From NCBI RefSeq assembly GCF_013602415.1, contig NZ_WPAG02000002.1, forward strand, positions 1,829,480-1,893,479: a stretch of 64,000 nt of DNA, in the 5' to 3' direction. Both the position numbers and the translations under genes were made by a program. The number at the start of each line of letters is the position of its first letter. Position 1 is the first letter of the stretch. This DNA comes from Rhodococcus sp. B50 (lineage in GTDB: Bacteria > Actinomycetota > Actinomycetes > Mycobacteriales > Mycobacteriaceae). Shown here in pieces: positions 1 to 64,000 of this stretch. The notes under the pieces were generated by a model. It made no database searches and had not been told where the DNA came from. It worked only from the letters and a program-made list of their open reading frames with translations.

Positions 1-1
1 C

Positions 2-2104
2 CTGCCGGTGACCACGGATCCCCGATCCATCGCCTACACCGCGAATCTCGTCGGCGCGAAGGCCGTCATCCTCCCCCACTCGCATCGCGGCCGCGATTTC
101 GTCTCCGAATCCGAGATCCTCGCAAAAGAACTCGGACGCGAGGTGCAGATCCTTCTGGTCGACGGTGACGACGGCGCCCGCACCTGGCGCAGCTTCGACG
201 GCCCGCCGGCGACGATCCCCGCCTACCCCGACGATCTCGTGCACGTGCTGTTCTCGTCGAGCACCACCGGGAAGTCGAAGGCGATCGCGCATTCCGAGGC
301 GAGCCTGAGCGCCTACAACCGGATGGTCATCGACCGCTACGAAATCTCCGGTGAGCGTCCGATCTTCATGCCGTCCCCACTCGGGCACAGCACGGGCTTC
401 TGGCACGGCGCCCGAATGTCGCTGATGACCGGTGCGGCCCTGATCCTCCAGGACGCCTGGGACCCGCACCGCGCGCTCGAACTCGTGGAGCAGCACAGGT
501 GCGAGATCACCGTGGCCGCGACTCCTTTCCTCAAGGACATCGTCGATGCCGCATGGGATTCCGCCACCCCGAAGCTGTCCGGTATGCGGATCTTCCTGTG
601 CGGCGGCGCTCCCGTCGCCCCGAGCCTCATCGAGCTGGGGCAGGAGGAGATGCCCGACACCCGCATCGCAGCGATCTGGGCGATGAGCGAGGGCGGTGCG
701 ACCTCGAGCCTCCCGGACGACTCCACCGAGCTCGTCGCGTACACCTGTGGCAAAGTGATGCCGGGCGTCACCCTCGAGGTCGTCCGCGAGGACGGCACGC
801 TTGCACCGCGCGGGACCGACGGCGAGATCGTCATGCGCACCCCGTCGCTGTTCCTCGGTTACATCGGGCAGGAGCAGCTCTACCGCGACTCGTTCACCGC
901 CGACGGCTGGTTCCGCACCGGCGACACAGGAATCGTGGACGACAACGGCTACCTGCGCCTGACCGGACGCCTCAAGGACCTCATCATCCGCGGCGGCGTC
1001 AACATCTCTCCCGTCGAGATCGAGAACGCGATCTCCGGGCACCCGCAGATCGCGCGCGTGGCAGTCGTCGGCAGCCCCGACGAACGGCTCGGAGAACGCA
1101 TCTGCGCGGTGATCCAGCCGCTCGGCACAGCCCCGACCCTCGACGAACTCGTCGGATGGCTCGCGGATCGCGACGTGCCGCGGCGGTTGTGGCCGGAATC
1201 GATCCGCATTCTGTCCGCCATGCCGGAGACCCCCGCCGGGAAGATCCGCAAGAACGTTCTCAGAGAACTGATCTCGTCAGGAGAAGATATGACCAGCAAC
1301 ACCGTCGACCTCACGACGCAGACCGTCACGCTCCGCGACATCGACGTGACCTACACCCGCGCCGGCGAGGGTCCCGCGGTCGTGCTGATCCACGGACTCG
1401 CCGAGGACCACCGCAGCTGGCGCGCCGTCCAGGAGGCCGGGCTGCCGGTGGCCACCTATGCCTACGACCTCCGTGGGCACGGACGCACCACCGTCGGCTC
1501 ACCCGAGGGCACCCTCGCCCAGCTGCGCGACGATCTGATCGCCTTCCTCGAGGAGATCACCGGTCCCGCGATCTGCGTCGGCTTCTCTCTCGGCGGCACC
1601 GTCGTCCTTTCCGCCGCGGCCGTGCGCCCCGATCTCGTGACGAAGGTCGTCGCACTGGGCACCTCGAGCGTCGTCGGTCGCGGGGCCGCAGGCTTCTACG
1701 CCGGTCGAATCGAACTCTTCCGCGGCACCGACGCCGAGGAGCAGCGCGCTGCCCTGCGCGCCGATACCGCTGCTGCGCTGCACAACCCGGACTCCGATCT
1801 CGACGCCGTCACGGAATTCCGCCTCGACGCTGTCGGCGGGGCGCAGGGGTACATCAACGCGTCCACCGCGATGGCCGGACTGGTCGATTCGCCGCTCACC
1901 CCCGAGCTGGCCCGGATCGGGCGCGAGACCGAGGTCGCGATCGTCGGTGCCGATCACGACACCTTCTGCCCGAAGAAGGCTGCGGACATCATCCTCGGTG
2001 CGATCGAGCACGCCACCTACTCCGAGATCACCGGTGCAGGACACCTGATGCTCGTCGACCAGCCCGAACAGTCGATCGACACCCTGCGCGGGCTCCTCTC
2101 CTGA
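2..2104 (+). CDS. Acyl-CoA ligase fused in frame to alpha/beta hydrolase (5' partial)
   Basis: The frame is already open at base 2, so the N-terminus lies outside the window. Visible residues 1-429 are an ANL-superfamily acyl/aryl-CoA ligase: P-loop variant SSSTTGKSKA, GWFRTGD, hinge GRLKDLIIRGG and the C-terminal lysine in TPAGKIRK. It should convert a carboxylic acid to its CoA thioester using ATP. No stop follows; residues 430-700 form an alpha/beta hydrolase with oxyanion HG in VLIHGLAED, nucleophile GFSLGG and catalytic His in GAGHLML. An internal ATG at 1289 is preceded by AGGAG at 1279-1283 with a 5-nt spacer, so the hydrolase (271 aa, normal size) is probably also made alone. It is the first visible gene of an operon reaching 8482. 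Substrate unknown; cyclohexanecarboxylate-type acids are one guess. Confidence 0.85.
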   Translation: MPVTTDPRSIAYTANLVGAKAVILPHSHRGRDFVSESEILAKELGREVQILLVDGDDGARTWRSFDGPPATIPAYPDDLVHVLFSSSTTGKSKAIAHSEASLSAYNRMVIDRYEISGERPIFMPSPLGHSTGFWHGARMSLMTGAALILQDAWDPHRALELVEQHRCEITVAATPFLKDIVDAAWDSATPKLSGMRIFLCGGAPVAPSLIELGQEEMPDTRIAAIWAMSEGGATSSLPDDSTELVAYTCGKVMPGVTLEVVREDGTLAPRGTDGEIVMRTPSLFLGYIGQEQLYRDSFTADGWFRTGDTGIVDDNGYLRLTGRLKDLIIRGGVNISPVEIENAISGHPQIARVAVVGSPDERLGERICAVIQPLGTAPTLDELVGWLADRDVPRRLWPESIRILSAMPETPAGKIRKNVLRELISSGEDMTSNTVDLTTQTVTLRDIDVTYTRAGEGPAVVLIHGLAEDHRSWRAVQEAGLPVATYAYDLRGHGRTTVGSPEGTLAQLRDDLIAFLEEITGPAICVGFSLGGTVVLSAAAVRPDLVTKVVALGTSSVVGRGAAGFYAGRIELFRGTDAEEQRAALRADTAAALHNPDSDLDAVTEFRLDAVGGAQGYINASTAMAGLVDSPLTPELARIGRETEVAIVGADHDTFCPKKAADIILGAIEHATYSEITGAGHLMLVDQPEQSIDTLRGLLS

Positions 2105-2153
2105 GAAGCGCTGCGACCGAGAACTTCCAGTACACCGCTCTTCGAAAGGCTCC

Positions 2154-2915
2154 ATGATGCAAGAACGCCCCACCGCCCTCGTCACTGCCGCCGCGGGCGC
2201 AGGGATCGGCGCCGCGATCGCCACCCGCCTCGCCGCAGACGGTTTCGATGTCGTCATCACCGACGTCCACGAGCGCCGCAGTCAGGAACTCGCCGCGAAG
2301 CTTGCCGCCGACCACGGACGCGACTTCGACAGCTACGTCCTCGACGTCACCGACGAGGCCCGTGTCGAAGCCGTCGTGTCCGAGATCGCCTCGAAGAAGG
2401 GCCGACTCGACGTTCTCGTCAACAACGCCGGCTGGAGCAAGATCGAGCCCGTCGCCGAGATGTCCTCGGAGACCTGGAAGCGCTGCCTCGACGTCGACCT
2501 CAACGGCACCTTCTACACCATGCGTTACGCGCTTCCGGTGATGCAGAAGAACAACTCCGGCGCGATCGTCAACATCAGCTCGATCGCCGCCTACGAGACC
2601 AGCACCGAGCACGGTGCCGCCTACTCCGCCGCCAAGGCCGGTGTCCTCGCCCTCACCCGTGTCGCCGCCGCCGAGAACGGCAAGCACGGCATCCGCGTCA
2701 ACGCCATCACCCCGGGCCTGATCTACAACGACTTCCTCCGCAAGATCTACCCGGACGAGTTCTTCTCCGGCTACGCGGAGAACCGCTCCCTCGTCGGCCG
2801 GGTCGGCCGCCCCGAGGACGTCGCCGGCCTCGTCTCGTTCCTCGCCGGACCCGACGCCGGTTACGTCACCGGTGAGGTCTACGGCATCAGCGGTGGGGTG
2901 CATCCGCATGGCTGA
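2154..2915 (+). CDS. SDR family NAD(P)-dependent oxidoreductase
   Basis: A classical short-chain dehydrogenase of 253 aa. The N-terminal dinucleotide site is slightly unusual (VTAAAGAGIG rather than TGxxxGIG). NNAG is present, the catalytic serine is in NISSIAAYE and the YxxxK pair in YSAAKAG. The C-terminal GGVHPHG is typical of beta-oxidation-type SDRs. It would oxidise a hydroxyacyl or cyclic alcohol intermediate. Two ATGs are adjacent (2154 and 2157). The last 8 bases overlap the amidase start at 2908 (ATGGCTGA), which implies translational coupling within the operon. The exact substrate is not readable. Confidence 0.9.
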   Translation: MMQERPTALVTAAAGAGIGAAIATRLAADGFDVVITDVHERRSQELAAKLAADHGRDFDSYVLDVTDEARVEAVVSEIASKKGRLDVLVNNAGWSKIEPVAEMSSETWKRCLDVDLNGTFYTMRYALPVMQKNNSGAIVNISSIAAYETSTEHGAAYSAAKAGVLALTRVAAAENGKHGIRVNAITPGLIYNDFLRKIYPDEFFSGYAENRSLVGRVGRPEDVAGLVSFLAGPDAGYVTGEVYGISGGVHPHG

Positions 2916-4299
2916 CAACCCGTTGCACCTGCCCGTCAGGGACCTCACCGACGCCTACGCGCGCGGCGACCTGAACCCGATCGACGTCACCGAACAGGTC
3001 CTCGACCGCATCGACCGGTTCGATCCGGAAGCGCGCGCGTATGTGACCGTCACGGCCGATCTGGCGCGGCTGCAGGCCGCCGAGGCGGCCGAACGCTACC
3101 GTCGCGGGGAACGCGCACCGCTCCTCGGGGTCCCGGTGTCCGTCAAGGACGCCTTCCACCTCGCCGACACCGAGACCGGACTCGGGTCGCTCACCCAGCG
3201 CGGTCGAGTCGCGCGATCGGACTCCGGGGCCGTCGCCCGGCTGCGCGCGGCGGGATCGGTGATGCCCGGCAAGACCAGCGTGCCCGAGTTCTGCCAGTCC
3301 GCCACCAGCGACAATCTGCTCGGACCCGAGACCGGCAATCCGTGGGATCCGTCCCGCACCCCGGGCGGTTCGAGTGGTGGCGCCGCGGCCTCGGTCGGCG
3401 CCGGACTCGCGACCATCGCACTCGGCTCCGACGGCGGCGGTTCCATCCGGATCCCCGCCGCCTTCAGCGGACTCGTCGGTTACAAGCCCACCACGGGTCT
3501 GTGCGCGGACGAGCGCGGATTCCGCGCGATGACCGATTTCGTCACGGCCGGGCCGCTCGCCTGGACGGTGGACGATGCCCGCATCATGACCGAGGTTCTC
3601 GCCGAGACGAGCTTCGCCCGTGCCGCGGTGCCGAACCGGCGGATCGCCTTCTGCCCCCGCCCGGACGGCCGTCCCGTCGATCCGGCGATCGTCCGCACGC
3701 TGGAGTCGGTCGCGGCGACTCTGTCCGATCTCGGTCACGACGTCGTCGAGACCGACATCCCGATCCAGGGGTGGAACGAGATCTTCGGCCCCCTCGTGCT
3801 CGACGACGAACTCCGCGAACGGGCCCACCTGCTCGACCACCCGGAGCTGCTCACCCCGTACGAGCAGGCGAGCCTACGCGCCGCGATGCGGTTGAGCAGT
3901 GCGGACGTGGCCATCGCCCGCCAGGCCCTGCCCGACTTCCGGCGGCGCATCGATGCCTTCCTGCATCGTTTCGATGCGATTCTCACCCCGACGGTGGCGA
4001 CGGTCGCGTTCCCGCACGACCAGCGTCCGAAGACCATCGACGGTGAGAAGGTGGACTGGCTGTGGGGTGCCTTCCCGTTCACGTCCCCGTTCAATGTGGC
4101 CGCCACCCCGGCGATCACTCTGCCGGCCGGGACGTCGGAAGGATTGCCGATCGGTGCCCAGCTCGTGGCGGCGCGGGGACGCGACGCCGATCTGCTGAAC
4201 CTCGCCGAATCCCTCGAATCCGCACTCGCTTTCGACTACGCACCGGTGCGTGAGCGTTGGGCGGACGTGGAGGCCCGCGAACCGGAGCCCGTACCGTGA
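2908..4299 (+). CDS. Amidase signature family hydrolase
   Basis: 463 aa from ATG 2908; this start gives an 8-bp overlap with the SDR and begins MADNPLHLPV. The amidase signature is complete: catalytic Lys in VSVKDAF, the Gly/Ser-rich core PGGSSGGAAAS with the cis-Ser, and nucleophile Ser in SDGGGSIRIPA. The family hydrolyses amides to acid plus ammonia. Its place among CoA-ligase and beta-oxidation genes suggests the substrate carries an amide, or that an amide is formed during ring cleavage. Its stop overlaps the crotonase GTG start (GTGA, 4296-4299). GatA is excluded by the catabolic context and the absence of gatB and gatC. Confidence 0.9.
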   Translation: MADNPLHLPVRDLTDAYARGDLNPIDVTEQVLDRIDRFDPEARAYVTVTADLARLQAAEAAERYRRGERAPLLGVPVSVKDAFHLADTETGLGSLTQRGRVARSDSGAVARLRAAGSVMPGKTSVPEFCQSATSDNLLGPETGNPWDPSRTPGGSSGGAAASVGAGLATIALGSDGGGSIRIPAAFSGLVGYKPTTGLCADERGFRAMTDFVTAGPLAWTVDDARIMTEVLAETSFARAAVPNRRIAFCPRPDGRPVDPAIVRTLESVAATLSDLGHDVVETDIPIQGWNEIFGPLVLDDELRERAHLLDHPELLTPYEQASLRAAMRLSSADVAIARQALPDFRRRIDAFLHRFDAILTPTVATVAFPHDQRPKTIDGEKVDWLWGAFPFTSPFNVAATPAITLPAGTSEGLPIGAQLVAARGRDADLLNLAESLESALAFDYAPVRERWADVEAREPEPVP

Positions 4300-5045
4300 G
4301 CGCCGGGCTCGACCGCCGTCGGCACGGATCCGTACTCGAGGTCGTACTCGACCGCGCAGAACGCCGGAACGCATTGTCGCGCGCTCTGCTGACCGAGATC
4401 CGGCAGGTCTTCACCGATCTTCCGGAGGACGTCCGTGCAGTGGTGCTGACGAGTTCGGACCGGGTGTTCTGTGCCGGCGCGGATTTCGCAGACCTGACCG
4501 GGACGTCCGCGGACCTCGACTACGACCGGGACCTCGAGGACGCATGCTCGGCGATTCGGAACAGCGCGGTTCCGGTGGTCGCGGTCGTGGACGGAGCATG
4601 CGTGGGTGCCGGCGTGGAGCTGGCGACCTCGTGTGACGTCCGGATCGCGGGGCCGAAGGCGTGGTTCCGTGTCCCGGCGGTCGAGCTCGGCCTGCTCTAC
4701 AACCCGGCATCGATCCGCCGGATCCACTCGGTGCTCCCCCGCACCACGATCACCCGGCTGCTGGTCCTCGCCGAACGTTTCGACGCCGACGACGCACTCC
4801 GCAGCGAACTGGTCACCCATACCGCCGACGGTGATCCCCGCGAACACGCGCTGACGCTCGCCGAGCGACTCGCCGGCCTTCCCCGGGACGCTCTCGCCGC
4901 GACCCGATTCCTGCTCCACCACCTCGACGAAGGTCGTTACGACGACGTCGAATGGCAGGGAACCCGGATCCGGTTGATGGACAGTCCCGATCGGCACGCC
5001 GCCGTCGCTGCGGCCTCCGAACGCCACGGCACTCCCGCCTCCTGA
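4296..5045 (+). CDS. Enoyl-CoA hydratase/isomerase family protein
   Basis: 249 aa from GTG 4296, which overlaps the amidase stop by 4 bases. Crotonase fold: CoA/oxyanion segment VFCAGADFADL, then GACVGAGVELA with CDVRIA. The first catalytic Glu (equivalent to E144 of rat hydratase) is in GVELA. The second (E164 position, normally PEIxLG) reads PAVELG, so it is Ala. The protein may therefore be an isomerase, hydrolase or ring-opening crotonase rather than a standard hydratase. It acts on CoA thioesters in the cytoplasm. A member of the 2-8482 operon. Confidence 0.88.
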   Translation: MSAGLDRRRHGSVLEVVLDRAERRNALSRALLTEIRQVFTDLPEDVRAVVLTSSDRVFCAGADFADLTGTSADLDYDRDLEDACSAIRNSAVPVVAVVDGACVGAGVELATSCDVRIAGPKAWFRVPAVELGLLYNPASIRRIHSVLPRTTITRLLVLAERFDADDALRSELVTHTADGDPREHALTLAERLAGLPRDALAATRFLLHHLDEGRYDDVEWQGTRIRLMDSPDRHAAVAAASERHGTPAS

Positions 5046-5069
5046 CCCTCTCCACCCGAAGGAAAGTTC

Positions 5070-5864
5070 ATGAACGCAGTTGCCTCCCTGAAAGGCTACG
5101 ACCTCGGTAACCGGGTCGTGTCGTACGACGACTCCGACGCCATCCTCTACGCGTTGTGCGTCGGCGCCCGTCCCGACCAGTTGTCCCTGGTCTACGAGCG
5201 GGACCTGCACGTCCTGCCGACCTTCGGGCTCGGGCTCGGCCTGTGGGCGGTGGAGGAGGCCGGGGAGCTCGGCGCCTACGACCGGTTGAAGTCGCTGCAC
5301 GCCGCGCAGCAGCTGACGGTCCATTCCCCCTTCCCGCGTTCGGGCAAACTCGAGATGCACGCTCGCGTCGCCGACGTGTGGGACAAGGGACCCGCCGCGA
5401 CCATCGACGTCGCGGTCGAGTGCGAGCAGTTCACGGCGACCTATGCGATCCATCTGCCGGGCTCGGGTGGCTGGGGCGGCGAGCGCGCTCCGTCGTCGCC
5501 GCGGGTCGACCTCGAGGACGCGCCGTTCCGCGAGGACGTCCACATCGCCGCGAACCTGCCTGCTCTGTACCGGCTCACCGGTGATCTGCACCCCGTCCAT
5601 ATCGATCCGGAGGTCTCCTCGGGCTACGGTTTCGAGCGTCCCATCCTGCACGGCCTGTGCACGCTGGGCATCGCGGCGCGGACCGTCGCCGGCGCCGTCG
5701 GCGCCGAGCCGTGGGAACTCCGCGAACTCCGCGCCCGCTTCGCGGCCCCGGTTCTTCCCGACGCCACCCTCGCCGTCCGCGCGCAGGCGTCCGGCACCGA
5801 GGTCGACTTCGACGCCCGGATCGATACCACGGGTGTGCTCTCCGGCGGTCACGCGAGCTTCTGA
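5070..5864 (+). CDS. MaoC-like double-hotdog dehydratase
   Basis: 264 aa with SD AAGGAAAG before ATG 5070. The N-terminal half is a FAS1-type hotdog with the conserved ADVWDKG. The C-terminal half carries the hydratase-2 motif YRLTGDLHPVHIDPE followed by GFERPILHGL. In this family the Asp and His of that motif hydrate 2-enoyl-CoA to the (R)-3-hydroxyacyl-CoA. The organisation matches eukaryotic hydratase 2 and the actinobacterial steroid-type hydratases. A related MaoC gene lies at 22491-23360 in a separate operon. It may supply the hydration step that the atypical crotonase next door does not. Confidence 0.88.
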   Translation: MNAVASLKGYDLGNRVVSYDDSDAILYALCVGARPDQLSLVYERDLHVLPTFGLGLGLWAVEEAGELGAYDRLKSLHAAQQLTVHSPFPRSGKLEMHARVADVWDKGPAATIDVAVECEQFTATYAIHLPGSGGWGGERAPSSPRVDLEDAPFREDVHIAANLPALYRLTGDLHPVHIDPEVSSGYGFERPILHGLCTLGIAARTVAGAVGAEPWELRELRARFAAPVLPDATLAVRAQASGTEVDFDARIDTTGVLSGGHASF

Positions 5865-5942
5865 TCGCACGTCCGCTCGCAGTCCGGCTCTACCGAAGGA
5901 AATCCCCCGCCCCACACGAAGTTCCCGCCGAAAGGGACTCAC

Positions 5943-7301
5943 ATGACCGCACACGCCGCTTCCAGTTTCGGAACCAAGCAGCAAAAACGAGCGTTTCTCG
6001 CCAGCCTCGTGGGCACCACAGTCGAATGGTTCGACTTCTTCATCTATGCCACGGCCGCGACGCTCGTCTTCTCGACGATCTTCTTCCCCGAACTGGGGTC
6101 GAACGTCGGCATCCTCGCTTCCTTCGCGACCCTCGGTGTCGCCTTCCTCGCCCGCCCGGTCGGCGCGTTCGTCTTCGGCCATCTCGGAGACCGGCTCGGC
6201 CGGCGCACGACACTGATCACCACTCTCACGGTGATGGGTGCCGCCACGGGACTCATCGGCCTGCTGCCCACCTGGGATCAGGTCGGTATCTGGGCGCCGA
6301 TCATGCTCATCGCCCTCCGTTTCCTCCAGGGCGTTGCGGTCGGTGGTGAGTGGGGTGGAGCGGTTCTCATGAGTGTCGAGAACGCGCCGAAGACCCGCGA
6401 ACGCTTCTACGGCTCCGCACCCCAGATCGCGAGTCCGCTCGCGCTCGTGCTCGCCACGGTCGTCATGTACTTCGTGGCCCGCATGCCGAACGACCAGCTG
6501 ATGTCGTGGGGCTGGCGGATCCCGTTCCTCGCCGGCTTCGTCCTCGTCCTGATCGGTCTCGTCATCCGGCTCGGCGTCGAGGAATCGAGTGAATTCACCG
6601 AGGTGAAGGAGACGGGCACCGTCACGAAGAACCCGATCGCCACCGTCCTGCGCACGATGCCGAGCCGCGTGCTCGCCGGTATCGGCCTGCAGGCCAGCGT
6701 GATCGTGCTGTTCTACCTGATCACCACATACATGCTCACGATGGCGACCAACATTCACGGGTTCACCAAGAGCGACACCCTGATGATCCTGCTCATCGCT
6801 GCGACGATCGACCTCTTCGCGATGGTCGGCGTCGGCATCCTCTGCGACCGGTTGTCCGCCTGGACGGTCTTCGTGGGCGGGGTGGTCTTCACCGGCGCCT
6901 TCGCATTCCCGCTGTTCGCCCTGTTCAACACCGGCAACATGGGGCTGATGATCGTCGCATTCTCCGCGGCTCTCGTGCTCGGCCACGCGACCACCTACGC
7001 GGTGGTCTCGAGCATGACCGCCAACCTGTTCCCGACCGAGGTGCGGTACAGCGGTGTCGCCCTGTGCAGCGCGTTCTCCGGTGTCGCGTGGGCGGCACCG
7101 ACCCCGCTCGTCGCCGCCGCTCTCGTGCCCACCGACGGCTCGCAGCACTGGTGGCCGCTCGCCGCGATCCTCGTCGGCACCGCTGTCGTCTCGTTCGTCG
7201 CCGCAGCCTCCATGCGCAGCCATTTCACCTCCGAGACGGCGGCCGACGACAGTGACGACGAGTCCCGCGACCTCCGGGTCCGCGTGGGCGACCCCGTCTG
7301 A
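5943..7301 (+). CDS. MHS-family MFS transporter (metabolite:H+ symporter)
   Basis: 452 aa, 12 predicted membrane segments. Begins TTVEWFDFFIY, typical of MHS (ShiA/ProP-like) carriers. The MFS motif A appears as GHLGDRLGRR in the loop between helices 2 and 3, and RFLQGVAVGGEWGGAV is the family signature in helix 4. It ends in an acidic cytoplasmic tail. The likely role is proton-driven uptake of the carboxylate used by the surrounding operon. A 78-nt gap from the dehydratase contains an AAAGGG ribosome site. Substrate unknown. Confidence 0.9.
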   Translation: MTAHAASSFGTKQQKRAFLASLVGTTVEWFDFFIYATAATLVFSTIFFPELGSNVGILASFATLGVAFLARPVGAFVFGHLGDRLGRRTTLITTLTVMGAATGLIGLLPTWDQVGIWAPIMLIALRFLQGVAVGGEWGGAVLMSVENAPKTRERFYGSAPQIASPLALVLATVVMYFVARMPNDQLMSWGWRIPFLAGFVLVLIGLVIRLGVEESSEFTEVKETGTVTKNPIATVLRTMPSRVLAGIGLQASVIVLFYLITTYMLTMATNIHGFTKSDTLMILLIAATIDLFAMVGVGILCDRLSAWTVFVGGVVFTGAFAFPLFALFNTGNMGLMIVAFSAALVLGHATTYAVVSSMTANLFPTEVRYSGVALCSAFSGVAWAAPTPLVAAALVPTDGSQHWWPLAAILVGTAVVSFVAAASMRSHFTSETAADDSDDESRDLRVRVGDPV

Positions 7302-7333
7302 GCACCACCCATCCGATCGACCAGGAGATTCTC

Positions 7334-8482
7334 ATGACTGTGATGCTCAGCGAGGAGCAGCGCGAGTTCGGGGCGGCCGTCCGCGAATTCTGCCGCCGCG
7401 AAGTGGGCACGCGCGAACAGCGCGACAAGCTCACCGACTGCGGCCGCGAAGGACACAGCCTCGAGCTGAACCGGCGGATCGCCGAACTCGGCTGGGCCGC
7501 GATCAACGTCCCCGAGGAGTACGGCGGGGCCGGCGGCAACCATGTCGACCTGTGCGTCCTGCTCGAGGAACTCCACCGCGGTCTGGCGCCGGTCCCGTGG
7601 CACGGCACGACCCTCATCACCGCCGGGATCTACACCAAGTTCGCGAGCGAGGAGCTCAAGCGGACGGTGCTCGGCCGGCTCGCCGAGGGTGCCGCGCTGG
7701 CGATCGCGATGTCCGAACCGGAAGCCGGTTCCGACGTCGCGGCGCTGACCTGCCGCGCCGAGCGCACCGCGGACGGCTGGGTGATCAACGGTCAGAAGAC
7801 GTGGATCACCAACGCCCATCAGGCGGACAGCATCCTCCTGGTCGCTCGTACCGCGCGTGGCGAGAAGAAGCACCACGGGCTCACCATGTTCCACGTGCCG
7901 GCCGACACTCCGGGACTGACGATCAAGGGCATCGACACGCTGGGCGGAACCGAGGTCAACGACCTCTACTTCGCCGACTGCGTGCTGCCCGCCGACTCGG
8001 TCGTCGGTGAGGTCGGTCAGGGCTGGGCCCAGCTCATGCCGGGTCTGGCGACCGAGCGGCTGATCCTCGCCGCGCAGATGCTCGGCACCGCCGAACGCGC
8101 CTTCGACGACGTCTTGGCGTTCGTCTCCGAGCGCACCCAGTTCGGTACCCGGGTCGGCTCGTACCAGGCGATCAAGCACCGCATCGCCGACCTCGCGACG
8201 GAGATCGAGTGCACTCGTCTGCTCGTCTACAGCGTCGCGCACCGCGCCGATGCCGGTGACGACCCGCAGGGCCTGGCCCGCGCGTCGTCGATGGCGAAGC
8301 TCAAGGCGACAGAGGTCGCGAAGAGCACTGCCCTGGAGGGCATGCAGATGATGGGTGGCTACGGCTATTCCACCGAGTTCGACATGGCGCAGCACGTGCG
8401 CGCAGCCCTGGGCGCCACCATCTACGGCGGCACCAACGAGATCCAGCGCGACATCATCGGAAACTCGTTCGGCCTCCGGTAG
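7334..8482 (+). CDS. Acyl-CoA dehydrogenase
   Basis: 382 aa FAD enzyme. FAD/substrate motifs are MSEPEAGSD and KTWITNA, and the C-terminal Arg segment is MMGGYGYS. The usual base of MCAD (Glu in IYEGT) is replaced, since this protein reads IYGGTNEIQ. A Glu is instead present at residue 241 in ATERLILA, the position of the catalytic base in isovaleryl-CoA and long-chain dehydrogenases. This suggests a branched, cyclic or otherwise bulky acyl-CoA. It is the last gene of the operon and is followed by a strong hairpin terminator. Confidence 0.92.
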   Translation: MTVMLSEEQREFGAAVREFCRREVGTREQRDKLTDCGREGHSLELNRRIAELGWAAINVPEEYGGAGGNHVDLCVLLEELHRGLAPVPWHGTTLITAGIYTKFASEELKRTVLGRLAEGAALAIAMSEPEAGSDVAALTCRAERTADGWVINGQKTWITNAHQADSILLVARTARGEKKHHGLTMFHVPADTPGLTIKGIDTLGGTEVNDLYFADCVLPADSVVGEVGQGWAQLMPGLATERLILAAQMLGTAERAFDDVLAFVSERTQFGTRVGSYQAIKHRIADLATEIECTRLLVYSVAHRADAGDDPQGLARASSMAKLKATEVAKSTALEGMQMMGGYGYSTEFDMAQHVRAALGATIYGGTNEIQRDIIGNSFGLR

Positions 8483-8503
8483 AACACCCACGCGAGTACC
8501 CCG

Positions 8504-8543
8504 CAGCGGCGGGACGGTCCTTCGACCGTCCCGCCGCTGTTTT
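8504..8543 (+). terminator. Rho-independent terminator after acyl-CoA dehydrogenase gene
   Basis: A perfect 16-bp GC-rich stem (8504-8519 with 8524-8539), a CTTC loop, then TTTT at 8540-8543. It lies 21 bases past the acyl-CoA dehydrogenase stop and separates the catabolic operon from the nitrogen island. Confidence 0.9.
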
Positions 8544-8574
8544 CCGTGTGTGTGCAGGCCGTTTCCGGCGAACC

Positions 8575-8612
8575 GTCACGGCAATCTCACCCTCGCGTAA
8601 CACGCCTGTCAT
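8575..8612 (+). promoter_or_regulatory. Candidate GlnR box upstream of the type III GS gene
   Basis: Four pentamers lie at exact 11-bp spacing: GTCAC-n6-CTCAC-n6-GTAAC-n6-GTCAT. The known actinobacterial GlnR consensus is gTnAC-n6-GaAAC repeated twice. Three of the four pentamers keep the AC. The box ends 71 bases before the ATG at 8684. This is pattern matching by eye, not a scored search. Confidence 0.5.
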
Positions 8613-8683
8613 GGGCACCGTGTTTCCTTTTATTCGACACCGATTCATATAGTGAAACCCACAGTCGAATCCGAGGAGCCCCC

Positions 8684-10063
8684 ATGACGCTGGAAGCCAC
8701 CGACACGTCCGTGCTGCGCCTCCCGTCCTCGAACGGCCGGTCCCCCGAGACCTCCGGATCCCCCACGCTGACCGAACTCGCCCACGCCGCCGGCACCCGC
8801 TACATCCTCGCCGTCTTCACCACCCTGTCCGGAAAGCCCTGCGCCAAGCTCGTTCCCGTCGAATCCGTCGGGGAGCTCGAGACCGAGGGCGTCGGCTTCG
8901 CCGGCTACGCCGCAGGTTCGATGGGCCAGGTCCCGAAGGACCCCGACCTCGTCGCCATCCCCGATGCCGCGTCGTTCACGCCCATCCCGTTCGTGCGCGA
9001 AGGCCTCGCCCTCGTCCACTGTGACCCGCACGTCGAAGGTGAGCCCTGGCCGTACGCGCCGCGCGTGATCCTCAAGTCCGTGCTCGCCCAGGCCGCCGAG
9101 CTGGGCCTCGAGGTCAACGTGGGTGCAGAGATCGAGTACTTCCTCGTCAACAAGGACGAAAACGGAACGCTGCGCACGGCCGACGCGCTCGACACCTCCC
9201 GCCAGCCCTGCTACGACGCCCGCGACGTGACCCGCATGTACGAGCACCTCACCTCGATCTCGGCAGCGATGAACACCCTCGGGTGGGGCAACTACGCAAA
9301 CGACCACGAGGACGGCAACGGCCAGTTCGAGCAGAACTTCCAGTACGCGGACGCGCTGACCACCGCCGACCGGGTGGTGACCCTGCGCTACCTGATCTCC
9401 GTGCTCGCCGAACAGCGCAGCATGACAGCGACCTTCATGCCCAAGCCCTTCGCGGACCGCACGGGATCGGGCATGCACATGCACCTGTCCCTGTGGAGCG
9501 ACGGCGCCTCGGCGTTCCCCGACGCATCCGACCCGCGCGGGCTGGGTCTGTCGAAGACCGCCTACTCCTTCATCGCCGGTATCCTCGAACACGCGTGCGC
9601 CCTGCAGGGCGTTATCGCGCCGACGGTCAACTCCTACAAGCGCACCGGCGCGACCAGCACTTCCTCCGGCGCAACCTGGTCGCCGCGGTACGCGACCTAC
9701 GGCGGCAACGACCGCACGCACTACCTGCGCGTCCCCGATTCCAACCGCGTCGAACTGCGCGGCGGTGACGGCTCCGCGAATCCGTACCTCGCCACCGCTG
9801 CCACGGTCGCTGCCGGCCTCGACGGCATCGGGCGCAACCTCGACCCGGGCACTCCCGGTACGGGCGCTTCCGCGGACCCGCTGCCGATGACGCTGCTGCA
9901 CGCGATGGACGCCCTCGTGGCCGATCCCGTCGTCGTCGGCGCCCTCGACTCGGCCGGCGCGAGTGTCGCCGACTACTTCGCCTCCCTCAAGCGCGAGGAG
10001 TTCTTCCACTGGCACAACACCGTGACCCCGTGGGAGATCGACAGCTATCTGACCGCCTTCTGA
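8684..10063 (+). CDS. Type III glutamine synthetase-like ligase (gamma-glutamylamide synthetase candidate)
   Basis: 459 aa from ATG 8684, SD GAGGAG. GS catalytic features: metal ligands in GAEIEYF, the ANDHEDGNGQFEQNF block, GSGMHMHLS, and the ATP/ammonia segment NSYKRTG. It belongs to the GlnT/GmaS-like branch rather than to GlnA1. GmaS-type enzymes ligate methylamine to glutamate, giving gamma-glutamylmethylamide; others use ammonia or larger amines. The three genes downstream are the split glutamate-synthase set, the arrangement known as gmaS-mgsABC or glnT-glxBCD. A possible GlnR box lies upstream. Family call is firm; the amine substrate is inference. Confidence 0.85.
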   Translation: MTLEATDTSVLRLPSSNGRSPETSGSPTLTELAHAAGTRYILAVFTTLSGKPCAKLVPVESVGELETEGVGFAGYAAGSMGQVPKDPDLVAIPDAASFTPIPFVREGLALVHCDPHVEGEPWPYAPRVILKSVLAQAAELGLEVNVGAEIEYFLVNKDENGTLRTADALDTSRQPCYDARDVTRMYEHLTSISAAMNTLGWGNYANDHEDGNGQFEQNFQYADALTTADRVVTLRYLISVLAEQRSMTATFMPKPFADRTGSGMHMHLSLWSDGASAFPDASDPRGLGLSKTAYSFIAGILEHACALQGVIAPTVNSYKRTGATSTSSGATWSPRYATYGGNDRTHYLRVPDSNRVELRGGDGSANPYLATAATVAAGLDGIGRNLDPGTPGTGASADPLPMTLLHAMDALVADPVVVGALDSAGASVADYFASLKREEFFHWHNTVTPWEIDSYLTAF

Positions 10064-10120
10064 GAACCTTCGACTTCTTCCGGATACATCGAACAGACCC
10101 ATCGAACAGGAGAGACGACC

Positions 10121-11008
10121 ATGTGCGGAATCGTCGGACTTCATCTGCGGGACACCGCGCTCGAGCCCCGGTTGGGCAGCCTGCTGACCGGAATGCTCGG
10201 GCAGATGGTGGACCGCGGACCGGATTCGGCGGGCGTCGCCGTCTACGGCAATCCGGTCTTCTCCCCTGCCGGGGAGTCGTCGGTCTCGGTGCTCGACGCG
10301 CCGTCGGATCTCGCCGCGACCGTCGGCGACGCACTGGGCGTGACCGTCGGTGCGCTCGACCTCGCACCCACCACCGTGCTGCACGCCCCCGTCCCCGCGG
10401 CCCTGCTCGCCGATACCGTCCGTGCCCTGGCGCCCGCGGCGACCGTCATCGGCTTCGGTGACGACGTGACCGTCCTCAAGGGAACGGGCGATCCGCGTGT
10501 TCTCGCGGAGAATTTCGGGCTGCCGTCCGTCTCCGGATGGCAGGGTGTGGGCCACACGCGCATGGCCACCGAATCCGCGGTCACCGCAGCAGGATCGCAT
10601 CCCTTCGCCGTGGGACCGGACCAATGCCTCGTCCACAACGGTTCGTTCTCCAACCACCTGTCGATCAAACGCGAACTCGAGGACGAGGGCGTGGTGTTCG
10701 ACAGCGAGAACGACACCGAGGTCGGAGCACGCTTCGTGGCCCAGCACCTCGCCGAGGGCGCGGATCTCGAGAAGGCCCTGCGTCTGCTCGGCGAACGGTT
10801 CGACGGCTTCTACACCCTGCTGGTGTCCACTTCCGATTCCTTCGCGGTGGTCCGCGATCCGATCGCCTGCAAGCCCGCGATCGTCGCCGAGTGCGACGCC
10901 TACGTCGCGATGGCTTCGGAGTTCCGCGCTCTGGCAGGGCTTCCCGGCATCGCCGACGCCCACATCTTCGAACCCGAACCGGACCGGGTCTACGTGTGGC
11001 AACGCTGA
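10121..11008 (+). CDS. Class II glutamine amidotransferase subunit (MgsA/GlxB-like)
   Basis: 295 aa. Begins MCGIVGLH, so Cys2 becomes the N-terminal nucleophile after Met removal. The Ntn amidotransferase motifs GHTRMAT, HNGSFSNH and ENDTEV follow. It corresponds to the glutaminase domain of glutamate synthase, encoded here as a separate subunit. In N-methylglutamate synthase (MgsABC) this subunit handles the gamma-glutamyl donor. SD AGGAGAG precedes ATG 10121. It sits 57 nt after the ligase gene and 53 nt before the GXGXG subunit, so co-transcription is likely. Confidence 0.9.
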   Translation: MCGIVGLHLRDTALEPRLGSLLTGMLGQMVDRGPDSAGVAVYGNPVFSPAGESSVSVLDAPSDLAATVGDALGVTVGALDLAPTTVLHAPVPAALLADTVRALAPAATVIGFGDDVTVLKGTGDPRVLAENFGLPSVSGWQGVGHTRMATESAVTAAGSHPFAVGPDQCLVHNGSFSNHLSIKRELEDEGVVFDSENDTEVGARFVAQHLAEGADLEKALRLLGERFDGFYTLLVSTSDSFAVVRDPIACKPAIVAECDAYVAMASEFRALAGLPGIADAHIFEPEPDRVYVWQR

Positions 11009-11061
11009 CCGGCACCATCGTCCCCGATTCCGCTGTCCGACCTCGTTCCCCGGAGGCAATC

Positions 11062-11760
11062 ATGACCACCGACACCCTGCTCCCGACCGCCACCTACGAC
11101 CTGGCGACGACCACCACCCGCGAACTCAATGCGGCACTGCACGCGACGGAGGCCCCGGCCTCGGTCGAGGTTACGAACCCGCAGGGCGCCCACGCACTCG
11201 CCTGCGGCCTGAACCGGCCGATCGACGTCCGGGTCGACGGCCACGTCGGCTACTACGCCGCCGGGATGAATCAGCACGCCCACGTGACCATCGACGGCAA
11301 TGCCGGTGTCGGGGTCGCCGAGAACATGATGTCGGGCAGCGTGCGCGTCACCGGTGACGCCTCGCAGTCCGCCGGCGCGACCGCCCACGGCGGACTGCTG
11401 GTGATCGAAGGCAACGCCGCCGCCCGCTGCGGCATCTCGATGAAAGGCGTCGACATCGTCGTCGGCGGCGACATCGGACACATGAGCGCCTTCATGGGGC
11501 AGGCCGGCCGCCTCGTCGTCCTCGGCGATGCCGGTGAGGCCCTGGGTGATTCGCTGTACGAGGCGCGGATCTACGTGCGGGGCCGCGTCGCCTCGCTCGG
11601 CGCGGACTGCGTCAAGAAGGAGATGCGCGCCGAGCACGTCGCCGAACTGCAGGAACTGCTCGACGCGGCCGGTTTCGACGCCGACCCGGCCGAATTCACC
11701 CGCTACGGCTCGGCCCGTCAGCTCTACCACTTCCACGTCGACAACGCCTCGGCGTACTGA
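11062..11760 (+). CDS. GXGXG-domain subunit (MgsB/GlxC-like)
   Basis: 232 aa from ATG 11062, SD GGAGGC. A right-handed beta-helix of G-x-x-G-x-x-x-G repeats (VRVDGHVGYYAAGMN, ITIDGNAG-type, VVGGDIGHMSAFMGQAG) matches the C-terminal domain of glutamate synthase and FwdC-type proteins. It is structural and pairs with the amidotransferase and FMN subunits. Having it as a free-standing gene between the other two is diagnostic of the mgsABC/glxBCD arrangement. Confidence 0.9.
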   Translation: MTTDTLLPTATYDLATTTTRELNAALHATEAPASVEVTNPQGAHALACGLNRPIDVRVDGHVGYYAAGMNQHAHVTIDGNAGVGVAENMMSGSVRVTGDASQSAGATAHGGLLVIEGNAAARCGISMKGVDIVVGGDIGHMSAFMGQAGRLVVLGDAGEALGDSLYEARIYVRGRVASLGADCVKKEMRAEHVAELQELLDAAGFDADPAEFTRYGSARQLYHFHVDNASAY

Positions 11761-11802
11761 CGCCCGACGTTCTTCCGCCCGCTCGACCCCGAGGAGACTT
11801 CC

Positions 11803-13128
11803 ATGACCTTCCAGCCCGGACTGCGTGAGTCGGCCACCTTCGACCGCAACGTCATCCACGAGATCCAGCGCGCCGCCGCGACCGGCATCTACGACATCCG
11901 CGGCTGGGGTGCCAAGCGCACGGTTCCCCACTTCGACGACCTGCTGTTCCTCGGGGCGTCGATGTCGCGCTACCCCCTCGAGGGCTACCGCGAGAAGTGT
12001 GAGACCGACGTCGTCCTCGGCGACCGCAACGCGAAGTACCCACTGCACCTGGATATCCCGGTCACCATCGCCGGAATGAGCTTCGGTGCGCTGTCCGGCC
12101 GCGCGAAGGAGGCCCTCGGCCGCGGCGCCAGCGAGGTCGGCACGTCCACCACCACCGGTGACGGCGGTATGACCCCGGAGGAACGCGGACAGTCCAAGCA
12201 CCTGGTCTACCAGTACCTGCCCTCCCGGTACGGCATGAACCCCGACGACCTGCGCAAGGCCGACGCCATCGAGGTCGTGCTCGGCCAGGGCGCCAAGCCC
12301 GGCGGTGGCGGTATGCTGCTCGGCCAGAAGATCACCGAACGCGTCGCGGGGATGCGCACCCTGCCGGTGGGCATCGACCAGCGCAGCGCATGCCGGCACC
12401 CCGATTGGACCGGCCCCGACGACCTCGCCATCAAGATCCTCGAACTGCGGGAGATCACCGGCTGGGAGAAGCCGATCTACGTCAAGGTCGGCGCGACCCG
12501 CACCTACTACGACGTCAAGCTCGCCGTGAAGTCCGGCGCCGACGTCGTGGTGGTCGACGGCATGCAGGGTGGTACCGCCGCCACCCAGGACGTCTTCATC
12601 GAGCACGTGGGCATCCCGACCCTCGCCGCGCTCCCCCAGGCCGTGCAGGCCCTGCAGGAGATGGGTGTGCACCGCACTCCGGGCGGCGTGCAACTGATCG
12701 TCTCCGGCGGTATCCGTTCGGGTGCCGACGTCGCCAAGGCGATGGCCCTCGGCGCCGACGCCGTCGCCATCGGCACGGCCGCGCTGATCGCCCTCGGCGA
12801 CAACGATCCGAAGTACCAGGCCGAATACGAGAAGCTGGGCTCGGCCGCCGGCTTCTACGACGACTTCCAGGACGGCAAGGATCCCGCCGGTATCACCACG
12901 CAGGATCCCGACCTGCAGGCCCGCTTCGATCCGGTCGAGGGTGGCCGCCGCCTGGCGAACTACCTGCGGGTGCTCACCATGGAGGCGCAGACCATCGCCC
13001 GGGCGTGCGGCAAGTCGCACCTGCGCAATCTCGAACCGCAGGACCTCGTCGCCGTCACGATGGAGGCCGCCGCCATGGCACGGGTTCCCCTGGCCGGAAC
13101 CGATTGGATCCCCGGCCGGACGCTCTAG
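11803..13128 (+). CDS. FMN-binding glutamate synthase-family subunit (MgsC/GlxD-like)
   Basis: 441 aa TIM-barrel FMN domain of glutamate synthase. Visible parts are the FMN-phosphate segment LIVSGGIRSGADVAKAM, GADAVAIGTAALIALG, and DGMQGGTAAT. Cysteines near CRHPDW may belong to the Fe-S or substrate site. It would reduce the imine formed from 2-oxoglutarate and the nitrogen donor. With the two preceding subunits it completes an N-methylglutamate-synthase-like heterotrimer. SD GAGGAG before ATG 11803. The physiological product (glutamate, N-methylglutamate or another N-alkylglutamate) cannot be decided from sequence. Confidence 0.9.
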   Translation: MTFQPGLRESATFDRNVIHEIQRAAATGIYDIRGWGAKRTVPHFDDLLFLGASMSRYPLEGYREKCETDVVLGDRNAKYPLHLDIPVTIAGMSFGALSGRAKEALGRGASEVGTSTTTGDGGMTPEERGQSKHLVYQYLPSRYGMNPDDLRKADAIEVVLGQGAKPGGGGMLLGQKITERVAGMRTLPVGIDQRSACRHPDWTGPDDLAIKILELREITGWEKPIYVKVGATRTYYDVKLAVKSGADVVVVDGMQGGTAATQDVFIEHVGIPTLAALPQAVQALQEMGVHRTPGGVQLIVSGGIRSGADVAKAMALGADAVAIGTAALIALGDNDPKYQAEYEKLGSAAGFYDDFQDGKDPAGITTQDPDLQARFDPVEGGRRLANYLRVLTMEAQTIARACGKSHLRNLEPQDLVAVTMEAAAMARVPLAGTDWIPGRTL

Positions 13129-13132
13129 TCCC

Positions 13133-13438
13133 GTGACGACCTTCGCAGCCCTGCTCGACGACATCCGGGACTGGCAGGCACAGGCCGTCTGCCGGTCCCG
13201 GGACGTCGACTTCTTCGACGACGCGCCCGAGGGTGTCGCCCGCGCCAAGTCCGTCTGCGCCTCCTGTCCCGTGCGGGAACCGTGCCGCGACCACGCGGCG
13301 CTCGCCGGGGAGACGCACGGGATCTGGGGCGGGTTGACGCCCACGGAGCTGATCCGTCACCGGTGGCTCGCCCGCGCCCGATCCACGCAGCACGAACGTG
13401 CCTGCCACAGCCAATTCTCGAGAGGACACAGCACATGA
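13133..13438 (+). CDS. WhiB-like Fe-S transcription factor
   Basis: 101 aa from GTG 13133. Cysteines at C20, C42, C45 and C51 give the WhiB spacing C-xn-C-x2-C-x5-C for a [4Fe-4S] cluster, followed by the GIWGG turn and a basic C-terminus (IRHRWLARARS) expected to contact DNA. WhiB proteins sense redox or NO and bind sigma factor. The gene begins 4 bases after the FMN-subunit stop, and its TGA overlaps the M20 hydrolase ATG (ATGA, 13435-13438), so it is embedded in a metabolic operon, which is unusual. An additional Cys lies near the C-terminus. Confidence 0.85.
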   Translation: MTTFAALLDDIRDWQAQAVCRSRDVDFFDDAPEGVARAKSVCASCPVREPCRDHAALAGETHGIWGGLTPTELIRHRWLARARSTQHERACHSQFSRGHST

Positions 13439-14664
13439 CCGTCTTCGACTCGCTCTGGGCATCGATCCTCGACGTCGGCAAGCACTCGACCACCGGAGGC
13501 TACCGCCGATTCGCGTGGAGCGACGCCGATCTCACTCTCCGCGAGTGGTTCCGCGGTTGTGCCGCCGAACGCGGCATGGACGTGGAAGAGGACCGCAACG
13601 GAAACCTCTGGGCCTGGTGGCTTCCCGAGGGCTGGGCGGGCGATCCCACCGGCGCCTTCGTCACCGGTTCGCACCTGGATTCGGTGCCCGACGGCGGTGC
13701 GTTCGACGGCCCCCTCGGCGTGGTCTCGGCGTTCGCCGCAGTGGATCTGGTCCGTGAGCGCGGCATCGTCCCGGCCGTGCCGATCGCGATCACGGCGTTC
13801 TCCGACGAGGAAGGCGCCCGCTTCGGTGTGGCATGTGTGGGCAGTCAGCTCACCACCGGGGCACTGGCTCCGCAGCGGGCGCTCGGCCTGCGTGATCGCG
13901 ACGGAATCACCCTGGCCGAGGCGATGACGCGCGCCGGCCGGGTGCCCGAACACATCGGCGCAGATCCCGGCCTGGTCGACCGGGTAGGGGTGTACGTCGA
14001 GTTGCACGTCGAACAGGGCCGGGCCCTCGACCTCGTCGACGCGCCCGTCGCGGTCGCGTCGTCGATCTGGCCGCACGGCCGGTGGCAGTTCACCTTCACC
14101 GGTGAGGCCAACCACGCCGGTGCCACGCGTCTGGTGGACCGTCGCGACCCGATGCTCGCGTACGCCTCGTCGGTCCACAGCGCCCGCTCGTGTGCGGCAG
14201 CAGCCGGAGCGGTAGCCACCTTCGGCAAGCTCGAGGTGCTGCCCAACGGCGCCAACGCGATTCCTTCCGAGATCAAGGCCTGGCTCGACGCTCGCGCCGC
14301 GGACGAGGAGACCCTGACGACACTGGTCGCCGAGATCGAGGCCGAGGCCCGCCGGCACTGCCTGCCGGACGAGATCGGACTCGACGTCTTCGCCGAATCG
14401 ATCACCCCCATCGTCGAGTTCCCGGCCGGACCGCGCGAACGGTTGCGCCGGGCGCTGTCCCATCTCGGGGACGTCCCGGTGCTCCCCACCCAGGCCGGGC
14501 ACGACGCCGGCATCCTGTCGGAGAAGGTCCCCACCGCAATGTTGTTCGTGCGCAATCCCACCGGGGTGTCGCACTCACCGCACGAGTTCGCCGAAGCCGA
14601 CGACTGCAACATCGGGGCGCGGGCGCTGGCCGACATCATGGCGGACTGGACGACGGGCAGCTAG
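13435..14664 (+). CDS. M20-family amidohydrolase (allantoate amidohydrolase/N-carbamoylase type)
   Basis: 409 aa. Di-metal ligands of the family are all visible: His in GSHLDS, bridging Asp in FDGPLG, Glu pair in DEEGARF, His in ELHVEQG and His in GVSHSPHEF. Relatives hydrolyse allantoate, N-carbamoyl amino acids or ureido/formimino groups. Actinobacterial histidine-degradation loci often contain such a gene, and HutD follows here directly, so an N-substituted glutamate is a reasonable guess. Start chosen at ATG 13435, overlapping the WhiB stop, with SD GAGAGGA. The hutD ATG follows its TAG without a gap. Confidence 0.85.
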   Translation: MTVFDSLWASILDVGKHSTTGGYRRFAWSDADLTLREWFRGCAAERGMDVEEDRNGNLWAWWLPEGWAGDPTGAFVTGSHLDSVPDGGAFDGPLGVVSAFAAVDLVRERGIVPAVPIAITAFSDEEGARFGVACVGSQLTTGALAPQRALGLRDRDGITLAEAMTRAGRVPEHIGADPGLVDRVGVYVELHVEQGRALDLVDAPVAVASSIWPHGRWQFTFTGEANHAGATRLVDRRDPMLAYASSVHSARSCAAAAGAVATFGKLEVLPNGANAIPSEIKAWLDARAADEETLTTLVAEIEAEARRHCLPDEIGLDVFAESITPIVEFPAGPRERLRRALSHLGDVPVLPTQAGHDAGILSEKVPTAMLFVRNPTGVSHSPHEFAEADDCNIGARALADIMADWTTGS

Positions 14665-15228
14665 ATGGTTGTGCAGGTGATCCGGGCCGACGACCGACGG
14701 CGGGTACCCTGGCGCAACGGCGCCGGGACGACCGAGGAGGTCGCGACCGGCCCCGACGGCCCCGACGGCCGTCCGCTGTGGCGGATCAGCCTGGCCGATC
14801 TGGGTTCGGAGCCGACCCAGTTCTCGGCCTTCGCCCGCACCGACCGCATCTTCACCGTCGTCGGTGAGCACGGCGTCGACCTCGACTCGGGGCCCGGGCC
14901 CCAACCGGTGGATCCGTGGCACCCGCATCCGTTCGCCGGGGAGGATGCGCCGCGCTGCGTGCCCCGAGGCACGACCCGGGCTTTCAACATCATGACCGAG
15001 CGCGGGGCCGCCACCGCCGGGGTCACGTATCTGACGCTCGACACGGAATTCGACACCGCCGCAGACGGGGTCACCGCCCTGTACGTGCGGTCGGGCACCG
15101 TGCACGCCGGCGCGGAAGGTGCCATGTCCGGAGACTGTCTCCTGATCCGCGACGAGGCGGTCACCGTACGTGGAGCCTCGGCCACCGGACTGCTGGTGCA
15201 CATCGGCCCGGCTCCCTTCCTCTCGTAG
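14665..15228 (+). CDS. hutD: HutD/Ves family protein
   Basis: 187 aa bicupin-like protein. The family hallmark near the N-terminus reads VPWRNGAGTTEE (usually WKNGGG-T-EI), followed by WRISLADL and FSAFARTDR. In other bacteria HutD limits histidine utilisation, perhaps by binding N-formylglutamate or urocanate; no enzymatic activity is established. ATG 14665 directly abuts the M20 hydrolase TAG, so it is translationally coupled. Residues GPDGPDG reflect a short in-frame duplication. No hutH, hutU or hutI gene lies in the window, so the usual histidine role is not supported here. Confidence 0.8.
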   Translation: MVVQVIRADDRRRVPWRNGAGTTEEVATGPDGPDGRPLWRISLADLGSEPTQFSAFARTDRIFTVVGEHGVDLDSGPGPQPVDPWHPHPFAGEDAPRCVPRGTTRAFNIMTERGAATAGVTYLTLDTEFDTAADGVTALYVRSGTVHAGAEGAMSGDCLLIRDEAVTVRGASATGLLVHIGPAPFLS

Positions 15229-15306
15229 AAACCGATTCCTTCCCGACGACATCGACTCCCCCACGGACCTCCCCTGCCGGAGGCCGTTCGAACAAAGGAT
15301 CCTCAG

Positions 15307-16497
15307 GTGACGGACACGACCAAGTTCCTGATCGTCGGCGGCGGCCTCGAAGGCCTGGCCATCGCCTACTCACTCGCCGACCGCGGCGAGACCGACGTCC
15401 TCGTCCTCGAGCGCGACACCCTCTGCTCGGGCATGACCGGAAAGTCCAGTGGCGTCGTGCGATGCCATTACGGCACCCCGTCGCTGGCCGCGATGTCCTG
15501 GTACGGCGTCGACATCTTCACCCGGGCGACCGAGATCTTCGGCGACGACATGGCTTTCCGCCAGTGCGGTTACGTCGTCGGTGTCGCGGAGAACAACGTC
15601 GAGCCGCTCGAGGCGAACATCGAGATGATGCAGGGTCTGGGCATCGCCACCGAACTCATCGCCCACGACAAGATGGCCGAACTGTGGCCGGGCCTGAACC
15701 TCGAGGACTTCGCCCTGTTCGCCTACGAACCGCTCGGCGGTCGCGGCGAGTCCTACATGGCGGGAATGGCGTTCGGGGCCACGGCCCGTCGGATGGGCGT
15801 GAAGATCCGGCAGAGCACCCCCGTGGCGTCGTTGCTGCAGAACGCCGCCGGCCGAGTCTACGGCGTGACCCTCGCCGACGGTTCCGAGGTGCACGCCGAG
15901 CAGGTCATCGTCGCCGCCGGCCCCTGGACGCCGGCGCTCGTCGCCGGGGTCGGCATCGACATCGACGTCCGGGCGCAACGCGCGCAGTTGGTCCTCGTCG
16001 ATCAGGGTGTCCCGACCCCGGAGGTTCCTGTGCTGTCCGATCTGGCCGGCCTGCAGTACATCTGCCGCGAACCGAACGGCGAACTGCTCGTGGGCAACTC
16101 CGATCACCAGACACCGGAGTACATCGACCCCGACAAGTACATCAATCGCGCCGACGACTCGACGATCGAGAAGAACATCATGAAACTCGGCAACCGTCTG
16201 CCCGAGATGCCGGACCCGCGGATCACCAGTTCGTACGTCGGTGCGTACGACGTCACCGAGGACTACAACCCCGTCATCGGCCCGGCACCGGTCGAAGGCC
16301 TGTTCCTGGCGACGGGATTCTCCGGGCACGGCTTCAAGATCTCCCCCGCCGTGGGCAAACTGGTCGCCGACCTGCTGATCGACGGGAAGACCGATCTGCC
16401 GAACGTGAACCCGGACGACTTCCGTTTCTCCCGCTTCGAGGAGGGCGATCTGCTCCTGAGCCTCAACCCCTACGAGGGGGCCGGCGAGATGCGCTGA
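15307..16497 (+). CDS. FAD-dependent amino acid/amine oxidoreductase (DAO family, SoxB/MgdA-like)
   Basis: 396 aa from GTG 15307. The N-terminal FAD site is VGGGLEGLAIAYSLA, near the sarcosine-oxidase-beta pattern. SGVVRCHYG, VIVAAGPWTP and the C-terminal GFSGHGFKISPAVG are typical DAO motifs. Relatives oxidise N-methyl or secondary amines such as sarcosine, dimethylglycine or N-methylglutamate. In the known N-methylglutamate pathway the dehydrogenase has four subunits (MgdABCD). Only the beta-like subunit is present here, so it may work alone or with partners elsewhere. It probably belongs to the 8684-16497 operon (78-nt gap after hutD). Confidence 0.85.
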   Translation: MTDTTKFLIVGGGLEGLAIAYSLADRGETDVLVLERDTLCSGMTGKSSGVVRCHYGTPSLAAMSWYGVDIFTRATEIFGDDMAFRQCGYVVGVAENNVEPLEANIEMMQGLGIATELIAHDKMAELWPGLNLEDFALFAYEPLGGRGESYMAGMAFGATARRMGVKIRQSTPVASLLQNAAGRVYGVTLADGSEVHAEQVIVAAGPWTPALVAGVGIDIDVRAQRAQLVLVDQGVPTPEVPVLSDLAGLQYICREPNGELLVGNSDHQTPEYIDPDKYINRADDSTIEKNIMKLGNRLPEMPDPRITSSYVGAYDVTEDYNPVIGPAPVEGLFLATGFSGHGFKISPAVGKLVADLLIDGKTDLPNVNPDDFRFSRFEEGDLLLSLNPYEGAGEMR

Positions 16498-16577
16498 TCC
16501 CCGGCCTTGTAGCGCGCTCGTGCCCTCCCGGACCCTGCCGGATCCGTGGAGGGCACCCGCATGTCCGCATCGCGGCG

Positions 16578-16611
16578 TTCACCACTGGTGGACACACGCT
16601 ACGCTGACGAT
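16578..16611 (+). promoter_or_regulatory. Possible leaderless promoter with palindrome for the XRE-cupin gene
   Basis: TTCACC (16578-16583), a 16-nt spacer and TACGCT (16600-16605) lie 6 nt before ATG 16612. The palindrome CACCACTGGTG (16580-16590) overlaps the -35 region and could be an autoregulatory operator. By-eye call. Confidence 0.35.
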
Positions 16612-17259
16612 ATGGCCAGCCCAGATCGTCCCGTCCTGTACGACGATTCCGGACGCGAAGTCCCGCGCGGCACCCCGACGGGCGTGGATCTCGAGCGCGC
16701 GATCGCCCACCAAGTCAGGTCGTTGCGGCTGGCCAGCGGCCTGTCCGTCGGCGACATGGCGGCCAAGGTGGGGATCTCCAAGGCCATGCTCTCGAAGATC
16801 GAGAACGCCCAGACCTCGTGCAGCCTCTCGACTCTCGCGCGCCTCGCCGCCGGTCTCGACGTTCCGGTCACCTCACTGTTCCGTGGCGCCGATGCCCACC
16901 GCGATGCGGTGTTCACGAAGAACGGTCACGGGGCCGAGATCGTCGGTCGCGGTACACGGGTCGGTCACCACTACGAACTGCTGGGGGCGCTGAGGGGGCA
17001 ACACAAGAGGCTCGAACCGGTGCTGGTGACCCTCACCGACGCGAGCGACGTCTTCCCCCTCTTCCAGCATCCCGGCACCGAGTTGCTGTACATGCTCGAG
17101 GGCGAGATGCTCTACGGCCACGGCGATTCCGAGTACCACCTGCAACCGGGCGACGCCCTGCTCATCGACGGCGAGGGATTGCACGGACCCAACGAACTGC
17201 TGAAGTTGCCCATCCGGTTCCTCGCCGTCACGGCGTATCCGGACAACCATCAGCCGTGA
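16612..17259 (+). CDS. XRE-family regulator with C-terminal cupin sensor
   Basis: 215 aa from ATG 16612. The HTH lies at about residues 30-85 (QVRSLRLASGLSVGDMA, ISKAMLSKIENAQ), followed by a cupin_2 domain (FQHPGTELLYMLEGEM, LQPGDALLIDGEG). This architecture is common for regulators of amine and amino-acid catabolism that sense a small ligand in the cupin. Start: ATG 16612 fits a leaderless promoter. An upstream in-frame ATG at 16561 with GGAGGG would add 17 residues. Orientation and position make it the likely local regulator of the FAD oxidase/GS-like operon. Confidence 0.85.
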   Translation: MASPDRPVLYDDSGREVPRGTPTGVDLERAIAHQVRSLRLASGLSVGDMAAKVGISKAMLSKIENAQTSCSLSTLARLAAGLDVPVTSLFRGADAHRDAVFTKNGHGAEIVGRGTRVGHHYELLGALRGQHKRLEPVLVTLTDASDVFPLFQHPGTELLYMLEGEMLYGHGDSEYHLQPGDALLIDGEGLHGPNELLKLPIRFLAVTAYPDNHQP

Positions 17260-17267
17260 ACACCCGT

Positions 17268-17300
17268 AGGAGCCCTCACCGCACAGCGGTGAGGGCTCCT
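17268..17300. terminator. Bidirectional hairpin between regulator and amt
   Basis: A perfect 15-bp stem (17268-17282 with 17286-17300) with an ACA loop, between two convergent genes. There is no long T-tract, so termination may be factor-assisted. Confidence 0.75.
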
Positions 17301-17326
17301 GCCGTTCGACCGGTGAACCTCGTCGG

Positions 17327-18664
17327 TCAGGACTTGGGCACGACGACGTCGCGGTCCTCGGCGAACACCTCGGGACGCAGCGTCGACGGGCCGGTGGGCG
17401 AGAACGAGTCCATCACGTAGGCCGTCTCCCCGTGGACCGGAACGTCGATTCCTCGCATCTCGGTGTCGGCGTCCACCCGGATACCCATGATCTTGTCGAG
17501 CATCTTCGCGATCAGGAAGGTCACCGCGAACGAGTAGGCGAAGACGGCGGCCATCGCGACGACCTGACGTCCGAGGAAGTCGATGCCCCCGCCGAAGAAC
17601 AGGCCGTCGACACCGGCCGGCGCAGCGGCCGTCGCGACGAAGGCGATGAGGGTGGTGCCCACGACGCCACCCATGAGGTGGATCGCGACGACGTCGAGTG
17701 AGTCGTCGTAGCCCATGCGGAACTTCCAACTCACGGCGAAGCAGCCCACCGCACCGGCGACCGCACCGATCAGCAGGGCGCCGAGCGGCGACACGAGGCT
17801 CGCCGCGGGCGTGATCCCCACGAGGGCAGCGATGACGCCGGAGATCGCACCGAGTGTCGTGGCGTGCTTCTCCTTGATGCGCTCGACGATCAGCCATCCG
17901 AGCAGACCGGCCATCGCGGCGACGAGAGTGTTGAGGACGACGACACCGGCCATATGGTTGGCTCCGCCTGCCGAACCGCCGTTGAATCCGAACCAGCCGA
18001 ACAGCAGGATGCCGCCACCGAGCACGACGAGGGGCAGGTTGTGAGGACGTGCCACGTGAGGGAATCCACGACGGCGACCGAGTGCGACCGCGAGCGCGAG
18101 CGCCGCGACACCCGAGTTCATGTGCACGGCTGTGCCACCGGCGAAGTCGTGTGCAGCGAGTGTGTTGGCGATCCATCCGCCCTGCGTACCGGCCTCTTCG
18201 TCGTCGAAGGCGAAGACCCAGTGCGCGACGGGGAAGTAGACGAGAACGACCCAGATACCCGAGAACACCAGCCACGCCGAGAACTTCATCCGATCGGCGA
18301 CGCCACCGGCGATGATCGCCACCGTGATACCCGCGAAGAGGAGGTGGAAGGCCGCGGTCAACGCTGCCGGCACCCCGCCGGCCGGGTCCTCCTCGAGCAA
18401 CGACCCCAGACCGATGTCGCTGAACGGATCGCCGATGAGGCCGAGGCCCCCGACGCTGTCACCGAGCACGGCGGCCGGACCGAACAGCACCCACAGGACG
18501 GCAGTGACGGCGAAGCCGCCGAACACCATCATGATCATGTTGAGCGCGCTCTTGACTCCGAGCATGCCGCTGTAGAACAGCGCAAGGCCCGGAACCATCA
18601 GTACGACTGCTGTGAACGCCGCCAAAATCCAGGCGGTATCGGCGGCCGCGAGTGCCTGTTCCAT
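17327..18664 (-). CDS. amt: Ammonium transporter (Amt/Mep/Rh family)
   Basis: 445 aa from ATG 18664 (MEQALAAADTAW). About 11 membrane helices. The twin pore histidines of Amt proteins lie in GTAVHMNSG and VAIHLMGG. FALFYSG-type and GGAVADRMKF-type segments match as LALFYSGML and GGVADRMKF. It moves ammonium across the plasma membrane. A 40-residue polar C-terminal tail follows the last helix. No glnK or glnD gene accompanies it, unlike the main actinobacterial amtB-glnK-glnD operon, so this is a second, dedicated transporter. A possible GlnR box lies upstream at 18757-18794. Confidence 0.93.
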   Translation of the reverse strand: MEQALAAADTAWILAAFTAVVLMVPGLALFYSGMLGVKSALNMIMMVFGGFAVTAVLWVLFGPAAVLGDSVGGLGLIGDPFSDIGLGSLLEEDPAGGVPAALTAAFHLLFAGITVAIIAGGVADRMKFSAWLVFSGIWVVLVYFPVAHWVFAFDDEEAGTQGGWIANTLAAHDFAGGTAVHMNSGVAALALAVALGRRRGFPHVARPHNLPLVVLGGGILLFGWFGFNGGSAGGANHMAGVVVLNTLVAAMAGLLGWLIVERIKEKHATTLGAISGVIAALVGITPAASLVSPLGALLIGAVAGAVGCFAVSWKFRMGYDDSLDVVAIHLMGGVVGTTLIAFVATAAAPAGVDGLFFGGGIDFLGRQVVAMAAVFAYSFAVTFLIAKMLDKIMGIRVDADTEMRGIDVPVHGETAYVMDSFSPTGPSTLRPEVFAEDRDVVVPKS

Positions 18665-18756
18665 ATAAGTCCACCCTGTTCGATCCTGGGGTCCGCGACC
18701 CCGAAGCCACACGGTGACCCGCATTCATCACCGTCCCCTGAGAGTGGACCGAGTCT

Positions 18757-18794
18757 GTAATGTCCCTGCGAGGAGCGGGTGAATTTCGTGTAAC
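18757..18794 (-). promoter_or_regulatory. Candidate GlnR box upstream of amt
   Basis: Read on the minus strand: GTTAC (18794-18790), n6, TTCAC (18783-18779), then ATTAC (18761-18757) at the expected 22-bp offset from the first pentamer. The fourth half-site is poor. It lies 93-130 bases upstream of the amt start. It resembles the element before the GS-like gene, so shared nitrogen control is plausible. Confidence 0.45.
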
Positions 18795-18963
18795 GCCACC
18801 GCCCGGCAACAGCGGTCCGTAGTGCCCGGTGGGCAGGGCGAAGGCAGGCCGTGAACGGGCAGGCAGTATGGAGGATGACGCGCCGCCATACCGGGTACCC
18901 CTGACCTGGCGAGTTCCGTGGGAACGACGGCTCGAACCGCTGCACGCATCTGGGAGGTAGACG

Positions 18964-19794
18964 ATGGGACGGGTCACGACACGTCGACCGGTACTGCGCA
19001 TCACGACGGACAGGGTGACGCGGCGTCCCGACACACTCGCCGTCGAGGAACCGCTCGAGATCAGGATCGGCGGCGAATCGCTGACGATCACCATGCGCAC
19101 CCCCGGGCACGACGTCGACCTCATCCACGGATTCCTCCTGGCCGAAGGAATGATCGGCACTCGCGAGGACATCGTCGCGGTCCGATACTGTGACGGGGTC
19201 GACGCGAGCGGCGCGAACACCTACAACGTTCTCGACATCACCCTCGCGCCCGGTGTCACGATCCCGGAAGGGACGGGACGACGCGCGTTCACGACCACCT
19301 CCGCGTGCGGGGTATGCGGGAAGAACTCGCTCGACGAGGTACGCACCCGCACGCGATATCCGCTGCGAGAGGCCGGCAGCACCTCGATCGGTACGCACAC
19401 GCTCACCGAACTGCCCGACACACTGCGGCGGCACCAGCAGGTCTTCGAATCGACCGGGGGTCTGCACGCGGCTGCCCTGTTCACTCCCGATGGCGCATTG
19501 CTGGCCCTGCGCGAGGACGTCGGCAGGCACAACGCGGTCGACAAGGTGCTCGGCTGGGCACTGACCGACAACCGGGTTCCACTCTCGCACAGCGTGCTCA
19601 TGGTGAGCGGACGCGCCTCGTTCGAGCTCGTGCAGAAAGCCGTGATGGCCGGGATCCCCGTGCTCGCGGCGGTGTCGGCGCCCTCGTCGCTCGCCGTCGA
19701 TCTCGCCGCGGAGTCGGACCTGACCCTGGTGGGTTTCCTCCGCGGCGAGACGATGAACGTGTACACCGCACCGGACCGCATCAAGACCGAGTGA
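18964..19794 (+). CDS. fdhD: Formate dehydrogenase accessory sulfurtransferase FdhD
   Basis: 276 aa, SD GGGAGGT before ATG 18964. The loop cysteines are in SACGVCGK. The conserved [25 protein letters not shown] and [13 protein letters not shown] blocks are present. FdhD passes sulfur from IscS to the molybdenum cofactor of formate dehydrogenase. No formate dehydrogenase gene is in the window. Its position beside a possible methylamine-type island is suggestive of C1 oxidation but may be coincidence. It converges on the lipase gene with a 9-bp gap. Confidence 0.95.
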
Positions 19795-19803
19795 ACGACG
19801 GCA

Positions 19804-20985
19804 TCAACCGCAGGTCCCGTCCTGCGTCTCGCCTGCGCGGACTCCGTCGACGAATGCCCGCACGTCGTCGAAGGACTCTTCGAGCACCGCGCGGTGGTCG
19901 GCCCCCTCGTACACCCGATAGGTCAGATCCGCGCCGTTGCTGCACAGCGCCGCGGTCACCTCGTCGGTAACCGTGCGCGACACCAGCACATCGTCTGTTC
20001 CCTGCACGACGAGCGTCGGCACCGACGGGGTGAGCGTTTCGAGCTCCTGACCGGCGAAGTACTCGCGGAGCGCGTCGAGGTCCGCATCGGGCGCGAACAC
20101 CTGATCCACCGGGACCGCGCTCGCTGCTTCGCGGATGTCGTCCATGCATCCGGTGCGCGCTGCGGCCAGCAGGGGGCGTGACGCGTCCGTGAGCATTGCG
20201 TCGGCGTCGATGGCCGGGTCCGCTGCTTGCGCTCCGAGCAGCAGGACCGGCAGGAAGCCGAGTGCCGGACCGATCGCGGGACCGGCGCTCGCGTAGTACT
20301 GGGCCGTCTCACTGGTCCGGCTTCCCGGGGCGAGGGCGATGGCACCCTGCAATTCGAGTTCGGGGGCGCGTTCTTCGCCGCGTGCCGCCGCATACAGAGC
20401 GGCGTGTCCGCCCTGACTGTGCCCCATCGCAACCCAGCGGGTTCCGATCTCCGGATCGAGTTCTCGGGCGGCACGCACGATGTCGACGACGCTGTCGGCC
20501 GCGCTCTCCCCGTTCATGTAGGGATGTCCGCCCGGAGTGCCGAGGCCCTCGTAATCGGTCTGAACCACGGCGTAGCCGTCGGCGACCCACCGGTCGAGCA
20601 TGGCGGTCGTCCTTCCGACATAGGAGTGGGCCGGGCCGCCGGGCGTGTCGGCGGAGGGCGCACAGGCATCGCCGACCCCAGTGGTGCCGTGTGCCCAGCT
20701 GATCACCGGCCAGCCACCTTCCGGCGCCTCTCCTTCCGGAATCGCGACGGTGCCCGAGACGAGGACCGGACGACGCTCGGCGCCTTCGGACAGATAGGTG
20801 ATCAGATGCGTCCGAGACGCGCTGGGAAGCGCTGCCGCGCCGATGAGGGGGCGGTCGGTGACCAGCGAGCCGGGTCCGCCGGCTGTCTCCTGCGCGTCGT
20901 CGCCGGAGTCGGAACAGGAAACGACACCGAGCATCGAGACGGCGGCGAGTACCGACACGACGCGCCGGGAAGTACGAGAGATCAT
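19804..20985 (-). CDS. Secreted lipoprotein lipase/esterase (alpha/beta hydrolase)
   Basis: 393 aa. N-terminal signal peptide with a lipobox at VVSC (Cys about residue 24), so it is probably a lipid-anchored surface protein. Catalytic elements of the LIP/secretory-lipase family: SWAHGTTG (oxyanion), nucleophile GHSQGG, a late Asp in VVQGTDD and His in GADHRAV. It should hydrolyse esters or lipids outside the membrane. SD GGAGGA overlaps the 18-nt gap after the upstream SDR, so it is the last gene of the thiolase-FadE-MaoC operon. This may link release of a substrate to its breakdown. Confidence 0.88.
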   Translation of the reverse strand: MISRTSRRVVSVLAAVSMLGVVSCSDSGDDAQETAGGPGSLVTDRPLIGAAALPSASRTHLITYLSEGAERRPVLVSGTVAIPEGEAPEGGWPVISWAHGTTGVGDACAPSADTPGGPAHSYVGRTTAMLDRWVADGYAVVQTDYEGLGTPGGHPYMNGESAADSVVDIVRAARELDPEIGTRWVAMGHSQGGHAALYAAARGEERAPELELQGAIALAPGSRTSETAQYYASAGPAIGPALGFLPVLLLGAQAADPAIDADAMLTDASRPLLAAARTGCMDDIREAASAVPVDQVFAPDADLDALREYFAGQELETLTPSVPTLVVQGTDDVLVSRTVTDEVTAALCSNGADLTYRVYEGADHRAVLEESFDDVRAFVDGVRAGETQDGTCG

Positions 20986-21003
20986 GAATCCTCCATCGGG
21001 ATG

Positions 21004-21792
21004 TCAGTCGACCGCCGGCGCCCATTGCACGCCGTTGATGTGGCTACCGCCGTCGACGAACAACGTGTTGCCGGTGAGATAACGCGAGTCGTCGCTCGCG
21101 AGAAAAGCCGCGACGGTACCGATGTCGTCGAGAGGGTCACCGATGCGGCCCATCGGGTTCGCCGCGGCCTGCGTCGCAGCCATCTGCGGATCGGCTTCCG
21201 CGACCCGCCGATACGCCGCACTCTGCGCGCCGGGACAGATCACGTTGCAGCACACCTGCTTCGGTGCCCACTCCCGGGCGGCGGTGCGGGTCATGCTGCG
21301 CAACGCCTCTTTCGCGGCGTTGTACGACACCGAGTACATATGCGCATTGACGCCGTTGAGACTGCACATGTTGATCACGCGGCCGGTTCCGTGCCGGGCG
21401 AGTTCCGGGTACGCGCGCTGCATCGCCCAGAAGGCAGCCATGACAGCCATGTCGAAACCCGCCTGCATATTCTCGTCGGACGTCTTCTCCATCCGCGCGA
21501 AACCCAGTGAACGCCAGGCATTGTTCACCAGGATGTCGAGGCGGCCGAACTCGCGGACGGCCGAGTCCACCATCGCGTGCACCTGTTCACGGTCGGTGAC
21601 ATCGGTCGGCACGAAGTGCGCGCGCGTGTCCCACCGATCGGTGAGCCACCGGGCGGTCTCGGCGCCCGCCTTCTCGTCCACCTCGGCGATCACGACACTC
21701 GCGCCCTCACGGGCCAGCGCCCCGGCGACTCCTCGGCCGATCCCCATACCGGCTCCGGTAACGATCGCTACCCTGCCGTCCAACTTCCCCAT
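21004..21792 (-). CDS. SDR family oxidoreductase
   Basis: 262 aa. Cofactor motif TGAGMGIG, catalytic YNAAK, and serine in MCSLNGV. The usual NNAG is NNAW here. The protein ends with GGSHINGVQWAP, a common end for beta-oxidation-like 3-hydroxyacyl SDRs in actinobacteria. It probably oxidises a hydroxyacyl-CoA made by the MaoC hydratase upstream in the same operon. The gap to the thioesterase is 45 nt and to the lipase 18 nt. Confidence 0.88.
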   Translation of the reverse strand: MGKLDGRVAIVTGAGMGIGRGVAGALAREGASVVIAEVDEKAGAETARWLTDRWDTRAHFVPTDVTDREQVHAMVDSAVREFGRLDILVNNAWRSLGFARMEKTSDENMQAGFDMAVMAAFWAMQRAYPELARHGTGRVINMCSLNGVNAHMYSVSYNAAKEALRSMTRTAAREWAPKQVCCNVICPGAQSAAYRRVAEADPQMAATQAAANPMGRIGDPLDDIGTVAAFLASDDSRYLTGNTLFVDGGSHINGVQWAPAVD

Positions 21793-21837
21793 GTCTGCTT
21801 CCTCTCCCCATGTCGGCGACCTGTGCGGTGACGACCG

Positions 21838-22494
21838 TCAGCGAGGACGAGGGACCGTCCTGTCGATGAAGAGCGCCTCGACGGATACGCACACCGTGCC
21901 GTCCGCGGTCCGGATCTCTCCGACCGTGCTGATCTTGCGGCCCTCCTGTTCGACCAGACGGCCACTGACCGTCAGCGGCTCGAACAGGGGCGTCGGCCGG
22001 TGGTACCGCACGTTGAGCTGGGCGGTGGCGCCGCTGCGTCCGGCCCACGCGTTCGCCACGCCCAGCGTGTGGTCGAGCAGGAGGGCGGAGACTCCGCCGT
22101 GCACGTGCCCGGGCGGGCCCTGATACGGAAACGTCAACTCGACGACGCCTTCGACCGATCCGTCCTCGCGACCGGCGAGAACCAACGGTGGCGCGAGCGC
22201 GTTCTCCGGTCCGGTGACCGGATCGTGCCGGGTGACGCCCTCTCCGTGCCACATATCGATGAGCCGCTCCTGCACTTCCGGAGCATGTTCGTCGAGGTGC
22301 TCGGCGATGCTGACGAGTTCCTCCGCGACCCGCTCGAGATTCGCGTTGGTGCGATCGGTGCGCAGCAACGCGTCCACCACGCGTCGTGCTGCGGCGGTGG
22401 CACGGTCGACAGCGGTGTCCTGCGGCGCCGAGGTCAGGACCGTGCCGTCGGGCGCGTTCCCGACGATGGGGTGGGTGTTCGGGTCGACCCTCAT
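21838..22494 (-). CDS. PaaI-type acyl-CoA thioesterase
   Basis: 218 aa from ATG 22494, which overlaps the MaoC stop (ATGA). Hotdog fold at about residues 95-210 with the PaaI motif GHVHGGVSALLLDH, followed by TAQLNVRYHRPTPL. The first 90 residues are a less conserved helical region. It would release free acid from CoA esters, perhaps relieving CoA trapping in the pathway. The overlap implies translational coupling with the hydratase. Confidence 0.85.
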   Translation of the reverse strand: MRVDPNTHPIVGNAPDGTVLTSAPQDTAVDRATAAARRVVDALLRTDRTNANLERVAEELVSIAEHLDEHAPEVQERLIDMWHGEGVTRHDPVTGPENALAPPLVLAGREDGSVEGVVELTFPYQGPPGHVHGGVSALLLDHTLGVANAWAGRSGATAQLNVRYHRPTPLFEPLTVSGRLVEQEGRKISTVGEIRTADGTVCVSVEALFIDRTVPRPR

Positions 22495-23360
22495 CGGACC
22501 TCCATGGTGGCGTGGGTGAGTACCGGTTGCCCGTCGCGTTCGGGACATGTGGCGAGCAGAGTGAGCGTGTCGCCGTCGCGCCACACCGCCGTCTCGATCG
22601 TCTCCCCCGGGTACAGCGAGCCGGCGAACCGGACCGAGAACGAGCGGACCCGGGTGGGATCCCCGTCCAGCAGACCGTCGACGACGGCCTTGCACACGAC
22701 ACCGTACGACGCGAGTCCGTGCAGGATCGGCCGGTCGAAGCCGGCCGTCTTCGCGAACGCGGGGTCGGCGTGCAACGGGTTCATGTCACCGCTGAGTCGG
22801 TACACCAGCGCCTGCTGCGTGCTCGTGGGCGACACCAGGACCTTGTCGGCGTCGCGTTCCGGGACCGCATTCGGCACGTCGGGTCCGGCGTCACCGCCGA
22901 AGCCGCCCTCGCCGCGGGCCCAGATCTGCATCGCAGTGGTCCACAACGGGTTTCCGTCGCCGTTCATCGCGGTCTGCTCGAGCACGATCACGGCGGCCTT
23001 GCCCTTGTCCCATACGTCGGCGACACGCGACGAGATCGTCGCTGCGCCCGCGGCCGGGATCGGGGCATGCACGGCGACGGACTGGCCGCCGTGGAGAATC
23101 CTGCGCAGGTCGATGTCGATTCCCGGTAGGTTCAGTCCGGCCGGGGTCGCCGTACCGGCGGAGATCCCCTGCCCGGCGACCATTGCGAAGGTCGGCAGGA
23201 CCCGCAGAGTCTTCTCGTACACCCACCGCAACTCGGCGGGATCGAGCGAGTCGACGCCCGCACCCAGACCGAGGTGGTAGAGGATCACGTCGCGTTCGGT
23301 CCAGGTGCCCTCACGGGTGGTGGGGGCGGCGGACAGCGCGGCATCCGGGTCGATAGACAT
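22491..23360 (-). CDS. MaoC-like double-hotdog enoyl-CoA hydratase
   Basis: 289 aa. N-terminal FAS1-like hotdog with ADVWDKGKAAVI; C-terminal hydratase-2 motif YRLSGDMNPLHADPA and GFDRPILHGLASYG. It parallels the protein at 5070-5864 and steroid side-chain hydratases. It hydrates a 2-enoyl-CoA to the 3-hydroxy form. Start codon ATG 23360 lies 6 nt after the acyl-CoA dehydrogenase stop. Confidence 0.9.
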   Translation of the reverse strand: MSIDPDAALSAAPTTREGTWTERDVILYHLGLGAGVDSLDPAELRWVYEKTLRVLPTFAMVAGQGISAGTATPAGLNLPGIDIDLRRILHGGQSVAVHAPIPAAGAATISSRVADVWDKGKAAVIVLEQTAMNGDGNPLWTTAMQIWARGEGGFGGDAGPDVPNAVPERDADKVLVSPTSTQQALVYRLSGDMNPLHADPAFAKTAGFDRPILHGLASYGVVCKAVVDGLLDGDPTRVRSFSVRFAGSLYPGETIETAVWRDGDTLTLLATCPERDGQPVLTHATMEVR

Positions 23361-23366
23361 GGGCGT

Positions 23367-25556
23367 TCACTTTCCGGGTTCGGGATCACGGGGCAGACCG
23401 AGAATCCGCTCACCGATGATGTTCAGCTGGACATTGGTCGTTCCGCCGGCGATCGACATGCACTGCACATTCAGGAACATGTGGGTGGCCGAGGTGCGAT
23501 CCCGGTCGTCGAGCAACGAGGCCGGTCCGGCCCAGTCCATCGCGAGCTCCCAGACCTGCTGGATGTGTTCGACACCGAGCAGCTTGGCGACGGAGGACTC
23601 GGCACCCGGCTGAGCACCGGTCAGGGAGCGGAGCGCGGTGCGCAGACCCATGAGGCCGCCGGAGGTGGCATCGGCGAGCACCTTGCCGAGCACGGTGAGC
23701 TGTTCGTCGTCCGGTCCACCGGGAGCGCTTTGTGCAAGCGCCACAAGAGCCTCGCACCCGGCCCCGAAGGTCGAGTCGTGGGAGAGCGAGACCCGCTCGT
23801 TGGCGAGAGTGGTGCGGGCAAGCTTCCATCCGTCGCCGGGCTCGCCGACGAGGCACTCGTCGGGCACGAACACGTCGTCGAGGAACACCTCGTTGAACAG
23901 CGCCTCGCCGGTGATCTCCCGCAGCGGTCGGATATCGAGACCTTCGGTGTTCCTGATGTCGATCAGGAAGTAGGACAGCCCTTTGTGTTTGGGCGCCTCC
24001 GTGTCGGTGCGGGCGAGGCAGATCCCCCAGTCGGCGACACGCGCCATCGATGTCCACACCTTCTGACCGTCGAGTTTCCAGCCACCGTCGACCTTGACCG
24101 CTCTGGTGGACAGGCCGGCGAGGTCGGAGCCGGCGCCGGGCTCGGAGAAGAGCTGGCACCACACGAGGTCCCCGCGCAGCGACTGCGGGACGAATCGCTC
24201 GATCTGGTCGGTGCTGCCGTGCGCGATCAGAGTCGGCACCACCCAGTTTCCGATGATCATATCGTGCGGTTCGAGTCCTGCTGCGCGGAGTTCCTCGGCG
24301 ACGACGAGCTGCGTGACGGCGTCGGCGGCCTTACCCCATGGCTCGGGCAGATGCGGAGCGGTATAGCCGTTCTCGGCCAGATACGCCTTGCGGGCAGCGC
24401 TTTCGAGCGTGCGGGCCGGTTCGAGTTCGGCGCGGATGTCGGCGCGGATCTGTTCCGCTTCGGCCGGTAGGTCGACACTCAGCACACGACGGGCACCGCC
24501 GAGCGTGAGGTGGGCGACGCGACGTCGCCAGAATGCTGTGGAGCCCAGCAGGATACGGAGCGATTGGGCACGCCGCATGTACAGATGTGCGTCGTGCTCC
24601 CAGGTGTAACCGATGCCGCCGAGGACCTGGATGCAACTCTTGGTGACCTGGAACGCCGCCTCCGGGGCGATGGACGCGGCGACCGCCGCGGCGAGCGAAG
24701 CCTCGTCGTCCGAGATGTCCTCACCGAGAGCGCGCGCCGCGTCCCATGCCACGACCCGGGCCTGTTCGGTAAGGCAGAGCATCCGGGCGACAGTGTGCTT
24801 GACACCCTGGAACTGGCCGATGACACGACCGAACTGCTTGCGGACCCGCGCGTAGTCCGCCGCGGTGGTGGTGGCCCGATCCGCGAGTCCGGCAGCCTCG
24901 GCCGCGAACAACGTCGCGGCGATGTCGACGACCCGTTGCGCATCGAGCGACAGGACGTCCTCGTCGGACAGCGCCACGCCGTCGACGGTGATCTCGGCGT
25001 TGCGGCGGATCACGTCGTAGCTCGGCAGGTTCGTGACGTCGACACGGTCGCGAGCCACGACGACGAACACCCGCTCGCCGTTGTCGTCGGCCGCGAGCAG
25101 GAACATATCCGCGACCTGGCCACCGAGGGCGACGCCGGAGGTACCCGAGAGCGTGAGGGAATCGCCGTCACGCACCACGCGCAGCCCTCCCGGCTGCAGG
25201 GACACCGCACCGAACAACGAACCGTCAGCGAGGCCGTCGAGTTCGGTGCGCCGCCCCGCCCGGTTCAGGACCGCGGAGACGATCACCGTCGGAAGGAACG
25301 GGCCCGGAACCATGGATCGTCCGAGTTCCTCTGCGACGATCGCGGTTTCGAGCAGGCCGAAGCCGGCACCCCCGAACTCCTCCGGGAGGTGCAATCCCAG
25401 CATGCCGAGTTCGGCGAGCGACCCCCAGTACGGCGGGCGCGCTTCCGTCTTCGCTTCGACAGTCGTGCGGATCACGTCGGGCGTCGCGTGCCGCGCCGCC
25501 CAGCCGCGCACGGAATCGCGGAGCTCGCGGTCCTCGTCACTCAATCCCAGAGTCAT
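23367..25556 (-). CDS. Two-domain (fused) acyl-CoA dehydrogenase
   Basis: 729 aa, twice the normal length. Domain 1, about 1-360, contains QFGRVIGQFQGVKH and GGIGYTWEHD. Domain 2, about 370-729, contains FSEPGAGSDLAGL, KVWTSMA and the C-terminal IAGGTTNVQLNIIGERILGL. The usual IYEGT base is missing at that place in domain 2, but ANERVSLS offers the alternative Glu. The fusion resembles FadE6/FadE22-type mycobacterial proteins and mimics the alpha2beta2 heteromeric dehydrogenases of steroid degradation. Start at ATG 25556; a longer GTG reading upstream is not supported. Confidence 0.92.
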   Translation of the reverse strand: MTLGLSDEDRELRDSVRGWAARHATPDVIRTTVEAKTEARPPYWGSLAELGMLGLHLPEEFGGAGFGLLETAIVAEELGRSMVPGPFLPTVIVSAVLNRAGRRTELDGLADGSLFGAVSLQPGGLRVVRDGDSLTLSGTSGVALGGQVADMFLLAADDNGERVFVVVARDRVDVTNLPSYDVIRRNAEITVDGVALSDEDVLSLDAQRVVDIAATLFAAEAAGLADRATTTAADYARVRKQFGRVIGQFQGVKHTVARMLCLTEQARVVAWDAARALGEDISDDEASLAAAVAASIAPEAAFQVTKSCIQVLGGIGYTWEHDAHLYMRRAQSLRILLGSTAFWRRRVAHLTLGGARRVLSVDLPAEAEQIRADIRAELEPARTLESAARKAYLAENGYTAPHLPEPWGKAADAVTQLVVAEELRAAGLEPHDMIIGNWVVPTLIAHGSTDQIERFVPQSLRGDLVWCQLFSEPGAGSDLAGLSTRAVKVDGGWKLDGQKVWTSMARVADWGICLARTDTEAPKHKGLSYFLIDIRNTEGLDIRPLREITGEALFNEVFLDDVFVPDECLVGEPGDGWKLARTTLANERVSLSHDSTFGAGCEALVALAQSAPGGPDDEQLTVLGKVLADATSGGLMGLRTALRSLTGAQPGAESSVAKLLGVEHIQQVWELAMDWAGPASLLDDRDRTSATHMFLNVQCMSIAGGTTNVQLNIIGERILGLPRDPEPGK

Positions 25557-25588
25557 GAAAGGTCCTTCGGATAGATGAATGTCCGGCG

Positions 25589-27488
<1,900 letters not shown>

Positions 27489-27622
27489 GCTCGATCCTCC
27501 CCTTCGCGACCGGTGGGCGCCTCCACCACCGTCGGCGACGAACGTTCCAGGCGGAACGGTCCGCAGCCCGCCCGATCCCGCCCAGCGAGACCTGGCGCAT
27601 GATCCGACCCCGCACGATCCCA

Positions 27623-27644
27623 AACTAGAATCAATACTAATTCT
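27623..27644. promoter_or_regulatory. Palindromic TetR operator candidate
   Basis: AACTAGAAT at 27623-27631 begins an imperfect 18-bp palindrome, AGAAT-n8-ATTCT (27627-27644). It sits between the divergent TetR (minus) and SDR (plus) genes, 47 bases before the SDR start. Matching sequence is present before the thiolase gene. Confidence 0.5.
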
Positions 27645-27690
27645 GCCGTGATGCGGTGACCGATCGCGGCGACCGAACAGGAGACGTTCC

Positions 27691-28611
27691 ATGGGTGAAT
27701 CCGTAAGTCTGACCGGGCGCGCGGCGGTCGTGACCGGCGCCGGGGCGGGCCTGGGCCGTGCCGAAGCCCTCGCCCTGGCCGCTGCGGGTGCGGCAGTCGT
27801 CGTCAACGACATGGGTGACGCCGCGCATCTGGTCGCGGAGGAGATCGTCGCGGCCGGCGGTCGCGCGATCGCCGTCACCGGAGACGTGTCCGACTGGTCT
27901 CTCGGCGGCCGCCTCGTGGAGGAATCCGTCGAGGCCTTCGGGTCCTTCGACATCCTGGTCAACAACGCGGGCATCATCCGGGACAAGATGATCTTCAACC
28001 TGACCGAGTCCGACTGGGACGACGTGATCCGAGTGCATCTCAAGGGCCACGCCGCCACGTCGCATGCCGCCGCAGCGCACTGGCGCCGGATGAGCAAGGC
28101 GGCCGGCGGGCCGGTCTACGGCCGCATCGTCAATACGTCGTCGGAGGCTTTCCTCTTCGGCTCCGCCGGACAACCGAACTATTCCGCCGCGAAGGCCGGC
28201 ATCACGGCGCTCACACTGTCCACGGCCCAGGGCCTGGCGCGCTACGGCGTCACCGCGAATGCGATCTGCCCCCGTGCGCGCACCGCGATGACGGCGGAGG
28301 CCTTCGGCGAGGCCGACGCCACGACCGGACTCGACCCCCTCGCGCCCGAGCGCGTGGGCACCCTGGTGAGCTATCTCGCCTCACCTGCCTCCGCGGAGAT
28401 CACCGGGCAGGTGTTCGTGGTGTACGGGAAGATGGTCGCGCTCATGGCGGCGCCCAAGGTCGAGAACCGTTTCGACGCTGCCGGTTCCGCGTTCACAGTC
28501 GAGGAGCTCGACGAGCAGCTCTCGTCGTACTTCGCCGGTCGCGGCCCGTACGAGACGTACGCCGCGTACAGCATCGCAGAACTCGAGAAGGCTGCGCTGG
28601 CCGTCGACTGA
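27691..28611 (+). CDS. SDR family oxidoreductase (MFE-2/HSD17B4 type)
   Basis: 306 aa, longer than most SDRs. N-terminal TGAGAGLGRAEAL, NNAG, NTSSEAF and catalytic YSAAK. The C-terminal extension after 240 (YGKMVALMAAPKVENRF) matches the dehydrogenase domain of multifunctional enzyme type 2. The family oxidises (R)-3-hydroxyacyl-CoA, the product expected from MaoC-type hydratases such as the one at 22491-23360. SD ACAGGAG. First gene of a short plus-strand operon opposite the TetR gene. Confidence 0.9.
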   Translation: MGESVSLTGRAAVVTGAGAGLGRAEALALAAAGAAVVVNDMGDAAHLVAEEIVAAGGRAIAVTGDVSDWSLGGRLVEESVEAFGSFDILVNNAGIIRDKMIFNLTESDWDDVIRVHLKGHAATSHAAAAHWRRMSKAAGGPVYGRIVNTSSEAFLFGSAGQPNYSAAKAGITALTLSTAQGLARYGVTANAICPRARTAMTAEAFGEADATTGLDPLAPERVGTLVSYLASPASAEITGQVFVVYGKMVALMAAPKVENRFDAAGSAFTVEELDEQLSSYFAGRGPYETYAAYSIAELEKAALAVD

Positions 28612-28645
28612 TCACCCGGAACCGCACCCACGGAGGGAGCACGGT

Positions 28646-29389
28646 ATGAGACTTGCAGCCAAGGTCGCGATCGTCACCGGCGGCGCCGGAGGGATCGGTC
28701 GCGGCATCGTCAGGGCATTCGTGGAGGAGGGTGCCCGAGTCCTGTTCGTCGACATCGACCTGGATGCGGGTGAAGCTCTCGAAACCGAACTCGGCGGGGC
28801 CGGGAAGTTCCTGCACACGGACATCTCCGACGAGTCCAGCGCCGAGACCATCGTCGCCGCGGCCGTCGAGCGGTTCGGTAAGGTCGACGTGCTCGTCAAC
28901 AATGCGCACGCGTCCAGGCAGGCGCCGCTGCTGGAGACCACGCAGGAGATGCTCGACCTGTCGTTCGGCACGGGCTTCTACCCGACATTCCGGTTGATGA
29001 AAGCAGCACACGCCCAGCTCGCCGCGAACCAGGGTTCGGTGATCAACTTCGCGTCCGGAGCCGGGATCGAAGGAAGCGCGACGCAGAGTTCGTACGCGGC
29101 TGCCAAGGAAGCGATCCGAGCGATCAGTCGGGTCGCGGCAAACGAGTGGGCCGCGGACGACATCAACGTCAACGTCATCTCTCCTCTGGCGCTGACCGAG
29201 GGTGTCGAGGCGTACATCTCGGCCAACCCCGGCGTCGAGCAAGCACTGCTGGCGAAGACCCCGCTGCACCGGTTCGGCGACCCGCAGGCCGATATCGGCC
29301 GGGTCGCAGTCTTCCTGGCCAGTGACGACGCGGCCTACATGACCGGCCAGACGCTCATGGTCGACGGTGGGACCATCAAGCTGCGTTGA
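28646..29389 (+). CDS. SDR family oxidoreductase
   Basis: 247 aa. Cofactor motif TGGAGGIGRGI, Asp in FVDIDLDAG favouring NAD(H), catalytic YAAAK and serine in NFASGAG. NNAG reads NNAH, a variation also seen as NNAW in the SDR at 21004-21792. SD GGAGGGAG, 34-nt gap after the previous SDR, so it is co-transcribed. Substrate unknown; the neighbourhood suggests a hydroxyacyl or steroid-like alcohol. Confidence 0.88.
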   Translation: MRLAAKVAIVTGGAGGIGRGIVRAFVEEGARVLFVDIDLDAGEALETELGGAGKFLHTDISDESSAETIVAAAVERFGKVDVLVNNAHASRQAPLLETTQEMLDLSFGTGFYPTFRLMKAAHAQLAANQGSVINFASGAGIEGSATQSSYAAAKEAIRAISRVAANEWAADDINVNVISPLALTEGVEAYISANPGVEQALLAKTPLHRFGDPQADIGRVAVFLASDDAAYMTGQTLMVDGGTIKLR

Positions 29390-29412
29390 CCGCATATCCG
29401 CCTGAGGTCGAC

Positions 29413-29449
29413 AGCACCTCCGACCGCGGCCTGCTCGGCCGGAGGTGCT
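29413..29449. terminator. Hairpin between convergent genes
   Basis: A 10-bp stem, AGCACCTCCG (29413-29422) with CGGAGGTGCT (29440-29449), loop 17 nt, between the convergent SDR and hypothetical genes. No T-tract. Confidence 0.55.
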
Positions 29450-29464
29450 CGTGGCCGGCAGTCG

Positions 29465-30565
29465 CTACGGCGCCATGTCCGTCCAGCCGACGAAGCCGGA
29501 CGGGTCGTGCCGTCCCATGACCGCGTGTTCGAACATCCCCCAGCCGACCTGCCCGTCGACGGCCGCTCGTGCGATGTGATCGATCGTCGAATACGGCAAC
29601 CGGCCGTGGAACTCCGCCGTCGTGGTATCCACCACTGAAGAGGACGACCAGTTCTCCCCGCGCCACTCACCGTGCGTCCATTCGGGGTCGCCGCCGTATC
29701 CGGCACCGTGGCTCAGAGAGATGAACCCGAGGTTCTCCACGTCCACGAGCAGAGGCTTTCCTTCCGGCGTGCTGAGGTGAATGCGCGCGGACTCGGGGTG
29801 GCGCGTTCCGCTGCGGTAGTTCACCTCGAGGCGCGGCCACCCGAGCTGTTCGACGCGACCGTCGGCGAAGATGCGTGTGGCGTGATTGAGCGTGCGATGC
29901 CCGTCGGACGATTCCTGCACGATCACCATGAGTGCGAAGTCGTCGAAACGCAGCGGCACATACGTCCAGTAATGCCCGCCCCGGTTCTCGTAGGTCCAGC
30001 GCCCCTGCGGATCCGGCTCCCCGACCGGACGGATGCCCCACGAGCGGTCGCGCGTACCCATCCATGTTTCCGGGTCGACCGTGAAGTCCTTGCCCTGCAC
30101 GCAGATGCTGCCCGACCAGCTCCCGACCTGCGCGAATCGGGAGGCGTCCAGGATGGGGCGTGGACCCGACATCAGGATGTGTGCCTCTTCGAGCACGGCG
30201 GGGAACGATCCGTCCCAGGTGAGATCACAGGACAGCTCGTCGTGTTCACAGATGACGCGAATCTTCTGCAGGGGTTCGACGACCTCGAGCCGGTACCCAC
30301 CGACCGCGCTGTCCATGGACCGCTCCCCGAGAGCATCGGAGAACCGAACCGCTACTTGGGAATCCCCATGCCGGACCGTGACGAAGGCGTCGACCACACT
30401 CAGATTCGGATACACACCGAATCCGGTGATGAGGTAGATCTCGCCCGTGCGATCGTGGGCGTTGAAATAGTTGCGGTCGTAGAAGTTCCGGTCCGTGGAC
30501 GCCACCCGTCCCATCGACAGTGGTGACTGGTGCACCGGATATTCGTCGAGCAGAGCTGGTTTCAT
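29465..30565 (-). CDS. Conserved hypothetical protein (possible lipocalin/CrtC-like fold)
   Basis: 366 aa from ATG 30565 (MKPALLDEYP). I do not recognise a named family. The chain is beta-rich with many aromatic residues (FNAHDRTGEIYLITGFG, GGHYWTYVPLRF, WTHGEWRGENW), like CrtC/hydroxysteroid-binding lipocalin-type proteins found next to acyl-CoA genes in mycobacteria. No signal peptide or membrane segment. It starts 4 nt after the stop of the upstream kinase-like gene, so the two form one operon. Confidence 0.75.
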   Translation of the reverse strand: MKPALLDEYPVHQSPLSMGRVASTDRNFYDRNYFNAHDRTGEIYLITGFGVYPNLSVVDAFVTVRHGDSQVAVRFSDALGERSMDSAVGGYRLEVVEPLQKIRVICEHDELSCDLTWDGSFPAVLEEAHILMSGPRPILDASRFAQVGSWSGSICVQGKDFTVDPETWMGTRDRSWGIRPVGEPDPQGRWTYENRGGHYWTYVPLRFDDFALMVIVQESSDGHRTLNHATRIFADGRVEQLGWPRLEVNYRSGTRHPESARIHLSTPEGKPLLVDVENLGFISLSHGAGYGGDPEWTHGEWRGENWSSSSVVDTTTAEFHGRLPYSTIDHIARAAVDGQVGWGMFEHAVMGRHDPSGFVGWTDMAP

Positions 30566-30569
30566 CGAG

Positions 30570-31715
30570 TCACTTCTCCCAATCGTAGGATTCGTCGAGC
30601 AAACGCGTGAGCATGTCGCGGTGGAGTACGTAGGCGTCCGGGTCGTCGTGCGGTTCCACCTCACCGAAGTGGATGCGCCGGCGCTCGATCTGCGACATCA
30701 CGATGCCGTGGCGCAGCGCGGCGTACACGAGGTAGAAGTCCAGGTCACGTACCTCGACTCCGGCGGCCTTCTCGTATTCCGCCACGACCTCGGAGCGGCG
30801 GAGGAAACCGGGTAGACCGGGAAACGAGAACTGTTCGGCGATGTCCTGGAAGATGCGATGGAAACAGATGAACCAGCCGAGGTCCAGCTCCCGGGGCGCG
30901 AGCGCGGTCGACTCCCAGTCGAGCACCGCGACCGGTGTCGTGCCGTCGTACATGATGTTCCCGATCCGGGCGTCGCCCCAGCACAGCACGTCGGGCGACG
31001 GTTCGGCAGGCCAGTGGGCTTCGAGCCAGTCGAATGCCCTCTCCAGCACCGGGATGCGAAGACCGTCTTCGCGACGTGTCCACTCGTAGTAGGCGCGTTC
31101 GATCTCGAAGTGCCGGCGCAGTCCCGAGAGTCCGTCCGTCCCGGCGAGCGACGGGATCCGCGAGGCCGGATCATCGACGGCGTGGATCGCGGCCAGCATC
31201 CGTACGCTGGCCGTCTCCAGCACCGCGCGCTCGTCGTCGCTCATCTCGTACAGCCATCCGCCGAAGACGTACGGCGGGTTGTCCACCGGCACATTGCCAT
31301 CGACACGTTCCATGACGAGAAAGGGACGGCCGAGCGGACCCGAGGAGGTCTCGACCCAACGCACGGCGGGCACCGGCACCGTGCTGTGATCACGCACCGC
31401 AGCCATGACGTCGAACTGCCGTTGCAGGTCGTAGCCGGGGAACACCGGGAACGCCGTCTCCTCGGGGGCGAGCCGGGCGACCAGATGGTCCGTGTGCCCC
31501 TGCCCGTCCCGGCTCCAGTCGAGATCGAACAGGACGGAGATGCTGGACATCCCCGAGTGGGTCGGGCGGGTCACGTCGTACACCCGCGGGGCCTCGGCCG
31601 TGCCCATACGGTCGCCGAGCCAGTCCTGCAACTGCTCGCGCACCGCATCGAGATCGGTCTCGGTGGTCTTGATCTCCTGCTCCGCGCCTTCCGGCACCAC
31701 ACTGTCCGTGGCCAT
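30570..31715 (-). CDS. APH-family phosphotransferase (ACAD10-like)
   Basis: 381 aa kinase-fold protein. The Brenner loop normally HGDxxxxN reads CWGDARIGN, so His is replaced by Trp, a form I recall in mycobacterial relatives. The metal-binding Asp follows in AVLDWE. The N-lobe has LVARLAPEE and the hinge has FLVMERVDG. Members linked to fatty-acid catabolism phosphorylate hydroxyacyl intermediates. It is encoded upstream of the hypothetical gene at 29465. The upstream region contains a palindrome and a broken TetR gene in divergent orientation. Confidence 0.87.
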   Translation of the reverse strand: MATDSVVPEGAEQEIKTTETDLDAVREQLQDWLGDRMGTAEAPRVYDVTRPTHSGMSSISVLFDLDWSRDGQGHTDHLVARLAPEETAFPVFPGYDLQRQFDVMAAVRDHSTVPVPAVRWVETSSGPLGRPFLVMERVDGNVPVDNPPYVFGGWLYEMSDDERAVLETASVRMLAAIHAVDDPASRIPSLAGTDGLSGLRRHFEIERAYYEWTRREDGLRIPVLERAFDWLEAHWPAEPSPDVLCWGDARIGNIMYDGTTPVAVLDWESTALAPRELDLGWFICFHRIFQDIAEQFSFPGLPGFLRRSEVVAEYEKAAGVEVRDLDFYLVYAALRHGIVMSQIERRRIHFGEVEPHDDPDAYVLHRDMLTRLLDESYDWEK

Positions 31716-31899
31716 CCATGCCTCCAGTTCTCTCTACGAAACGAGCCCGATCGTCCCCGGCTTCCGACATGGGTTCCAGTAGTCGATGTCTCGACGGCCT
31801 CCCCCGCAGAGGGCTCGGAGAAGCGCCCTCCACCAGCGGCGCGGATCGTGTGATCGCCGTTACGCCTGGCGCCGAAGATAGACGCTGGTCCAAGTTTTT

Positions 31900-31916
31900 G
31901 AAACATGTTCTCGAAC
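31900..31916. promoter_or_regulatory. Overlapping inverted repeats upstream of the kinase-like gene
   Basis: AACATGTT (31902-31909) overlaps the GTTC/GAAC inverted repeat (31907-31916) in the 257-bp gap between divergent genes. It is a plausible operator for the now-broken TetR. Nothing else is recognised in 31716-31972. Confidence 0.35.
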
Positions 31917-31972
31917 CTTTTTCTCGAGCTCGTTCCGCCGGTGACCCGACCGCACCGTAGAGTCCGGAGACG

Positions 31973-32549
31973 ATGAGCGAGCGTGCGATCCTCGGTCGAC
32001 GAGAACAGAACAAGCGCCGGGGGTTTCCCGGGCAACGCTCTTCAACTACTTCCCAGCAAAGGCGCGCTGGTCACGGCACTCCACGCATGTCACATGGATG
32101 CACTCGCCCGACTGGTCGACGAACTGCTGTCCCACGACCTGACAACAGACGAGCGAATCGTGGCTGTCTTCGCGGACTTCGCACGTGAGACCCGCGAGCC
32201 ACCCGGCTATCTACAGGCACTCACCGTGGAGCTCGAGAAAGATATGGCTACAACGGAACTCAGCGACGCGCGCACGCAACTGCTGGACGACGAACTGCTC
32301 CGCATCCTGCAGGCCGGTGTGACACGCAGAGAGGTCCGCACCGACCACCCACCGCAACTTCTCGCCAGGATGGTCGGTGCGATGTACCTCTCGACCGTTC
32401 GACGCTGGAGATCCGACCCGAACGACGACGTAACCGAGATGTTCGTCCGCGCAGCGCGTTTCGCCGCCGAGTCGATCGCATCCGGCCGGCGTCCGGACGG
32501 GGCGTCCCGTCAGCGGGACGATTCGAGTGTCGCTTTGGCCCAACGGTAG
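31973..32549 (+). pseudogene. Decayed TetR-family regulator (three-frame remnant)
   Basis: The coding sequence is split over three frames. ATG 31973 gives MSERAILGRREQNKRR, a normal TetR beginning. Base 32023 onward in another frame gives VSRATLFNYFP, the HTH recognition helix. From 32055 a third frame gives SKGALVTALHACHMDALARL and an intact ligand domain to 32549. The helix 1-2 segment between EQNKRR and VSR (roughly 25-30 residues) is missing, and one base is missing at 32052-32055. The HTH therefore cannot form. A reading from 31983 in the third frame alone would lack the DNA-binding domain. The 3' end overlaps the convergent acyl-CoA synthetase by 40 bases. Confidence 0.8.
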
Positions 32550-34102
32550 TCGGCCTTACCCGCGGGAGAACGCACGATGTGGTCCACGCCGACGACCACC
32601 CGCGGAACCTTGTACCGAGCGATGAGTCCGGCGACATGCTCGGCCAGTTCGTCGAGCGGTGGCACCTCGTGCCCTTCGCGCGGCTGGATCACGGCCCCGA
32701 CCCGCTGGCCGTAACGCTCGTCGTCGACCCCTGCGACGAGCGCATCCATCACAGCGGGATGACTCTTCATCGCCATCTCCACCTCTTCGGGGAACACCTT
32801 CTCCCCTCCCGTGTTGATACACATCGATCCCCGGCCCAGCAGGACGATCGTGCCGTCGTCCTCGACTCGGGCCATGTCCCCGAGAACCGCCATGCGCACG
32901 CCGTCGACGACCGGGAAGGTGGCTGCGGTCTTCGCCGGGTCGCCCCAGTAGCCGAGCGGCACGTGCCCGGTGCGGGCAAGATAGCCGAACTCCCCCGAAC
33001 CCGGCTCGACGGGGCGCATCCGCTCGTCGACGACGCGCACGGTGGGCCTGGGGGCGACACGCATGGTCCCGTCACTCCCGATGGCGAGTTCGCCGTCCGT
33101 GCCGGACTCCGACGAGCCGAAATTGTCCCGCACCATGACGTTCGGGAGCAGCGAGGACAACTGCTCGCGGACGGTGCTCGAGAACAACGCGCCACCGGAG
33201 CCGATCACGAACAGCGAGGCGAGGTCGTACTCGGATCCGCGCTCGGCGATCGCGTCGGCGAGCGGACGGGCCATGGCGTCGCCGACGATGGTCATCGTCA
33301 TCACCCTCTCGCGTTGGATGAGACCGAGAACTTCGACGGGGTCGAAGCCGCGCACCAGCACCTGCGCCGTTCCGAGACAGAAGGCACTGAACATGCTGTA
33401 CATGGCAGCACCGTGGATGAGGGGGGCGGTGAGCATCCAGGTCATCTCCGGCATGTTTGTGGCCGTGGCCGCCACCCCGGCGGCATCGGCATGGGGTTCG
33501 CCGAACGGATTCCCGCCAGACAGTGCCGCGTGGAAGAAGTCCTCGTGCCGCCACATCACGCCCTTCGGCAGACCCGTCGTTCCGCCGGTGTAGATGATGA
33601 ACAGATCGTCGCCGCTGCGCGCAGGAAAGTTGCGCTCGGCGGACTCGCCGGCCGTCGCCTTGCCGAAGTCGACGGCGGTCACCTGACCCCATTCCACGTC
33701 GGCGGCCGATCCGACGGTGACGACGTGCCGCACCGTGGGCGTTCGCGGCAGCACCGCGGTGGTGGCGCCGACGAATTCTCCGTCGGCGATCACAGCGACG
33801 AGTTCCGCGTTGTCGAACAGGTAAGCCAGCTCCGCGTCGACGTACCGGAAGTTGATATTGATCGGGACCGCACGGATCTTCAGGCACGCGAGCAGCGACT
33901 CGACGAGTTCCGTGCTGTTGCGCATGTACACGCCTACGTGGTCACCTGCACCCACTCCCGCACCGGCCAGATGGTGGGCAAGGCGGTTGGCGCCGGCATC
34001 GAGCTCGCCGTAGGTGAGTCGCTCGTCGCCGCAGATGATCGCCGTACGTTCGGGCACAGCATCGACGATTGCTTCGAACAAGTCCGCGAGGTTCAGCGAC
34101 AT
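32510..34102 (-). CDS. Acyl-CoA synthetase (FadD/AMP-binding family)
   Basis: 530 aa from ATG 34102, SD GGAAGGAC. ANL motifs in order: P-loop IIYTGGTTGLPKGVMW, FGSSESGT, LGDMARVEDDG, GRGSMCINTGGEKVFPEEVE and the catalytic Lys in SPAGKADY. It adenylates a carboxylic acid and forms the CoA ester. The SSESG and GSMCINTGG segments resemble mycobacterial FadD17/FadD19-type enzymes for sterol side chains, but the assignment is tentative. Monocistronic on the minus strand; the 3' end converges on the TetR remnant. Confidence 0.9.
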   Translation of the reverse strand: MSLNLADLFEAIVDAVPERTAIICGDERLTYGELDAGANRLAHHLAGAGVGAGDHVGVYMRNSTELVESLLACLKIRAVPININFRYVDAELAYLFDNAELVAVIADGEFVGATTAVLPRTPTVRHVVTVGSAADVEWGQVTAVDFGKATAGESAERNFPARSGDDLFIIYTGGTTGLPKGVMWRHEDFFHAALSGGNPFGEPHADAAGVAATATNMPEMTWMLTAPLIHGAAMYSMFSAFCLGTAQVLVRGFDPVEVLGLIQRERVMTMTIVGDAMARPLADAIAERGSEYDLASLFVIGSGGALFSSTVREQLSSLLPNVMVRDNFGSSESGTDGELAIGSDGTMRVAPRPTVRVVDERMRPVEPGSGEFGYLARTGHVPLGYWGDPAKTAATFPVVDGVRMAVLGDMARVEDDGTIVLLGRGSMCINTGGEKVFPEEVEMAMKSHPAVMDALVAGVDDERYGQRVGAVIQPREGHEVPPLDELAEHVAGLIARYKVPRVVVGVDHIVRSPAGKADYRWAKATLESSR

Positions 34103-34223
34103 CGAGAGTCCTTCCGGGACAGTGGCATGAGATGCGGCCAAGGTGTCACCTCACGCACACAGTGACCTTTACCACTCCCGGTCAGTGGGACGGGTGAAGA
34201 TCACACTCGATGCCCCCACGACG

Positions 34224-34260
34224 ACGAGCACCCCGACACTGTCCGTGCCGGGGCGCTCGT
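34224..34260 (-). terminator. Terminator after clpX
   Basis: Stem ACGAGC-a-CCCCG (34224-34235) pairs with CGGGG-c-GCTCGT (34249-34260), with one A/C mismatch and a short inner CAC/GTG pairing. It lies 23 bases past the clpX stop. Confidence 0.65.
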
Positions 34261-34282
34261 GGAAATCTCGGAGTTCTACAGA

Positions 34283-35560
34283 TCAGGCGCTCTTGTCGCG
34301 GCGCTCCCGATCGGCCTTGCGGGGCACGATCGTCGGGAGAACGTTGTCGGTGACGGTCTCGGCCGTCACCACGACCTTGGCGACGTCGTCGCGGCTGGGG
34401 ATGTCGTACATCACGGGCAGGAGCACCTCCTCCATGATGGCGCGGAGCCCACGGGCGCCGGTGCCACGGAGAATCGCCTGGTCGGCAACCGCTTCGAGTC
34501 CGTCCTGCGAGAACTCGAGTTCGACACCGTCCATCTCGAACAGGCGCACGTACTGCTTGACCAGAGCGTTCTTGGGCTCCGACAGGATCTCGACGAGGGA
34601 TTCCTTGTCGAGGTTCGTCACCGACGCGAGGATCGGCAGACGACCGATGAACTCGGGGATGAGACCGAACTTGATGAGATCCTCGGGCATGACGTCGGCG
34701 AAGTGGTCGGTGGTGTCGATCTCCGCCTTCGACCGAACCTCGGCACCGAAGCCGATGCCCCGCTTGCCGACGCGGTCGGAAACGATCTTCTCGAGACCGG
34801 CGAACGCACCCGCCACGATGAACAGCACGTTGGTGGTATCGATCTGGATGAATTCCTGGTGCGGATGCTTGCGGCCACCCTGCGGCGGGACGGATGCCTG
34901 GGTGCCTTCGAGGATCTTCAGCAGCGCCTGCTGCACACCCTCACCCGAGACGTCGCGGGTGATCGACGGGTTCTCGCTCTTGCGGGCGATCTTGTCGACC
35001 TCGTCGATGTAGATGATGCCGGTCTCGGCGCGTTTGACGTCGTAGTCGGCGGCCTGGATGAGCTTGAGGAGGATGTTCTCGACATCCTCACCGACGTAAC
35101 CGGCCTCGGTCAGTGCGGTGGCGTCGGCGATGGCGAACGGCACGTTGAGCATCTTCGCGAGCGTCTGCGCGAGATAGGTCTTGCCGCAGCCCGTGGGGCC
35201 GAGGAGCAGGATGTTGGACTTCGCGAGTTCGACCGTCTCGCCACGGGAGTCGCGGCCCTTGTCGCCGGCCTGGATGCGCTTGTAGTGGTTGTAGACCGCC
35301 ACGGCCAGCGTGCGCTTGGCGGAGTCCTGGCCGATCACGTAGTTGTCGAGGAAATCGCGGATCTCGGCGGGCTTGGGCAGCTCGTCGAGCTTGACCTCGC
35401 TGGTCTCGGCCAGTTCCTCTTCGATGATCTCGTTGCAGAGATCGATGCACTCGTCGCAGATGTAGACACCGGGGCCCGCAATGAGCTTCTTGACCTGCTT
35501 CTGGCTCTTTCCGCAGAAGGAGCACTTGAGCAGATCTCCGCCGTCACCGATACGTGCCAT
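34283..35560 (-). CDS. clpX: ATP-dependent Clp protease ATP-binding subunit ClpX
   Basis: 425 aa, full length. N-terminal zinc domain with CSFC and CDEC. AAA+ Walker A is GPTGCGKT, Walker [11 protein letters not shown], pore loop GYVGED, and the ClpP-binding loop IGFGAE. It unfolds substrates and feeds them to ClpP1P2. It is separated from clpP2 by 230 bp, as in M. tuberculosis where the gene is Rv2457c. That gap holds the clpP2 terminator and presumably the clpX promoter. Confidence 0.99.
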
Positions 35561-35744
35561 CAGTCAGGTCCCTACTTCCTCGTGTGCGTGCAACCGGTCC
35601 CGCAACCACCACACGAGGCGGTCCCGGGGAGCGGGCCCTTTGATCGACCGTACCCGGATGTCGGCGCGCAGGTCGACCGGTTCTGCGCGTTTCCGGTCAT
35701 ATTTGTACAGCACAGCATGTGTCTGCGATCACAGTCCCGGCGAT

Positions 35745-35781
35745 GGCGGTTCCGGAAGACACAGTGCCTCCCGGAACCGCC
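35745..35781 (-). terminator. Terminator after clpP2
   Basis: An 11-bp perfect stem (GGCGGTTCCGG 35745-35755 with 35771-35781), loop 15 nt, starting 9 bases past the clpP2 stop. No clear T-run. The rest of 35561-35790 should carry the clpX promoter; I see no unambiguous -35/-10 pair. Confidence 0.7.
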
Positions 35782-35790
35782 TGCGTCGTT

Positions 35791-36453
35791 CTACTTCTGA
35801 GCCGAGAGCTTCCGGTACTCGAGGACCCGGTCGATCAGACCGTATTCGACGGCCTGCTCCGCGGTGAGGATCTTGTCGCGGTCGGTGTCCTTGCGGATCT
35901 GCTCGGGCTCTCTGCCCGTGTGCTTCGCGAGCGTGTTCTCCATGAGGGTACGCATGCGTTCGATCTCGGCGGCCTGGATTTCGAGATCGGAAACCTGACC
36001 CTGGATGCCACCCGTCGCCGGCTGGTGGATGAGCACGCGAGCGTTGGGCAGGGCGAGACGCTTACCGGGGGTGCCGGCGGCGAGCAGGACCGCCGCGGCG
36101 GACGCCGCCTGGCCGAGGCACACCGTCGTGATGTCGGCGCGCACGTACTGCATCGTGTCGTAGATCGCCATGAGCGATGTGAACGAACCGCCGGGCGAGT
36201 TGATGTACATGGTGATGTCGCGGTCCGGGTCGAGCGACTCGAGCACCAGCAGCTGCGCCATCACGTCGTTGGCGGACGCGTCGTCGACCTGGACGCCGAG
36301 GAAGATGATGCGCTCTTCGAACAGCTTGTTGTACGGGTTGGACTCCTTGACGCCGTAGCTCGAGTGCTCGATGAACGACGGAAGGATGTAGCGGCTCGCG
36401 GGCGAGGCAGGAGCGGCGCCGCCGAGCTGGCGCGGATCGAACATGTTGGTCAT
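35791..36453 (-). CDS. clpP2: ATP-dependent Clp protease proteolytic subunit ClpP2
   Basis: 220 aa from ATG 36453. Catalytic Ser in [11 protein letters not shown] and His in LIHQPATGG, with Asp further on near [17 protein letters not shown] forms the oxyanion region. In Mycobacteriales active protease needs mixed ClpP1P2 rings. It follows clpP1 by 46 nt in one operon. A longer N-terminus than ClpP1 (through [13 protein letters not shown]) is normal for ClpP2. Confidence 0.98.
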
Positions 36454-36499
36454 CGCTTCTCCAAGAATTCGGTGGGGTGAGGGCCGATCGGGCCGGGAC

Positions 36500-37126
36500 C
36501 TAGTTGCCGGTGCCGCCGGCCTGCTGCGCCCGGGAGACGACGTGGTCGACGAAGCCGTATTCGAGCGCCTGCTGCGCCGTGAACCAGCGGTCGCGGTCGG
36601 AGTCCTTGGTGATCTGCTCCACCGTCTGGCCCGTGTGCTCGGCGATGAGCTCGGCCATCTCGCGCTTGGTGTGCGCGAACTGCTCCGCCATGATCGCGAT
36701 GTCGCTGGCCGTACCACCGATGCCCGCGGACGGCTGGTGCATCATGATCCGGGCGTGCGGCAGGGCGTAGCGCTTGCCCTTGGTGCCGGCGGAGAGCAGG
36801 AACTGCCCCATCGAGGCCGCCAGGCCCATCGCGAAGGTCGCGACATCGCACTCGACGAACTTCATCGTGTCGTAGATCGCCATGCCCGCGGTGACCGATC
36901 CGCCCGGCGAGTTGATGTACAGCGAGATGTCGCGGGTGGGATCCTCGGCCGACAGCAGAAGGATCTGCGCGCACAACTTGTTCGCGATGTCGTCGTCGAC
37001 CTGGGTGCCCAGGAAGATGATGCGCTCGCGGAGCAGGCGTTCGTACACCGAGTCGCTGAGGTTCAGCCCAGCGGTGGCCGAGGTCATCGTGGGACCGATG
37101 GATGTCGCCGGATTCTGAGGAGTCAC
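36500..37126 (-). CDS. clpP1: ATP-dependent Clp protease proteolytic subunit ClpP1
   Basis: 208 aa from GTG 37126, which has an AAGGCAGG ribosome site; ATG 37087 is a possible shorter start (195 aa, closer to M. tuberculosis ClpP1). Catalytic Ser in [11 protein letters not shown], His in MMHQPSAG, and INSPGGSV. It forms the heteromeric ClpP1P2 tetradecamer with the product of the next gene. First gene of the clpP1-clpP2 operon, downstream of tig and its terminator. Confidence 0.97.
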
Positions 37127-37179
37127 GGGTACCTGCCTTCTCGTCGATCGTGGATTGCTGACACTGACACTAACGAAAC

Positions 37180-37209
37180 GGGGCGGCACCGGATGCCCGG
37201 TGCCGCCCC
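37180..37209 (-). terminator. Terminator after tig
   Basis: A perfect 13-bp stem (37180-37192 with 37197-37209), 4-nt loop, followed on the minus strand by CGTTTCGTT. It lies 60 bases past the trigger factor stop and upstream of clpP1. Confidence 0.8.
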
Positions 37210-37268
37210 TCTTCGCTCAAAGCGGAAATTCGTGTCCCATCGGATCCGAATCTCCGTGGGTCGTCCGA

Positions 37269-38648
37269 CTACTCGGAGGCCGAGTCCTCGGCGGTCTCCG
37301 CCTCGGCGTTCTCGTCCTCGTTCTTGGTGCCGAACAGCTCGCTGGTGTCGACGGTCGCGCCCGTGGTGTCGGTCACGGTGGCGCGATCGACGACGGTGCC
37401 GAGCGCCTTACCGCGGCGGACGTCCGCGAAGACGGCACCGAGCTGGTTGGCCTGGCTGATCTGCTGGATGAACTGCTCCGGCGGGATGCCGTAGCGCTGC
37501 GCCTGGAAGAAGATGCGCTCGGTCAGCTCCTGCTGCTCGACCGTGGTGTTCTCCGCCTCGGCGATCGCATCGAGGAGCAGCTGGGTCTTCACCGAACGCT
37601 CGGCGGACTCGCGTGCCTCCTTGTCGAACTCCTCACGGCTCGACCCCTGGCCCTCGAGCAGCTCGTTCAGCTTGGTCTCGTCGTGATCGAGCTCGTGGAT
37701 CGCGTCGTGCAGCGCGCTGTCGACCTCGGCCTGGACGGCGGCCTCGGGGACCGGGATCTCGACGGTCTCGAGGAGTGCTTCGAGGACCTTGTCGCGGATC
37801 TGTCCGGCCTGCTCGACCTGCTTGACACGCTCGACGCGCTCGCGAAGATCGGCCTCGAGCTCGCCGATGGTGTCGAACTCGCTCGCGAGCTGCGCGAACT
37901 CGTCGTCGGCCTCGGGCAGCTCGCGCTGCTTGACGGTGTTGACCTTGACGGTGACGACGGCTTCCTTACCGGCGTACTCGCCGGCGACCAGCGTGGAGGT
38001 GAACTCCTTGGATTCGCCGGCGGACAGGCCGATGATCGCCTCGTCGAGGCCGTCGATGAGCTGGCCGGAGCCGACCTCGTGCGACAGACCCTCGGTGGCG
38101 GCCTCGGGAACCTCGTTGCCGTCGACCGTCGCGGACAGGTCGATGGACACGAAGTCGCCGTCCTGCACCGGACGCTCCACACCCGTCAGGGTGCCGAAGC
38201 GCTGACGCAGCGACAGCAACTGCTCGGCGATGTCCTCATCGGTGATCTCGACGGGATCGACCGTGACGGCGATCTCGGAGAAGTCGGGCAGGGTGATCTC
38301 GGGTCGGACGTCGACCTCGGCGGTGAACGCCAGCTCGACGTTGTCCTCGAGCTTCGTGACGTCGATCTCGGGCTGGCTGATGACCTTGACGTCGTTCGCG
38401 GTCACGGCCTCGGTGTAACGGCTCTGGATGGCCTCGTTGATGACCTGGTCCAGGACGGCGCCGCGGCCGACGCGGGCCTCGAGGATCTTGCGGGGAGCCT
38501 TACCGGGACGGAAGCCCGGGATGCGAACCTGGCCTGCGAGGGCCTTGAAAGCGCGGTCGAAATCAGGCTGGAGCTCCTCGAAGGGCACCTCAACATTGAT
38601 ACGGACTCGCGTCGGGCTCAGCTGCTCGACGGTGCTCTTCACGGACAT
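37269..38648 (-). CDS. tig: Trigger factor
   Basis: 459 aa from ATG 38648, SD AGAAGGAG. The N-terminal ribosome-binding domain has the signature GFRPGKAP. The middle PPIase domain starts near [11 protein letters not shown]. The helical C-terminal chaperone domain is followed by an acidic tail ([16 protein letters not shown]). It binds nascent chains at the ribosome exit. Gene order tig-clpP1-clpP2-clpX matches other actinobacteria. Upstream lies tRNA-Pro on the same strand. Confidence 0.98.
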
Positions 38649-38717
38649 GCTCCTTCTGTCGTGCTCTCTTGTCGGTCGTTCGTTCACTACTGAGCGCGCT
38701 GACGCTGTTCGATCTGG

Positions 38718-38791
38718 TCGGGATGACAGGATTCGAACCTGCGACCCTCCGCTCCCAAAGCGGATGCGCTACCAAGCTGCGCCACATCCCG
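38718..38791 (-). tRNA. tRNA-Pro (anticodon TGG)
   Basis: A 74-nt cloverleaf on the minus strand. The acceptor stem CGGGATG pairs with CATCCCG. The D-loop has AGCTTGGTAGCGC, the anticodon stem-loop CCGCTTTGGGAGCGG places TGG, and the T-arm is CAGGTTCGAATCCTG. CCA is not encoded. It lies between tig and the divergent tRNA-Gly. Confidence 0.96.
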
Positions 38792-38833
38792 GTCGTGAAG
38801 GCACCGCAACCAACTCGCGGGACCCATCGCAGA

Positions 38834-38863
38834 ATCCTACGGCCCCCCGATTATGAAATCCAA
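38834..38863 (-). promoter_or_regulatory. Promoter of tRNA-Pro
   Basis: On the minus strand TTGGAT (38863-38858) is separated by 18 nt from TAGGAT (38839-38834), about 43 nt before the mature 5' end at 38791. On the plus strand TACAGT (38876-38881) is a possible -10 for tRNA-Gly. Confidence 0.45.
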
Positions 38864-38931
38864 AGCGAGGTCCGGTACAGTCTCATCTCGCAAGCCGCAG
38901 CACCGGTCGATCACCGGCGCCGCAGCCCAAC

Positions 38932-39002
38932 GGGGATGTAGCTCAATGGTAGAGCCCCAGTCTTCCAAACTGGCTACGCGGGTTCGATTCCCGTCATCCC
39001 CT
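38932..39002 (+). tRNA. tRNA-Gly (anticodon TCC)
   Basis: A 71-nt cloverleaf. The acceptor GGGGATG pairs with CATCCCC. The D-arm is AGCTCAATGGTAGAGC, the anticodon loop CTTCCAA gives TCC, and the T-arm is CGGGTTCGATTCCCG. The next bases, CCA at 39003-39005, would encode the 3' end. A hairpin terminator follows at once. Confidence 0.96.
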
Positions 39003-39006
39003 CCAT

Positions 39007-39044
39007 GAACACCCGCCGATCGCGCACCGCATCGGCGGGTGTTC
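39007..39044 (+). terminator. Terminator of tRNA-Gly
   Basis: A perfect 14-bp stem (39007-39020 with 39031-39044), 10-nt loop, followed by GTCGTTT. It starts 2 bases after the CCA. Confidence 0.85.
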
Positions 39045-39045
39045 G

Positions 39046-39612
39046 TCGTTTGGAACGGTTCGGCCGATCGGCGGCCTCCGCGTGTATCCCGTCGCTCCTG
39101 GACACATCGACGGATGAGTGCCATCATGCGGTCGAGGTTGAGAAGCAGCCCACCACGAGTCGTTCGAATGCGATCTCGGCTGCCGTCCGCTTCGATCCAC
39201 CGCACCGTCGCCGCACCGACACCATGCGAGTCGGCCTCCTCGTGCACCCGCATTCCGACGACCTCGCGGACACCGCGCCGCAATGTTGCGCCACGTCCCG
39301 AACGGACGCAACCACGAACAGGCGGGACGTCGTCGGGTGACACCGCAGGGGGGTGTCGACAGCTCGGCACCGTCCCGTCTCCGGCCGGCCGGAGTCGGGA
39401 GCGACTCCGGTCGGTCCCGATTCCGGAGGTTCCCACCGCGAACGTCCGAAGTTTCGGTGATCGCGAAGGGGGAACATCGTTTCCGTGTAACCATGGTGCG
39501 AGATCCAGCAATTTCTCGTCTCGTCCGTAGGACACGGTCGGTCGAGAAGGCGCCGGCGTCACCCAGGGCGCCCGCCCGCATCGAGGGCGCCTCACGAGTA
39601 AGGGAGGCGGCG
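39046..39612. other. 567-bp intergenic region, no gene recognised
   Basis: No reading frame here has a recognisable product. A perfect 9-bp hairpin with a GGAG tetraloop is at 39389-39410 (CCGGAGTCG with CGACTCCGG). The region should contain the promoter for the GCS2 gene, but I see no convincing -35/-10 pair. There are no direct repeats at the tRNA-Gly 3' end to suggest an attachment site. Confidence 0.5.
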
Positions 39613-40839
39613 ATGACTCGGCGCCCGGCATCGACATCCTTCGACCTCACGGGCGTCGCGGGCCCCGGGACCGCGAAGAGCGAGGCAACGGATTCCGGCC
39701 CGACCGTCGGGGTCGAGGAGGAGTTCTTCCTCGTCGACACGACTTCGGAGTGTCTCACCGAGAGCAACGACGTCGTCGTGGCCGCCGGCCGGAGGCTCGG
39801 AGCCCGGATGGACTACGAACTCAAACGGATCCAGATCGAGGTGAACACGCCGGTCTGTCGCAGCTCGACCGACTTGCGGGCCCGTGTCCTCGAGGCCAGG
39901 GCCACTGCCGCCGCGGCGGCAGTGCAGTGCGGTGTGGCTCTCCTGGCGGCGGGAGCATCGCCGACGGTTCAGCCGCTCGCACCTGTGACGGACGTGCCCC
40001 GGTACCGGACGATGGCGGAGCGGTACGGACGACTGGTCGAGGAGCAGGAGGTGTGCGGTTGCCACGTCCACATCGGCGTCGCAGACCGGGAGATCGCGGT
40101 CCACGTGTGCAATCACGTGCGATTGTGGTTGCCCGCCCTGCTGGCCTCGACGGCCAATTCACCGTTGTACCGGGGTCGGGACACCGGATACGCGAGTTGG
40201 CGAGCGATCGTCGCCGGCCGATGGCCGTGCTCGGGTCCCCCACCTCGCTTCACGTCGGTGGAACACTTCGACTCCGTCGTGGACCTCATGATCGAGAGCG
40301 GCAACATCCTCGATCCGGGCATGGTCTATTGGGACGTGCGTCCGTCCGCGCATCTTCCGACCGTCGAGGTGCGGGTGAGTGATGTCCCGGCGACCGTCGA
40401 CGAAACAGTTCTCATGGCGACCGTCGTGCGTGCGCTCGTCGCAACGGCCGAACGGGACGTCCGGGCGGGGGTGGCTGCTCCCCCGGTCCCCGACGAAGTC
40501 CTCCGCGCCGCATATCTGTGTGCTGCGCGCGAGGGGACGACCGGGCGCGCGATCGACGTTTCGACGGGGCGGACGACGACCGCACGACAGTCCTTCGCCA
40601 CTCTCCTCCGGCACATCCGGCCCCGACTGGAGGAGACGGGTGACTACCGCCGCACGGTGAAGATGGCGGAGAAGATCTTTTCGCGCGGCACCGGCGCGAC
40701 GCTGCAACGTCGCGCTTTCGAACGCCGCCACGACCCCGCCGACGTCGTCGACGCCCTGACACGGCAGTTCGTGGCCGAGCCGTGGACACACACCGTGTCC
40801 GGAGGCGCCCGCCCGACACCGGACGCGCCGGCGGTCTGA
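39613..40839 (+). CDS. Glutamate-cysteine ligase-like carboxylate-amine ligase (GCS2/YbdK family)
   Basis: 408 aa from ATG 39613 with AGGGAGGCGG upstream; a much longer upstream frame has no SD. GCS2 features: TVGVEEEFFLVD near the N-terminus, ELKRIQIEVNTPV, CGCHVHIGVAD and YWDVRPSAHLPTVEVRV. YbdK-type enzymes show weak gamma-glutamylcysteine ligase activity, and EgtA-like members serve ergothioneine synthesis. No egtB, egtC or egtD gene follows, so the precise amine is unknown. It stands alone between tRNA-Gly and the zinc dehydrogenase. Confidence 0.88.
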   Translation: MTRRPASTSFDLTGVAGPGTAKSEATDSGPTVGVEEEFFLVDTTSECLTESNDVVVAAGRRLGARMDYELKRIQIEVNTPVCRSSTDLRARVLEARATAAAAAVQCGVALLAAGASPTVQPLAPVTDVPRYRTMAERYGRLVEEQEVCGCHVHIGVADREIAVHVCNHVRLWLPALLASTANSPLYRGRDTGYASWRAIVAGRWPCSGPPPRFTSVEHFDSVVDLMIESGNILDPGMVYWDVRPSAHLPTVEVRVSDVPATVDETVLMATVVRALVATAERDVRAGVAAPPVPDEVLRAAYLCAAREGTTGRAIDVSTGRTTTARQSFATLLRHIRPRLEETGDYRRTVKMAEKIFSRGTGATLQRRAFERRHDPADVVDALTRQFVAEPWTHTVSGGARPTPDAPAV

Positions 40840-40933
40840 GTCGCCCGTTCGCGGGCTGCCCGGCGAACCTCGTCGTTTGGCAGCTCCCTCGTCGGGTACT
40901 CGCGTCGACACGAACTACGACGAGGGAGCACAA

Positions 40934-42082
40934 GTGCGCGCGATGGTCTATCGCGGCCCGTACCGGGTTCGCGTCGAAGAGAAGGACATTCCCCGGATCG
41001 AACATCCGAACGACGCGATCGTGCGCGTCGAACTGGCGGCGATCTGCGGCTCCGACCTGCATCTCTACCACGGGATGATGCCCGATACCCGTGTCGGTAC
41101 GACGTTCGGCCACGAGTTCGTCGGCGTGGTCCACGAGGTGGGCCCGTCGGTGCAGACCCTGAAACCCGGGGATCGAGTCATGGTGCCGTTCAACGTCTTC
41201 TGCGGATCGTGCTTCTTCTGCGCGCGTGGACTGTACTCCAACTGTCACAACGTCAACCCGAACGCGACCGCGGTCGGCGGCATCTACGGCTACTCGCACA
41301 CCTGCGGCGGCTACGACGGCGGCCAGGCCGAGTTCGTGCGGGTGCCGTTCGCCGACGTCGGTCCCACCCTCGTCCCCGACTGGATGGACCGCGAGGACGC
41401 CCTGATGCTCACCGACGCACTCGCGACCGGCTATTTCGGTGCCCAGCTGGGCGACATCGCCGAGGGCGACACGGTCGTGGTCTTCGGTGCCGGCCCGGTG
41501 GGCCTCTACGCCGCGAAATCCGCCTGGTTCATGGGAGCCGGCCGGGTCATCGTGATCGACCACCTCGAATACCGGCTGGAGAAGGCCCGCACCTTCGCGC
41601 ACGCGGAGACCTACAACTTCGCGGAGTACGACGACATCGTCGTCCATGTGAAGAAGATCACCGGTCACCTCGGGGCGGACGTCGCCATCGACGCCGTCGG
41701 CGCGGAAGCCGACGGGAACTTCCTGCAACACGTCACCGCTGCGAAGCTGAAGATGCAGGGGGGATCGCCGGTAGCGCTGAACTGGGCGATCGACGGTGTC
41801 CGCAAGGGCGGCACCGTCTCGGTGATGGGTGCCTACGGTCCGATCTTCAGCGCCGTGAAGTTCGGGGACGCGCTGAACAAGGGGCTGACGCTGCGGATGA
41901 ACCAGTGCCCCGTCAAACGCCAGTGGCCACGACTGTTCGAGCACGTCCGCAACGGTTATCTGAAACCGAACGACATCGTCACGCACCGCGTTCCCCTCGA
42001 ACACATCGCAGAGGCCTATCACATGTTCTCGTCGAAGCTCGACGGGTGCATCAAGCCGATCATCGTCGCCGACGGGAGCTGA
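40934..42082 (+). CDS. Zinc-dependent alcohol dehydrogenase (formaldehyde dehydrogenase-like)
   Basis: 382 aa from GTG 40934 (VRAMVYRGPYRV), SD GAGGGAG. Catalytic zinc ligands in AAICGSDLH and GHEFVGVVHE. The structural zinc loop is CGSCFFCARGLYSNC. The NAD site is VVVFGAGPVGLYAA. The length and the insert GYSHTCGGYDGGQAEF match glutathione-independent formaldehyde dehydrogenase-like members of the MDR family, though substrates vary. It is followed 12 nt later by a small hypothetical gene, a pairing suggestive of an operon. Confidence 0.9.
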   Translation: MRAMVYRGPYRVRVEEKDIPRIEHPNDAIVRVELAAICGSDLHLYHGMMPDTRVGTTFGHEFVGVVHEVGPSVQTLKPGDRVMVPFNVFCGSCFFCARGLYSNCHNVNPNATAVGGIYGYSHTCGGYDGGQAEFVRVPFADVGPTLVPDWMDREDALMLTDALATGYFGAQLGDIAEGDTVVVFGAGPVGLYAAKSAWFMGAGRVIVIDHLEYRLEKARTFAHAETYNFAEYDDIVVHVKKITGHLGADVAIDAVGAEADGNFLQHVTAAKLKMQGGSPVALNWAIDGVRKGGTVSVMGAYGPIFSAVKFGDALNKGLTLRMNQCPVKRQWPRLFEHVRNGYLKPNDIVTHRVPLEHIAEAYHMFSSKLDGCIKPIIVADGS

Positions 42083-42094
42083 GGAGGTTCCGCC

Positions 42095-42670
42095 ATGGCC
42101 TACACCGCAGACAAGCCCGCACCCCCCGAGACCCCCGACCAGCTGCGCGCTCGCATCCCCGGATGGGGAGTCGACCTGGATCCGCGCGACCGTCCGTCCG
42201 TCCCGAAGGAACGGTTCGCACCCGAGGCCACCGGCGCGCACTGGGACTTCCCCGAACGCCAACCCGGCTACGAGAACCGCGAACGCTCGATCGAGCACGC
42301 TTTCGTCACGCCGGTATTCGGCACCACGGCACCGCTGAAAGGACTGTCCGGTGCCGTTCGCAGGCACGCCTACCGCCGGTACAGCGAAGGCCGGGCCGCA
42401 CACTGGCTGCTCTTGCTCGGCGCCGATCGTATCGACGTGGTGGAGAGCCGCGTCCAGGCCGTGCTGCAGGGCCGGCCCGACAATCCGGTGACCGAGAGCG
42501 GACTCCGGGCGGAGATCACCGCGCACGGCGGGGCGTCGAGGCGCCGCAGCTCGCGCGCCGACGTCAACCATCAGTGGCTCGACCCGCTCGTCGCGGGAGC
42601 ACCGTGGATCGCCGCAGCCGGGCTGGGGGCGGTGGCCGTGGGCCGGTGGAGAGGTCGCGCGCGGACGTGA
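42095..42670 (+). CDS. Hypothetical protein with C-terminal membrane segment
   Basis: 191 aa, SD GGAGG before ATG 42095. No family recognised. The N-terminal 80 residues are charged and proline-rich (DRPSVPKERFAPEATGAHWD). A middle helical part contains AAHWLLLLGADRIDVVESR. One hydrophobic stretch near the C-terminus (APWIAAAGLGAVAVG) ends in Arg residues, so it is probably tail-anchored with the bulk in the cytoplasm. It is encoded directly after the zinc dehydrogenase and may work with it. Confidence 0.75.
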   Translation: MAYTADKPAPPETPDQLRARIPGWGVDLDPRDRPSVPKERFAPEATGAHWDFPERQPGYENRERSIEHAFVTPVFGTTAPLKGLSGAVRRHAYRRYSEGRAAHWLLLLGADRIDVVESRVQAVLQGRPDNPVTESGLRAEITAHGGASRRRSSRADVNHQWLDPLVAGAPWIAAAGLGAVAVGRWRGRART

Positions 42671-42792
42671 CGGCCTCCTGCACGTGGGACGACCCCGAAT
42701 CCAGCAACGACGTGTCACCTTTTCGACTCGATAGTGCAAAGCGAGAGCAAAGCGCAGGTGTCCGACGAGCACGATGTGAGACGGTCCCTCAT

Positions 42793-43938
42793 GTGAAGGA
42801 CACCCCCGACGACCGTGCCCGGGCCCACTCCCCCGGTTCCTCCGTCGTCGCCGCGGTCCTTCTCGATGCAACCCCCGACTGGGAGCGGGTCGCCGCGGTG
42901 CTCGCGCCCGGCAACCACGAGTCGCCCGGTTTCCGGCACCGGGTGGTGGAACTTCCGTTCGGACTCGACCCGCCGCGCCACGCCGGGCATCCCGATTCGG
43001 ATCCGCCGTGGCATCTCGAGCGGGTGGCGCTGGCCGCCCCGGCGAGTTTCGAGGAAGTACTCGCCTACGCCCGCTCGGCGCCCGACCCGTCCGGCCTCCG
43101 GCACCCCCGATGGGAGCTGACCCTGCTCGACGGCCTGGACGGTGGCCAATCGGCACTCGTGATCCGGCTGCGGCACCTCGGCTCCACGCCGGAGTCCGGG
43201 CAATCCGACTCGATGTTGTCGTGGGCGCGGTCGGTCTCCGAGCAGGGCGCCGAGTCGTTCCGCACCGCGGCGCACGTGTTCACCTCGCTGAGCACCGGGT
43301 TGATCAACGTCCTGCTCGGGCGCACCGGTGACCGCGCCGAGGAGCCCGCGCCCCGCGCTCCGCGCCTGCACGTACTCGATGCGGATCTCGCGGCATTGCG
43401 GCGCGCCTGCGAACGTGCGGGTTGTCGTGTCCCGAGTGGTTTCACCGCGGCGATGCTCCTGGCATACAGCGAATACCGACGGCGGCACGGACGCACGACC
43501 GACGGTCTGCGCGTCGTCGTCCCGGGGCCGGACGGTGGAGTGATCCCCATGTCCCCCGAGGACGCGGCAGACCTCCACGCACTGGACACGGCCGATCTCA
43601 TGCGACGAATCGACGTCTCGTTCCCGCCCTCGGCCGGGAGTCCGGCGGCCCCCTCCTCCACCGCAGGGTCTTCGACGGAGTCCGGCATCGCCGTCGGCCC
43701 CAGGGACGTGGTGGTGTCCACACTTCCCGGCTCCCACGCACCGCTCTACGTGGGTGGCGCGAAGATCGAACGGTACTACGGCTTCGGCGCGGCCGACGGT
43801 GCGATGCTCACCGCGTCGGCGATGTCCTATCGCGATACCTGCTGCATGGGCCTGGCGGTGGATCCCACCGCCGTCCCCAATCGTGAATCGTTCGATTCCT
43901 GCCTGCAGGAAGGGATGCGCGCGGTTCTCGGGGAGTGA
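42793..43938 (+). CDS. Wax ester synthase/DGAT-like protein with degenerate active site
   Basis: 381 aa from GTG 42793; GTG 42712 is an alternative, and neither has a strong SD. The layout follows WS/DGAT acyltransferases: PPWHLERVALAAP, PRWELTLLDGLDGGQSALVIRL, and a C-terminal part VSTLPGSHAPLYVGGAKI. The active-site HHxxxDG is RHLGSTP here. The second, catalytic His is kept (H128), but the first His, the Asp and the Gly are lost. The N-terminal region is also shorter than the usual 450-480 aa. It may have lost acyltransferase activity or gained another role. Confidence 0.7.
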   Translation: MKDTPDDRARAHSPGSSVVAAVLLDATPDWERVAAVLAPGNHESPGFRHRVVELPFGLDPPRHAGHPDSDPPWHLERVALAAPASFEEVLAYARSAPDPSGLRHPRWELTLLDGLDGGQSALVIRLRHLGSTPESGQSDSMLSWARSVSEQGAESFRTAAHVFTSLSTGLINVLLGRTGDRAEEPAPRAPRLHVLDADLAALRRACERAGCRVPSGFTAAMLLAYSEYRRRHGRTTDGLRVVVPGPDGGVIPMSPEDAADLHALDTADLMRRIDVSFPPSAGSPAAPSSTAGSSTESGIAVGPRDVVVSTLPGSHAPLYVGGAKIERYYGFGAADGAMLTASAMSYRDTCCMGLAVDPTAVPNRESFDSCLQEGMRAVLGE

Positions 43939-43994
43939 ACCGCCGCGTCGGTACGCTGGAGGACAGGACCCTCCCCCGACCGGAAGGATCGGCC

Positions 43995-44780
43995 GTGGAA
44001 CTTCTGCTCATCGTCGCCGCCGTCGGTGCCGTGGTGTACTTCGTCTCCCGCTCCCAGAAGGGCTCCACTCGTCACCGGACCAACACCCTCGACGACGCCA
44101 AAGCCGACGCGCGGCAGGCCATCGAGCGCCTCGGCGGTCAGATCTACAACCTGACCGGCACCGACGACGCCTCGCGTCAGGCGCTCGCGGACGCCTCCGA
44201 ACGGTTCACCGCGGCCGGCTCCCAGATCGAGCAGGTGAACACCCCGATGCAGGCACGCCTCGCGAAGCAGACCGCCCTCGAAGGTCTGTACTACATCCGG
44301 GCGGCACGCCTGGCGATGGGTATGGATCCGGGTCCGGAGATCCCGACGCTCGACGGCCAGAAGTCCGCGGGTGAGGTTACCGAGAAGCGCACCGTCGACT
44401 TCGAGGGCCGCACGATCGCCGCATCGCCGTCTCCGTCCTCGGCGACGCCGAACTACTACCCGGGCGGTCGGGTCGCGGGCCGGCCCGTCCCCGCGGGCTG
44501 GTATTCGGAACCCTGGTGGAAGCCCGCCCTCGTCGCGGGCGCATGGGGCGTCGGCTCCATGCTGCTCTTCTCCTCGATGTTCGCCGGGATGGCCGGTGTC
44601 CCCTACGACGCCCAGGCGTTCGAATCCGGTGCGGGCGACCCGTCGGCGGACGCAGACTACGGCGGTGGTGGTGACGAGTACGGAGGAGGCGACGACTTCG
44701 GCGGCGGTGAGGATGTCGGTGGAGGCGACTTCGGCGGCGGAGACGGCGGCGGGTTCGATTTCGGCGGGTTCGACTTCTGA
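43995..44780 (+). CDS. Membrane protein with Gly/Asp-rich tail
   Basis: 261 aa from GTG 43995 (VELLLIVAAVGAVVYFVS), SD AAGGAT. Two hydrophobic segments: residues 1-17, and about 175-200 (ALVAGAWGVGSMLLFSSMF). Between them is a soluble helical region (DDAKADARQAIERLGGQ, KQTALEGLYYIRAARL). The last 45 residues are almost only Gly, Asp, Phe and Glu (GGGDFGGGDGGGFDFGGFDF). No named family is recalled with certainty; similar proteins occur across actinobacteria. The tail suggests a flexible, acidic, surface- or cytosol-exposed segment. Confidence 0.75.
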   Translation: MELLLIVAAVGAVVYFVSRSQKGSTRHRTNTLDDAKADARQAIERLGGQIYNLTGTDDASRQALADASERFTAAGSQIEQVNTPMQARLAKQTALEGLYYIRAARLAMGMDPGPEIPTLDGQKSAGEVTEKRTVDFEGRTIAASPSPSSATPNYYPGGRVAGRPVPAGWYSEPWWKPALVAGAWGVGSMLLFSSMFAGMAGVPYDAQAFESGAGDPSADADYGGGGDEYGGGDDFGGGEDVGGGDFGGGDGGGFDFGGFDF

Positions 44781-44816
44781 GTGAGTCGGGCCCTGCCCGG
44801 CCGCGAGCCCCGCTCC

Positions 44817-44864
44817 TGATTCAGCGCGGCTGTGATTCAGCGCGGCTGTGATTCAGCGCGGCTG
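44817..44864. repeat. Three tandem 16-bp repeats at the nei1 3' end
   Basis: TGATTCAGCGCGGCTG occurs three times in a row without mismatch. On the minus strand each unit contains CAG CCG CGC TGA, the last three codons (QPR) and stop of the glycosylase gene. Confidence 0.95.
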
Positions 44865-45650
44865 ACAGACCGGACACCAGAACAGGTTCCGCGCCTGCAT
44901 CACCGAGTGCAGCACGGGCGTCCCGCAGATGCGGCAGGGTTCACCGGCGCGGCGATAGACGTACGTCCGAGGTCTGTTCTTGGCGTAGGCCGGTGCACCG
45001 TGGTCGTGTTCGGGTCGGACGACGTGCATGCGTCCGTGCTTGACGCCGACGTTCATCAGCTCGACGAGGTCCGCCCAGATCGCGTCGAATTCGCTGCGGG
45101 GCACCTTGTTTCCAGGACGTTCAGGATGAATGCCGTGGCGGAACAGTACTTCGGCCCGGTACACGTTGCCCACCCCGGCGATCACCGCCTGGTTCATGAG
45201 CAACGCCCCGATTGCGGTGCGCGACCTACCGATCCGGCGCCATGCCCGTTCGGGATCGGCGTCGGAACGCAGCGGGTCGGGGCCGAGTCTCGCCTCGATC
45301 GCCTCGACCTCACCCGGGGTGAGCACCTCGCACGCCGCCGGACCGCGCAGGTCACTGCCGTGGCGTGCGCCGATCATCCGCATACGCACCTGCCCGACCG
45401 GTTCGCCGAGCGGCAACTCCCGGTCGGTGAACTCACCGTAGATGCCGAGATGCACGTGGACGGCGAGACCGCCCTCGTAGTGGTGGAAGAGATGCTTCCC
45501 CCACGCGTCCGCGTGGGTCAGCACGCGCCCGTCCACGGCGGCGGCACCGTCGGCGAACCGCCCCTGTGGACTGGACACCCGCACCGGCGCACCCGAGTAC
45601 CACTCGTGGTGCAGCCGGGCGAGCCGGTGCAGGATGTGTCCCTCGGGCAC
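44853..45650 (-). CDS. nei1: Fpg/Nei-family DNA glycosylase (Rv2464c/Nei1-like)
   Basis: 265 aa from GTG 45650. Starts MPEGHILHR, so Pro2 and Glu3 are in place for base excision and beta,delta-elimination. The H2TH motif includes LLMNQAVIAGVGNVYRAEVLF. The C-terminal zinc finger is CRICG and CPVC. It removes oxidised pyrimidines from DNA. It starts 3 nt after the rpiB stop, the same order as in M. tuberculosis. The extreme 3' end is triplicated (see repeat). Confidence 0.92.
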   Translation of the reverse strand: MPEGHILHRLARLHHEWYSGAPVRVSSPQGRFADGAAAVDGRVLTHADAWGKHLFHHYEGGLAVHVHLGIYGEFTDRELPLGEPVGQVRMRMIGARHGSDLRGPAACEVLTPGEVEAIEARLGPDPLRSDADPERAWRRIGRSRTAIGALLMNQAVIAGVGNVYRAEVLFRHGIHPERPGNKVPRSEFDAIWADLVELMNVGVKHGRMHVVRPEHDHGAPAYAKNRPRTYVYRRAGEPCRICGTPVLHSVMQARNLFWCPVCQPR

Positions 45651-45653
45651 GGA

Positions 45654-46133
<480 letters not shown>

Positions 46134-46207
46134 GGGCCGAGTCTAACGAGGCCCGTCCGCTCCCCCGCACGCGCCGTTCGACCGCGTGAGCGGCGGTTGC
46201 GTCCGCG

Positions 46208-47323
46208 TCACACGCCGGCGGGTTCACGCACCTCCTGGGCCTCGAGTTCGCGCACGATCGGCAGTACATTCTTGCCGAAGTACTCGACCTCCTCTCGGAA
46301 GTGAAGGAAGCCGGCGAGGATCAGGTCGACGCCGCGACGGCGGTACTCGACGATGCGGCGCGCGATCTGCTCGGGTGTGCCGATGAGCTCGGTCTTGAAG
46401 CCGTCGTTGTACTGGACGAGATCCTCGAAGGTCGAGTCCGCCCACATGCCCTTCTTGTCGCCCGTGGACGAGCCGGCCTGCTGAACAGCGTCGCGGAAGC
46501 CCTCGACGGCCGGCTTGTTCGCCTTCTCCACGATCTCGCGCAGGGTGTCGCGGGCCTCCTTCTCGGTGTCACGGGCGATGATGAAGCCGTTGAGCCCGAT
46601 CCTCACCTCGCGGTCATGGGCCCGGGCGACCTCGCGCAGCTCGTCGATCTGGGCGGTGATGCCGTCGTAGTCCTTGCCGTTGCTGAAGTACCAGTCGGCG
46701 TACCGGCCGCCGTTGGCGATCGCCGCGGTCGAGTTGCCACCCTGGAAGAGTTCCGGGTTCGGGCGCTGCGGCGTGTTGGCCGGCTTCGGTTTCAGCGTGA
46801 AGTCGTGGATCCGGTAGAAGTCGCCGCGGAAGTCGACGTCGTCCTCGGTCCAGATCTTGCGAAGTACCTGCAGGAACTCGGCGCTGCGCCGGTAGCGCTC
46901 GTCGTGCTCGAGCCAGGGTTCACCCATGTGGGTGAACTCGTCTTTGAACCATCCGCTCACGACGTTGACCGCGAACCGGCCACCGGACAGTTGGTCGGCC
47001 GTCGCGCCCAGTTTGGCCAGTACGGCCGGCTGCCACAGGCCGGGGTGGACGGCGGCGATGACCTTGAGCCGCTCGGTGGCGAGCAGCAGTGCGAGGCTGA
47101 AGCTCGTCGACTCGTGCTGGAACTCGGCACCGTAACTGGCCTCGTACCGCACCTGACTCAGCGCGTACTCGAAACCGTTGTTCTCGGCGGTGCGAGCAAG
47201 GTCGACGTTGTACTCGTAGTCCCAGCTCGTGCGCTGTTCGATATCCGAGGTGACCAGGCCACCACTGACATTGGGCACCCAGTAGGCGAAAGTGATCTGA
47301 TCGGCGATGCGTTCGGTCGACAT
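46208..47323 (-). CDS. sfnG: Dimethyl sulfone monooxygenase SfnG-like (LLM flavin family)
   Basis: 371 aa from ATG 47323. Luciferase-like TIM barrel. Opens FAYWVPNVSGGLVTSDIEQRT, close to what is known for SfnG (written here as adjoining parts FAYWVPNVSGG and LVTSDIEQRT). Also NVVSGWFKDEF, FQGGNSTAAI and NGFIIARD. FMNH2-dependent enzymes of this group convert dimethyl sulfone to methanesulfinate so that the cell gains sulfur. It is downstream of sfnB on the same strand but separated by a hairpin. No flavin reductase gene is adjacent. Confidence 0.85.
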   Translation of the reverse strand: MSTERIADQITFAYWVPNVSGGLVTSDIEQRTSWDYEYNVDLARTAENNGFEYALSQVRYEASYGAEFQHESTSFSLALLLATERLKVIAAVHPGLWQPAVLAKLGATADQLSGGRFAVNVVSGWFKDEFTHMGEPWLEHDERYRRSAEFLQVLRKIWTEDDVDFRGDFYRIHDFTLKPKPANTPQRPNPELFQGGNSTAAIANGGRYADWYFSNGKDYDGITAQIDELREVARAHDREVRIGLNGFIIARDTEKEARDTLREIVEKANKPAVEGFRDAVQQAGSSTGDKKGMWADSTFEDLVQYNDGFKTELIGTPEQIARRIVEYRRRGVDLILAGFLHFREEVEYFGKNVLPIVRELEAQEVREPAGV

Positions 47324-47397
47324 GTGTTCATCCAAGCCCGGGACCGACCCCGAGCCCACCATAAGAATCAACGAGATCCGAACCGTTGATCGCCGAT

Positions 47398-47426
47398 CCG
47401 GGCAGGTCGGCGCGCGACCTGCCCGG
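47398..47426 (-). terminator. Hairpin between sfnB and sfnG
   Basis: A perfect 12-bp stem (47398-47409 with 47415-47426) with a GCGCG loop, 7 bases past the sfnB stop. No T-run. It may terminate or attenuate transcription into sfnG. Confidence 0.65.
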
Positions 47427-47432
47427 AGGCGG

Positions 47433-48647
47433 TCAGAGAACGCCGTAGCGCGGCGGGTGGGTTCCGCTGAGCGTCCACCGGCCGATGTGCTGGAGCTTCC
47501 AGCGGGTCGCGTCGTGCAGGGTGTGGGTGCGGGCGTCGCGCCAGTAGCGCGAGAGATTCGCCGATCCCGATGCGCTGCGGGTGCCGCCGAGTTCGAACAG
47601 GATGTTCGCCGTCTCGACGGCGGCGCGAGTCGCGGCGACCTTTGCGGTGGCGACCTCGATGGAGGCTGCAGCGGTGGTCTCCGCGGTAGGGTTCGCGCGT
47701 GCGTGGTCGACCGCCCGACCTGCCTCCGCGAGCAGCGCCTGGGCGGCGCGGACGGTGACGGTGGCCTCCCCGGCGATCTGCACGAGCAGCGGATCATCCA
47801 CTGCGCGTTCCACATCCGCCTCGAAGTGCGGGCGGGCGCGCCCTGCCTGGACGACGGCTTCGGCGAGTGCGCCGGTCGCGATACCCACGTCGATCGCCGA
47901 GTGCAGCAACTGTGCCTGGGCGCCGTAGGTGGTGGGTGCTTCGAAGATCGGCGTGTACGGCACGACCGCCGCGTCGGGGACCTCGACGTCGTCGAGTGTG
48001 ACGGTGCCGCTCGCAGTGGTGCGCTGTCCCATGCCGTCCCAGTCGTCTACGACGGTGAGACCGGCGGTGCCGCGGCGGACGAAGGCGACGGCCTTCGGGG
48101 TCGACGAATCGATCGAGTCCGGGTCGGCGGCGAGGCTGGCACGCACCGCGATCCACTCGGCGAACAGCGCACCGGTGCTGTAGAACTTGCGCCCGGTGAG
48201 GACGTAGCCGTCGCCCCGGCGGCGCAACACCGTGCTGTCGATGTTCACCGGACGCGATCCACGTTCGCTCTGGGCGTTGGCGAACAGCGCCCCTGCGAGC
48301 ACCTCGTCGTAGAAAAAGCGCTTCTGCTCGTCGCTGCCCTGGGATCGGATCGCCTCCAGGAAGGTGAAGTGCGAGTGCGGGATCTGGGCGATGCTCGGAT
48401 CCGCGGAGGCGAGGATCCGGAAGATCTCGGCCACCACTTCGTACGGGGCTTCGATGCCGCCGTATTCGGTGGGCACGGTCACCGCCGTCAGCCCCGAGGC
48501 GGCGAGCGCGCGGATCTCGTCGCGTGGAAGTTCCCGTTCGGCATCGCGGCGGGAAGCGCCGGCAGCGAACTCGTCGGCGAGCGCAGAGGCGACGCGCAGC
48601 GCCTCGTCGGTGTCGGTGAGGCGGGTCGCGGTGCGTGAGGTGGTCAT
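47433..48647 (-). CDS. sfnB: SfnB-family acyl-CoA-dehydrogenase-fold oxidoreductase
   Basis: 404 aa from ATG 48647, SD GGAGGTGA. Acyl-CoA dehydrogenase/DszC fold: PTEYGGIEAPYE, FANAQSERG, FYSTGALFAEW, GGTRSASGSANLSRYWRDARTH (split, the last helix). SfnB-type proteins are flavin monooxygenases or oxidoreductases expressed under sulfate limitation with sfnG. Its start overlaps the stop of a 23-codon upstream ORF (ATGA). It lies in the sulfur pair inserted between rpiB and the Rv2466c homologue. Confidence 0.85.
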   Translation of the reverse strand: MTTSRTATRLTDTDEALRVASALADEFAAGASRRDAERELPRDEIRALAASGLTAVTVPTEYGGIEAPYEVVAEIFRILASADPSIAQIPHSHFTFLEAIRSQGSDEQKRFFYDEVLAGALFANAQSERGSRPVNIDSTVLRRRGDGYVLTGRKFYSTGALFAEWIAVRASLAADPDSIDSSTPKAVAFVRRGTAGLTVVDDWDGMGQRTTASGTVTLDDVEVPDAAVVPYTPIFEAPTTYGAQAQLLHSAIDVGIATGALAEAVVQAGRARPHFEADVERAVDDPLLVQIAGEATVTVRAAQALLAEAGRAVDHARANPTAETTAAASIEVATAKVAATRAAVETANILFELGGTRSASGSANLSRYWRDARTHTLHDATRWKLQHIGRWTLSGTHPPRYGVL

Positions 48648-48715
48648 CGCGTCACCTCCGACGCGCCCGGCGCGCTGCCGATGACGAGCAGGGGACGAGG
48701 ACAAGGAACAGCCAT
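48644..48715 (-). CDS. Short upstream ORF coupled to sfnB (possible leader peptide)
   Basis: 23 codons from ATG 48715: begins MAVPCPRPLLVIG and ends ASEVTR. Its TGA overlaps the sfnB ATG. No SD is seen. On the minus strand TACCGT lies 7 nt before the ATG, which would make a leaderless transcript. It carries one Cys codon at position 5. It is not related to any protein family I know. It could couple or attenuate translation of sfnB; it may also be chance. Confidence 0.4.
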   Translation of the reverse strand: MAVPCPRPLLVIGSAPGASEVTR

Positions 48716-48796
48716 GGTGAGAACGGTAGTCCGCCTTCGGGCCGAGGCCGAGAATTGAATTCGGGGTGCGCACAAGTCTGTACGACGCGCGGATCG

Positions 48797-48830
48797 ACTC
48801 TGCAGTACCGACGACTCTGCAGTACCGACG
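48797..48830. repeat. Two tandem 17-bp repeats past the GNAT stop
   Basis: ACTCTGCAGTACCGACG occurs twice (48797-48813 and 48814-48830), ending 3 bases from the stop codon of the GNAT gene. 48716-48833 contains no gene. Confidence 0.9.
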
Positions 48831-48833
48831 GAC

Positions 48834-49421
48834 TCAGCGCCGCATCGCCCAGACCTTCGGGCCGTCGTCCGGCAGCTCCACGACACCGGTAACGACGAAT
48901 CCGAGCCGTTCGTAGAGAGCGACGTTCGTCTCCGAGGAAGTCTCCAGGCAGGCCGCGACCCCCTGCCGATCGGCCGCGCGGAGTCCGGGTTCGAGGACGG
49001 CCCGTCCCAGGCCGCGACCTTGCGAGGCGGGCTCGACGCCTACCGTGGCCAGGAACCATACGGGTTCGCTCGGCTGCAGTTCTGCGGTGGCCTGCTCGGC
49101 CAGTTCGGCGGCGCGGGTACGATCGCCACGCAGTTCTGTCACCCGATCGGCGACGGACGCGAACGCCTCCTCGAGCCCCGTGGAGCCGGGTGTCGTCCAC
49201 ACCGCCACCGCGTCGACGTCGTCGGACACCCACACCTCGCCGCACCGCATGCCGATCTCGGCGAGGAAGAGCCCCTGCAGGTCGCGGACCCGGGCCTCAT
49301 GGTCCCGGCCGTCGACGGTGTATCGGGTGAAGGGATAGTCGCGGAACGCTCGTCCGAGCGTTGCCGTCGCCTTCTCGACATCGTGCACCGTCGCCGGCCG
49401 GACCACATGATCGTTCGACAT
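48834..49421 (-). CDS. GNAT-family N-acetyltransferase
   Basis: 195 aa. The acetyl-CoA binding motif A is VEPASQGRGLGRAVLEPGL, preceded by WFLATVGV. The C-terminal part has NVALYERLGFVVTG. The family acetylates a small molecule or protein amine; the substrate is unknown. It lies between sfnB and the Rv2466c homologue and is not part of the M. tuberculosis order. Its own start, ATG 49421, has no obvious strong SD. Confidence 0.88.
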   Translation of the reverse strand: MSNDHVVRPATVHDVEKATATLGRAFRDYPFTRYTVDGRDHEARVRDLQGLFLAEIGMRCGEVWVSDDVDAVAVWTTPGSTGLEEAFASVADRVTELRGDRTRAAELAEQATAELQPSEPVWFLATVGVEPASQGRGLGRAVLEPGLRAADRQGVAACLETSSETNVALYERLGFVVTGVVELPDDGPKVWAMRR

Positions 49422-49457
49422 GGCCCGGCACTCTACCGAGCGCCACGCTCCGCTCCG

Positions 49458-50090
49458 TCAGGAGAAATCGGGCTCCTCGTCGCGGCTGCGCTTGAGTTCG
49501 AAGAAGTGCGGGTAGGACGCGAGGGCGACCACGCCGTCCCACACCCTTCCGGCCTCTTCGCCGCGCGGGATCTTCGAGAGGACGGGGCCGAAGAATGCGA
49601 TGCCGTTGACGTGGATGGTGGGGGTACCGACGTCCTGGCCCACCTTGTCCATGCCGGCGTGGTGGCTCTTGCGCAGAGCCTCGTCGTAGGCGTCGCTGTC
49701 GGCGGCCTCGGCCAGCGAGGCGTCGAGGTCGAGTTCGGCGAGCGACGCGGCGATCACGTCCGCGAAGTCCTTGTTGCCCTCGTTGTGGATGCGGGTGCCC
49801 ATCGCCGTGTACAGCGGAGCAAGGATGTCGTCGCCGTACTTCTGTGCCGCGGCGATCGCCACGCGCACCGGGCCCCACGCCTTCGTCATCAGCTCGGCGT
49901 ACTCCTCCGGCAGGTCGCGCCCCTCGTTCAGTACGGCCAGGCTCATGACGTGGAAACGCGCGTCGATGTCGCGCACCTTCGTGACCTCGAGGATCCAGCG
50001 CGAGGTGATCCAGCACCACGGGCACAGCGGGTCGAACCAGAAGTCGGCGGTGTCCTTGCCGGTCGAGGACGCGGCAGTCAGGTCGCTCAA
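49458..50090 (-). CDS. Mycothiol-dependent nitroreductase Rv2466c-family (DsbA-like)
   Basis: 210 aa from TTG 50090; AGGAG lies 5 nt upstream, which fixes this rare start. Thioredoxin-fold DsbA/FrnE protein with active site DPLCPWCW (CPWC) and cis-Pro in [10 protein letters not shown]. In M. tuberculosis the orthologue Rv2466c is a mycothiol-dependent reductase that protects against oxidants and activates nitro prodrugs. Regulation there is by SigH; I cannot see a clear SigH site here. It is divergent from the ferredoxin reductase gene. Confidence 0.92.
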
Positions 50091-50250
50091 GAGATCTCCT
50101 CACAAGAGTTCGTACGGGGCCGGACAACTACAAGCATGTTCAACACGGCTCCGTGGACGATTCTTCCTGAACCGGGCCGTAGTGCGGGCGGGGGCCGTAA
50201 CGTCGGACGCGGGAAGCAGGTCCGGCACGCATCACAGTGGAGGCACCACG

Positions 50251-51492
50251 ATGTCGGGTGAGGAGACGTTTCTGATCGTCGGCGCGGGTCTGGCCGGCGC
50301 CAAGCTCGCCGAGGAACTGCGCGCTCGCGACTTCTCCGGGCGCATCCTGCTCATCGGCGCGGAAGAACATCTGCCCTACGAGCGACCGCCCTTGTCGAAG
50401 GACTACTTCGCGGGACGTAAGCGACTCGCCGATTTCACGGTGCACGACGGCGACTGGTACCGCGACCACCGCATCGAACTGCTTCTCGGCACGACCGTCA
50501 CCGCGATCGACCCGGCCGCGCACACGGTGACGTTGCCCGACGGGTCGACGTTGCACTACGACAAGCTCGCTCTCGCAACCGGGTCGTCGCCCCGGACTGT
50601 TCCGATACCCGGCGCCGATGCCGAGCGCGTGTACACCCTGCGCACCGTCGAGGATTCCGATGCGCTACTCACCGCGATCCAGGGCGAGACCGACCACGCG
50701 GGATGGTTGGCCGTGATCGGGGCCGGATGGATCGGCATGGAGATCGCTGCGAACGCCCGCGGACGAGGTGCAGGCGTCGTGATCGCGGAGGCCGCGAAGC
50801 AGCCGCTGCTCGGGGCGCTCGGGGAGGAGATGGGAGCGGTCTTCGCCGACCTGCACCGCGCACACGGCGTCGATCTGCGCACGAGCACCTCGGTGCGCGA
50901 GATCGTCGCGTACGACGGCCGCGCGAGCGGAATCCGGTTCGGCGACGACAGTGTCGTGCCCGCCGACGCCGTGCTCGTCGCGGTCGGTGCGCGACCGAAC
51001 ATCGACCTCGCCCGCGACGCCGGGCTCGCGGTCGACAACGGCGTGCTCGTCGACGCGTCGCTGCGAACGAGCGATCCGGACATCGTCGCGGTCGGCGACA
51101 TCGCATCGGTGGACCATCCGCTCCTTCGCACCCGGGTACGGGTCGAACACTGGGCGAACGCCCTGAACCAGCCGGCCGTCGCGGCCGCGACGATGCTCGG
51201 ACGCGAGGCGGTCTACGACCGTCTGCCCTACTTCTTCACCGACCAGTACGACCTGGGCATGGAATACGTCGGACTCGCCCCACCCGATGCGCGGGTGGTC
51301 ACCCGCGGCGACGTCACCGGCCTGCAGTTCCTCGCGTTCTGGCTCGACGACGAGCAGCGGGTGCAGGCGGGGATGAACATGAACATCTGGGATGCCGGCG
51401 ACGACATCCGCGGTCTGGTCACCTCCGGCCGGCCCGTCGACGTCGACCGTCTGGCGGACACCACTGTGCCGTTGTCCGACGTCGCTCCGTGA
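50251..51492 (+). CDS. Ferredoxin/rubredoxin-NAD+ reductase family flavoprotein
   Basis: 413 aa from ATG 50251, SD GGAGG. N-terminal FAD site VGAGLAGAKLAEEL, second dinucleotide site VIGAGWIGMEIAANARG, and FAD motif TSDPDIVAVGDIA. The RPPLSKDY segment and C-terminal reductase domain match the reductase of class I dioxygenase and P450 systems. It passes electrons from NADH to a ferredoxin. No ferredoxin, P450 or dioxygenase gene is adjacent, so its partner is unknown. It is inserted between the Rv2466c and pepN homologues. Confidence 0.9.
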   Translation: MSGEETFLIVGAGLAGAKLAEELRARDFSGRILLIGAEEHLPYERPPLSKDYFAGRKRLADFTVHDGDWYRDHRIELLLGTTVTAIDPAAHTVTLPDGSTLHYDKLALATGSSPRTVPIPGADAERVYTLRTVEDSDALLTAIQGETDHAGWLAVIGAGWIGMEIAANARGRGAGVVIAEAAKQPLLGALGEEMGAVFADLHRAHGVDLRTSTSVREIVAYDGRASGIRFGDDSVVPADAVLVAVGARPNIDLARDAGLAVDNGVLVDASLRTSDPDIVAVGDIASVDHPLLRTRVRVEHWANALNQPAVAAATMLGREAVYDRLPYFFTDQYDLGMEYVGLAPPDARVVTRGDVTGLQFLAFWLDDEQRVQAGMNMNIWDAGDDIRGLVTSGRPVDVDRLADTTVPLSDVAP

Positions 51493-51555
51493 GGGCCCGT
51501 CGATCATGATGGGATGGACGCCGACCGACATTCCGTCGTGAGAAGGAGTTCTCCC

Positions 51556-54138
<2,583 letters not shown>

Positions 54139-54165
54139 CACAGGGGTAGTTCTTCACTGACGACA

Positions 54166-54205
54166 GTGGCCCGCTGCCTCTCCTTCGCGGAGGGCAGCGG
54201 GCCAC
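54166..54205. terminator. Bidirectional hairpin after pepN
   Basis: A perfect 13-bp stem (54166-54178 with 54193-54205), between pepN and the convergent DUF5130 gene. No T-tract on the plus strand. Confidence 0.75.
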
Positions 54206-54225
54206 GTCGGGTCGTGGGCTCCGGA

Positions 54226-54699
54226 CTAGGGAGCGACCATGGCGTTCGCGATGACGCGGACGGCGCTGGTAATGCCGTCGAGCAGGTTCCCCTGACCGAA
54301 CGACGACACGGCCGCGGTCACGCCGAGCTGCAGCACCCGGTCGGTGGCGCGATCGGCGGCGGTGCGGCCCGAGCGGACTTCGATGCTCCGCTGGTTCGGG
54401 AAGACGGCGACGAGGACCGAGTTCTCGGCATCCGGCGTCGTCGGAAGCAGAGCGTCGGTCGCCGCGGCCGGATTCGCGTCGTCACCGATGTACACCGTGA
54501 AGCGCACATTGGTGATCCGCACGGCGTGCGTGAGCGTGTCGTCGAGGGTGATGAGGTCGCGGTCCTTGAACGGCGCACCCGTGAACGCCTGGCCGAGACC
54601 GCGCACCGCGGAGATTCGTCCGCTCGCGGTGAGTGCCGCACCGTGCGGCAGGTTCTCCGGCACGACGACCGGACGCTGGATCACGTCACCACTTGCCAC
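54226..54699 (-). CDS. DUF5130 family protein (Rv2468c homologue)
   Basis: 157 aa. TPM/DUF5130-like fold: FTGAPFKDRDLITLDDTLTHAV, then YIGDD and SVLVAVFPNQRSIEV, with helical C-terminus VSSFGQGNLLDGI. Function not established. The 5' end overlaps the 3' end of the ctaJ-like gene by 14 bases, so the two are co-translated. No signal peptide or clear membrane segment. Confidence 0.82.
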   Translation of the reverse strand: MASGDVIQRPVVVPENLPHGAALTASGRISAVRGLGQAFTGAPFKDRDLITLDDTLTHAVRITNVRFTVYIGDDANPAAATDALLPTTPDAENSVLVAVFPNQRSIEVRSGRTAADRATDRVLQLGVTAAVSSFGQGNLLDGITSAVRVIANAMVAP

Positions 54700-54964
54700 T
54701 TGCGGTACCTCCGATCAGCTCCGCCGAGGTCAGAGCGGCATGACCGTGACCATGATGCGGGTATTTCCAGGGATGGGTCGATTCGTCGGTCGCGGTCCAC
54801 AGGAGCGGCTCGTGCTCCCATTTCCGGTCGAGCGTGTACGGGTCGTCCGACGGGGTGGACCCCGGGTACTTGCTCATGACGAAGGACAGCCCACCGAAGA
54901 CCAAGACGATCAGCAGCGGGATGCCGACGAAGATCAGGGTTGTCTCGAGAATGCTCACAGCCAA
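54686..54964 (-). CDS. ctaJ: Small membrane protein, CtaJ-like aa3 oxidase subunit
   Basis: 92 aa. One transmembrane helix at residues 5-30 (LETTLIFVGIPLLIVLVFGG), then a polar tail rich in Pro, Trp and His (HPWKYPHHGHGH). Length, single helix and position beside pepN and DUF5130 fit CtaJ, an accessory subunit of the actinobacterial bcc-aa3 supercomplex. This is from position and topology as I recall them, not from an alignment. It overlaps the DUF5130 gene by 14 bases. Confidence 0.6.
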   Translation of the reverse strand: MAVSILETTLIFVGIPLLIVLVFGGLSFVMSKYPGSTPSDDPYTLDRKWEHEPLLWTATDESTHPWKYPHHGHGHAALTSAELIGGTASGKW

Positions 54965-55017
54965 ACGTTAGCCCAGCCGAGCCCGAAAGGCCTCATACGC
55001 CCCGGAGAACGGCCCGA

Positions 55018-55647
55018 TCAGGCCGCGCCCTCTCCCAGATACGGCAACCAGGTGGGATGCAATTCGGGCAGGGTGGCGAGCAGACGCCAGTGCCGGCCCT
55101 TCGGCGGATTCGGTACCACACGCAGGGCCCACCCGAGTTCGGTGAGCAGCTTGTCGGCCTTGCGGTGGTTGCACGGCGCGCAGCACGCGACGCAGTTCTC
55201 CCAGGTGTGCTCGCCGCCGCGACTGCGTGGCACCACGTGGTCGATCGTCTCGGCTTTGCCCCCGCAGTAGGCACACCGGTTCCGGTCGCGATGCATGAGC
55301 GCGGCCCGGGTGAGCGGCACCCGCGCATGATACGGAACGCGCACGTAGTTGCGCAGACGGATCACGGACGGTAATTGCACGGACCATTCGGCCGACCGCA
55401 CGAGCGGCGCGAGCGGATCGTCGTGCACGGTATCGGCCTTGCCCCCGGTCATCAGGACCACGGCCCTGCGGGCAGGCAGGGCGGTGAGCGGCTCGTAGGT
55501 GGCGTTGAGCAGCAACACTCGACGTTTCAACCAGTCGGGTACCGTCGCGGTGCTGTCGTGCACCATGCGCAGTGTGGTGGCCCCCGGCACCCCTGCAGGG
55601 GCGTCCGCGGGCGGGAGTTGTCGATGCGAGCTGCTGCTGTGCTTCAT
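55018..55647 (-). CDS. HNH endonuclease family protein (Rv2469c homologue)
   Basis: 209 aa from ATG 55647, SD GGAGGT. N-terminal part [19 protein letters not shown] is typical of this conserved actinobacterial HNH protein. The HNH/zinc core has [17 protein letters not shown] and [16 protein letters not shown]. It is probably a nucleic-acid nuclease; the cellular role is not known. Divergent from glbO with 186 bp between them. Confidence 0.9.
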
Positions 55648-55833
55648 GCGACCTCCGAAAAGACTGGGAACAGTGGACCACGGATGCCTTCGAATCGCAC
55701 CCGGAATCAACGGACCGGTCCAGGTCGGGCCGGTGAACATCCGGTGGCGATCTCGCCGGACCCGGCTCGTCGGGCGGTGTGGGCTCGGGAGCGGGCACAA
55801 TGGACGGTCGAGAGGGACGGTGAACGAATACAG

Positions 55834-56226
55834 ATGAGTGACGAGCAGACCTTCTACGACGCGGTCGGCGGCGCCGAGACATTCCGTCGGCTCACGGCGC
55901 GGTTCTACGAAGAGGTTGCACGGGACGAGGTCGTCCGGCCTCTGTACCCCGAGGAGGATCTCGGTCCGGCCGAGCGGCGCATGCGGATGTTCCTGGAGCA
56001 GTACTGGGGCGGTCCGCGCACCTACTCGGAGGAGCGGGGGCACCCGCGACTGCGCATGCGTCATCATCCCTTCCGGATCGGGCCGCTCGAACGCGACGCC
56101 TGGTTGCGATGCATGCACACCGCGATCGCGTCGATCGAGGAGACGACACTCGACGACGAGCATCGTCGCCAACTCGTCGACTACATGAACATGGCCGCCG
56201 ATTCGATGATGAACTCGCCTATCTGA
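55834..56226 (+). CDS. glbO: Group II truncated hemoglobin
   Basis: 130 aa from ATG 55834. Very close to M. tuberculosis trHbO: YEEV with Tyr25 (B10), Tyr38 (CD1) in PLYPEEDL, proximal His77 in MRHHPFRI and Trp90 (G8) in RDAWL. It binds O2 and NO with high affinity and may associate with the membrane or detoxify reactive nitrogen. The last codons and stop are duplicated just downstream (56238-56253). It converges on a cupin gene. Confidence 0.95.
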
Positions 56227-56253
56227 GGCTCGGTGACGAACTCGCCTATCTGA
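56211..56253. repeat. Direct duplication of the glbO 3' end
   Basis: GAACTCGCCTATCTGA at 56211-56226, containing the glbO stop, is repeated exactly at 56238-56253, with 11 bases between copies. Confidence 0.9.
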
Positions 56254-56269
56254 CGGTAGCCGGGCCAGG

Positions 56270-56689
56270 TCAGCGACCCAGTATCCGCCGCAGGCGGTCC
56301 TCGACCCGCTGGGTGAACCGCGCCACGGGCGACAGGTGGCGACGTAGGACGGCGTGCTTGCGCACGTACTCGGGGACCTCCCACAGCGCGGTGGTCCCGG
56401 CGCGGAAGAGCGCCGCGTCCCCGGCCCGCAGCGTGCGGGGTTCGGAGTCGGCGGACGAGACGATCACCGAGCCCTCCACGATGTGGACGATCTCGTCGAC
56501 ACCGAAATGCCAGTCGAAGCGGCCGGCGGTGCAGTCCCACACATGCGTGGTGGTGGTGCGGTCGGCGCTGGTCGCCCACTGACCACTGCGCGCCTCCGGC
56601 GCGCCCTCGCGGATCCATGAAGGATCGATCGGGTCGTCACGCAATTCCACATCGTCCAGCCGGACCGCGACGATCGATGTCGTATTCAT
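56270..56689 (-). CDS. Cupin-domain protein (DUF861/cupin_3 type)
   Basis: 139 aa from ATG 56689. Single cupin at about residues 40-115: WDCTAGRFDWHFGVDEIVHIVEG, split here as WDCTAGRFDW and EIVHIVEGSV, then RAGDAALFRAGTTALWEVPE. Related to ureidoglycine aminohydrolase/EutQ-like cupins of unknown activity. The basic C-terminal tail (VEDRLRRILGR) may be a peripheral membrane helix. Convergent with glbO and divergent from aglA. Confidence 0.82.
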   Translation of the reverse strand: MNTTSIVAVRLDDVELRDDPIDPSWIREGAPEARSGQWATSADRTTTTHVWDCTAGRFDWHFGVDEIVHIVEGSVIVSSADSEPRTLRAGDAALFRAGTTALWEVPEYVRKHAVLRRHLSPVARFTQRVEDRLRRILGR

Positions 56690-56774
56690 GCCGTTCGTCC
56701 TATCATGCGAGCCGGTCCGGACGGAACGGTCACGGGCGCCGTTCGCCCTGTCTTTCGCCCTACCGTCTGACACG

Positions 56775-58388
56775 ATGACTTCCGTGTCCCACCCCGCAGC
56801 CCGGATCTCCGGACGCCCCGACCCGACGGCGCCGTGGTGGCGCAGTGCGGTCTTCTACCAGGTCTATCCCCGGTCGTTCGCCGACACGAACGGTGACGGC
56901 ATCGGGGATCTGGCGGGGGTGCGCAGCCGTCTCGGTTATCTCGAACTCCTCGGAATCGACGCGATCTGGCTCAACCCGGTGATGCGTTCGCCGATGGCCG
57001 ACCACGGCTACGACGTGTCCGACCCCCGCGACATCGACCCGCTGTTCGGGGATCTTGCCGATCTCGAGGCGCTGGTCGCCGACGCCCATGCGCGCGGGAT
57101 CCGGGTGGTGATGGACCTCGTACCCAACCATGTCAGCGTCGAACATCGATGGTTCCGGGCAGCGCTCGAGGCAGGTCCGGGCAGCCGCGAACGTCGGCGG
57201 TTCCATTTCCGGGACGGCCGGGGTCCGGACGGCAGCGCACCACCGAACAACTGGCCGAGCGTCTTCGGTGGTCCTGCCTGGACCCGCATCACCGAACCCG
57301 ACGGCACGCCGGGTCAGTGGTATCTGCACGTGTTCGCACCCGGGCAACCCGACCTCAACTGGGACGACGAGGAGGTAGTCGAAGATCTCGGCAAGACCCT
57401 GCGGTTCTGGCTGGACCGGGGCGTGGACGGTTTCCGGATCGACGTCGCCCACGGCATGGCCAAGCCGGCAGACCTGCCCGATCATGACGGGTGGGAGACC
57501 AACGAACTGCTCGGACACTCCCCCGCCGACCCGCGATTCAACAATCCCGAGGTCCACGACATCCACCGCCGGCTCCGGCGGGTCTTCGACGAGTACCCGG
57601 GCGCGGTGGCGATCGGTGAGATCTGGGTCGACGACCACGAACGGTTCGCCGAGTACCTGCGACCGGACGAACTCCACCTCGCCTTCGACTTCCATCTCAC
57701 GCTGTCGGACTGGGACGCCGACGCCATCCGCGACGCCGTAGAGAAAGGCCTGGCCGCGGTGACGTCGGTGCAGGCCTCACCGACGTGGACCCTGTCGAAC
57801 CACGACGTGGACCGCGAGGTCACCCGCTACGGAGACGGAGAGGTCGGGACGGCACGAGCACGCGCGATGATCCTCGTCGCCCTCGCTCTCCCGGGAGCGG
57901 TGTTCGTCTACAACGGCGCCGAACTGGGACTGCCGAACGTCGACCTGCCCGACGAGGTGCTGCAGGATCCGGTGTGGGAACGATCCGGGCGTACCGAACG
58001 CGGACGCGACGGGTGCCGCGTGCCGCTGCCCTGGGAGGGCGGGGCGCCACCGTTCGGGTTCACCTCCGCGCAGTCCGCATGGCTACCACAACCTCCGGAA
58101 TGGTCGGCGCTGACCGTGGAGGCACAACTCGAGGACATGGACTCGACGCTCTCGCTGTACCGCCGGTCGATCGAGATCCGTAAGGAACGAACGGAGTTCG
58201 AAGGCAACGACGTCGCCTGGTACGGAAGCCCGGCAGGATGCCTGGCGTTCCGTCGCCCCGGTGGCCTGACGTGCGTGCTCAACGCCGGCGACGTCGCGGT
58301 CGAACTGCCGCCCGGTGAGGTGCTGCTCGCGAGCAGGACGCTCACCGGACGCGAACTGCCACCGGATACCGCCGCCTGGCTGGTGTGA
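56775..58388 (+). CDS. aglA: Alpha-glucosidase, GH13
   Basis: 537 aa from ATG 56775. GH13 regions: FYQVYPRSF, VVMDLVPNHVS, nucleophile Asp in DGFRIDVAHG, acid/base Glu in AIGEIWV, and transition-state Asp in LSNHDVDR. The family hydrolyses alpha-1,4- or alpha-1,6-linked glucose oligomers, perhaps maltose or isomaltose. TACCGT lies 8 nt before the ATG with no SD, so the message may be leaderless. Orthologue of Rv2471, next to glbO as in M. tuberculosis. Confidence 0.93.
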   Translation: MTSVSHPAARISGRPDPTAPWWRSAVFYQVYPRSFADTNGDGIGDLAGVRSRLGYLELLGIDAIWLNPVMRSPMADHGYDVSDPRDIDPLFGDLADLEALVADAHARGIRVVMDLVPNHVSVEHRWFRAALEAGPGSRERRRFHFRDGRGPDGSAPPNNWPSVFGGPAWTRITEPDGTPGQWYLHVFAPGQPDLNWDDEEVVEDLGKTLRFWLDRGVDGFRIDVAHGMAKPADLPDHDGWETNELLGHSPADPRFNNPEVHDIHRRLRRVFDEYPGAVAIGEIWVDDHERFAEYLRPDELHLAFDFHLTLSDWDADAIRDAVEKGLAAVTSVQASPTWTLSNHDVDREVTRYGDGEVGTARARAMILVALALPGAVFVYNGAELGLPNVDLPDEVLQDPVWERSGRTERGRDGCRVPLPWEGGAPPFGFTSAQSAWLPQPPEWSALTVEAQLEDMDSTLSLYRRSIEIRKERTEFEGNDVAWYGSPAGCLAFRRPGGLTCVLNAGDVAVELPPGEVLLASRTLTGRELPPDTAAWLV

Positions 58389-58395
58389 CGACCCC

Positions 58396-59088
58396 TCAGA
58401 GGACGCTCAGACCGAGCCCACCGCCGCGCCGCAGGTACACCGAACCGTAACGGGCGTCGAGGCGCATCCATGTGGCGGACGCACGGACCCGGACCACCTC
58501 GGCAGGGTCGATGCCGGCCGAGTCGACGGTGTCGCGACCGGCACCGGGCACGAAACCCATCGCACCGAGCGCGAACACCATGCGCATCGGCACGCCTACC
58601 GTCGTTCCGGTACCGCTCACCTCGAGAACCTCCTGGGCCAGCAACGACGCCGGGGGTCCCTGCGCACCGTGCTCGCGGGTGAGCGCGACACCGCGCTGGG
58701 CGAGTTCGACGAGTACCCGCGCCGGCACGTCGTCGACGTGGACGTAACCGTCGTCGGGCGGCAACGCGCCGCGCCACGCGGAATCCATCGCCCAGCCCGG
58801 ATCGACCTCCGTGCGGGGTTCGGAGCCGGCGAGGAGCGTGGCCCGCAGCGATTCGGCGGCGACGCAGGTGTCGGCCGGAGCCACGGTTCCGCGGACGACG
58901 CGGCCCGCGAGTACCTCGAACCCGGTGCGGGTCCACACCCCGAGCAGCCCGTCGTCACGGCGGCGCAACCGCACCACGGCGGCCTCGTCGAGACGCGCGG
59001 CCCGCGCGAGGAAGGCAGCGAGATCGACGCTGTCGTCGGGGCCGTCGAGCCTCAGGAGACGCTCGGCATGTCGGGTCTCGTCAGTCAC
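58396..59088 (-). CDS. Conserved hypothetical protein (Rv2474c homologue)
   Basis: 230 aa from GTG 59088, which overlaps the thioesterase stop by 8 bases. No characterised domain recognised. Visible segments: WTRTGFEVLAGRVVRG, WAMDSAWRGALPPDDGY, and GVPMRMVFALGAMGFVP. Mostly soluble, mixed alpha/beta. It is co-translated with the thioesterase and gdh. Conserved position in Mycobacteriales suggests a linked function. Confidence 0.78.
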   Translation of the reverse strand: MTDETRHAERLLRLDGPDDSVDLAAFLARAARLDEAAVVRLRRRDDGLLGVWTRTGFEVLAGRVVRGTVAPADTCVAAESLRATLLAGSEPRTEVDPGWAMDSAWRGALPPDDGYVHVDDVPARVLVELAQRGVALTREHGAQGPPASLLAQEVLEVSGTGTTVGVPMRMVFALGAMGFVPGAGRDTVDSAGIDPAEVVRVRASATWMRLDARYGSVYLRRGGGLGLSVL

Positions 59089-59515
59089 GTTGCCACTGCC
59101 GCAGGAACTGGCGCTCGGCCTCGGTGAGCCGGCGCAGGCGCTGGGTCTCGATGTCGAACGCCGCGATCTGGGTGGACGCGACCACGGCCGGCGCCGAATC
59201 GACCGGGGCACCGCTCGGCCGCACCTCGTAACCGATCGTGAAGTCGACCGCGCGTACCTTCTCCGTCCACATCAGCACGTCGAGCGGACCGTCGTCGTGG
59301 CGCAACTGGCCTCGGTAGCGGACGTGGAGATCGGCGATGACGGCCCCCTCGCGCAGGTCACGGGTGGGGCGACCATCGGCGAACAACCACGGGATCCGCG
59401 CTTCTTCGAGGAGCGTGACCATCCGTGCGTGGTTGATGTGCTGGAAGACGTCCATATCGGACCACCGCACCATCACCTCGGTGTGGAAACCGAACTGTTC
59501 GCCCGCACCGCTCAC
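59081..59515 (-). CDS. Acyl-CoA thioesterase, 4HBT hotdog (Rv2475c homologue)
   Basis: 144 aa from GTG 59515. Hotdog signature VRWSDMDVFQHINHARM has the active-site Asp of the 4-hydroxybenzoyl-CoA thioesterase family, followed by YRGQLRHDD and FTIGYEVRPSG. It hydrolyses acyl-CoA in the cytoplasm; chain length unknown. It begins 3 nt past the gdh stop and overlaps the next gene, so the three form an operon. Confidence 0.9.
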   Translation of the reverse strand: MSGAGEQFGFHTEVMVRWSDMDVFQHINHARMVTLLEEARIPWLFADGRPTRDLREGAVIADLHVRYRGQLRHDDGPLDVLMWTEKVRAVDFTIGYEVRPSGAPVDSAPAVVASTQIAAFDIETQRLRRLTEAERQFLRQWQRD

Positions 59516-59518
59516 TCG

Positions 59519-62500
59519 TTACCTCCGATCGGATGCGCCCGTGCGCACCATGCCCCTGATCTGTCGCGCCGCCACCGACAGGGTGGCGAGGTCCAGACTT
59601 CCAGACGCGAAGATCTCGTCGAGCGCCGCCCTCGCACGCACGAGTTTGGATCCGTTGGACGACTCCCAGTCCTCGATCATCTCCTCGGTCGATTCCCCGG
59701 GTTCGGCGCCGGCCAGCACGTCGAGAACGAGTGAACGCAGCGATCCGTACAGGTCGTCGCGCAGCGCGAGTCGTGCCAGCGAGTGCCAGCGGTCGCCCCG
59801 TTCGAGGCCGGAGACCGCGGTGAGCAGGCGGTCGACGCCGAGATGCGCGTCGAGGGCGTAGTAGAGGTCGGCGACCTCGGCTTCGTCGCGCTGCTCGATG
59901 TCGGCGATGTCGATGACGTCGAGCAGCGGGAACTGGTCGAGAAGCCGGAAGACGACGCCTGTCAGCTCCTCCGGTGCTCCCCGCTCGAGGAGGGGACGGG
60001 TGCGACGCTCGAAGTCCTCGGCATGGTGTCCGCGCATCCACTTCCCGACCCGCGGGGCCAGACGGGCGAAGGCGTCGCGGTAGCGGCTGATCTCGGCGCC
60101 GACGGCGAGGGGTTGCGGTCGTGTGGCGAGGAGTCGACGCGACGCCCGGTCGAGGACCCGGCGGGATTCGAGCAGCAGATCGTCCTCGATGTCGACGGGC
60201 AACCCCGCGGCCCGGATCTCGTCCCACAGTCCCGGCAACCCGAAGACGGTGGTGACGGCGGCGTAGGCGCGGATGGCGTCGGTCGCCGTCGCCCCGGCCT
60301 CCTCGGCGAGTCGGTAGACGTAGCTGGGGCCACCGTTGTCGACGGTGGTGTTCGCCAGCAGGGTCGCGACGATCTGGCGGCGCAGCGGGTGCGCCCGGAT
60401 CCCGGTGCGGAACCGCTCACGCAGAGCCGGCGGGAAATAGTCGGGCAGGATCGCCGCGAAGGTCTCGCTGTCGGGCAGATCCGTGGCGAGCAGGTCGTCG
60501 ACCAGGGCGAGTTTGACGTGAGCGAGGAGCTGCGACAGCTCCGGCGACGTCAATCCCTCCCCAGCGGCTGCGCGGCGGTCGAACTCGGCCTCGTCGGGCA
60601 GCGCCTCGAGATCGCGGTCGAGTCCCCGATCCAGTTCGAGGGCTGCGAGCAACCGACGATGCACCCCCAACAGGGACGGTGCGACGGTCCGCTCCAGGCC
60701 GAGCACGGCGTTCTGCGAGATATTGTCGGCGAGAACGAGATCGGCGACGTCGTCGGTCATCGACGCGAGCAGCGGATTGCGGTCCTCCGCCGCGAGTTCA
60801 CCGGCGGTGACCATGGCGTCGAGCAGGATCTTGATGTTGACCTCCCGGTCGGAGCTGTCGACACCGGCCGAGTTGTCGATCGCATCGGTATTGATCTTGC
60901 CGCCGGCCCGGGCGAACTCGATGCGGCCGCGTTGCGTGACACCGAGATTGCCGCCTTCGCCCACGGCCCGGGCCCGCAGATCTCGTCCGTCGACGCGCAC
61001 GCCGTCGTTGCTCTTGTCCCCCACTTCCGCGTGGGTTTCCGTCGACGCCTTGACGTAGGTGCCCACGCCGCCGTTCCACAGGAGGTCGACCGGTGCACAC
61101 AGGATCGCGCGGATCAGTTCGGGCGGTGGGAGTTCGGCGATGTCGTCGGGCAGGTCGAGTACCGCGCGGACCTCGGGGCCGACGGGCACCGACTTCGCCG
61201 TCCGCTCCCACACCCCACCTCCTGCCGAGATGACCTCTTCCGAGTAGTCCCTCCACGACGACCGGGGCAGTTCGAACAGCCGGCGACGCTCGTCGAACGA
61301 CCGCTGCGGGTCGGGGTCGGGGTCGAGGAAGATGTGACGGTGGTCGAACGCCGCAACGAGCCTGATGTGCCGGCTGAGCAGCATGCCGTTGCCGAAGACG
61401 TCGCCGCTCATGTCGCCGATGCCGACCACGGTGAAATCGTCGGTCTGCGGGTCGGATCCGAGTTCGCGGAAGTGGCGCCGCACGCTCTCCCACGCACCGC
61501 GCGCGGTGATGCCCATCTCCTTGTGGTCGTAACCGGCGGAACCACCGGAGGCGAACGCATCGCCGAGCCAGTAACCATATTCCGCAGCAACGGAATTCGC
61601 GAGGTCGGAGAACGATGCGGTGCCCTTGTCCGCGGCGACCACGAGGTACGGGTCGTCCTCGTCGTGGCGCACGACCCGTCGCGGCGGGACCGCTTGGTTT
61701 CGGGCCGCGTCGAGATTGTCGGTGATGTCGAGCAGACCGGCGATGAAACACCGATAGCACCGTTGGCCGCGCTCTCGGACGGCGCGACGATCGGCGTCGG
61801 CGTCGCCGGTCGGACGCGGAGCGTGCTTGACGACGAACCCGCCCTTCGCTCCCACCGGCACGATCACCGCGTTCTTCACGGCCTGCGCCTTGACCAGACC
61901 GAGCACTTCGGTCCGGAAGTCCTCCCGGCGGTCGGACCAGCGCAGACCACCGCGGGCGACGGGACCGAACCGCATGTGGACGCCCTCGACGTCCGGGGCG
62001 TAGACGAACACCTCGAAAGCCGGTCGTGGCTGGGGCAGTTCGGCGATGCGCTGCGGATCGAATTTGAGCGACAACGCTCGTCCGTCCGGGTGCTCGTCCC
62101 CGATTCCGCCGGCCACGTAGAAGTTGGTGCGGAGCGTGGCACGGATCAGTGAGAACAAACCCCGGAGGATCCGGTCGGTAGCCAGCGCGGTGACCTCGGC
62201 AATCGTCGCGGTGATGTCGTCGACGATCTCACGTTCACGTTCGGCGGACGCGCTGTCCGGATCGAACCGGGCCTCGAACAGTCCGGCGAGCAGGGCCGCG
62301 GTGTGCGGGGCACCGAGCAGTACGCCTTCGATGTTGTACTGGCTGTATGGGAATTCGGTCTGACGCAAGTATTTCGCGTACGCCCGCAGCAGCACGACCT
62401 GTCTCCAGGTGAGCCCGGCGCGCAGCACGAGCTGATTGAAGCGGTCGGTCTCGACCGCACCCCGCCATGCCACGGTGAAGGTCTCGGTCAGACGCCCCGC

Positions 62501-64000
62501 CAGTGTCGGGTCGGTCTCGACGACGTCGGGCTCGATGTCCTCGGGCAGGCAGAGTCCGAAATCGTAGATCCAGCAATCTATTCCGTCCGGACGTGGCAAC
62601 CGGTACGGCCGCTCGTCGACGACCTCGACACCGAGACTCTGCAGGACCGGCAGGATCCGGCCGAGAGTGACCGTCTCGTCCGCCACGTACAGGGTGAAGC
62701 GCAACGACAGCGGATCGTCCGACCCGGGCCGGTAGAGATGCGTGTCGAGATCGCCCGAGTCGAGCGCTTCGAGACGCATCAGATCGAACAGGGCGCGTTC
62801 GGAATCGAAATCCTCTTTGTACGCCTCGGGCACGACCTCGGCGTACCGCTGCACCGACAACGGATCGAGACCGCCGGTGACGGCGGCTGCTTCCCCGAGG
62901 CGATCGGCCCAGTTGCGGGTCACCTCCGCGAGCATCGCCTGGATGCGCAGACGGTTGTCCTCGGAAGTATCCACCTCGCGACGCGCGCGCCCGGAGAACC
63001 GGATCGTCACGTGCAGCAACGCCAGGTCGCGTTCGGAGACACGGGCGGTGTAGTCGAGCACGCCACCACCGAACTCGCGCAGCAGGATGTCCTGGATCGC
63101 CACGCGCACCTTCGTCGTATAACGGTCGCGCGGCAGGTAGACCAGACACGAGATGTACCGTCCGTAAGTGTCGACGCGCACGAACAACCGCACCTGCCGG
63201 CGGATGTCGACCACGGCGCTGACGGTCTCGTAGAGGGTGTCGGCATCCATGGAGAACAGCTCCGCGCGCGGCACCGTCTGCATGATCTCGAGCATCGCCT
63301 GACCGCTGTAGGACGACAGGTCGACCCGCGCCCGCGCGACGACCTCACGCACGCGACGCGACACCACAGGGATGTCGAGGATGTTCTCGTGCAGCGCCGT
63401 CACCGTGAGGACGCCGAGGAAACGATCCTCCCCGATGACCGCGCCGTCGGCGTCGAGCCGGGCGACGCCGACGAAGTACGGGTAGACGGACCGGTGCACG
63501 GTGGCGGGAAGGGCCCCCTGGGTGAGTACGAGCAGCGGGCGAGGGCCCGTGCCGACCTCACCGGGCAGGTCGAGCGGGTCCCCCACCTCCGCATCGGTGC
63601 GCAACACTCCCCTACCGCTGCCGGACACGGGCGCGGCGCGCACGTTCGCGCCACCGTCGGGGACGAAGTCGTAGCGCCGGTAGCCGAGGAGGGTGAAGTT
63701 GCCGCCGCTCAGCCATCGCAGCAGTGCGGCGGTCTCGGCGAGCTCGTCGGCCGTGTACTGCGTGAGTGGATGAGCCGCCAGGGCGTCGAACGCGTCCGCG
63801 ATGTCGCGCTGCAGGGCGTGCATCGCGTCCGAGTCCGAGGCCACCTGGCGCACGTCGGACAGCACGCGCCGCAGTCCGTGCTCGATCTCGTCGACCGACT
63901 CGTCGTCGACGGGTCCGCGCAGCTGGATGTGCATCCACGATTCGGGTGTTCCACCGGAGGTACCGCCCCCTTCGTCGGCCAGGCGTTCGAGGTCACCCGC
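59519..64000 (-). CDS. gdh: NAD-specific glutamate dehydrogenase, 180-kDa class (5' partial)
   Basis: The frame stays open to the right edge, giving 1,493 residues of a protein normally about 1,600 aa, so roughly the first 100-130 are missing. ATG 63934 is internal: coding continues upstream of it. The catalytic domain lies at about residues 690-1120, with MRFGPVARGGLRWSDRR, KGGFVVKHAP, and the NAD-site region GIGDMSGDVFGNGML. Long N- and C-terminal regulatory parts flank it. It deaminates glutamate to 2-oxoglutarate. In Mycobacteriales the class is inhibited by GarA. Orthologue of Rv2476c. Confidence 0.96.
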   Translation of the reverse strand, partial: AGDLERLADEGGGTSGGTPESWMHIQLRGPVDDESVDEIEHGLRRVLSDVRQVASDSDAMHALQRDIADAFDALAAHPLTQYTADELAETAALLRWLSGGNFTLLGYRRYDFVPDGGANVRAAPVSGSGRGVLRTDAEVGDPLDLPGEVGTGPRPLLVLTQGALPATVHRSVYPYFVGVARLDADGAVIGEDRFLGVLTVTALHENILDIPVVSRRVREVVARARVDLSSYSGQAMLEIMQTVPRAELFSMDADTLYETVSAVVDIRRQVRLFVRVDTYGRYISCLVYLPRDRYTTKVRVAIQDILLREFGGGVLDYTARVSERDLALLHVTIRFSGRARREVDTSEDNRLRIQAMLAEVTRNWADRLGEAAAVTGGLDPLSVQRYAEVVPEAYKEDFDSERALFDLMRLEALDSGDLDTHLYRPGSDDPLSLRFTLYVADETVTLGRILPVLQSLGVEVVDERPYRLPRPDGIDCWIYDFGLCLPEDIEPDVVETDPTLAGRLTETFTVAWRGAVETDRFNQLVLRAGLTWRQVVLLRAYAKYLRQTEFPYSQYNIEGVLLGAPHTAALLAGLFEARFDPDSASAEREREIVDDITATIAEVTALATDRILRGLFSLIRATLRTNFYVAGGIGDEHPDGRALSLKFDPQRIAELPQPRPAFEVFVYAPDVEGVHMRFGPVARGGLRWSDRREDFRTEVLGLVKAQAVKNAVIVPVGAKGGFVVKHAPRPTGDADADRRAVRERGQRCYRCFIAGLLDITDNLDAARNQAVPPRRVVRHDEDDPYLVVAADKGTASFSDLANSVAAEYGYWLGDAFASGGSAGYDHKEMGITARGAWESVRRHFRELGSDPQTDDFTVVGIGDMSGDVFGNGMLLSRHIRLVAAFDHRHIFLDPDPDPQRSFDERRRLFELPRSSWRDYSEEVISAGGGVWERTAKSVPVGPEVRAVLDLPDDIAELPPPELIRAILCAPVDLLWNGGVGTYVKASTETHAEVGDKSNDGVRVDGRDLRARAVGEGGNLGVTQRGRIEFARAGGKINTDAIDNSAGVDSSDREVNIKILLDAMVTAGELAAEDRNPLLASMTDDVADLVLADNISQNAVLGLERTVAPSLLGVHRRLLAALELDRGLDRDLEALPDEAEFDRRAAAGEGLTSPELSQLLAHVKLALVDDLLATDLPDSETFAAILPDYFPPALRERFRTGIRAHPLRRQIVATLLANTTVDNGGPSYVYRLAEEAGATATDAIRAYAAVTTVFGLPGLWDEIRAAGLPVDIEDDLLLESRRVLDRASRRLLATRPQPLAVGAEISRYRDAFARLAPRVGKWMRGHHAEDFERRTRPLLERGAPEELTGVVFRLLDQFPLLDVIDIADIEQRDEAEVADLYYALDAHLGVDRLLTAVSGLERGDRWHSLARLALRDDLYGSLRSLVLDVLAGAEPGESTEEMIEDWESSNGSKLVRARAALDEIFASGSLDLATLSVAARQIRGMVRTGASDRR

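Follow-up and report, generated by a model that had tools for sequence, protein, structure and literature searches.

How does an actinobacterium finish the N-methylglutamate pathway when marker genes for its last enzyme are missing? In the Ruegeria scheme, as given in PMC5520151, the genes are gmaS-mgsABC-mgdABCD and the last step is carried out by MgdABCD. A 64,000-nucleotide stretch of the Rhodococcus sp. B50 genome, here called the window, carries counterparts of the first four genes. An earlier note, made from the sequence alone, had described an ordered set of eight genes (ligase, amidotransferase, GXGXG, FMN, WhiB, M20, HutD and a single DAO oxidoreductase). Profile matches in the window recovered all eight within 8684-16497, on the + strand and in this order, and the domain and family scores agree with the assignments. 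The features of the island and its downstream flank are:

8684..10063, + strand, GmaS-like type III ligase, predicted gamma-glutamylmethylamide synthetase (TIGR03105, 615 bits, cut-off 470)
10121..11008, + strand, class II amidotransferase, MgsA-like subunit (PF13522 and PF13537 above cut-off)
11062..11760, + strand, GXGXG protein, MgsB-like subunit (PF01493, 43 bits, cut-off 32.5; ATG at 11062)
11803..13128, + strand, FMN glutamate-synthase-domain protein, MgsC-like subunit (PF01645, 295 bits)
13133..13438, + strand, WhiB-family regulator (PF02467, 66 bits, cut-off 23.6; GTG start)
13435..14664, + strand, M20 amidohydrolase, predicted N-formyl-L-glutamate hydrolase (NF006770, 630 bits, cut-off 372)
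14665..15228, + strand, HutD-family cupin (PF05962, 93 bits, cut-off 25)
15307..16497, + strand, single-subunit DAO flavoenzyme, predicted N-methylglutamate oxidase or dehydrogenase (PF01266, 208 bits, cut-off 27.9)
16561..17259, + strand, XRE-cupin regulator (HTH_31 and Cupin_2)
17327..18724, - strand, ammonium transporter Amt (PF00909, 361 bits)
18964..19794, + strand, FdhD/NarQ-family protein, formate dehydrogenase accessory (PF02634, 242 bits)

This is probably a gmaS-mgsABC-like methylamine locus in which one DAO-family flavoenzyme replaces MgdABCD, and thus likely the known N-methylglutamate route in a new form, as predicted from its genes. The three synthase genes accompany the ligase gene in 29/29 neighbourhoods of relatives (every relative in a sample of 121 family genomes with a ligase match at E 1e-80), so their grouping is not due to chance, and domains and gene order both identify the three-subunit MgsABC synthase of the pathway. 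The XRE-cupin regulator recurs in 28 of these neighbourhoods and an amt match in 24 (that of L050 with only 28% identity). In another family of the same class, the order is amt-ligase-synthase-DAO-M20-XRE (L143). WhiB genes also lie near M20 or DAO in L034, L120, L159, L162, and L163, and the FdhD/NarQ-family gene adjoins an FdhF-type gene (TIGR01701) in L034, L046, L061, L159, and L179. Ligase paralogues of 41-44% identity (L063-L065), used as a contrast, have no adjoining synthase genes. Ligase matches are partial in G027 and G049.

Absence of MgdABCD was judged genome-wide through its delta and gamma marker subunits, SoxD and SoxG. Neither is present in this genome, and identical searches were positive in 13 and 14 of the 121 family genomes, respectively. 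Judged by these markers, the pathway's own last enzyme is missing; the gamma and delta-type subunits are absent from the genome as they had been reported absent from the island, and there is no intact mgdBCD elsewhere to speak against a replacement. SoxD, which is not associated with the ligase (p 0.31), occurs in five of the 30 ligase genomes and SoxG in six, one of them by a weak 24-bit match, and SoxD was found in 0/24 named DAO loci within the fetched flanks. Outside the family, 18 genomes in the phylum have an MgsC-like match, and loci from 15 were fetched (G161, G201, and G336 were left out). SoxD is nearby in 7/16 fetched loci with an MgsC-like gene, none of which has a DAO of this kind; 8/16 have neither, which counts against our reading. 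Relative to the Ruegeria-type pathway (PMC5520151), the ligase and the three synthase subunits are shared, and dimethylamine monooxygenase and amt are also linked here and in relatives, but SoxD and SoxG are missing, a single DAO stands for MgdABCD, and WhiB, M20, and HutD are added. McTaggart 2015 (PMC5023230) likewise describes an actinobacterial gma-mgsABC cluster in Mycobacterium sp. 141 and 155, yet assigns separate MgdA-D genes there, which also counts against our reading, whereas here the DAO is linked and SoxD is absent from 25/30 ligase genomes.

The DAO gene follows the ligase gene closely across the family. The ligase was found in 30 and the DAO in 31 of the 121 genomes, and both in 29 (Fisher p 1.9e-24, overstated since the genomes are related); 27 of these 29 pairs are no more than 15 kb apart on one contig, and in G027, one of the two unlinked pairs, the DAO is on another contig beside dimethylamine-monooxygenase genes. 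With SoxD and SoxG missing here, this distribution supports the earlier claim of a single DAO in the place of mgdABCD beside gmaS-mgsABC-like genes. The one ligase genome without this DAO, G042, has a 24%-identical DAO right after mgsC and carries SoxD and SoxG elsewhere. Conversely, the DAO occurs without a ligase in G056, where it is intact, and in G102, where it has two in-frame stops. These exceptions count against our reading.

The enzyme belongs to the FAD-dependent oxidoreductase family that also holds monomeric sarcosine oxidase and the beta subunit of heterotetrameric sarcosine oxidase, but it is distinct from SoxB. It scores 132 bits, far below the soxB cut-off of 529 (TIGR01373), and forms a clade apart from SoxB/MgdA-like proteins with 100/100 support under a midpoint root, so score and clade both place it outside the heterotetrameric sarcosine oxidase beta/MgdA group. 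Of 49 loci and the window, 47 rows entered the tree; matches shorter than 300 residues, with E above 1e-10 or containing stops were removed, which leaves out the DAOs of L037 (cut by the stretch end) and G042 (L046). In the KHDH segment of SoxB, where a His carries FMN, both His residues align with others in this DAO, Ser and Met. DAO-family enzymes act on sarcosine, glycine, proline, and other amines; the best solved relative reaches only 130 bits, which counts against our reading, and the predicted structure (mean pLDDT 55.8) was set aside. Among the open-access papers listed for this step, no title or abstract start describes a single-subunit N-methylglutamate oxidase.

The proposed conservation of an M20-HutD-DAO set with the ligase holds for the DAO and is mixed for the other two. 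In the named loci with this DAO, M20 is present in 22/24 and HutD in 16/24, but M20 (E 1e-80) occurs in only 19/121 family genomes and in only 12/30 ligase islands; the DAO is thus tied to the ligase even without M20. Among 20 M20 copies, 16 have a DAO of this family close by, 12 being island copies, and the other four all lie directly before hutF, which we count towards an N-formylglutamate hydrolase role. This linkage narrows the N-acyl intermediate suggested earlier to a predicted N-formylglutamate. The hutU-M20-hutF-hutI operons of actinobacteria resemble the island in having an M20 of subfamily NF006770 (63-78% identity) and, in L125, HutD as well; they differ in that HutU, HutF, and HutI are unmatched in the window, the 29 family islands, L143, L136, and the 24 named loci. 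Urocanase, found in 27/121 family genomes, is absent from this one, which therefore lacks a step of the hut histidine pathway, and the M20 is predicted to cleave N-formylglutamate that is not made from histidine. On the same ground, we rejected for this genome the idea that the M20 substrate comes from degradation of histidine (or methylhistidine).

A demethylation that releases no formaldehyde would fit these observations, though we hold it to be rather unlikely: the DAO would oxidise N-methylglutamate twice to N-formylglutamate, HutD would bind it, and the M20, recruited from a histidine-pathway type, would yield glutamate and formate. It is unlikely, too, that the DAO is an oxidase of sarcosine or another N-methyl amino acid and the M20 an N-carbamoyl hydrolase, in a route for hydantoin, creatinine or methylated purines whose only tie to the methylamine genes is common regulation. 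The best solved relatives of the M20 are indeed N-carbamoyl-L-amino acid hydrolase and allantoate amidohydrolase, HyuA-type hydantoinase/oxoprolinase genes are near the island in 3/24 named loci (L174, L176, and L181), and some M20-DAO pairs are not near a ligase gene (that of G056 and the second copies of G009, G039, and G058). In Williamsia, the HyuA-type genes come after M20 with a binding protein (Pfam matches for HyuA, HyuB, and the binding protein) and a regulator that is PucR-like by eye. A third Williamsia contig stops shortly after M20. HyuA-type genes are, however, absent from the island studied here, and it is the ligase that the DAO tracks, in 29/30 genomes, with M20 in ligase islands in just 12 of the 19 genomes that have it.

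The ligase points to methylamine. Its best solved relative is GmaS (7cql, 382 bits), followed by a glutamate-methylamine ligase (9qur, 352 bits), with glutamine synthetases at 191 bits or less, and 19/21 of the RhGmaS active-site residues listed in PMC7948447 are identical, so that residues and family score agree on GmaS. The two substitutions, Gln175 to Ala and Trp189 to Phe, may alter the amine pocket. The Ala is shared by almost the whole group (59/62 loci, some genomes counted twice) and could make room for a larger amine (ethylamine, isopropylamine or ethanolamine) handled by the same gamma-glutamylation logic, which we consider very unlikely: the same Ala is found in SoxD-carrying loci such as L147, formaldehyde- or formate-oxidising genes (TIGR03451 and TIGR01701) are near some relatives' islands, and dimethylamine-monooxygenase genes are linked. 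The latter lie 10-12 kb upstream of the ligase in this genome and favour methylamine as the substrate. The HODM alpha subunit occurs in 22/121 family genomes, 21 of which are ligase genomes, and in 18 of these 21, including this one, it is within 15 kb of the ligase or DAO; it is missing from 9/30 ligase genomes, which counts against our reading. The residues retained and the linked monooxygenase leave the different amine route of the earlier note unsupported, while its single-DAO replacement and the conservation of the DAO stand. That the DAO is merely accessory and an unrecognised, unlinked enzyme demethylates N-methylglutamate is highly improbable: the DAO was not found in the fetched neighbourhoods of three genus members among the 29 relatives (L035, L039, and L061), but it is present in nearly all ligase genomes, most of which lack SoxD, and the synthase genes adjoin it in 24/24 named loci.

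In the methylamine pathway that we prefer, every reaction and substrate is predicted from the genes. The upstream dimethylamine monooxygenase would supply methylamine, which the ligase, using ATP, would join to glutamate. The three synthase subunits would then transfer the methylamino group to 2-oxoglutarate, yielding N-methylglutamate and glutamate, and the DAO would oxidise the N-methyl group to give glutamate and a one-carbon unit. This unit would be released either as formaldehyde or, with less certainty, as formate once the M20 has cleaved N-formylglutamate. A mycothiol-dependent formaldehyde dehydrogenase, encoded outside the island, and an FdhF-type oxidoreductase are both above cut-off in this genome.

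For the GlnR boxes suggested earlier, the pattern GTNAC-n6-GNAAC, which we take to represent the box, shows no excess across the window (35 matches vs 40.6 expected). Alignment of the amt upstream regions revealed a GTWAC element in 6/6 sequences of the genus and a TTCAC partner in 5/6, which is at most suggestive of a GlnR box.

If the one-gene enzyme is real in Rhodococcus and its Nocardia, Gordonia, Williamsia, and Mycobacterium relatives, methylamine use would become predictable from genomes that seem incomplete, and proteins annotated only as FAD-dependent oxidoreductase or sarcosine oxidase beta would gain a testable function. The M20 link poses a concrete question, namely, by which route the one-carbon unit exits; were the formaldehyde-free version true, these bacteria would harvest methylamine nitrogen without free formaldehyde.

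Domain and family profile matches bore out both the gene list and the gene order that an earlier note had read from the island, in which a ligase and the synthase genes (amidotransferase, GXGXG, and FMN) are accompanied by a single-subunit DAO flavoenzyme, a predicted N-methylglutamate oxidase or dehydrogenase and candidate stand-in for MgdABCD:

8684..10063, GmaS-like ligase
11062 (ATG start), GXGXG gene
13133 (GTG start), whiB
13435..14664, M20 amidohydrolase, overlapping the last few bases of whiB
14665..15228, HutD cupin, directly abutting the M20 gene
15307..16497, DAO
16561..17259, XRE-cupin regulator
17327..18724 (-), amt

The host genome comprises 6.16 Mb in 3 contigs (estimated completeness 100%), with the window on contig C2. 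The DAO protein reached no NCBIfam cut-off among the best 25 of 40 matches; the closest DAO protein is from Rhodococcus sp. HM1 (97%) and the closest M20 protein from Rhodococcus sp. LW-XY12 (97%), which makes the genome Rhodococcus-like. The XRE-cupin gene recurs in 28/29 relatives' neighbourhoods. Upstream of amt, GTWAC is aligned in 6/6 genus sequences and a TTCAC partner in 5/6, a suggestive element with the AC-n9-AC shape of mycobacterial GlnR. MaoC-like, MFS, and acyl-CoA dehydrogenase genes 5' of the ligase (5070-8482) look like ordinary neighbours, because their position is kept only in L034 and L035 among the 29 neighbourhoods.

Across 121 family genomes, the ligase was found in 30 (E 1e-80) and the DAO in 31, with 29 carrying both. 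Twenty-seven of these 29 pairs lie on the same contig, at most 15 kb apart; in two draft assemblies (G051 and G027) the genes are on separate contigs. Fisher p values for association with the ligase were 1.9e-24 for the DAO, 1.7e-15 for the haem-dependent oxidative N-demethylase (HODM), and 0.31 for SoxD, a marker of the four-subunit enzyme; the small values are too small, the genomes being related. One genome alone (G042) has the ligase without this DAO, and its locus (L046) has a 24%-identical DAO directly 3' of mgsC, possibly a second, independent replacement. The DAO occurs without the ligase in G056 and G102. The G102 gene (L131), near amt and with no ligase found in the genome at E 1e-80, contains two in-frame stops and looks like a decaying remnant.

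The genome search found neither SoxD nor SoxG in the host; they are present in 13 and 14 of the 121 family genomes, respectively. SoxD occurs in five of the 30 ligase genomes, on a different contig from the ligase in four and 132 kb off in G061, and SoxG in six, the sixth (G112) at 24 bits only. A separate set of named genomes gave 24 loci with this DAO, six of them on contigs that, judged by length, were already in the family sample. In their fetched flanks, the GXGXG and FMN genes accompany the DAO in 24/24, the ligase and amidotransferase are present in 23/24 (the L159 contig begins inside the GXGXG gene), M20 is present in 22, HutD in 16, HODM in 13, and SoxD in 0/24. An MgsC-like protein was found in 23/396 genomes of the phylum (E 1e-120). 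Sixteen loci were fetched from 15 of them, some on short contigs: SoxD lies near the synthase genes in seven, six of which also encode a distant SoxB/MgdA-like protein (26-30% identity to the DAO), and neither SoxD nor this DAO was found in eight. The order amt-ligase-synthase-DAO-M20-XRE appears in the remaining locus, L143, which belongs to a different family of the class. In a midpoint-rooted protein tree, 38 rows of this kind of DAO form one clade and 10 SoxB/MgdA-like rows another (support 100/100).

The nearest solved structure to the ligase is 7cql (382 bits), the GmaS of Rhodovulum (PMC7948447), followed by glutamate-methylamine ligase 9qur (352 bits); glutamine synthetase structures score lower, at most 191 bits. 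Of 21 RhGmaS residues assigned to ATP, glutamate, Mg, or methylamine in that study (PMC7948447), 19 are identical in the ligase; the differences are Gln175 to Ala and Trp189 to Phe. HODM_asu-like proteins occur in 22/121 family genomes, 21 of which have the ligase, within 15 kb of the ligase or DAO in 18 of these 21; the search found none in nine of the 30 ligase genomes. The host's own HODM, reductase, DmmA-like, and TetR genes (L136 14588-17997) lie immediately left of the window, whose base 1 is L136 18481, and the DmmA-like protein of one relative passes NF041259 (105 bits, cut-off 60). Together, the ligase matches, residues, and HODM linkage favour methylamine as the substrate, partly derived from dimethylamine. 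Relatives have a small EutQ-type cupin beside their dimethylamine-monooxygenase (dmm) genes (e.g., L045 4019-4405), a neighbour of methylated-amine genes that McTaggart et al. noted (PMC5023230); no match was found beside the host's dmm genes.

M20 is missing from 18/30 ligase islands and is therefore an addition that the core route can do without. It was found at 20 places in 19/121 family genomes (E 1e-80). At 16 of these places a DAO of this family lies no more than 5.2 kb away: 12 in ligase islands, three in second DAO-M20 pairs (G009, G039, and G058), and one in G056. The other four lie directly 5' of hutF (L124-L127), two in the order hutU-M20-hutF-hutI. HutF yields N-formyl-L-glutamate, so deformylation is the expected role of a hydrolase encoded before hutF. 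Identity of the window M20 is 63-78% to all four hut copies, versus 50-54% to the eight copies of the other class that are paired with a DAO, and in the M20 tree it shares one large clade with the hut copies. Urocanase, present in 27/121 family genomes, was not found in the host by the same search, and among the 13 genomes in which M20 neighbours a DAO from the 67-100% class it occurs in G108 only. The two niches of M20 are incompletely separated, because G009, G039, and G058, where M20 is paired with the ~52% DAO class, all carry urocanase. G056, which lacks the ligase, encodes proline dehydrogenase, P5C dehydrogenase, an MFS transporter, LysR, a glutamate dehydrogenase-like protein (scoring under its equivalog cut-offs), HutD, M20, DAO (77%), and WhiB, a gene order that points to glutamate-yielding chemistry.

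L121, L122, and L123 each hold a second DAO-M20 pair (~52% identity) outside the ligase islands; beside the L121 pair are a flavin reductase gene (PF01613) and genes that, by eye, resemble MmgE/PrpD and acyl-CoA dehydrogenase. Hydantoinase/oxoprolinase genes (HyuA and HyuB) lie near the island in L132, L174, L176, and L181; in Williamsia they follow M20, together with genes for an amide-type binding protein and for a regulator that looks PucR-like by eye. In G009, the stretch that separates mgsC from the XRE gene (L042 10211-14931) carries an insertion that, by eye, encodes a PucR-like regulator, an NCS1-like permease, and an amidohydrolase.

Two host genes far from the island bear on the fate of the C1 unit: one for a mycothiol-dependent formaldehyde dehydrogenase, which scores 697 bits against a cut-off of 513, and one for an FdhF-type oxidoreductase (C2:3987762), which scores 959 bits against 582. 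Some relatives have these genes near the island: the dehydrogenase in L040-L044 (clustered with the L043 protein, which passes TIGR03451) and the FdhF-type gene in L034, L046, L061, L159, and L179. Both genes fit a plain formaldehyde route; a putative formyl route, which would require double oxidation, is the bolder reading. FdhD stands beside amt in the window (17327-19794) with no FdhF-type gene intervening, and L034, L061, and L159 have one between amt and FdhD; the pair seems to be split in the host.

In earlier work, McTaggart et al. (2015) describe Gma-MgsABC in two Mycobacterium strains, with MgdA-D assigned elsewhere in both genomes (PMC5023230), Lidbury et al. (2017) describe dmmDABC and a marine scheme including MgdABCD (PMC5520151), and a review places dmm together with mgsABC-gmaS-mgdABCD in Aminobacter (PMC11446756). 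Judged by titles and abstract openings, searches of the open-access literature yielded no description of a single-subunit replacement of MgdABCD. The variant of the N-methylglutamate pathway in this island is real and conserved, and one multi-subunit enzyme has likely been replaced, an enzyme assignment based on genome context.
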